From Liolophura sinensis (taxonomy: Eukaryota; Mollusca; Polyplacophora; Chitonida; Chitonidae), in NCBI RefSeq assembly GCF_032854445.1, contig NC_088302.1:18347338-18411337 (forward strand): a stretch of 64,000 nt of DNA. Reading direction: 5' to 3'. Below the pieces are notes generated by a model. That model worked only from the letters and a program-made list of their open reading frames with translations, was not told the origin of the DNA and did no database searches. Shown here one piece after another: positions 1 through 64,000 of the stretch. Position numbers and translations under genes: made by a program. How positions within the stretch are numbered: the stretch's first letter is position 1; every line of letters starts with the position of its first letter.

Positions 1-74
1 CTTTCCCACATGTGAATATAAAGACCTGCACCTCATTCAAGTGGAAGACAAGTACATGTATGTATATGAATGTA

Positions 75-420
75 CGGTTCGACATCGTATTTAACAATTT
101 TTCACTCATATGATGAGAAGGTGTCATTAGGTGTGTGTACATATAGAGTGTCTTCTTGTGCCAGGTTGAGTGCATGCCACTAGAGTACCTCCGTCAATGA
201 AGTATCATGCCAAAGACACCAGACAGGACACCCCACCCAGTCACATTATACTGACACCGTGCTAACCAGTCATGTCCCCTTGCTCTAACATCACAGTGCT
301 CAGCGCCAAATAAGGCAGCACCAAGTACCATGTTTAAAGTCTTTTGGTATGACTTGACCCTGGTTTGATCCCGGGATCTCCCGACTTCAAGGCAGACTCT
401 CTACGCATTTGCCCCTCATG
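75..420 (-). mobile_element. Old SINE related to the CACTCACTCA-tail family
   Basis: Read on the minus strand: a tRNA-like head (GGTTTGATCCCGGGATCTCC on the plus strand is an inverted B-box region), then a diverged body. Plus-strand CACTCATATGATGAGAAGG and CACATTATACTGACACCG match the family body loosely. Strongly mutated. Confidence 0.6.
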
Positions 421-1730
421 CAGTGTGGAAGACAAGTGGTGTTGAACAAAAATAAGGCTGCACAACGGGCCCGCTGTAGTGTTGTTGACACTAAACGTCT
501 TGTAATAGCTGCTGCAGGTATCATAGTTCTGTTCAAAGATGTTCATCTCCTCTTTATTACAAAGGATTCTTTTGTTTTATTGTTTGCATAGTAAACTCCT
601 AGAGACACCAAATTAAGCTCCATGCACATTTTTCAGCATTTCTTCAACTTCCAGTGACAGACCATACACTGTACCTCATGACCAAGACAATACTAAGGTC
701 TTTACGCACTTACATAAGTCATACGGTGCAATTACCCTCCACATGGCATGTAAAGCATCAATTAAATTACCTTATCTTGACCAACACCCATTACGGAAAA
801 GGACTGGTTCAGTTCTTGGCTCTCTTCTCAAGCTCCTCAGGTAAATGTGAATATTAGTGCAGGTGCACCCACAACTACCAATCAGAGTCTGACACAAGAC
901 TGCTCAAAAGTCACCTGCTGCTTAAAAATTAGATCAACGCGAAACAATCAACCTGACCCGCTGCCAACATAAATAACATCCAGACATCCTACATCCAGTC
1001 TAACTCACTAGTTTCTACAATAATTCACTCAAATCCAAACCCTGGAAAGCACAAATTTTAAATGATCAACAATATAATAATAAGTACGTATTTTATAAGA
1101 ATTCCAGGAAGTACTCTCGATTTGTTTCATGAAGAAAAATAACTGAAACGTAAACTGAAATTGGATGAAATTACTTGTATGCACCACACTACTACTAATT
1201 ACATGTAACATCTTCTCTGTCACACCAGCTAAAATTTAGGAATCTAAATAATGAGTTTTCTCAAACAGACACCGTAAGAATACACAGTAAGTCAGTATGA
1301 ATATTCTACCATATTCACTAGTTTTATACTTGATTAGACACATATTTGCACTGTTCAACTTTCATGGGTTTCTTTGCTCAGTGATTTAATCCATATGCAA
1401 GAAAATTTTTAATTGATTTTCCTGAAAAGCAATCATTTATAAGGATTGCATGGATTTATAAATACTTTCTCCACGAAAGTAGTCAAAGCAGTGGAAATCC
1501 TTAATGAACCAGCATCCTTTGGCAAGTAAGTGACAAACCTAGATTTCAACACGTCTAATAGACTTATTAAACATTGGTGACATTATTTGACAATTTAATT
1601 TTTTAAATGAAGTGAGATCAAACTCAACTGTAGAAGCTTGATTCAAACAGGGAAGGTTTTAAGTGGACTTTACATGTACAGCTACTTTTATGTCCCATCA
1701 CTCCCTCTATTTTGTCACTTTGTACACATG
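421..1730. other. AT-rich non-coding DNA
   Basis: No exon, RNA gene or repeat that I can support. Open frames are short and lack coding bias. Confidence 0.6.
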
Positions 1731-1972
1731 TATTCAAGAATATTTAAGTTATATGCCAGCAGCTTGCAGCCAGCATTATGGTGGTAAGAAACTGGGCACA
1801 CCGTGAAGGAAACCCATGACCATCTGCAGGTTGCTAGAGAGCTTCCCATGTTTACCCGGAGAGGAAGCCAGCATGTGCTGTATTTAAACGCACAGCTCTC
1901 ACAGTGATGAAATCGAAGCTCCTGTATTACTGTGCTGTGCTAGCATGCTAAACACTAGGCCACAGAGTCGCA
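1731..1972 (-). mobile_element. tRNA-derived SINE (CAAATAAA-tail family), near full length, old
   Basis: On the minus strand it reads from a decayed tRNA-like head (1840-1970) into the body. Plus-strand matches to the family include CAGCATTATGGTGG, AAACCCATGACCATC and GGAGAGGAAGCCAGCATG. Many mutations and no clear target duplication. Confidence 0.75.
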
Positions 1973-2137
1973 CTGAGCCTCTGGGTGATCTGGCTGAGTG
2001 ATCTAATGATTTTTTCTGCTAGATCAACTAAAGGATCTGGCCGGTGTGAGGCTAAACCTACAGTGTACATGTAGCAGTAAACCTGACTACCTCACAAGGC
2101 AGGATTTTCTTGAGTTAAGTTAAACTTGACAGTCATC

Positions 2138-2192
2138 ATTATGAGGGAAGCATTTTGGGAATAGTGCAAAACACCAATCAAATAAATAAATA
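2138..2192 (+). mobile_element. 3' tail fragment of the CAAATAAA SINE
   Basis: AAAACACCAATCAAATAAAT preceded by a decayed body end. Only the last ~55 bp are kept. Confidence 0.6.
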
Positions 2193-5100
2193 CACGCATG
2201 GTTAAGAGCTTAGTATTAATAGTCTGCTGGAACAACGCCACAGCAGTGAGTTCAGAACTTCATAGCCAATAAAAACAGAGCTCTTGACAGGTACAGTATA
2301 TCTATTTCAGCCACCTGTTATTATCTCATCTGTGATAATACATGCACTGTAGTCCAGCTGAAACCCATCAATCCACAAACTGATAGGGCTATCTCCCTTT
2401 GCACAACTCTGACCACCAGGGTGCACTGTCAGAAGTTTGATGAACACCAGATCTCAGACTGTCTGAGCTTCATGCTCTGATTGGAGCTCTCCAACTAACA
2501 AACCCTGGAACAAATTCCAGGCTCTAGACCTGTCAAGAAAGCTTCAAGCTTACAGAAGGCCACAGCCCAACATTTCTCCCACTGGTTTTTGATGTTTTTC
2601 AAAGTACTCAGGCATACTTTGCTCTGTGAGGCAATTTATAGGTACAATGGAATGATAAGCATGTAACTTGAGTTATTAGGGTTGCAAACAATCAAGACAA
2701 GTTAACCAATACATGCTCATACATTCCATGTACATGGACTTCTTCAAGATTTTGGGAGCCGGGAAAAGTCCTGGTTAGTACCATATTGAGGAAGTCTAAA
2801 CCACACATCCAGTACATGGACAACACATGTTAATAAGCACTACAGTTTTAATGTCACACATCATGAATTTACTCATGCATACTAGCTTCTATGTTTGATT
2901 GAGGCTTCATGTGTTAATCAAAAATATTTCACTTCTATCACAGCTGTGAGGTTTATGGGTATTGAAGGACCCTTAATGCTTAGTGGTGGCTGACATTTAA
3001 CTGCTCCACTTGCATGTGTGGACACAGGGACATCAGAAAACGCTGCGTAAGAGCCATCAAGCTTACGGGTTGGCTGCAGTGGGAGCAATGCCATTGTTAG
3101 CACACTGAGTCAGGTGATGACGTGATGGAAATCAAATCCATTTGCATTTAAGATCAAGGTTTAAAATGCCAATATTTTGGACAGTTTTCAATGTTGAGAA
3201 GTTTCCGTAATCTTTTATGGTACACATCTTAAAATAGCTTGGCTTACATATTTAGGTGGACAGTTAGCCAGGACATACACATACGAAATTTCACTCCAAA
3301 AGTCTAAAATAAATATAAACCTGAGCCCACTTCAGTTATTATTCTCTTTTTGCACTATCAGGTGAAACCGGATGTTCAAGTGTCATATATTCAGAAAACA
3401 AAAGGCTAAAAAGACCTTCTTTAGACTGAATATTCCCTTAAGAAGACTTTTCAATGTTGGAACAAGATAGCATTAAATCACCTTGAGCTGGTTCAAACCT
3501 TCAATCCTTGGATTCAGCTCTGGAAACCCATTTCCACTTCCATTTTTCAAAGACGAAAAAAAAATGCCCAGAGAACAATGGCTCCCTTTGTCCTCTGTCC
3601 GAGGAATTTAAACATTCAATCAATAATTAGCTGTCTTCAGAGTCTAAGAAAGCTAATCTGTCTGACAGCCCCTGAGTGACTGCCTTTCAGCAACCGTATG
3701 TATTCAATCAAGTGAGGTTGCCTAAGGCAAGTTATAAAACCCTGTTAAAACCAGGCATTAGTTAGCAATTATACAATTATAACAGATGGGGAAGAAGCTG
3801 AACCAAAAATCATGCCTGGGTCGATCTGTTCAAGTTGCATCAGGGAGCAGGCCTGCATGGATGGCATTTGTCAGAGATCAGCAAACTGCATTTCTCTGGT
3901 GACACTGCACTGGAATCTGCGGGCGGCACAACTTATCAGATGACAATGCGTTAAGCCAGCTCGTCAGAATTTCCGATTGATCCATATGACACTGCCGTAA
4001 TGTCACGTGTAAGGGCAGTTAATCGAGGCCCTCACGCTGTCGGGTCACTGGCCATTATTGGGATAAATCTGCTTGCCTAATGCCTCGCTGACAAGAGAGT
4101 GTCGCAGTCTAACCTCCCCACAAGATCTCGAGTTCCGTCAGTTTGTGTGGAGGTATGGGCATGCCTGTGACAACTTGATCGCTTTCCGGTCACCAAGCAG
4201 GGCTGACAGCGCTTCCCTTCATCTCATCTTCACGCGCATTTGTTTTACCTCAATTAACTAATTTCTGAAAGAAAACGCGCTTGCAGATCACCAGGTCAAC
4301 CTTTGTCATTCAAGCGCAAAGGGTGACAAAGAAATCTGTCACAATGCAGGCATAAGAGAACAAAGGAAAGCCCTGACAACTGTGCTAAAGGGTGGAAAAA
4401 CTGCAGCCAGCACACAGAACGAAAAACATGCCTGCTTAAGCCCTGCCTTAAAGCCATACCAGGCTGTCTTCCTCTCCCATAAATATAATAAAGAGACAAA
4501 GTTTGTTAGCTTTTGTTTCCAAAAAAAATTCAACTTCGGGATATAGTTTGTAAAAAATGTGGCAGACACTTAACCACATATTTACACCTAATTATCTGTA
4601 CAATTCAACGCATGCACATATTTAGTGAAATAATATAAACAGTAGAATTTATGCGCGCTGATTTATTTACAAATACATCACCTATGATAAAATTTGAAAC
4701 TTTCTTGAAATTAATTACATGTGCAGTAGAAAATGTCTCACTTTACCTACACATACAGGAATACCAATCTATCATTTAATTATTTTTAATTAAGCTAGGA
4801 AACAAGCTAGATTTTTGTTTTGGTCAACAGATTATTTCACTCAGAATTAAATAAGGCTGAACAATCACGAAGCAAGACTTTAACATCAACTTCAACAATA
4901 TATTGTCTGCATAGATCTTGGTAAATTTCCAATTTCTGGGGGATGGCAAGCAGCCAATTTGAGTTGGGAATGCAATTTGCTTTACCTGAACACTATGGAA
5001 CATGCAAATTCTAAACTGCAGATAGAGAGAATACTGATCTTCCATAGGTCTGCTTAAACAATCTGAGTGACTCAAATTGGAAATTAACCATCAAATCCCC

Positions 5101-6414
5101 TCCAATACTCCAGACAACAGAGAGAAGTAGCAAAAGAGTTTAACTGAGAATTCCAATTTACAGCCATTTGTCCTTACTTTGCTGTCCATGCATGGCTCAG
5201 TTAAGAGATATCATTTTCCGAAACACTGATATTATTTGTCCATGAAAAGCAACCAGCACTGGGCTGAGCACATTTTCTGCGTCATTTGCCGGGGTAGAAT
5301 TTGCATAACTACAGGGTAGTGGGTTAAGAAGTCTCCAAGAACCCTTCATCCTGCGAGAGGGAAGGAAACAAATTATCCAGTTTTCTGGCAAGGGGAAAAG
5401 CTTCCTATATCACGGCCAAAGCAACGTCCCTTTTATGGAAATCAAAGGATTCGTTGGAGGGCATCAAGACAATGACACATCGGCTTTGTTCGTTCGTCTT
5501 CAGCCATTTGTGACAAGAGCCCTCTGGAAAATTTAACGACCATCGATAATTCCCCCAAGAACATAAACTACGCCAAAACATGCTCCCTTCTACTAACAAT
5601 CGGCCATTTGCCCCACAAAAAGGGCTACCATTTCTACCTCAACGACTTGGCCTGTGACAACTTAAATCCCCTCCAATACCTGGCTGTAATCAAAGCTACC
5701 ACTCACACACATAAGGTCAATCACGCTCTTACCAAGACCCACAATATGTCCACAAGTAAAAACGCCATCAGATGAAGAGAGATTATAATAAACCAGATCT
5801 CCTATCTTGTTCACTGTACACAACATGCAATATATCTTTACTGCCACAGAGCTTACCAAATCCCGGAACATATTATAGCTTCCAAAGGAGAGAAACCTTT
5901 CTTGAATGTTGTAAAGCCTACATGTAGCTCTTTTTAAAAAGCTCAATCATAAAACTACCTTAATTGTAACAGGCTAATTCCCTGTATGAATGAATGCAAG
6001 TATTAAGACACATAGACAACTGCCCATATATACATCACATACATGTATTAATGAAAAATGCAATAAGAGGATCAGGCCAAACTGAATTATATATTTATTA
6101 TTTATAATATACATGTACCAAATGTCTTAAATGATCAAAATATCAGTCCAAAGTAAACGTACTTCAAGGACAAGATGATTATGATGTATGTACATCAGAC
6201 ATGCAGTTAACACGCAATTAACATTTTCAAAGAAACTTACAATTGTCTTAATCCATATCTGGACAAATATTAAGAATTCATCAAATATTACTACATAAGC
6301 ACTCACTCACTCCTCACGAACAATGATATTTGAGAAAACTTATAAAACTTAAATTTACACACTATATATTTAGAAGCGTAACAAATTCAGAAATCAATAA
6401 ATAGCTTAAAAGAT
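2193..6414. other. Non-coding DNA with a low-repeat block at 3.5-4.3 kb
   Basis: No gene seen. Bases about 3480-4260 lack transposons and have less A/T run sequence. Several homeodomain-type words (CAATAATTAG, AGCAATTATACAATTATA) suggest possible cis-regulatory sequence. This is inference. Confidence 0.4.
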
Positions 6415-6426
6415 TCATGATATTCC

Positions 6427-7044
6427 TACCGGCCCGGATAGCACAGTTGGTAGAGCGTCCGCTTCGGGACCGGTAGATCCAGGATCAATCCTTGGTCGAG
6501 TCACACCTAAGACTTTAAAAGAGGAAGTTGTAACTTCCTCGCTTGGCGTTCAGCATGAAGGGGATAGTGCAACGACTGGTTGACCCGTATCAGTATAATG
6601 GCTCGGGCGGGGCGGCTTACTTGCCTTCGGTAAGTCGTCTCAGTGATGCAGCACTAAATAAAAGAGCGGTGGAGTGAGTGAGTGCTTGGGGTTTAACGTC
6701 GTACTCAACAATTTTTCAGTCATATGACGACGAAGGAATCATTAGGGTGCATGCACGTGTAATGTGCCTCCTTGTTGCAGGACGGATTTCCACCGCTCTT
6801 TTATTTAGTGCTGCATCACTGAGACGACTTACCGAAGGCAAGTAAGCCGCCCCGCCCGAGCCATTATACTGATACGGGTCAACCAGTCGTTGCACTATCC
6901 CCTTCATGCTGAAAAGAGCGGTGGAAATCCGTCCTGCAACAAGGAGGCACATTACACGTGCATGCACCCTAATGATTCCTTCGTCGTCATATGACTGAAA
7001 AATTGTTGAGTACGACGTTAAACCCCAAGCACTCACTCACTCAC
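6427..7044 (+). mobile_element. Foldback SINE (CACTCACTCA-tail family), direct-inverted-direct
   Basis: A tRNA-derived head (6431-6500) carries an A box in GGATAGCACAGTTGGTAGAG and a weak B box. The normal body runs to 6673. It is followed by an inverted copy (6674-6913) and then a direct 3' half with the CACTCACTCAC tail (6914-7044). Segment 6549-6673 is the exact reverse complement of 6789-6913 (125 bp), and 6674-6800 of 6914-7040 (127 bp). The whole is flanked by the 12-bp target duplication TCATGATATTCC (6415-6426 and 7045-7056). Open frames inside are not genes. Confidence 0.9.
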
Positions 7045-9337
7045 TCATGATATTCCAACTTCATGTTAGGCAACACCAATTTCATGCTGTCTTCTAGGAA
7101 TTATAATAAAAGTGAATGTGAAAATCCACTTTTTTATTTTGTCTGATATCCATGATTTAACAGTCTTTCTACGCTTTCCAACCTTGTAACTAAGTCTTCA
7201 ACAAGAAAACTTTTCAACATAATCTGCATTTTCCACAAATTAGATGATTTTCAAGTTTTTATTTGTATTTTCATGTCCTCCTTTGAAAATGAAAAAAAAA
7301 AAAAACAACAAATTAAACTGGTGTGTCCAAGTGTACTTATTTGATCAAATTTAATCAAAATTAGTGGAAAATGGCAGATTCGTAAAATATATACATGTAG
7401 AGGTAAAGGTTTACATGTGCATGAATGATGTAGAGAAAAATTTTCCATTTAGACCTATATATGTGTGCAGAGAAGTATGTCGCATCCACTGGAAAAAAAA
7501 TCTGGTGAAATTTCAGGTCTCCTGGCAAAACCAAAGCGGGAAAATCCTAAAACCTGCCACCTGGAACCTGAAGTTACACTACACTGAGGTCCTCAACTGC
7601 ATTAGTCTGGCTTCCGTAAACGACAAACTGTATGGCGGCAGAAAGTCTTCAAGGATGTCTTGTGTCAAACTCACTCAAACAACGTTAACTGGAGAGCATC
7701 ATGAAATTTGAAAGGTTCATGTTTACAGCAGATGTTTCTGACAAGACTTTGCCAAAATGGGTGTTGCAATCAATGATCAAATGATTCTTGTATCGGTCCA
7801 ACACTTCGTTTCTGTCACACGCTGTTCAGCGAAGAGGCCGTGTCGCTAAGACAAGTGTCCGCTGCTGTCAACCCGGCATAAAGTCTAACCCAGCTTCTCG
7901 GAAGCGGCGAGTGACCGGTGGTTGAACTCAGAAAAACTGACACTGCTAAGAAGTTGAAGACAATTTTGAGAAGTACAGAAAATTTTGACATTGCACTGAA
8001 GTGGGTCACAACCAAAACAAATTGTCATAAAGAATGAAAAAAAAACGAATCAATGTCAAACTAAGGCCAAATCCTTATGAGAGGTGGGACCCTGTAATCA
8101 TGTTAATTTACACAATAACACAGCATCCCAATATGACAAAGTGTTTCTCCAGATCTCAACAACAACGTGTGTACATTACAATTTCAGGCAATTTAAATAA
8201 TGGTTTCATTTCATAATGACCATTATTTATCCATACACATTAATATTCATTACACTCTAGGATATAGAACTGTCCATCCCAACATTCAGATTTTCTGTAT
8301 AAATGGAAACTATACATTCCTAATTATTAAGAAATACACTACAGTACAACAGAATACTTTATCATATTAAAAGGTCTAATCAAAGCAGTCAAAAGTTCAA
8401 ATCTGTAAGTAGTAAGGGTTTTCTCTTACCCACAAAGAGTTGGTTAACCACAATATCACTTTCACGCAAAGTTCATAAACTTCATTATGCACGTTTTCAT
8501 TACACCAATGTTAATGTTCTCAATCATAACATCACGGACACTTTTACGATAAAATATACTTACAAAGGTCGCAATGGGCTTCCATATTGACGAGTTATAA
8601 TCGTCCAACACACATGTCCATGAAAACTTACCCTACTGAAGGACCCTGTTAAAAAGCTGTCCCAGACCTTGAGGAAGTGAAGGCACTTATCTATAAGTAC
8701 AATCATCATATGATCTGGCATATTAGTATCACCTGTCAACTAAAATCATAGTTATTATCTTCTCAAAGCATATTGCTTTCTTCTACATGGCATGAATGCT
8801 GTTTGTACATATTCCTGTAACTTGAATAAAACATATATAATGGCACAAATTGTCTCATAGTGTCTAGACATAATTACACACTATCCTGGGAATGAAAAAA
8901 TCCTAATAATTGAACAATTTTCCCTCAAATATAACATACCACATAACAATGATTTCACTGATATAAAACAATAAACTTTTTGCATTAATTTTCTAAATAT
9001 TTTTTTCTTTTCTGTTCCAGGTTTCAACAACAGTAGTTTCTTTAACACACTTCTAATAAACTCTTCACCCTTGGGGACTATCCAGGTTATCGTTGAATTC
9101 CACTTGGTACTTTATAAGCCACATTCGCAATCCAGATTGGGCATTGCTACACTCACCACAATTAACAGAGCAGACGTGGTTAAATTAGCACCCACTGCGT
9201 TTCAAGTTTAAGGCTGCTTTCCAAGGCCAGTAAAACGGCAACACTTCAAAGTGACATAATCTACTTAGCATAGTCAGTTTCTCCATTGCTTCTTACTACA
9301 ACTTACTGCAAATGAGAATATGATTTCCATCAATATA

Positions 9338-9370
9338 TTATTATTATTATTACTATTATTATTATTATTA
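9338..9370 (+). repeat. ATT microsatellite
   Basis: TATTATTATT run with one interruption. Confidence 0.85.
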
Positions 9371-10561
9371 AGCATAAGACTTCAACTGAAAATCAGCGCC
9401 CAGCTCTCCAGTTTTACAAGATCTTTCAAAATGTTGGCCGTCTAAGCGTGAACATGGCTTATTCCTTTAGACAAGAGTCGAATTCGTTTCATATTGCACA
9501 TGAATCCAACGTAAGACGTCAATTCAATAAATGTCACATCAGAGACTAGATTGATCATTATATCCACAATAAGCGAGCGTGACATACTTCTCATCCTACT
9601 GGCATTATTGTCACGGCGGATGACAATGATGGATTAACACCATGACGATATCGTAAGAAATCTAGTTCTAGGCAAATCATCAACCTGCATACCAAATTTG
9701 CTGTTCGGTTCATGCCATCTTTACAAATCGTTAGTATTACATCTATGTTGTATATTAATTCCAGTTTCTGGATAAGTTCACATGTACATGTAATACACAC
9801 TGTTTTGTTGATCATCTCGGATTAAAATTAAAGGATCAAGTAATAGTCGATCGTTTCAGAGAATTCTCTTTTGATCATACTTCAGGATTTATGGTGATCA
9901 GGTTCTGATTGTTTTAAAACCCTGGTTGGTTGGTTTAATAATTGTGATGCCACAGAGAATTTCTTCCACACAATCATGTCATTTATTTTATCAACAAAAG
10001 CAGGGGTTCATAGACGTTGACCTTAACTACTGTGGAACGGTAGTTAAGAGATTCAAAATACTCAATATGGAGTTTAAAAACTCAAAAGTATGCTATAAGC
10101 TAGGGAAAAACTGAATGTATTTCAGTAAAACTCAATTTTGAAAAAAGACACTTCTTGTAAAATATGTGGAGCGCACAACGTCATCATCACCTCTGTCTGA
10201 AAGTGTTGTTTTGACTACGCGTTCGCCCCTCGCGCTCGCTCCAATATGACAATCATCCCATCATAATCTGTGCTACCAGTCAAACATCAGCTACTGCTTT
10301 CAGTTTACTTCTGTGTAATCTGGGGGACGGAAACCTCAAACTCCTATATTCACTTAACCATCTAATTACAGAGAAGCATACTGCTGCAGTTCTCTGTTAC
10401 CTATATCCACAATCCTATCTGAAGGAAAAATTCATTGTATACATTGACATGTATATGCACTGTTTTTAATAATATATTTGATTGATATTATCAAGGAAAT
10501 AGTGTTAAATAAAATACTAATCATTAAATTACATTTGATATTCTTTATGTATTGTCACTCA

Positions 10562-10640
10562 TATCAACAGAGGACGGAATTGAACCTTGATCTCACTGCT
10601 CTGAAGCCGAAACTCTACCTACTGAGCTACCAGGGCAGCT
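10562..10640 (-). mobile_element. tRNA-derived element or tRNA pseudogene
   Basis: The minus strand reads GCCCTGGTAGCTCAGTAGG then TAGAG and later AAGGTTCAATTCCGTCC, with good A and B boxes about 40 bp apart. The putative acceptor ends do not pair and the anticodon stem is weak, so it is probably a SINE head without a body. Confidence 0.45.
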
Positions 10641-12589
10641 AATAATTCATAACTTTAATGTGGTGGGGCAAGGAAATTAATATTAGCTTGTCTTATTAAT
10701 GCTATAGGGCCAAAATTAAAACATTATCTGTTCGATGTTATGTGACCTTTCAAAATGCCCCGAAATAAATTGTGTTTTTCCAGATGCCAAATTTTTTTAC
10801 TTTATTTCATTTAATTACCTTTTTTTTTTGTTTTTTTTTTTGTCCCTGATCGTCTGAAATGTCACTCAGTTTACAATGGACAGGCGCTGTTTTGAGATAT
10901 AAATTTTCCTCTCCCGCTGTTGAGCAGAGTGGGCCTTATAGCGCTTCGACAGGTATACCGTGTCTGACACCCATAGATCAAGATAAGCCTACCTGTGAAG
11001 TGTTTTCACCCTTATCCGTCTGAAAACTTGTGTTGCCATATTTTTCACTGCCTTACTGAACTGATGACCAGTGTCACTGTGTTTCCATGGGGAGTCAAGA
11101 TTTCAAATTAATTACTCATTTTGTGAGATAATCACTGTAAAGTGTTCAAGGAAATCTCGTTAACATCGCAGCTGTCACAGTCTCATGAGGGCAAAATATG
11201 GAATTCTCTGTGATTCACGCTATACCTTAAAAAAAAAAAACACCTAATTTCACGAAAATTGAATTGGTGAGAACTGTGGTTCTGGTTATAACCAACATGC
11301 GATGTTTACAAGCACTGACGAAACACGGACGCAGGCCTATATCTCCAAGGACAAGCTGCTCCAGCTATAGCCCTAGTTAGATCTACCTTAGATCCCCAAG
11401 TTGAATTTTTTGTGAATTAAATTAATTCAGTCATTGACTTTTATAAACACGGAGACCCTGCTATGTTTTGTGTTAATCCCATTTCACAAGTATCATAAGC
11501 CCCTTCTGTTGACATGGAAAAATTGGGTTCGGGAGATCCCAAAATTGAAAAAAAGATTAGTCAGGTGTTTGGATAGCTTTTCTATCCCATCAAAACTCTT
11601 GGCCAGGGAGTATGTAGCTGGAAACATATTGGTATAATTCCCTGAACTGTCACTGATATCATCACTGCTGGATGCTTTGGTGGGTAGAAAATGTGACTGT
11701 TTCGGAAACAAGGGCAGTGACAACAGAAAGGACAGGTGCATTTTATATGCAGTGAAGTTCACATACAAAGACAAAGCTAATATGTTCCATCCTTTTATCT
11801 TCATGCAACACAACATGATTTTGGCCCTCCTCTTTCTCACATATAAATGTTTTGGACAATGTAAATTAGGTCAAAGCTGGTGATCTGCGCTCAGGATCAT
11901 TTGGGTGCTTACTCTCTTCACACTTTTAGACAAGCAGGCACATTGAATGACATATTGAAGACAGAAAAAATGTTCGATCCTTCACATGAAGGAAGATCAC
12001 CTAAATCTCACAAAGTATAATTAAAATTTCAGAAAATCAAATCAGATTTCTCAGGATAGGTTTTATTTTACTAGGTCAGGAGGTTCCACTTCACTTGGTC
12101 AAAAGTATCAGCTGAACAGGATTTTGGTTACATTTTCACACACTCACCCCGCTTGCACAGGACCTGAAAATGCTAGCACAAACTGTTAAATTGTACTCAT
12201 AAAAATGCTTAACTAATGTTTACTCTTTAGTTTTATTGTAAAGATCTGAAAATATTTCTTCTGAGAATTGCCAAATACTGGATGACATAATTTACTATTG
12301 CGTTCTGATCAATGTGATCAATCATTTGAACAGGATTCCATGATTTTTTATTATTTTTTTTTTTTTTTTGCAGAAGGAAAGAAAAAAAGACCTACTTGCA
12401 CTGTTTTGTTATAAAGACCTTGTAACATCAAACAAGTAATATTTTAATTTTGGCCTAGGGTAGTTAAATATTTGAAAAAACTCAATATGGCACCATTAAA
12501 GGGCCGTTAGATCTGAAAATAACTCGAAACTCAATATTTCTGATAGGGTATACAACATTTTTACATCTGTGAACACCTGAATGGTGCGT

Positions 12590-12700
12590 CATCGTAACAG
12601 ACCAGTGTCCCAATGCCAAGGACATATTCACAGTGTCGCCTCACTAGAATGCCATGCCCAGGACATCAGACAATGACACTCTAACAAAGGTCACAACATA
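12590..12700 (-). mobile_element. Fragment of an old SINE body
   Basis: CCTCACTAGAATGCCATGCC and GGACATCAGACA resemble the body of the element at 195-240 (GAAGTATCATGCCAAAGACACCAGACA). No tail or head is kept. Confidence 0.4.
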
Positions 12701-12775
12701 CCAACATCCAACAGGCCTAAGTCTTGGCCTAAATTCTCACATCAGCAGCCAGCTGTTCAAAAGTGTACTGAAAGA

Positions 12776-12801
12776 TAAATTAAATTAAATTAAATTAAAT
12801 C
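12776..12801 (+). repeat. AATTA microsatellite
   Basis: About five copies of TAAAT. Confidence 0.8.
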
Positions 12802-15060
12802 TTAATACCAGTCTTGGCCTAATACACTTCTAACAAGACTTTGGTCCAGACCAATTTTTAGTACTGGGTTTAACTGCTAATACACTTTTGAACAATTGGT
12901 ATGTATGTATGCAGGCTTAGGACTTAACCTCCTACTCCAACAATTTCAGTTCCAGAAAAAACAGAGCTTTCAATTTTTTTTCTCGGTATGGTCCTGCACA
13001 TTCTTAGGAAGTACATGTACCAGTATTGCCAAGAAAGTCTTGTATGAACCCTTCAGCTTTCATGATCTAGGTATTTTTGGATGCTGTATCCTACATGCCT
13101 ATACTCAAGAATTTTTCACTTATACAGCAGTGGTCAACTGAAGGCCTTGAGTATAAACCACCAACATTAGGCAAGTTACTGATGAACTCTCCCACAAACA
13201 GGTGATGTACAGGTTTGTGCAGCTACACCATATTGGTGAAAGCAGTGATCTTCAACAAACCCAAGATTGGACGTAACCTGACGCCAAATATTACAAAACA
13301 GGGTTGGTTAGTGGGGAATTCTTTTTTAAAATACAACTGATGAAACTGGGCTGACGAGGGTGCGGGGTTGGGGGGGAGGTTGGAGGTGGCTTAGGTTAAC
13401 TCAGTATTGAACCGCTCATTTGTGAGGCTGGCAGATTACCTGTACCACTCAGTCATCCGTCACAGTAGAGTGTGTTGATATCAATTCCTGAGCTATACAC
13501 ACCCACAAAAGAACCCACAATGTCCTGATACAAAGGCAATGTCCCCATACAAAGGAGAGGCAAATTCTGAGTGGATTACCCCTTTAACTCCCATGCGGTA
13601 CATCAAAAGACAGCCAACATTGAAGGTCAAGATCATTTGGTTAATGGTTAACTATGGGAGTGGCCAGCAAATCTCAAAGTCCCAATGTAAATGAATTAGG
13701 CTCCAATTTGGTACGCTTTTATTCACTTATGCCCAGAACAGTATCTCTGCATTTCCCAGCCTGAAAAGTACCCTAGGGGTCAAATTTCCCAGGACCGTGT
13801 GGTCAAAAGTGTCACAGCTTATTTCTCAGGAGACCTATGAAACGGGCCAATTTCTATAGCGACTGTGCCTACAAGTAATTCAATAGAGGCTCCCGATTAC
13901 TCAAAGGTGTTTGTCCCCGCAGTCTTGCACAGCGGACCTTGATTGCCGCAGAATGCCCCATCAGCTAGTCGTGATCATATTATCTTGAAGTATTCTTGCC
14001 ACTTTCATGTCCACACAATGGGGTGGACCAACAAAGGATTTCTGAGGAGTAATTGAACAATATGAAGGCTGCTGTGGTGGATAAACTGGCATAATGATGC
14101 ACAGCAATTAATATAAGGCAATAAAACACATGTATCTACAGGTTAGTAACTGGCCAAACAGTCACGTCAGGTAAGACACTGATCATATCATAATACACTC
14201 TTCCATGGATAACACATGATGGTGACACCAGAGATGTCATCCTTGCGTCCTTGCAAGATCGCTGAATGAACTTCAGTTACTTAATTTACGATTACTGTAA
14301 TTCTTCAAGCTTTGCACATATGCAAAGTGTGTATTAAAGCTTATTCTGAAGGCACTGTTTTGTGTTCACTGACAAAATTATACTTTTTGTGAAGCCCTGA
14401 AACTGGTCAATCCAACCAATGGAGTTTTGTCCCCCCGACTCAAATTAAAAATGTGCATAAATTAAATTGAAAGCTGCTCTTTCATATGCGAATAGGTTGA
14501 GGATCAAATACGGGGACTGACATTCTGACTTTCTTATCGTGAAACTTTGCTGAAAATAAAAGCTGATTAAATTGATCATTCTACTTTGAACTGCCGAACA
14601 TTCATCGCGCGAAAATTAACCTCTATGTTCTTTGTTGGCAACCTACATATGTAAGATATATGTAAATATTCAATCCAGTATAAAATTGATCTCTAAATTT
14701 TAACGCAGAAATTTACTAAAAACATTTTTGTGACTAGATATCTGGTCATTTTGAAATCTACATGTATCTAACATGTAACTTTTAGGATGTAATTTTGGAA
14801 AAATGTACAAGTCAAATGCAAAAAAGCAGAATTACATACATGAAGTTAGAACAAACAGTTTTTATTTTTCAACACTTCCTTCTTTTTATGCAATTAAATT
14901 ACATTTGATACCTTCATAAAAATATCACTGCAAACAAAAAACTACATGTCTATCATTTACATTAATTGATGTTCTTAAAATTTCACGGATGATGATTATC
15001 TCTCACAATACCATGCAGGTACACGTTGTACGAAAAGTAGCCAGGGCAGCTCAAAAAGAA

Positions 15061-15196
15061 AAGAACCTGCGGATGGTCGTGCGTTGACCTCTGGGCTCTG
15101 CCCGCTTTCCTCCCACCATAATCCCGGCCGCCGTCGTATAAGTGAAATATTTTGGAGTACGGCGTAAAACACCAATCAAATAAATAAATAAATCTA
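15061..15196 (+). mobile_element. CAAATAAA SINE, 5'-truncated, with target duplication
   Basis: It starts within the body at AACCTGCGGATGGTCGTG and ends ACACCAATCAAATAAATAAA. TCAAAAAGA flanks it (15051-15059 and 15197-15205), so the truncation happened at insertion. Confidence 0.82.
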
Positions 15197-15205
15197 TCAA
15201 AAAGA

Positions 15206-18200
15206 CAAAACAAAAAAATGTTGGCAAAACCTAGATTTGAACCTACGAGCTGAAGGGTGACAGCCATCGCGGGCACATCGCATACAGCTTTTATTCACCC
15301 ACTTTAGGCAATTTTCCAACAATTCCTGCTCTTATGAAACCTAATCTTGCAAACATGGACGATCTAGTGGGCATATAAACAGTTGTCCTACCACAGATAT
15401 GAACCGACAGATACAGCCAATCAGCTGCGAGAGGATGGCGTGAAGACTCTCCGGCTGTTACTTTTGTACACACCAGGAACTAACGGACCATCAATATCTA
15501 ATATGAGGAGGGATAGCAGCTGTGGCCATCACAGCTATGGAAGTGGTGCACCAATACCGCCGGCCAAGAAACCACAGACAACCAACACCTTGATCATCCT
15601 GGATGCTTATTGGAGTCACAGTTTATCATTTGGTAGAAAGAATGCATTTTAAGGCTCGAATTTCATATGCTGTGCATATACTGGAGGAGGCAATAAACTT
15701 CAGGTACATGTCTTGTCAAGAGCACAGTATCGAACAGTAAAACTCATTTAAAAACCTTCAAAGAGAACGACATCAAACAGGATTCATATCAATTCCTTTG
15801 AACCTGAATATTACATTGAAACATTGATCATGGTCTTTGAAGTCTAACAGCATCTTTTATTCAAATTAAATCAGAAATTTTCACGAAATCAACTGGTATT
15901 CTAGTCTTTGTCTACAGTATGGTCTCGTACACAGCATACATATACATTTACAGCAAAATTACACCTGGTTTGACTTTGGTTTTTGAAATTTGATGAGCAT
16001 AGGAGAAAAAAAAAATGGTTCCATGCAAAGTATTTAATTAACCCAATGTTATAAAGGGTTATCAAAATTTCATTTTCACTGGATCCAGCATGGATGACAC
16101 ATACAGTCATCACTGCACCAACATCGCTAGAATGAATGATTACCGTTTTACGCCACATCACAAATATCAGTACCTTCATGTATGGCAGCCATTTAGGTAA
16201 TGGTAAATAGTTCTACATATACCAACTAATGTTGTACTAAAATACATTTTTCTTCTAGGCACCATCATGCTGGCTGCCGTTGTATTAGTGAAATATTCTT
16301 TAGTGAGGCGTACAACAATGTAATAAAATAAATAAATTAAATATATGAAAGTTTTACCTGTTCATGTAGGCCTACAGGAATTAGTACACCACTGGATTTC
16401 AGTGTGTACATATGAACCATGCATACAAAACCGTGTAAAGCTGAAGTCACATGAGCAGCTGAGGGGTTTGAACCTGTGATACCGCTTGGTGTATTAATGC
16501 GTCTGGTCTTTAACAGGATAGCGAAGTTCATACCAGTTTGTCCGCAAATGGATTCAAGAAAGTTTTAAAAAAGGATACAAAATGTGCTCAATGTTACAAA
16601 ACAAATGTAAATTCATTACAAATTAGCAAAATATAATATTTAAAACTTACATTGAGCTATTATAGTAACAGTGTGCCATTCTGCACAGGAAATTATCCAA
16701 ATGCGCAAAATTAAATAATTAATTTTATCTGATATTTTAGGTGTCAGGATTGCACAAGAATTGTTGAAAGCAAGTTGGTGGAGTTTCCACTGTTTGCTCG
16801 TATGATAAATGATCCATATCGATTTTTACAAGTCTGATGGCTTGTCATGTGTGAGCATGTCAGGGGCTTGTTGTTCACAAATCAGGGCTCATGGTTATTT
16901 TGCTCAAAGAACGTATGTCCGACCCAAAATCACAAACTCATCACATCCCATCCAAATTTTGTTGACCTAGTCCTTTACAAAGCAAACTGCGTAGCAATGA
17001 TTCTGTCTGACAAACACCACCTCTAAGGATAGGGTAAATCCCTGTGCAAATAGTGGGCCTCGTTTTCCTCCTCACAAAGGTTGACAGAAACAGTTGTCAA
17101 TTTCACGAAGTGACCAGTAAGCACCCGTGACCTTAAATTAGGTGTCAATGTCTTATTGCCGCGGTTACTGCCTTCACTAGCCCGATTTCCTCATCAACTA
17201 GCTCATTAAAGACAGACAATAAAAAAAGTTGTTATCAAAACCCTTGGTGCAGAAAAAAAGAAAACTCCTAAACTCATCTACATAACAAAAACTGTCACCC
17301 CAAATGAACATGAAAATGCTGCAATCTACGAGACGGACTAATTAAGTTGCAGATGAGTAGCTGGAATTAAGATTACATTAGACATGGAGATTAAAAAGGG
17401 GTGTCCTTGAGTGTATAACGCTCCAAGCCTGGATCCATAGGGCCAGTGAAAATTAGAGGAAGACCACGGTTGACAGGAGACGTATCATTGACCATCTGTC
17501 TGCAAGTTCTGCGACTGCACAATATGCACCTGTGTAATGTACTCGCTGTTAACAGGCACAAGTGCCTGCATCAAGGTAAGGGAGATAATAAGGCAGAACA
17601 GCACTTTCCCTGTAGGAAAGGCATGTCGGTGAAATGTAAATCAAAAATTTGGAAAAAACAGTAATTGACATCTAAAAGAAAGAATTATTTCCAGTTTATC
17701 AAGAGTAACAAAACTTGCACAAAAATTAGACATCACTTGTTCACTGACTTAAGTAAAACAGCACATTGGTGACAGATCTGACTACGGGACAATAATTGTA
17801 AATGGTTTGCCAAAAAAAAGGAACCAACAAAAAAATGGGCACCATGCTACACGAAATACATCCACCTTAATTCTTCACGCACTCCTTTACACAAGCACTT
17901 GAAGGGCAATGAATGCAGGCCTTAATTGAAGAAAAGTATCTATTTTCCCCCAAAGGGTCCATGGATGAAATTGGTCGCATTCTGCCTCAGCAGCATGTTA
18001 CCAGTGACCAGATAGAGATTAGTATTCTATTCACAAACACAATTATATTTGCTAGTGGGAGAGGCCAGCATTTCAGTAGGCAGTCCCCTAACCTGGGCCA
18101 GCTCGGAATCAGCTCCAGAATTAATTAGATTAAAACCAGGTACAGCCAAGCCCCGGGAACACCTTGGCTGGAATTACAGACCTCATGCTGTTGATACAGG

Positions 18201-18757
18201 CCATGCCAAGTCATATCTTTGTTAAATATTTTATCAAAAATCTATTCATCCATCCTTGAGGTATTATACATGTATTTTACTGTGAGTTGGATTTTTATTT
18301 TTTTTTTTTTCAGGGGAAAGGGGTTCGATACATCTGTCACAAAAAGTGAATCACCATGGGGGAAGTGTGATCACCTTCAAACTAAGGAATTCAACAAAAT
18401 TTGCCCAAGGAAAATCTAAAAACTCTCTGAAACCATTATCATTTAAATTGTTCATACCTGATTTGCAGTCAAAATAGCGTTCACAGCATGTGCACAGCAA
18501 ACACAATTTCACCTGAAAGCTATTGCAGTCCTAGTTTCTTGTTCTCTTTTCCGCTATCAATTTCCACAAATGGGTTTCTCCCAACAGGTAATATCCATTC
18601 CCTAACTAAAAATGGAAGATCGAATGCCAGAGCTACCTATACATGTATGTCAATTTGATTTGCGAAGTGTCAAAAGTGTGAAATGCCAGGTGTCACAAAT
18701 CTTGACAAATAAATTGCCTAAGTACAAAAGTGTTCACTGTGAAACAGTGCTCCCAAG
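15206..18757. other. Non-coding DNA with an open, less AT-rich patch at 15.38-15.66 kb
   Basis: Frames are open on both strands at 15383-15652. No splice-linked partner was found, so no gene is called. Bases about 17,030-17,230 form another unique block. Confidence 0.4.
16261..16341 (+). mobile_element. CAAATAAA SINE, short 3' fragment
   Basis: ATGCTGGCTGCCGTTGTAT then AGTGAAATATTCTTTAG and an AATAAAATAAATAAAT tail. Confidence 0.7.
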
Positions 18758-18922
18758 GGCAACTCACCACTATCCGCAAGTTGCTAGCAGACCTTTCTCT
18801 GCACGGCCGAAGAGGGAGCCAGCATGAGCTGGACTTGAACTCATAGCGACTGCATTGGTTTGTGACTCCTGGGTCATTGTGCCGTGCTGGTGTGCTAACC
18901 CCCTCAGCCATGGAGGCCCCCT
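18758..18922 (-). mobile_element. CAAATAAA SINE, head half only
   Basis: On the minus strand it starts with a GGGGGCCTCCATGGCTGAGG head (A-box region) and the B-box region GAGTTCAAGTCCAGCTCATG, and stops in the middle body near 18,760. The 3' tail is absent. Confidence 0.75.
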
Positions 18923-21900
18923 TGTCTTCAATTACACAGAGAAAATGTTTCAATGGAACACACACATGCTCCTATCTAAATCATTAAAATATTGTTATTT
19001 TTTCACAAAGCTGCCAATGATGGCCTTAATGTTCCCATACCCTGAACAAAAATTCTGTAACATTCCTGTTTGCCAAAAGTTTATACACCTGTTGATGTGA
19101 GCTTTATGAATCTAATACCTACAAGCCAAACCATCCATTTTAAGCCAAGTAAGCTGGAAGACAATTTGCTGGCTTAGTAAAACATAAAATACCCCTAAGA
19201 TTTTACTTAGTTACTATAATGATATCTGAAGCCTCATAATCTCAAGTTATTAAGCTCAAATGGGATGAACATATGAAGAAAATGAGCTTAGGTCTTCGCC
19301 ACAGCAATGTTAGAGTACACCCACAAAACCTGAATGAAGCAGCCCGAATCCATACACGGTATTAAAGTTTTATTCTTCTTAGAGCCCCTTAAGATTAAAT
19401 CTGATTTCAGTTGAACGTACGTATCGGTACATTTTACATATGAACATTTATTAAAACTTTCTTAATTACCATATACATGTAGCATTTCTTTATTGGCGTA
19501 TTCCAAAAATATTTCCAGAAATGAACACAGACAATCATTTTATTCGAACAACTCGCAAACATGGATTCTCTCCATATACCCTACTCTATATCACTTTATC
19601 TTGTTTATTTCATTCACATCTGAACTGAAAAAATCTTTTATAAATATGTTGGCTGTCTGTGCAATATGTATGAGGAGGAAGCTACCAGGAATAACCAGGT
19701 GCACGGACGCTATGCACAGTAGCGAACAGCCATAGCCAGGAACTTTATAGGTCAGGGTTTTTGGCTATATTATGATTACTTCCCTGAACAAGCCCTGCAT
19801 TCAGTATTAAAGAAACCATTATCTGATTAAGTCATTTATTAGTGATTCACTGTATTTAGGACTATGTTTCCGTCCTGCTTTACAGTTTACCGTTCATACA
19901 GGTACACACATATACAAGCAGGTCATAATTACCACTAAGCAGATATTCTCTAATCCATATCTGTATTCTTAGCACTGCGGTAGAGTGGTTGACCACAGGT
20001 GTCAGTATTTCCTTCCTAGTCCAGAATCACTTCCCCTAGACCACACAGTTCATAACAATGGAATTTCCTGTTCACTTCCTCGAGTTAACATTTACATCAA
20101 TTGACCATGAGGATTAAATACATTAAAGGTAGATAATAAAATTCAAGCACAAAAAAAAGCAAGCAAAGAATATTAATGAAGTTCTTATTAAAATGACGCT
20201 TTGAATCCTAATTAAATCATTATCTTATTTGATCAGAATCAAAATGCAATTGGCGAATACTGGCATAGTTTAGTCTTTGAATGCATTACTCATTAGCTTT
20301 ACTTCATATGACAAATGTGTTCTGATGACCATACACCTGTTCTGAAAAAAAAAAAATGTTTTTTCCTGTGTTTCAGGCTATATCCAAAAATATACGCCAT
20401 ATTAAACCATTCACCCTATATTACAATTTGCTTCCATATCGTAATCCATAAATGTAAAAGAGATTCAAAAGCACTCGAAGACCTCCCTCTGTTACAGTAG
20501 CAGAATATAGATCACGATGGAACATGATGAAGTTTGATAAAAAATTCATTCAAAAATATTCAACTTGCCAAAAATTCTGGTGAAAATATACATGTTGCAT
20601 GTAATTCCTAAATCGAGAGCATTGTTTTCTGACTTTTCCATTCTCAGCTCATGTAAAATGTATGATTTTTATATAGATGAGGCACAAAATCATGATAAAT
20701 ATAGTCTTCAACTGAAACCTTCCGACCATGGATTGAATCAGACTGGCAAGTCCACGATAAATTACATCTAATTCTACACCACTTGTTCCCAGAAATTGCT
20801 GGTTTTCTGCTACGTGAATTCTGCACATGGGCTTACCAGCTGTGTCCAACTTGTACCAATAATGAAGACAGACAGTCGACCAGGCTGAGCCAAGCCACCT
20901 TAAATACAATTGCTCCATGAATAAATAATGGAGTGATGTCAAAAAAATATCCGGATACTTCAGCAACACTCCAATAAATCTAATGCCCGGGGAAAAGAAC
21001 ACGGAAAACTATCACGGTGTTTTTGTAAGCAGCATGTCAGACATACTTAAGAAAATGTCAGCTTTTTGCCCTGTAACTCGATCCTGAACACATGAGTCAA
21101 AGGTATTTTATGGCATATTTTCTCCCTTTTTCTTAAATATACGGCATTTCACTTTTAATCTGTTCTTTGATACATACTGTATCCTGTGATCACATTAATT
21201 TTAAATATCTTTAAATATTAATTTGTTTTGATATAGCTGTGACATTGTCAACGTGGTTTTAAGCCATAATCATTCATTCATTCTAAATTCAATCAAAAGA
21301 CTGATGGCTGAATAATTAAACACATTACAAAGACATGGAATGAGAGCTTGTCACCTAGCGCACTATGGTTTGTGTATAGCACAGCCAAGGGGATTATTTT
21401 GAGTCATTGTATGCTTCGTTCAGGATTAACATAGCTCTCAATACTATTTCAGTGATATCTGTACAAGTAGACAATCAACCTCAATCAATATCAACATACA
21501 TCAAGTGCTGCATCACTGAATGAACATATGCAACTAAACTCCATCAGCTAGGTGTACACCAGCAAATGTCACCAGTGCCAAATATAACACTTGCAGGCAC
21601 GACCAATATCAGGCTTGAACACGAGTATCCCACTTACAGCTGACCTTCAGAGCACAAACTGCCGTTGGCTTCAGGAACAAATCAAGAAGAAAATTGTCCA
21701 GCTAAGAAGAACTCGCTGGTCAGTCATTATCAAAAGAGTAGACAGATTAATCTGAGCTCTGACGCCAGGCTAATAGTGCAACATTAATGTACATGTACAG
21801 CTCAAGAAGTTTCTTTCTTTGCCTTATTCCTCGTCATTACCTCTAACCAGCCAGACATGGTTGTTACAGGATTCAAGGAACAATGGCTACATCACGGAAT

Positions 21901-22515
21901 TATTACCTACCTTTTCCTTCCCCTTATCGTCTCCAGACGCCCATGAACAGTAATTACTTCATCATTAGGCCAAATAAATCACAGCTTTTAATCAGGTTTC
22001 ATTAAAATAAGGGTGTTCTGTTGAGGCATGTTTCCAGTGCTCAGCCATTCCTAAGAGTGTTAACTACTGAACAATGGTTTCCCTCCACCTAAGTGTAAAT
22101 TACATTCTGTGGGCCGTAACTGTAGATTCCCCAGAGACGAATTGCGCTTGAAACAGGATAACAAGATGTCTGATGACCAGTGTAATGGTCATTAGCTCCA
22201 CACCACTGATAGCCACTATCATTGGTCTCTATTGCAGTGACCGATGCTAATGTCTGTCCACCATGAAATGAAATCATTGCTCGACAGGTCAGTGTGAGAT
22301 GTGCACAATAGAGTGTGATGGACGACATCTAACTTAACACTTACCAGCCAGTCTACACATCGTCAGCACTGTTCCCACCCACGAAAGAAAATGTTTATCC
22401 ACAGCTTTAAAGGACCAAATATAAGATTTCCAAATTTTCACAGACCATTCAGTCCAAGTAGAAGCACTCTTGTGAAGATTAACAGATACTATTTTTTTAA
22501 CATTTATCAGTTAAT
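18923..22515. other. Non-coding DNA
   Basis: No gene or clear transposon. About 21,490-21,670 holds words like AGTGCTGCATCACTGA that may be an ancient SINE; about 21,780-22,330 is a unique low-repeat block. Confidence 0.45.
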
Positions 22516-23036
22516 TGATATTATAACACAGTGCAAACTGATATTACAATACAGTGCAAACTGATATCACAACACAGTGCAAACTGATATTATAACACAG
22601 TGCAAACTGATATTATAATACAGTGCAAACTGATATTACAACACAGTGTAAACTGCCGACTGATATCATACAGTGCAAACTGCAAACTGATGTTATAACA
22701 CAGTGCAAACTGATATTATAACACAGTGCAAACTGATATTATAACACAGTGCAAACTTATATTACAACACAATGCAAACTGATATTACAACACGGTGCAA
22801 ACTAATATTATGACAGCACAAACTGATACTATAACACAGTGCAAACTGATATTATAACACAGTGCAAACTTATATTACAACACAATGCAAACTGATATTA
22901 CAACACGGTGCAAACTAATATTATGACAGCACAAACTGATACTATAACACAGTGCAAAATGATACTATAACACAGTGCAAACTGATATTACAACACAGTG
23001 CAAACTGATATTATAACACAGTGCAAACTGATATTC
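22516..23036 (+). repeat. 23-bp satellite, about 22 copies
   Basis: The unit is near GATATTATAACACAGTGCAA plus ACT. Some units are shortened. A block of about 113 bp starting GCAAACTTATATTACAACAC occurs at 22751 and again at 22864, a higher-order step. Confidence 0.9.
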
Positions 23037-23295
23037 AACACTGAAAAATCAAGGACTTTCAAGGATACTTCCCAAAATAAACTCTCTTCAAAGATCTGAA
23101 AACCATTCAACAAAATCAAGTACTTGGATTCCAAGCTCATACATAAGCTCTACATGGAATGGAAATGGGGGCCAAAGCATAAAGTCAAACAAACAGTCAA
23201 ACAAGCCATCTCAAATAGATTTGTGGAAGTCTTTGAATTGTATGTTTAATTCCCAAGAAATTTTCAAATAAATCATTCCCATATTGAATTTATTC

Positions 23296-23409
23296 AAGTG
23301 GTGTTTCACGCCATACTCAAGAATAATTCACTTATATGACGGTGGCCAGCATTATGGTGGGAGGAAACCGGGCAGAACGTGGAGGAAACCCATGACCATC
23401 CACAGTCGC
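23296..23409 (-). mobile_element. CAAATAAA SINE, 5'-truncated
   Basis: On the plus strand GGTGTTTCACGCCATACTC, CCAGCATTATGGTGGGAGG and AAACCCATGACCATCC. A near-match CATATTGAA / CATACTGAA at the borders may be the target duplication. Confidence 0.75.
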
Positions 23410-25940
23410 ATACTGAAACCACATGTAGGTTTGTTAATTTGTTTGTTTTCACTTTTTCATTTTCTGTTTATATGACAATTATTTAACAATCCCCGTAGTG
23501 TTTCAGTGGAGACATATTTATAGCTCTGTCTGACATATATGATACCATATGTGATGCTTCACAGAGCATAAATTATCGATATTCCTAATGCATGTGTGCA
23601 AATTCAAGACAGCAGCCTTAGATCGAAATACTTAAAAGGTAAAGGAGGAAAAAAAAGGAGTGTAAAAACTTCGATCAAAATCGGCTTTAACCTATAAACA
23701 CTATCGTAAAATGGGTCTACCCTTCCCAGCCTCATTATCACAGACAAGATTTTAAGATGACAAGAAACCCAGCCGATAGACAACCACAAAACGAGTCAAC
23801 ATCATGTCCGCTGCGATTACGTAACTCCTGCAAAACCTGACATGAAAAACATGTCGGTAACCTTAAGAGTGTGAGACTGCACAACATGTAAAGTTCACTG
23901 GCCCAACGCAATGTTGACTCAGTGAACAACCTTACACAAACTGGCTCGGTTGGTGTGCCCCGACTTTGAGTGTGTGACATTATGGACAAAAGGTGTCGCC
24001 ACAAGCCTTGGACATCAGAGAGTTGTAAATCCCTGCATCCCGCCAATTAGCAAGCTCCGGAGGGGGCTATTTTTCCCCCTCTCCCCTCCCAAAAACAGCA
24101 CACGGCGTTGCAGACTGATACATGTCCTGTTCTAACAGGCAGTGCTAAGAGTCAAGGCAAGACAACAACCAGATGACTATATCCCCATGCCTTGAAGAGC
24201 TAAAAAACAAAATGGCTTCCATACAACTTTGTTGAAAAGTTTCCAACAGTTTTTTTCTTGTGGGGGAAAGAGGTGGGAGGAAATGTTTTTATCAATTAAT
24301 ATCTAATATGGAAAAATTGATCAAATCCCCATGCAATTTAAAACAACTGTGACTGAATTATTGGCAATTTGTTTTGCAGGATATTTTTGGGAGTGGGGGG
24401 GGGGGGGGCTGGATTTTTATGGCTCAATCACATGAAAATGCCATCTGCATCCAAAGCTTCTCCACAGCCTCAGGCCAGACAATAGCTCAGCTCTTCTCTC
24501 ATTTACGATCTAGGACTGCACATTACATCAAAACTACACGTCCAATGTCAAATAAACAGATCTTCACCACCACCTAATTAAATGCTTGCGCTTTTGTTCG
24601 AATATTACTTGAGATACGTACATACATGTATTTTCTAAAGGTATTCTATACATCCAAGCCTACCAACACATGTTGTCATGGTTACACTTTCAGATACTAG
24701 AATGTTTCATTTGTTTAAGTGTTTATCAATATTCTATGAAGCAGTCCTGGCAGACTTTAATGCCACCCTTAACATGATTTATTTTGTATCTAAATATGCA
24801 AAAATTGGATTTTTATGAGTACAAATCAGATAAAAACTTCCTGGAATCTTTACCTAAATATTCCAATACATGTACTTCCTTCAAACCCTTTTATACATCG
24901 AACGTGATAAATTGGATCAGTAATTAAACACATGACGATCATAAAAATGCATGGTTTCACGTGTAATTGGACCAACATAAAAACAGACTCCGAAAGGTCT
25001 AATAACATCAGGGAAGCCATAGAGTTAAATAAAAATAGAGGAAAGAGGATGTTGGGGATGAGAAAACAGGGAAGTCAATTATTCTGTAAAGTAGATAATT
25101 TCATTACATTTTCCGTTAACTGTATCTAAACCAGGATATAATACTGCACGATAAGGATAGCATTAGTAAACTGTAGGCTTTCACAATGATAAGGAAGTTG
25201 TATTCTCCAGATATTTTGAACATGGTTTTTCATCAGATTTTTCTGAACTTTGGTAAACACGTTCAATGATGTACTGATTTCTACACATTTAAAAACACTA
25301 TTGTGCGACTGGTGTCAAAAAAAAGTCCAGAAAGTTTTTCCCATGTCTAATCAATCTGGACTTGATCAAGCTGAACTTCAAACTCACTCAATTCATAAAC
25401 AGAGAAATGTTACCTGCTGATGCTCCTTACCTTTAATATAATTGTCAAGCACCAAAAAACTATAATTACCTGGGTAAACTGCATCATGAGGATGGCGACA
25501 ATTAATACAAAATTACAGACCACTACTCCATAACTATTATCATTACTCCATAACTACATGTAATTACTCCATAACTAATTACTCCATAAGTTGCATACAA
25601 TCCATTACTATATAAATTATACTTTGCTATTCAATTAACTCAGGAGAATAACTTCTCAAAATAAAACAAAGTTTTCAAACTTACAAACAAATACTGGCTA
25701 TGAAATCAACGAAACCCACCACACTGTATCAGGGATACATAGAAGTCATCTGAACGAGCTCGAATTTGGTCCATCCATTGAATAAAAAACTCAATAACTG
25801 GTTATATTTATTCAATTTGAGGTTGTTTTTAGAAAAAAATATTCAAAATTTTACATAAACTCAATTGGAACATATCCAAAGTCTGCAAAGCAACCTGTTC
25901 GCATCACAAGTTATTTCCCTTTGACGGAACTCTTCATGAC
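23410..25940. other. Non-coding DNA
   Basis: Includes a 12-base poly-G at about 24,396. No exon supported. Confidence 0.5.
25517..25592 (+). repeat. Short tandem repeat of ATTACTCCATAACT
   Basis: Four imperfect copies of about 15-20 bp. Confidence 0.75.
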
Positions 25941-25960
25941 CCTCTGCGTTGGTTAGATTT

Positions 25961-26215
25961 TTTTTTTTTTTTGATTGGTGTTTTACGCCGTACTCAAGAG
26001 TATTTCACTTATACGACGGCGGCCAGCATTATGGTGGGTGGAAACCGGGCAGAGCCCGGGGGAAACCCACGACCATCCGCAGGTTGCTGACAGACCTTAC
26101 GGCCGGAGAGGAAGCCAGCATGAGCTGGACTTGAACTCACAGCGACCGCATTGGTGAGAGACTCCTGGGTCATTACGCTGCGCTAGCGCTTTAACCGACT
26201 GAGCCACGGAGGCCC
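25961..26215 (-). mobile_element. Full-length CAAATAAA-family SINE with 17-bp target duplication
   Basis: The best copy in the window. On the minus strand the head GGGGCCTCCGTGGCTCAGTC has a perfect A box (TGGCTCAGTCGG), then a B box (GAGTTCAAGTCC), a conserved body and an A-rich end (poly-T on the plus strand). It is flanked by CTGCGTTGGTTAGATTT at 25944-25960 and 26216-26232. Its open frames are not genes. Confidence 0.93.
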
Positions 26216-26232
26216 CTGCGTTGGTTAGATTT

Positions 26233-28512
26233 AAGAAGGCAAATTTTTAGAAGAGGAGGGGCATATGAAAGCAAATATGACACATAGTAAGCTTCTTTGG
26301 TCTCTGCCAAATCTGTCCTTACAAAAAATTTGACCTACTTCAGCTTCCGATTGCTCTGCTTTTGACATTAACCTATCACGAGTTACTGCATATGAGCACA
26401 CAAGGTCTGACTGGTTTCCTCCCCTTTCGTCAGATGGCGCTATTATCTTCAGTTTCTTTCATGGCAAGCCTTCAGGTATCGTTTTTGGGAGCCTGAAGTT
26501 TGATAAATGGCTTATAGCAGCGAAATTAAAACCTTCTTTGCCAGATATAAACACTTAACAGTGAGATCAGTTCGCTATAAAAAGTTTATAGACAGGATTT
26601 CAGTTCAGGCCACTGAAATAAGCTGTATTCATCGAGGAAAAAGTGACAATTCATTGTTACATAAAGTAGCAGTGTACTTTATCTCTCTAAATATGTAGAC
26701 TCTCTATCTAAAGATCATTATAGTTAATACTTCATTGGGTAGGTCACTATTTGTGATTTTCTTTACTTTCTCATTACTGGTGACTGATTTTCGCAGTAAA
26801 TTTCATGTGATCAGTACTCTGTCAATTAGTCAAATCACACTTTGTTTTGAACTGCTTTTGATGATTGAAATCTTCATTTATTTTGACAAGTCAGGATAAT
26901 ATTTCAAGAGAATTTAGATAACGCACAGAGCATTCATCTGGATGCACGTTCAGATTAGTTTCTAGAGTACATGTAAGATGATTTTTCATTCGCTCAGATG
27001 TTTTATTTTGTTTTAGATCATTATTGACATGTCCTTTAACAGACTGAGAGTGACAACCACATATGCCAAAAGCCATTAATAAAGGACCATTCTGTCTTGA
27101 TTCATTACTGCTTTTTTTAAAAAGTTTTTTAAAAGTGATGTCAACACAATCGCTCATGTTGCGAGTTTCAGTCAATCTAGACTGAAGCTCTAGGTTTTAA
27201 GCCTTTTGGCAGGTTTTAAGCCTATTGGCAGGTCTTACACTTCACTGTACTGGTATCCTGATAACTGGAATGTGTGGCAATTATTACAAATATTCAATTT
27301 TAGTATCTCAAATGGTCCGTCGAAATAAATAAAAAAAACAATTTCAGTTGAAACAAAAACTCTACTTCGCCAAGCAAGTGGTGGACGGTACAAGGAAAAA
27401 TGAAACCCTTGGTATGTAACCCCACCTCAACAGCTACAGGTGGACAGAATAACTTTCAGTAGGAAATCCTTCAGCCTAAAGAAAACAATGTATCTTTTAA
27501 ATACATATATGTAACAATACTATAGCCTTTCAAACTTGCATAATAACAATAAGTGTTTTCAATAACAAGATGAGAAAACTAAAAGGTTTCAAAATTATTT
27601 CCATAGACCTCAAATTATCTCTGGGAGTTACTCCTGAACAGAGTTACTCACACCATACAGTAAAACCTGGACAGGTGGCTTTGTGGCCAATGCATCTTGA
27701 TTAGCCGGACAGATAACAATTCCTTCGGGGAATAAGGCCCTCTCAGGGAGACTTGGGTGAAAGGCAGTGGTCAGTGGAAATTATCACTGGACACAGGACC
27801 AGAACAAGATAAAGGGTTAATATGATGATTTATCATTGTACCAGGGCAAACTGCCCATTCCCATGCCTGCCAAGGCCTGCCTCTGGGAGGCTTCGGGCCA
27901 AACGGCCCAGCTGTGCAACGACAACAATCAGCAACCAAATTTGGTTCGTTTGACCGGTACCTTATCACCCAGAGTCCCCTGTGTATTGCATGTCACGGTC
28001 AAACACAACTTTAATCTGTCATTTCGCGACATGTACCTGGGGAATCGCTCTGTAATTTTCAAAATACCATTCAGGAGACTCCCGTCATAATGACCAATAA
28101 ATTTACAGTGAGCTCGAGTCTTAGTCATCCGCGGCTCGATCATATTGTGATTTTATTGAAACTGAGCACTGAACATTCCAGTGGAAACTGCAAGAATGTT
28201 TAATTGGACATCAGTATAAAAATTCCTTTAATCATGAATTTGGTGTAGAATGACTCCCACTGTGACTCTAAATGTTCTAATTTCTAAAAAAAAAAAAACC
28301 ATTACTGATTGACTGATTGAATAGAATTGCCACACAATGAAGCAACTAATTGATTCACCGAGTCATAAAAAGGTGAAAATCACGCACAGAATTAATTATA
28401 AAATGCTTTCCTACACCTTAAAATATGTAAATTAGTTTAAAATACATGTATGGTAATTAACACATGTTATTACATGTACCAGCCTCTGACATGATGCTGG
28501 CATTAATTTATA
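26233..28512. other. Non-coding DNA with a low-repeat block at 27.6-28.1 kb
   Basis: Bases 27,620-28,140 are richer in G/C and CpG than their surroundings and open in several frames on both strands, but no exon is recognised. They may be a regulatory element. Confidence 0.4.
27190..27232 (+). repeat. About 20-bp direct duplication
   Basis: GGTTTTAAGCCTTTTGGCA and GGTTTTAAGCCTATTGGCA in tandem. Confidence 0.75.
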
Positions 28513-28712
28513 TGTCTGTCTGTTGTCCGGTCTGTTGGTCTGTCTGTTGGCCTCTCAGTTATCCTGTCTGTCTGTCTGTTGGCCTGTCTGTTGGCCTGCC
28601 TGTTGTCCTATCAGTTGGCCTCTCTGTTGGCCTCTCAGTTATCCTGTCTGTCTGTCTGTCTGTCTGTCTGTTGGCCTCTCTGTTGTCCTGTCTGTCTGTC
28701 TGTCTGTCTGTC
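28513..28712 (+). repeat. CTGT microsatellite with TTGGCC interruptions
   Basis: Runs of CTGTCTGTCTGT alternate with TTGGCCTCTC and TTGTCCTGTC. It stays open in several frames on both strands only because of its composition. Confidence 0.9.
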
Positions 28713-29508
28713 AGCAACTTTACACAGAAAGTTGGGCTATGGGATATGGATGAAATGTTGAGAACAGGCTGGCCTTGGGCTAATGACCAATTAATCCAAT
28801 TAAGTTTTGGCGGTGATTGGGACAGACAGGTCAAGATCTGTAGCCAGGAATTTTTTAATCTATTTCTCACCATGTAATGACAGATGGTACAGAAATGCAT
28901 GTTCTGCGATAGAGAATTTGATACAGTGAAGTTTGTGCTCTAGGATTGTCTTATTGCCCCAGAACGTCAATTTTGGTGGCTGGCTTGTAGGTACATGTCT
29001 ATCTGTCTGTCTAGATGCCTAGATTCCAGGTAAAAAATAAAATCTCTCATCAATATTAAAAATTCTGACTTACATACTTTGAACTGTCACAAAAACTGCA
29101 TGAATAGGGCAGACTTTTCATATTTTTCAATACATGTACTTAAAAGGCTGTCTAAAGTGCAAAATAAGACATAATATGTCTCTATGCAGAAGTATCTGTA
29201 TATATGCTGTAATTCTTCAACCTTCTCACATGTTTGCGAGGTGTTTATTCAAGAATATTCCGAAGGCATTATTCTGCATGTGTAGGCTGATAAAACTATA
29301 CTTTTTGTGAAGCCCTGAAGTTCCAATGTAGTTTTATCTCCAAAATCAAATTAAAAATGTGCATGAAAAGCACTGAAAGTTGCTCTTTGACATGCAAAGA
29401 GGTTGAAGAATTAGGGTACTATTTTTGTTCACCTGTGGTTATAACTTGGTCATCTGCTTAAAATCATCTGTCTGAAAATTAATCAACAAACCTTAGAAAC
29501 CTGGGCAC
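28713..29508. other. Non-coding DNA
   Basis: Nothing recognised beyond a few CTGT units near 29,000. Confidence 0.5.
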
Positions 29509-29521
29509 ATCAAAATAACTT

Positions 29522-29671
29522 GTACGTGGGAAGGTCTGTCAGCAACCTGCGGATGGCCATGGGTTTAGAGCCCGTTTTCCTCCCACCATATGATGGACGC
29601 TAAAGTGAAATATTCGTATCAGTGAAATATTCTTGAGTACGGCGTAAAACAGCGATTAAATAAATAAATAA
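29522..29671 (+). mobile_element. CAAATAAA SINE, 5'-truncated, with 13-bp target duplication
   Basis: It starts near GTACGTGGGAAGGTCTGTC, contains the body (GAAATATTC duplicated once) and ends AAATAAATAAATAAA. It is flanked by ATCAAAATAACTT (29509-29521 and 29672-29684). Confidence 0.85.
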
Positions 29672-29740
29672 ATCAAAATAACTTAATAAACCTACATCTG
29701 TATCTCATGGCAAACAATTTCTTTTCATTCTTATTACCTT

Positions 29741-29875
29741 AACAACCTGCGGTTGGTTGTGGGTTTCCTTCAGGCTATGCCCGGTTTCCTCCCACCATAA
29801 TGCTGGCCGCCGTCACATAAGTGAAATATTCTTGAGTACGGCGTAAAACACCAATCAAATAAATAAATAAATGAA
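29741..29875 (+). mobile_element. CAAATAAA SINE, 5'-truncated, with target duplication
   Basis: It starts at AACAACCTGCGG and ends ACACCAATCAAATAAATAAA. TATTACCTT flanks it (29732-29740 and 29876-29884). It lies 70 bp after another copy in the same orientation. Confidence 0.83.
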
Positions 29876-29884
29876 TATTACCTT

Positions 29885-31308
29885 TACACATATTTGTTTT
29901 TTTTTTTACTTTTAATGAAATACACCTGTACCTGGCGACCACATTTTGCAAGATATTACTTTTTCAGCTGAATGTTTTTTATCCTAGAACAGCCTGTTTC
30001 AACCTCATGCAGTGACACTTATGCTAGCTGGTACCAAGCACATACAGCTCTTTAACAATCAGGTCTCCTTACACTCTCCACTTGCCTTTAGCAGAATCAG
30101 CAAAGCAGATAATAATTGGGGGGCAAACAAGTGAAGTGGAACTAATAGAACATGAAGTTTGATTCCAACCAGGTCTGCTAATCTCCAGCTCTCTTGAAAT
30201 AGACCCATGTCCTCTTCACTTCTCACTCCAGGGACTTTCACCATTAGACAGTAATTCCATTTTGCGGCTAAACAGCTTTCACCATTTGGTCATCCCGCTT
30301 TTGATACATCTGTCCATCTGGTGGTCAACTGAGGCATCCCAGAAACAGCTGACCACTGGTCAAGTGATGGAGTAGCCATAGTTTTACCTAGGGCCATGAT
30401 TGCCTTCCCAAATCTAGCGTTTCAATCAGGCATTGAGTTATAGGTTCTACTCTGTGAACATAGCAGGTCTGCACACAGACTCAATGGGAATTTCCTGAGA
30501 GCCTGATGATGTTTCCAGGAAAACAACCCGAATGGCTGTTAAGTTTTGCTTTGATTTTAACTACGCAGTTAAGAGCCTATTCAGACATATTACCCACCAG
30601 CGATCAAAACTGCTGCAGACACCTGTGATGGATTGCTTTAATCACTGACGTACACGTTCATGTAAGCTCAAAAATCACAAAAGAATAGAAGGTTTAAGCA
30701 GTACATCATGCAGTGCTACTTGGACAACTGTTAACAACTATACATTACCTAGTAACTCCCATGTTAATGATTTTTAGGGACTAAAAGTATTTTTGATTTT
30801 ATTTGAACTAAAATGACATAATTTCATTTTCCCCCAAAAAAGCCTATCCAACAAGATTCAGGAAAAATTCCACTAGATTTTTCTACATTTAAAAAAAAAC
30901 AGCTGAGAATTTCGGGATTCAGTTTACCTTCTGTATTTTTACTGATGATTTCCAGACAATTCATATTGCTTGTCTCAGCCAGCCAGACAGATGTGAAACC
31001 CAGTGTACTATAATAACCTTCCAGACAACCTACTCTCTTGATTAAACCTGGTCTTCTGTAAATGTACTCTTAAACTTAACTCAGCAAAAAATGTGTTCTT
31101 CATTATTTCCAGATTGAGAGAGCATGATTTTCTAACCTGGAGCCCATTAGCTGATTAGTTACACGGCATCTTTCCTACTCTTAGTATATAACCCTTCTTA
31201 ACTGCTACTAACCCTTCCTAACAACAGCTTATCTTTCAGTCAAGGACATCTCATATACTTTAATTAAAACTGCATCTATTTCTGATGAATAAATGGCAGA
31301 TAACTGAT
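29885..31308. other. Non-coding DNA
   Basis: Unique AT-rich sequence without supported features. Confidence 0.5.
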
Positions 31309-31417
31309 GTTCACCTGATCACCATGGAAGCTGATATGCACCTGATCACCATGGATGCTGATATGCACCTGATCACCATGGAAGCTGATATGCACCTGAT
31401 CACCATGGAAGCTGCAT
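31309..31417 (+). repeat. 27-bp minisatellite, 4 copies
   Basis: The unit is CACCTGATCACCATGGAAGC plus TGATATG. The length is a multiple of three, so a short frame reads through it as repeats of HLITMEADM; no sign that it is expressed. Confidence 0.85.
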
Positions 31418-34400
31418 ATTACCTCAGTACAGGAGTCATAAACCAGGGATGTCACTACATGACTTCACCTTTTGTCTACATGTATGTTTAAGTCATAATA
31501 GAATATTTTCATCCAATTTTTCTGTGCTATATCCTTAACATTACCGGTACAAGAAGTACACTGTTATCTAAACCATAGGGAAGGGGAAAACGGACAGCCT
31601 TCACTCATCTTCTCAGTGAAGAGATCAAAGCCGCTTATGGGTTAATGAAACATTAATAATATCAGGAAATGTGGTTAGGAAATGGCTAGGAAAGGAGAAA
31701 GGAAAGCATATATCACAACCTTGTCAATGCATTTCTCAAGGGCATAAACCACTAGAGTTACTCAGCTGTGATGATTGGTCAAGTTAATCAAAAATTGATG
31801 ATTTCATTGGTCCACAGTCAAGTGCCTATTGTTCTCTTTTGACAGCCCCCTACAGGGCTGAAGATACCCACTGGCTCTAGACCCACTCCTGCGTCCTCTT
31901 GCCAACAGCTGCGAATGATTTCATATTCTCCAAACTCTTTCCCGCAAGCAAGATGCATGTTGTACATGTAATATGGCAGACTCTAAGCTAGCCGCATTGC
32001 TTTAGGCTCAAATCAGATTGCATGCCATGCCTTCCTTATTAGCACATTTTCAAATCTCTGCATAAAATATGAACAATTGGAAGATGCACCCTTTTGCTCT
32101 TGAATGAAACTGTCATTTTTTTCTTATTTAGAACTGCATAAGAATACAGCTGCATGTACTCACTTCTTCTTCAAAAAAAAAGTAACAATTTGAAACTTTA
32201 CACAATTACTAATAATAAATAACGGCAAGAAATATATGGAAATATTTGAATAAATTCTTGAATGAAAGCAATTGCATGGTCAAATCCATACTTCTTTGTT
32301 ACTACAAACCAATTTTCATCAGCATATATAGACATCGTTACAAACTAACCTCGTAATGTTTCGTAATGTTAATATTGTGCGCATGAAATTATAATGCTGT
32401 TATAATTAGTATCTACGAAACTGTTGTATCAGAAACACACATACCCTAAATGACCCATGAATTTCGTCCATGACTAACTTGCCCATTTTTCCTGATTCTG
32501 ACGCTTCTATTGATTTTTAGAAAGGTTTTTTGAGGTTTGCCTGGAACACGGGATGATATTCCACTCCAAAATTGTAAGTCTCATCACCAAAAATAATATT
32601 TTGTGACATTTACTTGCCTCTATAAATGCACTTTTGTGTGTGAAATTTTAGGTCATTTTAGGATATATAGTGACATTTTACTTTTAAAAACGTGTAAGTG
32701 CTTTGTGTCCGATTTATTTCATTAATTCTGCGGTTGATATTGAATGCGCACAGGTATGACAAGGAAATAGCCTGCATGCTGTCAAGAAGCTGTATATCAA
32801 CACATCCAGCAGCTCCTGAAATTATTACCCTAATTCTTCTAATATTGGGGACAGATATTAGCAGTGCTGAAAATACAGTACTATAGTTCTTTACCAGCCT
32901 TTTGGAAAAGTAAAGATATGAGTATGTTGTTCATTAGATGGACTAACCAGGTGAGATAAACGAAACTCAATATTCCTGCTATAATTACTTACATAATGGC
33001 TAAAATGCAGGAGAAAACCGAATGTCCCAAAAATTAGAAGAAATACGGTACTCATATCATGTACCTACATGTATTACAAATATTACATAATTAAGAGGCC
33101 TGTTAACTTCAAACTGTTAACATCTGAATATCCACAGGCCACTTCATCTTCTTGCACTGGCAGTTTATCTTAGCATGTTATACCTGAGGTAAGCTCTTGT
33201 CAATAGCTTGTTGACCTCTGCCCTCGCCAGGTAGGAGTTTGCAGAGCTTAGGAAAGCACACAGATGACATATGAGTAGCACAAGCTACAACTGAGCATCA
33301 ACGCCTGCGGCCTTCAACCCACAGGGCCCGCTGTACACTGAGGGACAGACTGTTTAACTGACTTGTCCCTTGTTTGTTCAATGTTAAACAGTAAACCCAG
33401 TATACGACTTCAAGCCACACATTTCCACCTGTTCGCTGTTAGCGGCAGTCGCAAAAGCCATACATACAGCGTTGGGTCAATATACACCAAATGGGCGGAA
33501 ATCTGTATATAACTGAGAGGAAATGTGACATGAAACAATAACCAGGTGTGTCACAGTTGATGAAGAACAAACCAGGCTGTGTCGGCATAGGCAAATTTGA
33601 CTTCTGGTCACTTCCACAAGCCAAAGGATGTACAATTATAGAGGCAGTCAAAAATAACCCACAAACAAATAGCCACAAGTGCAGCCAGGATAAATAAAGT
33701 CAACAAAGTATTGGAGCAACATACATGTAAGGAAGTGTATACGGCAAATAACAGGCACAATGACCATATTATGTCAATCATGAGGCAGCCCCATGCAATC
33801 ACTCCACAATGACATAATACGACACAAATAAATCTATGAAATTAGAAATAACATTTGATCACAGTAATTTCACAACTGTAATTACCAGTGTCAGTTCCAT
33901 AAAGAAAAATCACAGAATCTCTGACAATCAGATGCCTATTACTAGTTATCAGTGTATTATTTGTTAATTAAGCCCCTGGATAATCTTCATTATGGAGCAC
34001 ATTACCTGTGTTTGCGCAATTTTTTTTTCAGATTTACTACTGAGAGCATATCAACGTTTCACAACACCTGTCAACAATCAAGAAGTGGGTAGTTTTCAAC
34101 AAAGCCGTGTAAATTTTAAGCAGTTAACTTGCAACTCCATTGAAGCTAAAACCTAGTCAATGACAAATATTTCAAAATATCTAATATAGACATAGACGAT
34201 TGATGTTAACATCTAGGAACATTTACATCATCTTTACTCAGATGTACAGTGCATGTGACATGGTAACACTGAGGCCACCCACTGTACTATTAAACAGAGC
34301 TGGTATGACTGGCCTGCAGAGTGTGACAGGGGAGACAATTGGTGTAGGCCAACTTGCTGGTCCACTGTCTGTCAGCCACATGCAAACGTTTAAACCATGT

Positions 34401-36989
34401 TGATATCAGGAGCATACAAATTATGTTGTCTTCATTCCAGAGCTAAAGAAAAATGAACTAAATCTAAAGATGCCAAACAGAAAAAACAAAAATGTTTAAA
34501 AATAAGAAAATACACTTGAAATCATAATGGTGCCTCTTGAAATGTAATTCGATGAAACGAAGATCCCAATGCCGTCATATTCGCAATGCTGCTGCCTCAC
34601 TGAATGATCGTTAGAGGGATACCAGAAACAACACCTGAACCAGGCTTTTTTTCTGTTTCATCTTCCTCTATAGTAGTAGTCAAGTATCCAAAGTGAATAG
34701 TCTAGCTCATATTCAACTTCATTGAACATGGTGAGGGGCAAACTTACCTGTAAACTGTTGTCACTTGTCTGCTACAATAGACTGACCGCTCACATCTGTG
34801 CATAACGTAACTGTAGAAGCTGAAATCAAACACCAATGTATTACACAAACTTGCCAATAAACATTAAATAAAAATAATTCACGACGTTTAATAGACATAA
34901 CTATTACTGGAAGATGTTTAATTTTGAATAAAGGCTTGTGGATCACTCTTTACAGCTAGTAGGGCCAGATAAAATTCTCATAGATTTGCATATACAATAA
35001 TGGTAAAAATGACAGCTGTTGTCAATTAAAAAGTTGTCCAAACTTGATTTACATGTAGATCAATCGCCATGGAGGAGGCCAAAACATCCTGTTACACATC
35101 ATACACAAGTCGATCAGTTCTGGCCATGCAAGCCCAAAATTATCATAAATCATAAAATCAGACTATCCGTATTGTCAGTTGTCAGAAATCAACAACACAG
35201 AAGTTTTTATGCACATTCAGGACACTGATGGGAGACTTTCTCCTGGTGTCAAAATGTTCTTGGTGCTGCTGAATTCTTCAATCACTTCAATTTGCTGAGT
35301 TATATTGTCAATATAATTGCAGTTCTTATTTTTGGGGAGAAGAATGAAATTATATTTGTATAATCTAGAAACTGGTTTGATTGAATCAACAATGATCACA
35401 TCTTCTTTGTACATGCCTTTTTTTTTTTCCTTTGATTTTTTTTTTCTTTCGGTGCATGCATGTGTGGGTTTCATGGGCTCCAGTATGTGAAGATGTAGGA
35501 ATTTTAAGACGGTGTTTCAGACTAAATATTGACCATAATTAACATTCCTGCGTGGTGCCTTTTCGTACAACACAGCGCTAAGATAAAGTTTTCACTGAAT
35601 GCACTTTCACATGAATTCTTTCTGTTCCTTCCAACTTGAGCGTGGACTTTAGCTGGGCTGGTATGCCCAACCTCTTAAGAAAGTGTACCCTACATGCAAT
35701 TTTCACGTAGACGAGAATTACACATGCTGTCCCACACGTAACACGTGACCTACATTTCTACAGGTATCTGTCAGGTACGTGACAGTTTCGGAACAGTTTA
35801 TCATAATTTCGCACCTAGACTGACCTATATAGGGATCTTTCCCTCCCCTTACATGGCCATGGAATGAGCACAACAACACAACAATGTCCCAAGTTCACCA
35901 TGGTGAAAGATAAATATAGAACAGCCATGCCAGCCCGATAAATGACATGGCAGTAAAGAAGTCAACTTCAAATTTGCTTAAAGTGGCGAATAAACAGTTT
36001 ACACCCACTTTTTGTACGCTTCTTAAACAAAGCACAACTTCCAAAACGCATGAATTTAAGCAGAGAGAAAAACTTCACTGTATGATTCACTGTTTGATTT
36101 CAACAGACTGTACCTAATCACATCATTTAATTAATACATAAGTGTGTGGGTGTTGAGGTAGGGTTAAAATAGAGCATCTTAATAACTCAAGTTTATTCCA
36201 ATGAGTCCCCAAATTATCTGTCTGCATTTAAACGTTGTCAGAACGTGCACTGGTAATCCCTCTTTTAACTGTAATCCAGCTGTTGAGAAATCTGTATGGA
36301 GAAGTCCACATGTCTGCCATGTTTCATGCTCGAACCTCAGACAAGGTGCATGTTGGCCGTTAGAGTACCCTTATTTTTGAAGGTCAAAAAAAAAAAAAGT
36401 AAAAACTAAATAAATTCCAAACAAAACGACCCACTGGTAGAAATATTCAGCACAGAGCTTGGCAGGAGCTCTTGTCTTGTCTTGTCTTGAACAAAATCAA
36501 GACGGACATTTATTCAACTTCTTTCACTCAAAAGTTTGAAGGGCTGGATTACTGTTCCAAGATGGTTTTTTTATTGATCGATGTTGACTATGACATAACT
36601 ATACTTCGGATGACTTAGAGAATCAGATAATACCAAATATATGGGCGGGTTAGTTCCTCATCAGTGAAGTTTTCGGTGTGGAACTGATCGATAGGCACCC
36701 AGTGCTCTGTGTAGTAAGACTGGGCTAAGGTCAAAAGGGGTCATATTTCAAGCTCTTCAATGGAATTAATGACCTGGGAAAATTTTAAGGTTATCAAATA
36801 TATGATTACAGGTGTAAAATGTACATGTACATATATCAGATTTCATTTATATCATTGTGATACTCCATGAAAGTGGATAAAATATAACACTATCATGCGT
36901 GTGGCTGAAATTATAAATATGTGCATGGTACAAAATCAATTTTTCATTTGTAATTGAGCTTTTCAATATGAGTGAACAACTAAACATAT
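31418..36989. other. Non-coding DNA
   Basis: Nothing supported apart from the possible SINE piece near 34.6 kb. A CACGTG E-box occurs near 35,743 (ACACGTGACC). Confidence 0.5.
34555..34610 (-). mobile_element. Probable fragment of the same old SINE body
   Basis: CCCAATGCCGTCATATTCGC and CTGCCTCACTGAATG resemble the fragment at 12.6 kb. Short and diverged. Confidence 0.3.
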
Positions 36990-37032
36990 TGACCCTTAAT
37001 TTAAGGTGTTGACCCTTAATTTAAGGTGTTGA
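36990..37032 (+). repeat. Direct duplication of about 23 bp
   Basis: TTGACCCTTAATTTAAGGTG occurs twice in tandem, and each copy contains the palindrome CCTTAATTTAAGG. Confidence 0.75.
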
Positions 37033-37040
37033 GGTCAGGG

Positions 37041-37149
37041 TAGTTCAATTAAATGTTGAGGTCTATTATCAATAATTTTTTATATTTGCCTGCCCCAAAA
37101 TATCAGAAACTGTTGAAAATATACCTCAACGTTTCATTTAATTGAACTA
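37041..37149. repeat. Inverted repeat with 60-bp loop
   Basis: TAGTTCAATTAAATGTTGAG (37041-37060) is repeated inverted at 37123-37149 with a 5-bp insertion. GTCAGGG words lie outside both arms. Possibly a MITE remnant. Confidence 0.55.
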
Positions 37150-37554
37150 TTAAGGTCAGGGGAGCTGATGGGGAGAGGGAGGGGGGATTAATTTATTTTA
37201 TGTTCCTCTGCTTCAGTGGATGGTCCCAGTTTTCGCTTCCATAATGACTATAATGGGAGATTTTAATGAGACCAGACCAGAAAAAAAATATAAAAATTCA
37301 TTCAGTGGAATACCTGATGTACAGACGTTTACTATGTACCTAAATCAGGGGATATGATAACTGGTCATCATCATATCTTGGCAGTCAACATTAATCATGA
37401 TGAGGACCTGAAAGTGGAACGGTGCCGGTGCTTATTAGGTTTTTCTCCAACACACCCACTTTAAGTTTAAAGTGCAAAGTCTGTGATATAAAACTTGGCC
37501 GGCCAAAAGTCACAGATAAATAGATGCCACATACCATGTAGGTATAAACCGATT

Positions 37555-37675
37555 ACGCCTTCGAGTTCCAAAATGTGTCACTTTCCTGTTTCACGCGACC
37601 CACCGCGTGGCTTGGCCGCCATGTGGCGCCAAATTGTTGTCATGTGACAAGCACGAAGTCGTCACGCTTACTTTT
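37555..37675 (-). promoter_or_regulatory. Candidate CpG-rich promoter or element
   Basis: A GC- and CpG-rich patch in AT-rich DNA. On the minus strand ACATGGCGGCC is close to the YY1 site AANATGGCGGC, which often lies at transcription starts. CATGTGAC (E-box-like) and TTTCACGCGACC are nearby. No adjacent coding exon was found, so the call is tentative. Confidence 0.3.
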
Positions 37676-38589
37676 TCAACCTTTTTTTCATACTATAAAT
37701 TAGCGAATAGGCCTACATACAGCATTGATAAGTTCATCAGTAATTAAGATTAACCTCATTTTTTGCTAACACAAACGTGCATATATATTTTCTATTTCTC
37801 ACATACGTAGGCCTAAATAAGTTAGACACATAATGAACAACATTCGACTAAGGCATTCCCCCTGTGTTTTATAACAATATCATGTTCCATACCAATAATA
37901 AATCTCTAAATACATGTATCTGACATGCACAATAAACTTTTCTATGAATAATCTGCCACTGCCTAATTACTATATTTTCATAAACGTGGGTAGGGAATAT
38001 AAAAACCATGTTTTCTCTGTGTCTTAGTTTGGTTGCTTTAGTGGAAAATTTGGATAGTTCTCCGTTAGCTTGCCCAGGTCTTGGTTGTCATAGACTACCT
38101 CTGTCTTTAAAAAAGGTAGAAATATTCATAGCGCTTTGTCCTACAAGACAGAGAGAATTAGAAAGGATTTAAAATATTGGTGGACCAATAAGGTATACAT
38201 TTATATGCATATATATGTTACTCAACTGCCGGGTTAGACCTGTATGGGATTAAGATAGACCTCAATCTGCATGATAGACCTCAATCTGCATGAGTCTTAA
38301 TCTCAGATTGGGCCATTGATCTGACTGTATTGATTCAGGGACTGGCAGGCCATGGGACGTAATCCAGTCTGTGTTTCCAGATAGACACACAATATAAAGT
38401 ATTCTCCCCTGTTTCCGTCAACAGCGCCTTTAGTTTCTTTCAAGCACCTGTTGCTACGTAATTTGTAATTACGCAGCATATTTATGGGTAGTTTTAACGC
38501 TCTGTTGCTATACAAGCCATCCGGACTTGTGTACTTGATCGACTCTACCTATCTGATCACAAACCTGAAGTAGGTGTCATTCGAAATTG
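37676..38589. other. Non-coding DNA
   Basis: AT-rich; only the 19-bp duplication at 38.25 kb is notable. Confidence 0.5.
38251..38291 (+). repeat. 19-bp direct duplication
   Basis: GATAGACCTCAATCTGCAT occurs twice in tandem. Confidence 0.8.
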
Positions 38590-38770
38590 AGCATTTATTT
38601 ATTTATTTCATTGGTGTTCACTTATGCGTTGGCGTGCAGGTTTATGTCAAGTTTATTCGAAATAATTTGCCTATTAATTTATTAATTAATTAATTTATTT
38701 CATTTGTCTTCACACAAAAGCCTACGATTTATTTCACTAGCGTTCACTTTTACGATAGCGTTTAGATTTC
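38590..38770 (-). mobile_element. Decayed SINE tails
   Basis: Two weak pieces: TTTATTTCATTGGTGTTCAC (38601-) and TTTATTTCACTAGCGTTCAC (38730-), each preceded by TTTA or TTAA repeats. Confidence 0.35.
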
Positions 38771-38904
38771 TGAGTGAAGGAATTAAACCGAGTATCAGAG
38801 GTAAACCGAGTATTCGAGATAAACCGCGATAACCTATTGCCCTTTGACATGTATCTGACAAACTTCCTGACGCAGCAGCTGAATCAGCCAGAGATGGGTT
38901 GGAC

Positions 38905-38962
38905 CAAGCGGGACTCGAACCTGCGATTTCACTGCTGAGACTCCGATCTTCTGGAGCAAGAT
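38905..38962 (-). mobile_element. tRNA-like fragment (SINE head or tRNA pseudogene)
   Basis: The minus strand contains GCAGGTTCGAGTCCCGC, a good T-arm/B box. The 5' half with the A box is not convincing, so it is not called a tRNA gene. Confidence 0.4.
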
Positions 38963-39493
38963 GGAATGGTACCGGTACTTGGGGATATCGAAATCGAAAG
39001 TGAAAATGAAGAAGTAAAGTTCTTTTCATTATAACTTAAATTTTCGTCTCTAGTTATGGTATAAAATAATAAATTCACTGTATATTAGTGCATACAATGT
39101 ACATATATATTTAGGTTCGTGTTAATGGCATACACTGGAACAAGAGTGGTAGGCCTACCGGTACTTGGGGATATCAAAGTGAAGTAGGCGTTCACCGTGC
39201 ACTCACTTAATCATCACACCCAAAGAAGTAGCTTATGATTCTTCTTGTTCAGAGGATACTTGTCGCCTCTGCAATAGTGTCTACACTCGTGCGATGACCT
39301 GTACGAAATGAAGTGCATACCACATCGCCCAATCGCTTAAAGTTTCGCTTAATTGCACTATAAAGTGAGAGAAAAGACATGTGACTTTTCACTGGCTCAT
39401 TTGTCGCCTTTGAACTGTTTTTTTTGTTTTGTTTGTTTTTTTTAACTGTTTTTCTACCGTCATGCTCATGGACAATCAATAATAAAATAAATG

Positions 39494-39640
39494 AATATTT
39501 ATTTATTTATTTATTGCATTGTTGTTTAACGCCATATTCAAACATTTTTCACTGATACGAAGGCCGCCAATTTTTGGGGGGAGGAGAAAACTGGAGTGCC
39601 CGGATTAAACCACCGACCTTTGGCTTGATACTCCCATGCA
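39494..39640 (-). mobile_element. Fragment of a second CAAATAAA-like SINE family
   Basis: On the plus strand a (TTTA)n run, then TTGTTTAACGCCATATTCAA, TTTTTCACTGATACGAAGG and GGAGTGCCCGGATTAAACC. The body differs from the main family after the first 60 bp. Confidence 0.6.
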
Positions 39641-40733
39641 CTTGTGAATTATGTCACATTCGTGGAATGTAAGTAATTTCTTATAGTTCACTTACAAATG
39701 TGACGGCGATATGTCTTTAATATGGGTGGAGGAAACCAACGTGTCCGCGGCGTAATCCGCACATTAAATATGTGCGTGATATCAACGGCGTTAGCTCAAG
39801 CTAGCTGAGAAACTGTACTAAACGCATATAATGACATGAGCATTGTCCATAAATATATGGTGTCTCTGACATGGTATACAGTAAGGCAGCATTATACGTG
39901 TAATACTAAACGAAATATCCAAATAACAGTTCAAACTGTTAACAAAATCAAATTACAAAGTCAAATTTCCATAGACCAGTTTTATTAAACCTTTATTACA
40001 GCCCCACAATCAGTAATTAAAGCTGTTACGTTCCTTACAGCGATACCGGTGGCCAAGCATCAAGGCCCCAGTTGAATGTCATGTAAGAAAACACTATGAA
40101 AGTAATGCACTGGACTAATTCGCCATGATAAGCCTTGGAAAACATCTGTTTACCAGCAGATGCTGACACAAATCACGACGAATAGCTTTATTCAACTGCC
40201 AAAGTACATAGACAATGGAAAATTCAACACATTCAACCTGCATGTACAAATTGTAACAGTATTTCCAGAAACAGGCAACATGGAGAAAAAGCATCACAAA
40301 AATGAAAAATAATCAACTGGGATTGAACCCCACATTACCAGATATCATATACAATGCACCTAGTGCTGAAAACCACCACAGCGTCTCGATCGAGTTATGC
40401 CTTGGCGATAACCGCACCTGGTTGACTATGTATATTTCATGTTGCTCGACACATGGCGTGCAATCACCTCACTCTAGTGTCCCATCTTGTTTGCAAGGGC
40501 TCAATTTAGTTTTGAGAGCGGGCGAAGACAGAGTGGATGTAGGTGACAGGAAATGTTAGGAGACAAGAAAGATGTGAAATATTGGTCTGAATAGTTAGAA
40601 GGAATAAGCGGTGTTGTGTGATGTTTCCTTTAAAAAAGATCCTCAGTCCAAAGCCATGGCGTACGGTTTCGTAGTTACTGTTCTTTGCGGCATCCTAAAG
40701 CCCGCCTCTTCCTTATGGGCGTGTTAGGTCTGG
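39641..40733. other. Non-coding DNA
   Basis: No supported feature. Confidence 0.5.
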
Positions 40734-40745
40734 ACCTGAATAAAA

Positions 40746-40926
40746 TTTTATTATTTATTATTATTTGATTGGGGTTTTACGCCGTACTCAAGAATATTTC
40801 ACTTATACGACGGCGGCCAGCATTATGGTAGGTGGAAACCGGGCAGAGCCCTGGGGAAACCCAGGACCATCCGCAGGTGACTGCCAGACCTTCCCACTTA
40901 CGGCCGGAGAGGAAGCCAGCATGAGC
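40746..40926 (-). mobile_element. CAAATAAA SINE, 5'-truncated, with 12-bp target duplication
   Basis: Plus-strand TTTTACGCCGTACTCAAG through GAGGAAGCCAGCATGAGC, stopping before the tRNA head. It is flanked by ACCTGAATAAAA (40734-40745 and 40927-40938). Confidence 0.87.
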
Positions 40927-40938
40927 ACCTGAATAAAA

Positions 40939-42784
40939 ACTGGAAACTGCGATATTTCTTTAGGGGTTGAATTTGGCCTTATAAGAGTGACAAGTTTTGG
41001 GCTCGTCATGACTCAAGGCACATGTATGGATAGACATTTTGCGTATGTTTCGCCATGGCTTTGGACTTATATTCCTGAAAGCACGGGGGTATGGGAGAAT
41101 GCTGTCGGGATTGCTATGATGCATTGCGAACAGGGCTGGCTTTACGTGCAAACGTTGAAAATTGTCCTTTAGTAGCTCTGGACTGGAGGGAGAGTTGTTC
41201 ATTTCTCGGTGACAGGCGGCCTATGGGGCAGGTTACCTGCAGCACATGTATAGTAATAGGCCTACACAGTTACCTCCTAAGTCTATGTTAAATGCACAGG
41301 CTTACATTTCTATTTCTGAAGTCGTGTGGTGTCATTTAAGTATTTCTAGTGAGAAAACTATAGATCGTACGCCAAATCAAATTCGTTTGCATGCAACAGA
41401 AAATACATATCTTGGGCTACAATTTGGTCCAAGTGTCAGATTTTTAGCTTTCGTAATTCTCGAGTTACAAGTCATTGAAATTACGTGACTAAAAACAGTT
41501 TTTGACCATATCTCAACTAAGACACTTTTTTATGACATCATAATTTCGACCAATGGCGAGCTTCCAAAGTTTTTAATGCATGTCGAAGATTTGTTTCAAA
41601 CTTGTTCTAACTGGGATCACTCTACAAGTATGACAAATTTCAAAAGAATCCGTTGGTTGGTTCTTGAGAGAATGATTTTTAAAGGTTTTGATCAAAACCT
41701 CAAACGGCTCTTAAAGCTTTCAAAAAATAAAAAAAAAAACGGAAGAAAAATAATCAAAATCTGAACGATTTCAATGGGTGTCCCAGCAGAGAGTGCTGGG
41801 CAACCTAATAAATAAAATGATATGTATAATTGTAACGGAAGATAGTTAGGCCTACCGAGAAGTAGCTGTAGGTTGGACATAGGGGCACTATGATGCGTCA
41901 CATCCATTACGTATGCTAATTCCCATCACTTTATGTTTAAAACATTAAAAAAAGGCCCATATTTGCATTATACAAAATATCATGCTATGAACAGACATTG
42001 TTAAGACCGTAATATTGTCGTGCTTTTAACGAAATAATGTTGTCGAATCTTTACATATACTATACAAGCAAACGAACACAACATAATAGCTTGCTAAGTT
42101 TCCCCTTCATATCATTTCAAGGCCGACAACTCCGTATGACCTATATACCTTCATGTAGTGAAATACCTAGGTATAACTTTCTGTTTCTTCCTGTATCTCT
42201 CTGTATCTTCCACCTGTCCACATTTACATATGATGTCACGAAACAAACCTAATCAACAATCAGCATGTACAAATGACGCCTGTTTTTCATGTAATTGGAT
42301 CATATAACTTTTCCCAAAATGACTATATAGTCCTTGTAGATTAAGATTTGCCTATACAACTTATAGAGTAATCTTTAGCAAGCTCGATCCTTGTAATTCT
42401 ACAACTCGTATGTGTATCTAGCAAAGGAAGAGATCTATGAATAAGATCTATCTACCATCGTTGGGTTTAAAGAAAACTACAAACTGTCCACACAAACAAA
42501 ACATCTAGTTTGTGGTTGTATGTATTGTGCGACGATGTCAATGAACGTCAACGGTTATTCCTATGAAAACTAGTATATCAAGGATATATATATTCCACCA
42601 AAAGCCCTCAGTGTATATGTGTCTTAGGTGTTTCAGTGGGGACAGTTCTCTTGTCAGTAAATATGGGCAGAATGTACAAAATATCACGCGCTCTGCTTCA
42701 TGACAGTCTCTGATTCCAGTTAACCTGGGGCTAGAGGCTGTATACGTAAAAAGGTGGCGGTAAGGTTCCGGCCCTGTCTCCACC
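40939..42784. other. Non-coding DNA
   Basis: Short frames only, without domains or bias. Nothing supported. Confidence 0.5.
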
Positions 42785-42892
42785 TAGGCGTGGCCTATTC
42801 ATAAATATTATCGAAACACGTCTAACCCTAACCCTAAAACATATTTCCATTGATGACGTGTTTCATTAATATTCATCAATAGGCCACGCCTA
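42785..42892. mobile_element. MITE-like hairpin with two telomere-like repeats in its loop
   Basis: Arms 42785-42822 and 42855-42892 are inverted copies (34 of 38 bases match), starting TAGGCGTGGCCTATT. The loop holds TAACCCTAACCCTAAAA. A TA at each end is compatible with a Tc1/mariner-type target. No coding capacity. Confidence 0.7.
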
Positions 42893-43177
42893 ATAGAGAA
42901 AGGGTTTGGAATCGTACCACAGCCATGTAAAAATCGTGTTGAATAGCATCGCCATGTTGGATATATTAACAGGTACTTAATTTATTTACACATAAAGCAC
43001 GTACCTGTTATATACATATGCGACACATATTTGGATTAGCAACAACTTATATACTAGCGTGTTCACGATTTGGATACTGATTAAATATATAAGCCTGGAA
43101 CATTTCCTGGATCATTGAAAACTGTTGGCTGCTTCTATCTGTATGACCTTACTAAGTAAATGTACTCTTAGTTCTTT

Positions 43178-43266
43178 GGTGGTCGTGAGTTTCCCCCGGG
43201 CTCTGCCCGGTTTCCACCCACCATAATGCTGGCTGCCGTCGTATAAGTGAAATATTCTTGAGTACT
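43178..43266 (+). mobile_element. CAAATAAA SINE fragment
   Basis: GGTCGTGAGTTTCCCCCGG through GAAATATTCTTGAGTAC, with both ends lost. Similar words CTTTGGTGGTCGTGA and CTTTGGCGGTTGTGA border it. Confidence 0.72.
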
Positions 43267-43824
43267 TTGGCGGTTGTGAAGAATGATGTTTTGGACATTG
43301 TTGCTGTGATCATAGACCTGAAACGTCATTATGGTTGACGACCGGTATAATAATGTCTGTTTCGACGCCTAGATTTGTTACACTTGGATTATGACTAAAA
43401 TCTGAAATCTATTTTATACGCCGACGGTCAGTTTTATGAGAAGAGAAAACCACCAAAAAATTACTGTCGTACCTTTTCACGTTTGGCATACTTCATATTA
43501 GTGAAGGCAAACGATCTCCAGCGATGATGAAACTTCGTGTAAGAAGACATACACGAGCGCCCTCAACCGGTTCTTGCAACCAAAGCCTCAAGAACAATGG
43601 AATAAGAAGAATCTAAAAAATTCCCCGTCCTGCAGAGAATGGGAATGAACTCCTGGTGATTGAAAAGCAAGCATATTAACAACAGCACAGCCATGACATG
43701 TACATACCTTTACCAGTGCATGTACCTGAAGGGAAAATCTGCCAGTGATGCCTGAAAATGCTTGTTACGCCGCGATCATTCAATATCTGACACAAATTCA
43801 ATTACAGCCCACTCACTACTTATC

Positions 43825-44080
43825 TCCGGCCCGGATAGCACAGTTGGTAGAGCGTCAGCTTCGGGACCGGTATCCGTATCAGTATAATGGCTCGGGCGGG
43901 GCGGCTTACTTGCCTTCGGTAAGTCGTCTCAGTGAAGCAGCACTAAATAAAAGAGCGGTGGAAATCCGTTCTGCAACAAAGAGGCACATTACACGTACAT
44001 GCACCCTAAGGATTCCTTCGTCGCCATATTGTCGAGTACGACGTTAAACCCCAAGCACTCACTCACTCACTCACTCACTC
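43825..44080 (+). mobile_element. SINE, CACTCACTCA-tail family, internally deleted
   Basis: Same family as the element at 6.4 kb: head GGCCCGGATAGCACAGTTGG, body and CACTCA tail. About 108 bp are missing after the head (positions equivalent to 6476-6584), which removes the B box. It is flanked by the 14-bp duplication ACTCACTACTTATC (43811-43824 and 44081-44094). Confidence 0.88.
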
Positions 44081-44094
44081 ACTCACTACTTATC

Positions 44095-45166
44095 ATACAG
44101 AAACTTGGATAATTAATTATTCAACCAATAATAATAATTCCAAGAAGAATTCCACTTGCTTTGTTTTTTTGCGTAAATTTTTTCGGGAATTTTGTTTAAT
44201 AAAAACACCTTTTGAGAAATATAGCGTTTTTACATCTTAAATAACCAACACTGCGTAAATAAATGTATATTACGTATCTTCAGAACATTCACACATGCTC
44301 TGTCAGGCCATGTAAAGCTTAAGAGAAAATTTGTAAAATGTCAGTTAAGAAAATTTAAGAGTTTAATTTTCTGCATAGTGAAGTTGTGAGCTAAAAGATT
44401 GTTGCATATATAGAATGCCTGTTATAGACTCCTTGCATGTAACTTCTGTCCGTTTTATCCAGAAAGATCGGAGGATGTTAAACCTCCACGGTATGTAGCC
44501 ATCCCTCCCCCCACATGCAGCCTTGCCCTTATAGGCGCACACCTGTATGGTCTCTCACCTGGCTGTATATATCTGTCTCGTACAGGTAACTCTCCCACTC
44601 CTTTAAACAAACAAGGAGTTTGCCCTACATGGCCTTTTTGGAGCCCGTGTAAAATAAACTTAGTCCATTCCTGTTTTACTTTTATAGAATTCGTCCTGTG
44701 GGATAAAAGTGCAGGTACGCTTGCCGTTTGGGTCATCGTTAGCAGAGAACAGGTTTGGAGAAGGGTGGACAGTGCCTTATATATCTGTTTCTTAAACACA
44801 TCAGCCTGAGGCAAGCCTCCAGTACAATATTGGGCGATTGTCTCCAGAAATTTCTACACCCTGTACACTTGTCAAGATTTTTTTTCAATCATCAGTGTGG
44901 CTTTTGTTCACTATTTAGTTAGATCGCATGTAAACGGAGAGAAAAATCTAGCAGGTTGTAATTCTACGTTGGTTTACTTTGGCAGCAGTGACATCAGGCT
45001 CGTGCTTGGAATTAAGAATACTTAATTACCACTAAAGTCCGGGTGGATTGAGCGTCAGGACAGTCTGCAGCGCTGACAGCCGGGCAGTTAGTGTGGACAT
45101 CTATTCGAAGAAAAAGCTATATTACCGGCAGCAGCAGTAGCAGCAAATCTTAGGAAGCTCAACAAT
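44095..45166 (+). other. 5' flank and probable leader of gene A
   Basis: The leader probably lies in the last 100-200 bp (GACAGCCGGGCAGTTAGTGTG and CAGCAGCAGTAGCAGC). No clear TATA box. A minus-strand frame at 44455-44814 is judged chance. Confidence 0.35.
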
Positions 45167-45280
45167 ATGGAAGGTATAAAAAAGAAAATGGCCAGCCTCC
45201 GGGCCGAGGCGGATTATGCTGACGACAGAAGGACCGAAGCCGAGGAAAAATTACGGGAGGCAAATGCAAAATTAGAACAG
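45167..45280 (+). CDS. Gene A coding exon 1
   Basis: It has 38 codons and ends in phase 0 at CAG|GTAAAT. The translation starts MEGIKKKMASLRAEAD and ends NAKLEQ. The leader just upstream has CAG/CAA-rich sequence (45129-45147); no TATA box is obvious in the 200 bp before it. The length equals tropomyosin exon 1a (38 codons). Confidence 0.8.
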
Positions 45281-47034
45281 GTAAATTTGCCTATTCGTCT
45301 GTCTTATGTACATGTCTTATGTACAAATTCAATTCAGATTTTATTGGTACTAATACTAGTTTCTAATGACTCAGTTAAAGGTATACAAGGTGTACAGGTA
45401 AATGTTTGGTGTAGCTTAGTCTATACAGTACGTCGATCATCCCACAGTTATTCAGCGCAACACCAGCGTATATACCTGGGTATTTTAAATATACGTTTAC
45501 TGAACTTGCACTTGTTGACACTTCTATAATTAACAATGTCTAGAATTGTATTTGTAGAGAACACACTAAAGTTATCTAACATGTATACACAAGGCTTATG
45601 CCTCTTTCCATTGGCATCTTTAAATAGGATGTGTAAAACACTGTGTTGATGGGAATGTCACGGAATATCGTACGCTTTCCATTGCAATGTACCGTGTATA
45701 TGAATCGAAGTTTCACCTTTATAAATTACCTAACAGTTAATAGTTGACATCAGGTTATCCACGTGCACAGCCTGATGCGGGTCAGCTGGATGTACGTCTA
45801 GATGTAGGGTGGTTCAAATAGGTATATTATAATGTCAGATCAAGTGTTTATATAATTACTGTCTTCATTGTCTTTTCTGGCTAATTTTTGCACGTATAAA
45901 CTTACATGGTTATCGGTCGAATAAAATGTTATTTGCTGTTGACATTTGCTTAAATATGTTCAATATGACCTGTTCAGATGAAACTTGATAAAAGGGAAGT
46001 AACTCGCCTGCGAAGCGAATTAGAAGCTGCCACGGATCGTCGTCAAGATGCTGAAGAAAAATTGAGACAGAATAAGTCTCTTCTCGAGGAGGTAGAATTA
46101 GTATACACTGGCAATCTTTCGCAGCCAATCGTTCTTCAGCTTCTGGGTATCTGCTTGATTCAACCCACAACACGTTATTGGTTGATGGTGATATAGATGT
46201 CATGAGTTCGAAACCAGCCTCTGGCTTTTTACATTTTCTTTGCCACTACTCTTTACATGGATTCTTATAACTTTCATCTTGTCTTACCGTTCCTTCGGTC
46301 TTGTTGTTCTCTGTGAGGTTTGACTTATGTTTTACTAGACAATTACTGGTGTAGAATTCCAAAATACCATAGTCCAAAACAAAAGACTTTTATAGAGGTT
46401 TAAAGCTCTATGAAACCCTTGGTGGCGTTCTTCGTTCAACCAAACCTAGCCATATTTTGAACGGTGCCTGAATCAATAGACTTGACTAAAAACGATAGTT
46501 CCAGGCAGTGTCATTGACATTCTTTATCCTTGTCTATGTTGGTTTGTCAGCATGCATCTCGTTTTCCACCGTCCATCCACAAGTATGCATGCATTATTAC
46601 TGCAGGTGAAAATGCCTTTTTCTTAATGTTTCTATCTACCTATATCTGTTTCCCTTCATCCTGAGTATTTTTGGTGAACTACATGCAGGAACGAAAGTTA
46701 ATTCTAGTCCTGCTGATATTGCAAGCCTTAATTTTGTGTGTTTTAAAATCCTGCCCGTGGATTTATGTCAACTTCAGTTTGATAGCTTCTTTTAAATGTA
46801 TCATCTGATCCATCGAAAAACAAACACAAATTTTTTTCTTGTCATAGATTCCTGTCATATTGCCCATGAACATTATAGTGATCCACTGACTGTTTGTCAG
46901 TCCACTGGCCTCTTAATGCAAACCTTTATACCAGAGAAGTTTTGGCAGTTTGACGTTAGACACAAGCGTACGTTATAAGGTAAACCTAACATCTGAATGA
47001 ATGAAACATATAAATGTTACGTCTAAACATGCCC

Positions 47035-47083
<49 letters not shown>

Positions 47084-49885
47084 CGTTTCTTCATTTGTTC
47101 AGATGCAGACCCAGCTAGAGAATGCTGATCGACACAAAGAACGTATAGAGAATCAGTCATCTGAATTAAACGGTAAGATTACCATGAGCAAGCTAAAATA
47201 GTTCATCGTCATTTACTGCAATGTTGTATTTGTCTGCAGCCAGCGTCGATTGCTTACTGGTGAGCCTTGACAAGGACAAAATACTGTCATGGCATCCTCA
47301 AGGCATTTTCCTTTTTTTCTCGTGCGTAATGATCCCAACGATGTACATCATCTTAAAATCCAATTAAGTGCACAAAAGAAAAGTCTTTAAAGGAATAGGC
47401 TTCAAAAAATCGAAGAAGGCATTACTAAATAAACCACTTAAAACTATGCATAAATATACTTTCATTTACTTTTTTTTTAGAATTTTGTGGAAAGAGTTAA
47501 AGGCGCTCGAACATTTGAATTCTAAGATGGGCTTTATGGATCATACTATCACAGGTTAGGAACGCTGTCGTCACAGGAAATTTATCCCTGTCTAATCACG
47601 ACACTGAATGTTGGAATAACTCTTTTTTTACCCCTAAGTAAAATATTACTGAAATAGTGTTACCAGAAATTACTTTATTCTGGTGAACATAAGGGAAAAA
47701 AAGGTGATGTGACTCAGATTTCCTAAATACCGTCAGTATGGTTCATAAAGCCCACCATGGTATTCAAATATTTGAATGCCTTTTAACACTCTTTTAAAAA
47801 AAGACCTGAAAAAATAAATGAAAGTATTTTTACTCATAGTTTTCGGTTTTCTGTACGATGAACCTTACTTCATGTTTTAGCTTTCTGTTACTTGAAAGCC
47901 TCATTATGATGACTGTCACTGAACGGCAAACACAGGTTCGAACAGAAATGCGGCAAGTTTGATCTGAAACGCGTACGTCACACTAGTTTCAATGTGACCA
48001 TATACAGTAAGGTTTGGCACCGACTCGTGTTGGCCGTCTGCTCTACCTCTTTGCTTGAGAAGTATAGAAGTACACTCTGTTTTGCCCCTTGACATTTCAG
48101 TGGCGGTTTCTCTACCCTTCACAAAAGGTCATTTCAGTTGACAATCCAGCTCTATCGAGGTCTTTTCTTACTTGGGCAGGTACAGAGAAAACCAGCTGCC
48201 CTAGTCGTCTGATCCATCTGATGGCCTTGATCTATACTTATCTGTTCCTCTGTAGTAACCACGGATACATACTGACTATCTGTCAAGTTTTTTTTCTCAG
48301 GTGTTCACACAGGTGTGTTAGTAAACCCTACACCTGAACAGGTATGTCGAGTAATGATGTTGCTCATCTACAATCAGGAACTCTGGAAAACTGACCCCTG
48401 CAAAAACGTAATATCGCATGGCTTAGAGAAAAAACGGGGTCATGTGCCCTGTGATCAAGCTGTACGTGGCGTCGCGTGTCTTTCGTTGACGTAATGCACG
48501 CACCACCTAAATCCGAGTAGGCTAATGTCGTTCTAAAATTTGTCAAATCCGACAGAGCACATCCTTCATCTATCACTGTGTCAGCCTTATGTCATTCCTT
48601 ACACGTACCACAACCTAACGTCACAGTTTGGTTAGACTGTTTTGATTTCTTGGGGTTTAACAGTTCATTAATACAGGAGGAGGTTTCCATGAAACAGACG
48701 GGTACCAGTGTCGACATATGATAGCTGCCTTGCTGGAATGTTATGTCGAAGACTCCAGGCATGACACGACCCACCAAACACAATAAAGGGACGCTATACC
48801 GACCTTCACCTATACTCCCAGGAACAAGACCCTCATATAGAACTCTTAAAGGTTATTTTTGTGCAAGGCCATATGGAACCGTTTTTGGTTCCCAATATAA
48901 ACCATTCAGATGGATCCCTTAAAGAACCCCCTTTCCGTAGACGTTTTGAAACTAACCCTGTCGTTATCAGGGCATTGTAGATATGTTTGAAATTATTTTC
49001 TGTGATAGTCGGTGGTCAAAGGATAAGACAATATAAATGTATTTCAAAGTTATGCACCAACAAATGTTTACAAACTTAGAACCAAAATAGTACAAAGGGC
49101 CTGCGTGGCCGAGGGGGTTAGCACGTCAGCGCGACGTATTGACCCAGGAGCCTCTCACCAATGCGGTTGCTGTGAGTTCAAGTCCAACTCATGCAGACCT
49201 TCCCTCCCTGGCCGTATGAGGGAAGGTCTGTCAGCAACCTGCGGATGGTCGTGGGTTTCCCCCGGGCTCTGCCCTGTTTACTATCATCATAATGATGGCC
49301 GCCGTCGTATCAGTGATATATTCTTGGGTACGGCGTAAAACACCAATCAAATAAATGAGTAAATGAAATAGCAGAATATGACAATTCTGTATTTGATGTG
49401 TTGGTCGAGACTTTAGGACGTCGGCATCTAGCGCCAAATACCCCGAGTTAGATCCAATTCTTTATGATTGGCAATCTTGGTATGTGTTTATATACCAGAT
49501 GTTGGGATCTGTTGAAAACATAGACTTAACGTAAGTGTGACGCTTGGTGTTTTAATTCAATATGGCGTTTTAGTGATGCAGCACTGTAAAGACGTTGACG
49601 TTGAGGCCTGTCTGTTAAACTTATTTGGGGTGATGACAAAAAATAAACGAAGGGTCATTCTTTGTTTTTTCAGACTCTCTTGAAGATTCAAACCGAGAGA
49701 AAATTCGGCTGACACAGGAGCTGGAGAGAGCAACCGAAGAGCTGGAAAAGTTGAGGAGAGATCTCCTGCGATCTGAGGAAGAAAAGGAACGAATCAGTTC
49801 CGACTTGGACAAAGCAAAGTACGAGAATACCAAAATGAAACAGGAAATGGATGCGGCAGCGAATGAAATGATTAGCAATTATTAA
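45167..49885 (+). CDS. Gene A: small tropomyosin-like coiled-coil protein (4 coding exons, ~169 aa)
   Basis: Coding exons are 45167-45280, 45978-46091, 47103-47172 and 49674-49885, all with GT-AG introns (697, 1011 and 2501 bp) in phases 0, 0 and 1. The joined product is about 169 aa, almost entirely charged heptad-type coiled coil, with no signal peptide or membrane segment. Residues 1-8 (MEGIKKKM) and the 38-codon first exon resemble the N-terminus and exon 1a of animal tropomyosins (family knowledge). Residues 39-76 repeat the pattern of 1-38. The start ATG has A at -3 and G at +4. The protein is much shorter than the usual 284-aa tropomyosin and ends ...NEMISNY. An actin-binding or filament role is inference only; a myosin-rod-like coiled coil is the alternative. 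The exon structure is well supported by phase and splice sites, but untranslated exons and isoforms cannot be seen. Confidence 0.78.
45978..46091 (+). CDS. Gene A coding exon 2 (relative of exon 1)
   Basis: The acceptor is TTCAG at 45973-45977 and the donor GTAGAA at 46092. It has 38 codons, phase 0/0, starting MKLDKREVTRLRSELEAA and ending SLLEE. It aligns without gaps to exon 1, with 17 of 38 residues identical, including the run AEEKLR and the first Met. This indicates duplication of a first exon. Confidence 0.8.
47038..47081 (+). repeat. (TA)n next to the gene A exon 3 acceptor
   Basis: About 20 TA units ending about 20 bp before the acceptor at 47102, in the branch-point and pyrimidine-tract zone. 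Confidence 0.9.
47103..47172 (+). CDS. Gene A coding exon 3 (70 nt, phase 0 to 1)
   Basis: The acceptor is TTTGTTCAG, directly after a (TA)n tract, and the donor is GTAAGA at 47173. It encodes MQTQLENADRHKER followed by IENQSSELN plus one base that completes Asp with the next exon. Length and phases match gene B's exon at 56222-56291, and 8 of 23 residues are identical. Confidence 0.78.
49098..49363 (+). mobile_element. CAAATAAA SINE, full length, in gene A intron 3
   Basis: The head is GGGCCTGCGTGGCCGAGG, the B-box region GTGAGTTCAAGTCCAACTC, and it ends ACACCAATCAAATAAATGAG. Same strand as gene A, about 310 bp before the terminal exon. No clear target duplication. Confidence 0.83.
49674..49885 (+). 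CDS. Gene A terminal coding exon
   Basis: The acceptor is TTTGTTTTTTCAG. The two leading bases complete Asp, followed by SLEDSNREKIRLTQELER and continuing in coiled coil to ISNY and TAA at 49883-49885. The first 41 residues align without gaps to the start of gene B's terminal exon, with 15 identities, including RxEEExExI. It is far shorter than gene B's 268-codon terminal exon. Confidence 0.82.
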
Positions 49886-50525
49886 ACGCGGACCGAGAGG
49901 AAAATATGCCAGCAGAACAGATTTGAGCTCTACAATGGCCTAAAAATTTACAATCAAAGGGTATCAATGTTTTATTTTATCTAGAACATGGCCGTGGAAA
50001 AATACTGAAGGATATGCATCACATTTCTTTCGTCCAGCCTTCTAAACCACAAATTTGAGTTTTATATTCACTTTTCAATCAGGAATTCAGAAGACTTGGT
50101 TAATGTTGCATGGCTGGCGAATTTCAGAATCATGCATGTTAATTACTTGCCAGTGCAAGAGATCACCGATCATGTCGTGTGAAAGAGGACGAAGTGTTGT
50201 CACGTTGCTTAATTTGCTGATGCAATCGTATTGAGCGTTTGAAAATTATCGGTGTTTTGATTGGCTTAAATTAATATCTGTAGAGAAACCAAAGAATTTA
50301 GATGCCATTGATAAAAGACTTTTCTCTGGTTATTTGGCAGTTGGATCTCGGAATAAGACAGTAAAATCATTGCCATAAGTGTTTTTTTTCATTTATAAGT
50401 TTTCAAAAACAATCAGCATGTTCGCTTTTGTTTTTTTTGTTTTTTGTTTTTTTTTTATACTTTTTGACATATATACAGTCCATGTAAAACTTTTACCGAG
50501 GAATAAAAAAAATTAGAAACTCTTC
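49886..50525 (+). other. Gene A 3' untranslated region (inferred)
   Basis: AT-rich sequence after the TAA stop, ending near the first good AATAAA. The cleavage site is inferred; no transcript evidence is available here. Confidence 0.5.
50502..50507 (+). terminator. Candidate polyadenylation signal of gene A
   Basis: AATAAA, followed about 25 bp later by a T/GT-rich stretch (TTTTTGTGTGTGTTT), as expected of a downstream element. It is the first canonical hexamer after the stop codon. Confidence 0.55.
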
Positions 50526-50840
50526 TTTTTGTGTGTGTTTCCACTTTCTGTAATATATCTCTGAAGCCGAATAGGTTTTTGCTTATTTTTTTGCAAATTT
50601 CTGGATCTAGACATAAAAAGGTTTATTACCTTCGACCTTTCGCCCCTTCATATATCCGTAAAGCTTATTTGAGCCTACCAGAGCGACATATCTGCGTGAT
50701 GTAGGGACACTTTATTTCTTCTATTGGACGGACCTCCGGAACCATAAATTATGCATTGCAGGGATGAAGATTTTAATTTTGGTATAAATCAAAACTGGCT
50801 TTGCGGAAATTGCTTCTACTCTAAACGGTGACTATACATT

Positions 50841-51000
50841 GCGCCACCATCATTTTCGCGTATATATAAACCCCGATATATATTGAGTCACTATCATGTT
50901 CGCGTATAGATATATATATTGCGTCACTATCATCTTCGCGTATGTATAAACCCCGATATATATTGTGTCACTATCATCTTTGCGTATGTATAAACCCCGA
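50841..51000 (+). repeat. 44-bp tandem repeat, 4 copies
   Basis: The unit carries GCGTCACTATCATCTTCGCG then TATGTATAAACCCCGATATA. Copies start at 50841, 50885, 50921 and 50965 (lengths 44, 36, 44, 36). Confidence 0.85.
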
Positions 51001-51337
51001 AACTCCTCTGATATAAATATGACGGAGAAATCCTTCCAAACGATACAGATGATAATGTCAGAGTAGACTCTTTTGTGTCTCAGTTCAGATCTTCACCGCC
51101 ATATGGTTATACTAAAGTAAGGTGTGGCGGGTTGAACTGCACCAGACCCTGTAAACACTCAAGAGGGTGCTCAAAGAGACTACAGTCCCGATGGAACGAC
51201 TTTTGTAAACTCTGAGTCCCAGAAATAGACGCTTGTGGGCAAACATGAAGGAGTTAAAGAAATCTATATAGAGAGTAAAGGCTCTACAAATGATTGCTGC
51301 TAGAACAAAACTCTGGCACTGTCATATACTGTCATAT

Positions 51338-51340
<3 letters not shown>

Positions 51341-51421
<81 letters not shown>
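51341..51421 (+). repeat. (TA)n, about 40 units
   Basis: Pure TA run of about 80 bp between genes A and B, preceded by two copies of GTCATATACT and followed by two ATCTGACTGATA words. Confidence 0.92.
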
Positions 51422-51423
<2 letters not shown>

Positions 51424-51631
51424 CTGACTGATATATAAATAATATCTGACTGATAGCACTAGTACTACACCATAAGGCTTAATTTCGCAAAGCCATTTCT
51501 GATTTCTCAAAAGATTTTTGAGGTTATTTTCGGCCCTGTAGAATTTAAAATTTTTGAAATCCAGAGGCACGTGGAGGTTTTCGAACTCGACAACGAGAGT
51601 CAACAGATGAACAATGTTAATAGATTTATCG

Positions 51632-51676
51632 ATTGATTAAGATTGATTGATTGACTGATTGATTGATTGATTGGCT
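51632..51676 (+). repeat. GATT microsatellite
   Basis: GATTGATTGATT runs with AAG and CT interruptions. Confidence 0.85.
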
Positions 51677-52689
51677 CATATGTATATTGATGGCTTCGTT
51701 GCAAATTGATCAGAGTTATCTGAGATAAATTTGAATAATCTTTAATAGCTGGTAAATTGTCTAAATCTACAAACTGAACTAATAATTCTCGACATGGTTT
51801 CATTTTGTTACCAAGACAGAGAATGCGCTCGGATTGTATTTATTTAACTACACTAATTCCCAGCATAATGAATTCCTAGATCTCTTTATTCGGTGTATTG
51901 GTGTTCCCATAGAACAGCTGTTCTGGTATAACTTTATCCTTTCCAAATAACTCGATCTATTGGGGGGCTACCGATATTGAGGGGGATGTGGGTAATTTTG
52001 TCATCATTAAAGATCGCTACAGAGATACACACAATCTGTATTAGAACAAATCGGTCGGCCAGAGAAAAGAAAACATGGGAACTAAGGCATCATTCTGTAT
52101 CACTACGGCGGCCAAATGGCCACTGTATATTTCGCTGACATTTTATACCACTGTTTATACACCACGAGCCACGAGTACAGTCCTATCCTCCAAGGAAACA
52201 ACAGCGGGCCATATGCCAACCATCCCTCCAGCCATTTATCCCATTTTCTTTTCATTACTTTCTCGATTATCTTCTCTTTGGCCCAAAAGTCTTTGTTTCC
52301 CGCCGCCAGATATCTGGCGTATGACTCGTTCGCCTCACCGTTTGCTCTCTTGTAACTTACAAGCAGCGCCGGAGCTGTTGTATCTTTAGTGCCCATATCG
52401 AGTCAGATTTAACCAGCGTGTTCGAGGTCAGCGAACAGACAGCGCTGCTCCCCTGCCTATATCTTCTTCACAGCAGCCCACAGCCCTAACCTACACACCG
52501 GCAGAGTTATTAAAAGTTTTTGCCCGGAATTTCATACCCATAGTACCAGGCAAGCCAAACCCGAGGATTCAGCACTCTTTGGTTTCGCAGTCGACTAGAG
52601 ACTAGAGCTCCGACTCAGGGCACAGTACCCCGGACCATCGACATACTCCCCAAGTACTACACGAGCAGGATAGTCAGGCATTGATCAAG

Positions 52690-52818
52690 ATGGATTTCGC
52701 GGATTTCGAGGACGTGAAGAACAAAATTGTGAAATTGAAGTATGATTTGGACGTGACAAAAGGGGAGAATTACGAACTCCAAGATGCACTCAAAAAGACC
52801 AACATGAAGGCGGACGAG
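52690..52818 (+). CDS. Gene B coding exon 1
   Basis: It has 43 codons, from MDFADFEDVKNKIVKLK to TNMKADE, with donor GTAGGT at 52819, phase 0. It is closely related to gene C exon 1 (about 20 of 40 aligned residues identical, sharing DVKNK and ELQD). Confidence 0.8.
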
Positions 52819-55800
52819 GTAGGTTTTCAGTTACAGCGTTTATAAATAGACGAATGAGCCTGTCAAGCTAACTTATTGAAGGCTGTTTCCTCTATACCAA
52901 GCAGCCTCGGAACAAGCCAAGAAAATTGTGCTTGTCAGCAAGAACTGAAATAATAATAAAAGCAAAAAACTTTACCACATTTAAATAGTTTTGTATTTCG
53001 TCATGCCAATAAAACAACTGATTTTACAAGAAACAGAAGAAAAGCTCACCTGCCAAAAGTAACATAATCTTTGTATGCGAAGCATGAAAGAAATAAATAA
53101 CCTTGATACACGGCGTTCATATGCTACTATTAATTTTTAAAATTCGAGTATTTCACAATGCAGTCGAATTAAGTAGTTGATTTCACAGGATTCCAATTAC
53201 AAAGGCCACCACACAAGTTTCATGTAAAATGTATAAGTATAATCAAAGAATTAACTTGCATTACATATTTTGCATTTTCTCTCTCTTACTGAGTAGTACT
53301 TCTCTTAGTTCCCACCCCCAACCGGGACCCCCATTTGAGGTAATGCCAAGAAGTCCTTGGTCAAACCAGGGCTTGATCTAGCGAATGAATCATGGCACAT
53401 TCATGCCATGAAGACAAGAATACGTAATAGTTTAGGAAAGTGTCAGATAAGCCGGTAGATGCCAATGCCTTTATTACCCAGGCCTCATGTCAGGCATGTA
53501 TACGTGTGGATTTTATAAGGGTGTATGGCCGCTTCTGACATGAACATCTGGTGCATATTAAAACCTTTGTAAAGACATGCCACACATGCTGGGTCTAGTG
53601 ATGGGTAAATGACAGCAATAATTTATTAGATTAATCGGTCAAACCAATATTCACCAAGCAGGGCCCACATTTATCAAACATCTTAAAACCTAGGTGAAAA
53701 ATTCAAACACAGCACCAATAAAAGTGTTTTAAAAGTTACCTTCGGGGAGGGGTGGGGGGTGGGCTACTTGGCTGAGGGGATTAGCAAGCCAGCGCGGCGC
53801 AATGACCGAGGAGCTTCTCACCAATGCAGTCGCTGTGAGTTCAGGTCCAGCTAATGCTGGTTTCCTCTCCGGCAGTACGTGGAAAGATCTCCCAGCAACT
53901 TGTGGATGGTAGTGGGTTTCACGCGGGCTCTGCCTTGGAATATTCTCGAGTACGGCGTAAAACACCAGTCAAATATATAAATAAATCTATCTACGCTTAC
54001 CATTTAATTGAGCACACGTAAAAAACACCATAAACTAACCAATTAACAAAAAAAAAGAAAGTAAAGATTCACTGTCAATATTGACCCAGACCCTGACCTT
54101 ATTCTAATGCGTTCTTGTGTTTCCTCTTATAAACGAAAATACAAACCTTCGTTATGCTTATATTGTTGTTTGTTCTCTTGTAGATCTGGACGTGTGCTTG
54201 TTCTTGTTTGTTCTCTTGTAGACTGAGAGAGAACTGGACGTGTGCTGTCCACTTGTCCTTGTTTGCTCTCTTGTAGACTGGGCGAGAACTGGACGTGTGC
54301 TGTCCTCTTGTTCTTGTTTGTTCTCTTGTAGTCTGGGAGAGATCTAGACGTGATCTGGAGTGATCTGGAGAGATCTTGTGTGTTCTCTTGTAGACTGGAA
54401 GAGAACTGGGCGTGTGCTGTCCCCTTGTTCTTGTTTGAACTCTTGTAGACTGAGAGAGAACTGGACGTGTGCTGTCTCTTTGATCTTGTTTGTTCTCTTG
54501 TAGACAGAGGACCCTATCGCTTAGCATATATGTTTTCTTTGTTTATTATCGTGTGGATCTAGATCTTGACGTTTGTTGTGTTCATATTCTTTTCTTCTTT
54601 GTTTTATTGAGGACTAAGAGAGATCCTGAAATTCCTTAAGATTATCTTATTATCTTTATGCTCTTGTTTGTTTTCGTATAGCCCAGACCCTGGCGTTCGT
54701 TTTGCCTCCATTCATATCTGCGTGTTTTAATTTGTTCTCTTATATATTGGGATCCTGAGGTTGTTGGGTTTTTTTTTTTTCGTCGTCTTGTAGATTGTTC
54801 TGTTGTAGACTGAGAGGGATCCTGAAATTCTTTAAGAATATCTTTTTATCTTTATGCTCTTGTTTGTTTTCTTGTAGCCCAGACCCTGGCGTTCGTTTTG
54901 TCTCCATTCATATCTGCGTGTTTTAATTTGTTCTCTTATATACTGGGATCCTGAGGCTGAGAGATCCTGGCTTTGACACTGGCTTTGCTTATATTCTTAT
55001 TTGCATGTTCTGATTTGTTCTCTTATAGAGCGAGATAATGACGTTGAATGTGGTTATGTTCTTGTTTGTTCCCTTGTAGATTGAGAGAGATCCTGACGTT
55101 CGTGTTGTTTATATTCTTATTTTTGTATGTTCTTGTCTTCGTTCCTGTTCTTATTTACCGATATCCTGATGCATACACCTTACAACCTATCCGTCGCTCT
55201 CTAAGCTCGCTATACATCACTATCACCACGAGACAAGCTTGATCTTTGGAGCCTGCTTGACGTACGTGGGTTTGCTTAGGCTTAGCCTCACCACTGAACT
55301 ACTTAATCAGCATCAATAAAATCGTTTCATTTGTTGGTTGTAATCATCGTGGGAATACCTTAGATAAAGAGAATGTGTATGTATGATTATAACCAAAGGA
55401 TGAGACAGAGTTTTAGCGGTTTCTGTCATCACTTCCTACAATGTGAGCCCACTGACCTAGTCGTTGTTCAAGATTTCTGTACAAAATTTTCTAGTGATGG
55501 CAGTACTGTAGAGAGTGTAGAGAGCATACAGAGCGGTGCATGCGCTGATGGGAGTGTGATCTTGATCCTGTAGACTTGAAGAGATACTGACGTTTGTTAT
55601 GCTTATGTTTTGATTTGACCTCGCGTAGACTGAGACCTTGACGTTCGTTGTATTTATGTTGTTGTTTGTTCTCCTGTAGATTTGGATACCTTGTCGTTTG
55701 TTATGCCTCTCTTCAAATATATTCTCTTCTAGGCCGAGACCCTGACGTTGTTTGTGCATATGTTCTCCTGTCGACATGGAGAGATCCTGACGTTTGTTAT

Positions 55801-56691
55801 GCCTCTGTTTTGATATGTTTTCTCGTAGACCGAGATCCTGACTTAGGTAGCGCATATGTTCTTGTTTGTTCTCTTCTAGACCGAGATCCTGACGTTGGCC
55901 ACGTTTTGTTCTCTTGTTGTATGAGTTCCTGGCGTATGTTGTAGTTTTGTTTATTTCTGTAGACCCAGGTCCTGTTTCTTGTTTATCTTATGATCTCATA
56001 GACCCTAAAGTTTGTTGTGCTTGCATTAGTTCTTTGTTCTCTTGAGGATTGAGATACTGACGTTTGTTGTGCCTATGTTCTTTGTTTATTCTCTTATAGA
56101 CCCAGATGAACACATTTGTTTTTTTTATGCTATGTTCTCTTATCTTGTAAACTGACCTTGAGATCCTTATGTTGTTACCCTCATATTTCTTAAACTTCCA
56201 TTCTTGTTTGTCCCATTGTAGACCGAGGTCAAGTTTGAAAACACAGAGAGAGCAAAGGAATGGCTGGCGCACCAGATGAACGAGCTGAAAGGTAAGCGAG
56301 TGATTGCATACTGTTGTGTGCTTTAAATGATGTCGATAAATAGTCTTATTCACCTACGAAAAATCGAAACTGACAATGGCCGAGGATTGCTGTTAATGTT
56401 TTATTTCTCACATGGTCCCAATATTATGAATCTACTGAATCCAGTGATTAGTCCGTGATTGTTGATGTCTGTCAACATGAATTTTTTGCAAAATTATTTA
56501 ATTTACACATGTTCAATATCTAAGAAGCAAATCCTGGTCTAAAGCTTGATTTCGACTTAAATGAATTTCACACATTATATATTTAGAACTCGATTAAAAA
56601 TAATGTCATAATGTGGTAATACTTGGAGACGATTTGTGTTGATGTATTATATTGGCGAGATAACCACATGACGTAATTTACAACGGGTATT

Positions 56692-56722
<31 letters not shown>

Positions 56723-57621
56723 TTTTACTGATGCGACCGAGACCAGCATTATGGTGGGAGGAAATTGGGCAGAGCCTGTGTGTGTGTGGGGGGGGGGGGG
56801 GGCATCACCATCCGCAGGTTGCTGCAGACCTTCTCACATTACTGTTTATACACGCATAAACATGTACATACAATAATGTGATTTATCTCGGTTCTTGGAT
56901 GACCTCTTGGATGACCAATCGGATCGCTGTGGGAAGCACAATGATATCGGATAATATATACCATAAAATACATCTTCCAGCAACCTGCGAATGGTTCTGG
57001 GTTTCTCCCACGCTCTACCTGGTTTCCTCCTACCATAATGCTGACCGCCGTCGTATAAGTGAAATGTTCTTGGGTATGACGTAAAACAGAAATAAAATAA
57101 ATAAATATAAAATACATTTGAGATGTGCATCATGGGTGTCCAGTAAGATCATGCCTGTAGAACACCCAGGTAAAACTACGGAGAAATACTTAGGCAAAAT
57201 GTCATGAATAAATATACATGTCATCAGATCTTGCGTGGTTTAAAGTCCAGACGGAAGCTGTACACATGAACAGAACGAACATTTTTGAGGGGCGAAAAAA
57301 TAATACAATGGCGAATATCGAATAGGTAGTTGTTGGTGGAGAAGAACTCTTCAGTGTAGGGTAATAAATTTACATACGCTTAGGCAATTTATATGCGATA
57401 CTGAATTTATTTGATCTTCAAGCAAGAACGCTAGGAAGTTAATTAAGTTTCTTTTCATTCAGATTCAACTCATGTTAACATCATGTTAACACCGCCGATT
57501 TGATATTAAGAAAGACGACTAACTTGTGCCTACATTATTCGCGCTTGAATCCATGTGAATTCGCTTTATGTGGGGCATATTTGAAAACTTGATTAGTGGT
57601 GATGGTTTATGTTAAAACTTT

Positions 57622-57652
<31 letters not shown>

Positions 57653-58748
57653 CATCGCGAGATTCTCATGAATGTCCACCTTAGCGAATAAACGCGCTCG
57701 TGGCGTTACGAGCACGTAACTACCATGGCAACGAGATACCCCCAGTAGTTCATAACATGGTTATTAACCACGGTAGTAATTACGTGAACGTAATTACTAC
57801 CGTAGCCACGGTATACCATTGCCATGGATTGTCAAGGCAAAGTACACCTACATCGCTTGTTGCAGTGATAATTAAGTGCTCGTAACGATGGAGATACTTA
57901 TATAAAAGTGTTCAAAAATAAACGTTTTCATTCTGTCATCAGATGGCATGGACATCTTGAAGAGCGATCGGGTGAAGCTGGGGGACTGGCTAGAACAAAC
58001 CAAGGAGGAGAACGAACGGCTGGCCTCCAAACTGGCGCGTACGGAAGAGGAACTAGAAAACATTAAAGATGCAAACAGCGAGCTGAACAGTCAACTGGCG
58101 GACATGAAGGCGACTAAAGAGGCAAATGAAACTCTGACCCGGGAATTGAACCGCTTGAGGGACGAGAAAGATCGAATGGCGGACGAACTTGAACAAACCG
58201 GGTTGCTGTCCAGAAATCAGAAGATGGAACTGGACCGCCAGAACGACGAAGTAGCCAGAGCCAGACGACAGTTGGATGAATCTCTGAACGAAAGGAATCG
58301 TCTGTGGGCCAGGTTGGAAGCCGGTACGAACGAGAGCTTTTCAGAGAGAGAAGAGATGGAGAAAATGAAAGACGAGAACGAACGACTGCTGAAAAGTATC
58401 GACATGATCACGGACAGCTACGAGCAGGCCAAAGAGACGGCGGACTCCCAGTTCAGAGAGTTGCGGACCCTGCGAGAAAACATGGCCGACTATGAAAATT
58501 TCCAGAGGCAGTTTGAGACGCTGAAGATCGACCACAGCACCGCTACGGACGATCTGGAGGCTGCGAATCGCCAGCTGATGATGACCAAGCAGGAAGTGGA
58601 GACGCTGCGCGCTGATAACTTGAAGCTGACGAGAGAAAACGACCAGCTGAAGGAAGACAATGAGCTGTTATGGAGCAGGCTGCAGCAGTCTCAGTCCGAC
58701 AAAGATCGCGTGATGAGCGAGATTGCGCGAGAATTGGCGGGATTGTAA
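52690..58748 (+). CDS. Gene B: long coiled-coil protein, paralogue of gene A (3 coding exons, ~334 aa)
   Basis: Coding exons are 52690-52818 (43 codons, phase 0), 56222-56291 (70 nt, phase 0 to 1) and 57943-58748. The product is about 334 aa, hydrophilic, rich in E, K, R, D, Q and L, and heptad-patterned from near residue 5 to the end, with few prolines or cysteines, so it should be a long parallel coiled coil. It has no signal peptide or membrane segment. The start ATG has A at -3 and G at +4. Gene B lacks the equivalent of gene A exon 2. By analogy, low-molecular-weight tropomyosins start from exon 1b (about 43 codons) in place of exons 1a and 2, but the C-terminal 260 residues lack tropomyosin sequences I recognise. 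Myosin-rod or filament-type coiled coil is equally possible. Intron 1 (3.4 kb) holds a SINE and the acceptor-like tandem array; a missed small exon there cannot be excluded. Confidence 0.78.
53756..53987 (+). mobile_element. CAAATAAA SINE, near full length, in gene B intron 1
   Basis: The head is GGGCTACTTGGCTGAGGGG, the B-box region GTGAGTTCAGGTCCAGC, and it ends ACACCAGTCAAATATATAAA. About 40 bp of the 3' body are missing (GCTCTGCCTTGGAATATTCTC joins directly). Confidence 0.8.
54150..55170 (+). repeat. Tandem array of 3' splice-site-like units, first block
   Basis: Degenerate direct repeats of about 55 bp. Each has a pyrimidine tract like TTGTTTGTTCTCTTGTAG, then ACTGAG or a variant, then GAACTGGACGTGTGCTGT or GATCCTGACGTT. 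TAG ends fall at 54183, 54221, 54276, 54331, 54393, 54448 and 54503 (spacing mostly 55), then at 54681, 54793, 54808, 54877, 55028 and 55079. The unit resembles the real acceptor at 56203-56227. No GT donor follows the units in frame, so they are not exons. Confidence 0.8.
54608..54958 (+). repeat. Higher-order duplication (196-bp offset) inside the acceptor array
   Basis: Sequence from 54612 to about 54762 recurs at 54808 to 54958 with only a few differences. Both carry CCTGAAATTC, CCCAGACCCTGGCGTTCG and TTCATATCTGCGTGTTT in order. It is a recent local duplication of several units. Confidence 0.8.
55171..55559. other. Unique sequence interrupting the acceptor array
   Basis: No repeat units or recognisable exon. 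It could be an insertion or a diverged stretch. Confidence 0.4.
55560..56221 (+). repeat. Tandem array of 3' splice-site-like units, second block
   Basis: It continues the repeat after a gap of unrelated sequence (55171-55559). TAG ends fall at 55573, 55628, 55679, 55732, 55828, 55879, 55962, 56001 and 56099; other copies have lost the AG. The last unit is the real acceptor, TAG at 56219-56221. Units in this block carry ACCGAGATCCTGACGTT, closest to the true exon start ACCGAG. Confidence 0.8.
56222..56291 (+). CDS. Gene B coding exon 2 (70 nt, phase 0 to 1)
   Basis: The acceptor is TTGTTTGTCCCATTGTAG ending at 56221 and the donor GTAAGC at 56292. It encodes TEVKFENTERAKEW followed by LAHQMNELK plus one base. 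It matches gene A exon 3 in length and phase. The acceptor and the first exon bases ACCGAG are repeated many times in the intron just upstream. Confidence 0.8.
56690..56838 (-). mobile_element. CAAATAAA SINE, 5'-truncated, in gene B intron 2
   Basis: On the plus strand a (TTTA)n tail, CAGCATTATGGTGGGAGG, a GTGTGTG and poly-G tract inside the body, then CCATCCGCAGGTTGCTGC. It lies about 135 bp from a copy in the opposite orientation. Confidence 0.78.
56974..57106 (+). mobile_element. CAAATAAA SINE, 5'-truncated, in gene B intron 2
   Basis: It starts at CCAGCAACCTGCGAATGG and ends AATAAAATAAATAAAT. It is flanked by ATAAAATACAT (56963-56973 and 57107-57117). Confidence 0.82.
57627..57652 (+). 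repeat. Poly-T tract in gene B intron 2
   Basis: About 26 T in a row, about 290 bp before the terminal exon. Confidence 0.85.
57704..57887. mobile_element. Nested palindrome, probable foldback MITE, in gene B intron 2
   Basis: Three inverted pairs are nested. The outer pair is CGTTACGAGCAC (57704-57715) with GTGCTCGTAACG (57876-57887). The middle pair is CCATGGCAA (57723-57731) with TTGCCATGG (57819-57827). The centre is a perfect 15-bp pair with a 2-bp gap (57771-57785 and 57788-57802). It ends 55 bp before the terminal exon. Confidence 0.7.
57943..58748 (+). CDS. Gene B terminal coding exon
   Basis: The acceptor is CATTCTGTCATCAG. The first two bases complete Asp, then G-M-D-I-L-K-S-D-R-V-K-L. 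About 268 codons are open to TAA at 58746-58748, the longest open frame in the window, with clear coding bias (G/C in third positions, unlike the AT-rich flanks). The last residues are IARELAGL. Coiled-coil heptads run throughout. The short frames on the other strand here are shadows. Confidence 0.9.
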
Positions 58749-59110
58749 CACCGGCTGAGACACAATATGTTCTATTCATTAACAAAAAAGAAGTAGTCTG
58801 GTATCTGGAAACGGGTTTTACTCCCTCTAACCCTCCTCAAACGCGAAGGTATCGTCCTGTACGATTTACCTCCGTAGACGTGTGATCTGGTCATTTGACT
58901 TATTGACGGCTTTAAGACAATCCATTCTGCCTCGTTTTCGATGACATGATTTTTTTAATCCAATGTATAACTGAAATTTTCTGTTCGAGACCCATTAACA
59001 AACTAAGCTGGATTACACTGCATGGAGGCAAATTATCGACATAATCTTGGCAAGGTGGGAGAAAGAGATTATTGAACCTATAGTGACCAGAAACTGGATT
59101 AACCAAAGGA

Positions 59111-59116
59111 AATAAA
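59111..59116 (+). terminator. Candidate proximal polyadenylation signal of gene B
   Basis: AATAAA about 360 bp after the stop, in an A-rich context without a strong GT-rich downstream element. Confidence 0.35.
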
Positions 59117-59746
59117 GACAAATAATAACAAAAAGTCACTGAAACTGATTACACTGCCGGACTTTCGTAAATACAACTAAACCTAGGTAATTTTATAAGA
59201 TCCTGTAAAAAACATGTAGTTAGTTGCCTTTCATATTGAACTGAGGTTCAGTTAGTAGCGAGCCTTGTCTGAAGGTATTATTTATCTTCTTTTCGTTCTT
59301 TCTGACAATTGTGTGGATAAAAATGGTGAATAATACAAAATGTAATGCTTTATGTGATAGCCCTTTGTTTACAGAAAATCGTAGAGCTTTATATGGGATC
59401 AAATTTTGTTTCAGAATCCAGTTTATGCGTATTTATCAGTTTGCTTCGGATATTTACATATCATTATGTTATATAAATAGTAGTTGTGTAGTGGCGCGAT
59501 TGTTTGTGACAGAGGTAATTCTTCCCGGGCCGGCCTGTTTGGGAGATTGCCATACTACCCCCAGCCCCCATCCACTCTGATACCTATGCCCAAACTGACT
59601 TTGGAATAAGCATCAGTTGAGCAGTATTCTTTATCGCGTAAGAAAAAAATCTACTTTCTTTCGTGTCATTGTACGCGCATTGTTTTGTGCACATGTATGC
59701 AAATGTTTATTTACTTGACGTCAACCTTTTTTCATTCTAATGTTCA

Positions 59747-59752
59747 AATAAA
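59747..59752 (+). terminator. Candidate distal polyadenylation signal of gene B
   Basis: AATAAA about 1 kb after the stop, followed by mixed sequence with a GTGTTTT stretch about 45 bp on. It could end a longer mRNA form. Confidence 0.4.
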
Positions 59753-59770
59753 ATGTAAAATTATATGAAC

Positions 59771-61267
59771 CAAGTCAGAACTACTACTATCGATCAGTGT
59801 TTTAGGTATGCCACTAAGGAGTCTTAATTGAGAAACTGATTGGCTAACTGGCAGACCAATCGAGATATTAACTGTTTGATTGATTACTTGCACCATAAAC
59901 CTACATGCCTGGTACCCATTAACAGTGGCATTAATATCTCGACAGTTGTCAGAGCAGTTGAGAATAAGGTATTTTTTCGCCCCAAAGCCCAGTTGTTCAA
60001 AACTACCTTAACACTCATTGCTACGTCCAATTTTGGATTTTAACCCAAAAATAATGGCCAAAAGGGCATGTAAATAGGAGTTTTACACGGTTACTGTGAC
60101 AAACAATATATACTTAGACTTGGGACACGATTGTGATTACTAGATTTTACACGAAGACAATGGAATCTCAAAATTTATGACCGTCTGAAAGACGGCCTTG
60201 GGAAATAAATATGGAACCCTTTTCCTCGACAACATGCAGTTAATTACGTTCATCGAATGATGAATACAATTTGATCTCTGTGGGAACAACTCACTTGTTT
60301 AACAGCGTTCAGCTACATGTAGGAAAATGGTGGTTTGCACTTTAGCGTGTTGCAATAGAACAGTTTAGCCTTTGGAAAAGGTTGTTATTTCCATGCAGAG
60401 TACCCTGAGGCCTGCCCGATTTCGTGTCACCATGATGCTAGCCGCAGTCGTATAAGTGAAATGTTTCTGAGTACTCTCTGCAGATTTCAAAGCTAGTTCC
60501 GGTAAACATATGTGTTCAAGAAGGCCCTGAAAGGAAATTAGATTTCCAGCAAGAGAACTGATACCGACACTTTTGAACCAAGATAACTACGCTTTTTGCG
60601 CAGGCTTTAGGTCTGCGGAGAGTGGACTGACATGAACATCAGAGAAAGCCGTATAGGATTCCCACAAGTCCCATATAGTTGCAAGAAGCCGCCTTAACAC
60701 TGACGTCATCGAACACAGCTAAACGTCTGGGGAAGTTGGGTGGGCGGCGTTCCTTGCTTCGTAAACTCAGTGTAGGCTGGTGTTCCGTTCTTTCCACTGA
60801 ATTCACCAGTGATGGTCTACGGGACCACCACTGGTCTACGGGGCCACCTGAGCCGATCACAGTGATCAGATAAACATGGTACATGTTTTGATCGCGTATT
60901 TAGCACTGCTGACTTTCACATGAGTATCTCCAGTGGACGCCTTACGTTCATAACCAGATCCGTTAAAGCAAATCGGAAGGGATGCACGATTTGCAATACA
61001 ATTTTTGCGCAAAATGTGATATTAAACCGAATATTATCAATCTTTTTTTATCAATCCGATCATCAACTTTAAACACACGTACATGAGTTAATCATTGGTT
61101 CCTATGACACCAATGTTTTAACTGGCAAAACATGGCAGTGTTGAAAAATTCAACCATGTATATATACAGTGAAGACCTATATATATAGTCTATTCTTGGT
61201 ATATATACAGGCGACTATAAACATCACACAATTCAATATATTACAAGCTCAAAATCGAAGATAACCT
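59771..61267. other. Intergenic DNA between genes B and C
   Basis: No exon supported; one SINE fragment at 60.4 kb. Confidence 0.5.
60395..60472 (+). mobile_element. CAAATAAA SINE fragment
   Basis: CACCATGATGCTAGCCGCAG and TCGTATAAGTGAAATG; diverged, with both ends lost. Confidence 0.6.
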
Positions 61268-61278
61268 TCCTGATAATT

Positions 61279-61439
61279 TTTATTTATTTGATTTATTTGA
61301 TTGGTGTTTTACGCCGTATTCAAGAATATTTCACTTATGAGACGGCGGCCAACATTATAGTGAGAGGAAACCTGGCAGAGCCCGGGGGAAATCCACGACC
61401 ATCCCCAGCTTGCTGTCAGACCTTCTCATGTACGTCCGG
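61279..61439 (-). mobile_element. CAAATAAA SINE, 5'-truncated, with 11-bp target duplication
   Basis: Plus-strand ATTTGATTGGTGTTTTACGC through TTCTCATGTACGTCCGG. It is flanked by TCCTGATAATT (61268-61278 and 61440-61450). Confidence 0.86.
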
Positions 61440-61985
61440 TCCTGATAATTAAATAGGTATGGTGATCTTATACAGCGAAACTCGGTGATATCTAGGACGG
61501 CCATCTTAATCATCCCATTTTATGTTTAACTGTCAATCTCATGCAAAAGAGAATGTACAAAGTAACATATAGTATTCGTATAAGCATCGTTTCGAGTTAA
61601 CTGTAAGAATATTTTACCACCCATGCAATGTAACCTATCAATTCACATGCAATGACAGCTGCACCGAACGCCACTCAGCCCTGTACATTCCGGTACAAGA
61701 ATATACTTGTTGTGAGGATAGCTTCTGTAAATTGTCTAAAAACTCAGCTTCAGTTTATATTAGCTTGTTTGTTGCTATTTTGAGGGGTTCGTCCAAGTAT
61801 CCTGAACTTTCGAACTTCTCTGGAGGTCACAAGTGAATGCAAAAAATTCTGCACATGGAGCTATATATTCTGCATGCTATTAGCCATGCAATTTAACAAA
61901 AATGGGAACATTCATTTTTCCTTGCCCACACTCAAGTGCAAGATAATCATAATGTATAATACACGTGTTTGTTCACGCATAAGGC

Positions 61986-62091
61986 CTATTTATTTGATAG
62001 GTGTTTTACGCCGTACTCAAGAATATTTCACTTATACGACAGCTGCCAGCATTATGCTGGGAGGAAACCAAGCAGAGCCCTGGGAGAACCC
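61986..62091 (-). mobile_element. CAAATAAA SINE, strongly 5'-truncated
   Basis: Plus-strand GGTGTTTTACGCCGTACTC, CCAGCATTATGCTGGGAGG, ending near GGGAGAACCCA. No clear target duplication. Confidence 0.78.
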
Positions 62092-62335
62092 ATAATAGAT
62101 GAGACTTTACATGATGTCTTTGTCCGAGTCAAGAGTTTATTTTTGATGTCGTTATGTCGACTATACTATACTATACTGAGCCATGTCGAACAAAATGGAG
62201 ATGAAATATACCTGGACTAAAAATCTGTGAGTATCATTCCATAAAACACTCAAACACGGCACCTGGAAATTTCAGCTTTGTAGTTTCTGGTGAAAACTGA
62301 AACTGGTGAAATGCTAATGAAGGTCTAACATGGTC

Positions 62336-62561
62336 CTTCGTTGGCTGAATTGTCTAAAGCGTTCCACTCAGCGCAAGGGCTCTTTTCCCGTAAATGGGGT
62401 CGCGAGTTCGAATCTATTGCCCGCCAGTTCGAGGTTTTCATGGTAGAATATTTCTCCAAGTGTTGTCTGGTTTACTTTACACATGTAAATGACCGACATC
62501 ACTCACAGATGTTTAAATGAAATATTCTCGAGAATAAGGTGGTATAAACCTCAATGACGGC
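62336..62561 (+). mobile_element. Diverged SINE of another tRNA-derived family
   Basis: A tRNA-like head with TTGGCTGAATTGTCTAAAGC and B-box region CGCGAGTTCGAATC, then TAGAATATTTCTCCAAGTG, TGTAAATGACCGACATCAC and AAATATTCTCGAGAATAAGG. The layout is like mollusc SINEs I recall. Confidence 0.6.
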
Positions 62562-63309
62562 GAGGATGTTCAGAATATCATAAAACATAAGGATTTCCTC
62601 CTGAAAAGCTTTGGTGCGTGCTTATTGTTGTTTATAAATAAGGTGACGCTACAAACTTCTTCAAAGAGTACAAAGTGCTAAAATAAGACGGAGAGTACCT
62701 ATATTCAGGCGAACCGACCAATAAAAACAAGCTGTGGATGAGCATCTCCAAGGGCAGAGGGATGGAGAGAAAGGATGAGGAGAGGAATGGGGGAATGGGG
62801 GAGTGGGGACGGACAAGTGACTACATCACTTACTCAGGCGAGAGGAATGCAGGGATTGGGCGAGTCCATTCCGTGTCTTGGTAGGAACGATTGATCTGCA
62901 TATACCGTTACGCAGAAACGTGCGGCTAAGCACTCTCAAAATGTTAAACAAAGAATATACTGTACCCTGTTGAACATGCGAACGTTATATTTACTCTTAT
63001 GCAATTAGCATCACGTGAAGAAATCGACGGAGACGTAACAACAAGTAGTTATATCGTGTCACAACCATTAATGACAATCCTGAGATAATTAAATTTATGT
63101 ACACCTAGCAATAGTTCCAAATTTCCCACCGAAACACTATCACTGTACTGAAGACTTGGTTAAATTGGACATAAATAAATAAAAAAAACAACGTGAGCAA
63201 AATCAGAAAATCAGTTTCGTCATGTATTTGGGGTTGTCTGACATGCACGCGATGATCTACTACAAGAGCTGGTGAACTAAAGATAGTCGCTTGAAAGGAA
63301 ACAGCTAAA
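62562..63309 (+). other. 5' flank of gene C
   Basis: A purine-rich stretch (62,750-62,860, GGAGAGGAATGGGGGAATGG type) lies about 500 bp before the ATG. No TATA box stands out. The leader just before the start reads GGAAACAGCTAAAATG. Confidence 0.35.
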
Positions 63310-63462
63310 ATGTCGGCTGCACAGGGTCCGAATTACGCTATGGAAAGCTGGGACGACGTGAAGAACAAAGTGGTGAAAATCAAATCGGACCTAGAAGCGA
63401 CGAAAGATGAGAAATTCGAGTTACAAGACGAACTAAAGACGGTACGGGGACAGGCGGAGCAG
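63310..63462 (+). CDS. Gene C: first coding exon of a third paralogue (runs off the window)
   Basis: It has 51 codons, starting MSAAQGPNYAMESWDD and ending VRGQAEQ, with donor GTGAGA at 63463, phase 0. From its second Met (codon 11) it aligns with gene B exon 1 (DVKNKVVKIKSDLEATK against DVKNKIVKLKYDLDVTK). The start has A at -3. It carries an extra 10-residue leader compared with gene B. Further exons lie beyond 64000; by analogy a 70-nt phase 0-to-1 exon should follow. It is predicted to be a coiled-coil protein of unknown function. Confidence 0.78.
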
Positions 63463-64000
63463 GTGAGACGCCATTTTTGTGTTCAAACTGTATATCTATA
63501 TATTCAGATCATAAGCTCATTAGTTGATCTACTTAGGCGTAGCGCGATATCATCAGCAGTGCAGAGGCAAACGTATACATATATGCACCAGGAACGATGG
63601 CAAAGTATATCAACAGGTAGAATGATGCCACTTTACTAGCTCAGTATTCCACGTATGGTGGAGAACCCGTTTTCCACTGAACTACATCGGCCTTCGTTTC
63701 CTTTAACAATTCGCGAACAAGATTCGGAAACTGTTTCGGATATGACCTATCTATAGTAATTACACAGGTAGTATAATTCTTCTTGTTCGACAGTGAGACT
63801 GATAAAGCTTTAACTTTGACAACACGTACCAGATGGTAGCAGTCCGTGATTATTTACCTCATATAAATGACATCGATTGATGAAGTGACTGACCCCGGGG
63901 ATCACGAAGCTATCTTAGACTTCGAAACAAAGGCAAAACTTCATTCATTAAATATGGTATGTTCCTCTGCGTTATTTTAGCTGAAATTTGTTACACAATA
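63463..64000 (+). other. Gene C intron 1 (partial)
   Basis: AT-rich sequence after the GTGAGA donor. The open frame running in from the exon to 63639 shows no coiled-coil pattern, so it is read as intron. No acceptor-exon pair was recognised before the window ends. Confidence 0.6.

Follow-up and report, generated by a model that had tools for sequence, protein, structure and literature searches.

The 3' part of intron 1 of gene B, in the window analysed here (the whole stretch of DNA, 64,000 nucleotides long), carries a degenerate tandem array of units resembling the intron's own 3' splice site, and this array is probably an old mirage-type minisatellite that is passive and bypassed by exon definition. 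A segment of about 50 bp, running from the end of intron 1 into the first 6-9 bp of exon 2, was, as the homology shows, tandemly duplicated; the copies would then have spread, undergone partial homogenisation through slippage or unequal exchange, and degenerated, a course suggested by the 55-bp block and the 196-bp repeat described below. The copy joined to the exon would have been kept under coding and splicing constraint as the working acceptor, to which the reading frame points. Exon definition would lead the spliceosome to this last acceptor, since a good 5' splice site lies 70 nt away from it, and use of an array copy would produce a stop-containing extension, probably followed by nonsense-mediated decay. 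Judged from the sequence, the gene most likely tolerates the array without making use of it.

Gene B, its relatives and the array in intron 1

Gene B comprises three exons which, as modelled at the same coordinates in the first-pass annotation, join in frame; exons 1, 2 and 3 together form a single open frame that encodes a coiled-coil protein with no internal stop, and it is this open frame that indicates splicing at 56222, the start of exon 2. The exons of gene B and of its upstream paralog, gene A, are as follows (slashes mark splice junctions):

52690-52818, + strand: gene B exon 1, starting with ATG, 43 codons, ending in phase 0, with donor GAG/GTAGGT
56222-56291, + strand: gene B exon 2, 70 nt, starting with ACCGAG, with donor AAG/GTAAGC
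57943-58748, + strand: gene B exon 3, including the stop codon
45167-45280, 45978-46091 and 47103-47172, + strand: exons of gene A
47103-47172, + strand: the 70-nt exon of gene A, in the same phase as gene B exon 2, with an ordinary acceptor and no array

The two 70-nt exons encode the peptides MQTQLENADRHKERIENQSSELN (gene A) and TEVKFENTERAKEWLAHQMNELK (gene B exon 2), and their correspondence is drawn from their shared length and phase and from where they sit in their genes, besides a tblastn match that by itself is weak (E 4.8). At least three related tropomyosin-like coiled-coil genes lie in tandem on the + strand between 45167 and 63462, and a third first exon, at 63310-63462, encodes a peptide that matches that of gene B exon 1 in both directions (E 5.5e-9 and 3.4e-8). 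Exons 1 and 2 of gene A, 114 nt each, are mutually similar (tblastn E 1.8e-6). The Pfam search gave below-cut-off matches only, including a tropomyosin match of 40 residues overlapping gene A exon 1 (19.7 bits, cut-off 38.6), and a PDB search with gene B exon 3 returned nothing at E 0.01. The genes appear to be those of an animal.

The array was delineated by a profile HMM built from 13 seed units and refined over three iterations on the + strand of 54101-56150, a span that excludes the real acceptor. This yielded 31 matches at E <=10, of which the 30 at E <=1 were kept, several of them partial or weak (as at 56126-56143, E 0.15). TRF returned five overlapping rows, with periods of 10, 31, 55 and 117 in the 5' block and of 51 in the 3' part (55781-55896). 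Together, these tandem-repeat analyses, which the first-pass annotation had proposed, establish that the array is real and holds nearly thirty copies, with the unit consensus ATCCTTATGTTCTTGTTTGTTCTCTTGTAG followed by ACTGGGAGAGATCCTGACGTTTGTT. Its parts are:

54111-56143, + strand: the degenerate tandem array in the 3' part of gene B intron 1, 30 kept profile matches, period about 50-55 bp
54193-54516, + strand: the most uniform block, at the 5' end of the array, with units of about 55 bp (TRF: 5.5 copies, 78% matches, 54197-54505)
54590-54972, + strand: a two-copy higher-order repeat with a spacing of 196 bp, visible in the unit pairs 54682/54878 and 54743/54939
about 55180-55560 (about 380 bp), + strand: a stretch within the array in which the profile recognised no units
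56145-56156, + strand: the unit remnant closest to the real acceptor, read by eye as TTGTAA/ACTGAC, a single case in which the AG has been lost

Both unit pairs of the 196-bp repeat are 94% identical by an end-gap-free comparison, which inflates identity. No inverted repeats were found around the unit-free stretch (55080-55640), and a blastn search with the array as query returned, from the remainder of the 64-kb window, just two short matches (E 0.11 and 0.39) and no convincing related repeat.

Within the array, 46 YAGs precede the real acceptor, 21 of which were picked by eye as unit acceptors, and five more units have no YAG at the expected place; the earlier observation that many units keep a tract plus AG is thus borne out. 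The repeating unit proposed alongside it, a pyrimidine tract followed by TAG and ACYGAG, stands as the pattern of the array, with TAGACYGAG present six times there (the real acceptor excluded) and nowhere in the rest of the window. It does not stand to the letter: the array holds just 6 exact copies of ACYGAG, compared with 27 outside it in the window, and the hexamer is degenerate in most units.

The presumed working acceptor as a member of the array

The relationship between the array and the splice site that gene B apparently uses was assessed at the following feature:

56201-56221, + strand: the real 3' splice site in front of gene B exon 2 (TTCTTGTTTGTCCCATTGTAG), placed in the array family by held-out HMM

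With 54100-56150 masked and both strands of the window scanned, the held-out real acceptor (56221/56222) was the top profile match outside the array (15.5 bits, E 3.2e-4), and the runner-up on either strand reached 1.8 bits. Leave-one-out scores of the 30 array matches ranged from 1.2 to 47.3 bits, with 5 of the 30 at or below 15.5. An ungapped matrix built from the 21 units with a YAG, compared with 20,000 Markov nulls of array composition, gave the real site a score of 29.4 from -21 to +6 (tract, TAG and hexamer), close to the unit mean of 30.2 and reached by 0 of the 20,000 nulls. Taken piecewise, the tract alone was equalled by 4 nulls, the exon 2 hexamer alone by 11, the first nine exon bases by 10 and exon bases +7 to +16 by 1,973, each out of 20,000. 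Moreover, the exon-side score was not reached at any of the other 1,699 + strand YAG sites, 118 of which follow a pyrimidine-rich tract. Unit homology thus spans the tract, the TAG and the first 6-9 exon bases and then fades.

The first-pass annotation had claimed that the units include exon bases, and the hexamer and joint nulls uphold it; generic tract likeness with a chance ACYGAG match, which it had named as the outcome that would undo the idea, is not what the held-out comparison of 15.5 with 1.8 bits returned. Chance or generic likeness of a pyrimidine-rich minisatellite to an ordinary acceptor could draw on the tract and AG common to every acceptor, on the few places with an exact ACYGAG and on the unmatched exon bases beyond +6. 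Against the distance between the held-out acceptor and the next match, and nulls that so rarely equal the hexamer and never the joint score, such a coincidence is very improbable. A copy of exon 2 itself within the array was also considered and rejected, local alignment giving a 10-base match only, with 35 of 300 shuffles as good; this exact match, CCAGATGAAC, lies between the last full unit (56102-56111) and the interior of exon 2 (56272-56281) and is not significant.

As to which came first, the first-pass annotation had left two alternatives, and amplification of an old acceptor is favoured over an array that supplied the acceptor, because gene A has a same-phase 70-nt exon (47103-47172) without an array. 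The equal length and phase of that exon suggest that the acceptor position predates the array, a direction of origin that depends on one paralog whose exon match is, by sequence alone, weak. The reverse order, in which a local minisatellite arose first and then supplied or replaced the exon 2 acceptor, would agree with the placement of the real acceptor within the array family and with unit sequence past the hexamer that is well conserved among units and absent from the exon. It is nevertheless unlikely, since the gene A exon implies that an acceptor was probably present already and replacement would be an extra event, and since no second copy of the repeat lies in the window. Likeness of the units to the real acceptor follows no single gradient along the array: units nearer the 3' end agree with it more closely over the first 3 exon bases (rho 0.56, p 0.008), those nearer the 5' end over the tract (rho -0.65, p 0.001), and neither the first 6 (rho 0.28, p 0.22) nor the first 9 exon bases (rho 0.40, p 0.07) show a significant trend. 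These mixed gradients count against a simple origin story.

Splicing signals in the array and the probable choice of the last acceptor

Splice-site strength was scored with a simple matrix rather than with a fitted tool. By this measure, 15 YAGs in the 2.07 kb of the array match or exceed the real acceptor, compared with 29 across the other 61.7 kb of the + strand and 21 over the entire - strand, so that some use of array acceptors is plausible. Exon 1 joined to each unit acceptor runs into a stop before the exon 2 donor in 21 of 21 cases. Tandem alternative acceptors that give protein isoforms keep the frame, and the array does not; alternative exon ends at the protein level, one of the roles suggested in the first-pass annotation, therefore find no support.

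The donor side separates the real exon from the array. Inside the array, the highest-scoring donor-like site reaches 3.3, within the unit-free stretch, and the next -0.1, compared with 7.0 for the donor of exon 2 and 5.2 for that of exon 1 under the same simple matrix. As the array offers no comparable donor, its units would not be readily definable as exons, unlike the acceptor that stands 70 nt from a good donor, and this contrast is the reason for which the last acceptor would be chosen. The locus offers a natural experiment on how one acceptor comes to be selected by the spliceosome among many near-copies, in which many array sites equal or exceed the real one by a simple matrix, yet the open frame comes from the copy beside the good donor.

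A recursive, ratchet-type splicing region, also suggested at first pass, would be compatible with serial acceptors inside one intron and with two YAG/GT places in the array that are not unit acceptors, namely TAG/GTAGCG at 55844 and CAG/GTCCTG at 55966. An acceptor followed at once by a donor, as such splicing would need, is found at 0 of the 21 unit acceptors (AG/GT), and the donors at the two other places are poor, that at 55847 scoring -0.7 and that at 55969 falling outside the 12 best, i.e. at -1.6 or lower on the simple matrix. With an intron of only 3.4 kb in addition, this reading is extremely unlikely and the suggestion is not sustained.

A further possibility is that the array acts as a functional decoy or kinetic delay, its many U2AF/SF1 or PTB-like sites slowing or regulating the removal of intron 1, in which case regulated retention or decay-coupled use of the upstream acceptors would be expected. 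The density of high-scoring YAGs given above is in its favour, as are the stop-containing products of all 21 unit acceptors and the frequency of TCTT, which reaches 26 per kb in the array, as opposed to 5 elsewhere in the window and 12.5 once the array is mono-shuffled; dense motifs, however, follow from the repetition of a tract. Column conservation, whose mean of 0.83 was taken over columns with 20 or more units, is 0.93, 0.79 and 0.86 for the three TAG positions, 0.86 on average for the tract and 0.80 for the exon side. The AG columns thus have no preferential conservation, and selection on the AG is not evident. Together with the lack of AG/GT at the unit acceptors, the lack of a good donor in the units and the premature stops, this leaves nothing that would point to selection for a decoy or a ratchet.

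Predicted RNA accessibility bears on the same question. For tract and AG, respectively, it is 0.55 and 0.38 in the 21 units, 0.56 and 0.39 in 118 tract-preceded control YAGs and 0.49 and 0.56 at the real site, so that array and controls are equal, which argues against a decoy. Past the AG, the next 10 bases have a lower mean predicted accessibility in the array (0.37; 0.28 in the first seven units) than in the controls (0.50, s.d. 0.15), with 0.43 at the real site, a difference that would suit one. A hairpin predicted for the 55-bp units pairs GTTCTCTT with GAGAGAAC and leaves the AG in the loop (-9.1 kcal/mol), and the predicted tract accessibility of the first seven units is lower, at 0.47. 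General masking of the units by hairpins was rejected, tract and AG accessibility being the same as in the controls; masking confined to the 5' block is possible on these folding predictions.

The branch-point motif YTNAY is present in the AG-free zone of 10 of the 21 units and of 36 of the 118 controls. Of the acceptors in the two genes, that of gene B exon 2 and both of gene A have it, and that of gene B exon 3 lacks it. Its absence from 11 of the 21 units is uninformative, because 82 of the 118 controls and the real exon 3 acceptor also lack it. Altogether, the indirect signs for a decoy or slow-splicing role are mostly negative, and such a role is unlikely. The broader combination, in which dozens of U2AF/PTB-type sites ahead of the sole exon-defined acceptor would make the array a functioning multivalent decoy that times intron 1 removal or sends a share of transcripts to decay, and in which boundary minisatellites would extend beyond cephalochordates, is given slightly less credence still.

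Comparable boundary repeats and other features of the window

The passive minisatellite favoured here has its closest published counterparts in amphioxus, where tandemly copied intron-exon boundaries received the name mirages in Adh3 and were also found in globin genes (PMC3087553). The globin cases are BflGb6 and BflGb9 (PMC3087553, PMC3902484), and lancelet PGBD5 and troponin C are further examples (PMC3902484). BflGb6 repeats the 3' end of an intron together with the start of an exon, with many but not all repeats keeping splice signals, and the Adh3 data and globin RT-PCR suggest, according to the authors, that regular splicing is undisturbed (PMC3087553).

Amphioxus mirages are minisatellite-like boundary copies, as is the gene B array; BflGb6 likewise repeats an intron 3' end with the 5' part of an exon, and the copies in PGBD5 are imperfect, as are the gene B units. 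The array differs in having about 30 degenerate units, whereas the two BflGb6 haplotypes have 6 and 3, and in a unit length of about 50-55 bp, compared with 150-160 bp there and the 10-72 bp reported for Adh3. Furthermore, cluster boundaries are described in the amphioxus paper as left out of homogenisation, whereas the gene B array, in which internal homogenisation is seen in one haplotype, is most uniform at its 5' edge. Given that its unit spans the intron-exon boundary, that the authentic boundary belongs to the array and that many, not all, units keep AG splice signals, the gene B array is best filed as a long, degenerate member of the mirage type. Among the matches listed from the open-licence literature, no boundary array outside amphioxus was noticed; should the present genome not be that of an amphioxus, the array would be a hint that boundary minisatellites occur beyond that lineage as well.

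A two-copy analogue is provided by human CBS 844ins68, in which the intron 7/exon 8 junction is duplicated and the distal copy is strongly favoured (PMC2630376; the sites are termed 'splice donor sites' in the paper), in line with the choice of the last acceptor proposed for gene B. As in gene B, a junction has been duplicated, and the favoured CBS copy is the distal one, beside the rest of the exon; unlike the gene B array, it is one 68-bp duplication and a human polymorphism. Intron change or gain through tandem repeats at exon-intron boundaries has also been described (PMC2812944). Here too, duplication across a boundary makes extra splice signals, whereas in gene B no new intron or exon is apparent and the array is intronic except for its last copy. 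Another study is reportedly concerned with intron change or gain by boundary tandem repeats.

Elsewhere in the window, Rfam gave one borderline tRNA match (6432-6503), and ARAGORN found no tRNA. A large 23-bp minisatellite occupies 22516-23041, with a higher-order period of 113 bp and no acceptor-like unit seen on one read-through. A SINE-like repeat, recognised by eye in both orientations at 53753-53975, 56738-56865, 56977-57100, 61290-61430 and 62000-62090, has a core like GTTTTACGCCGTA..CAAGAATATTTCACTTAT, and we take it to resemble repeats of molluscs and allies. In intron 2 of gene B, a palindrome-like, MITE-like stretch was noted by eye at 57700-57830, with repeated CCATGG and TAATTACGT.
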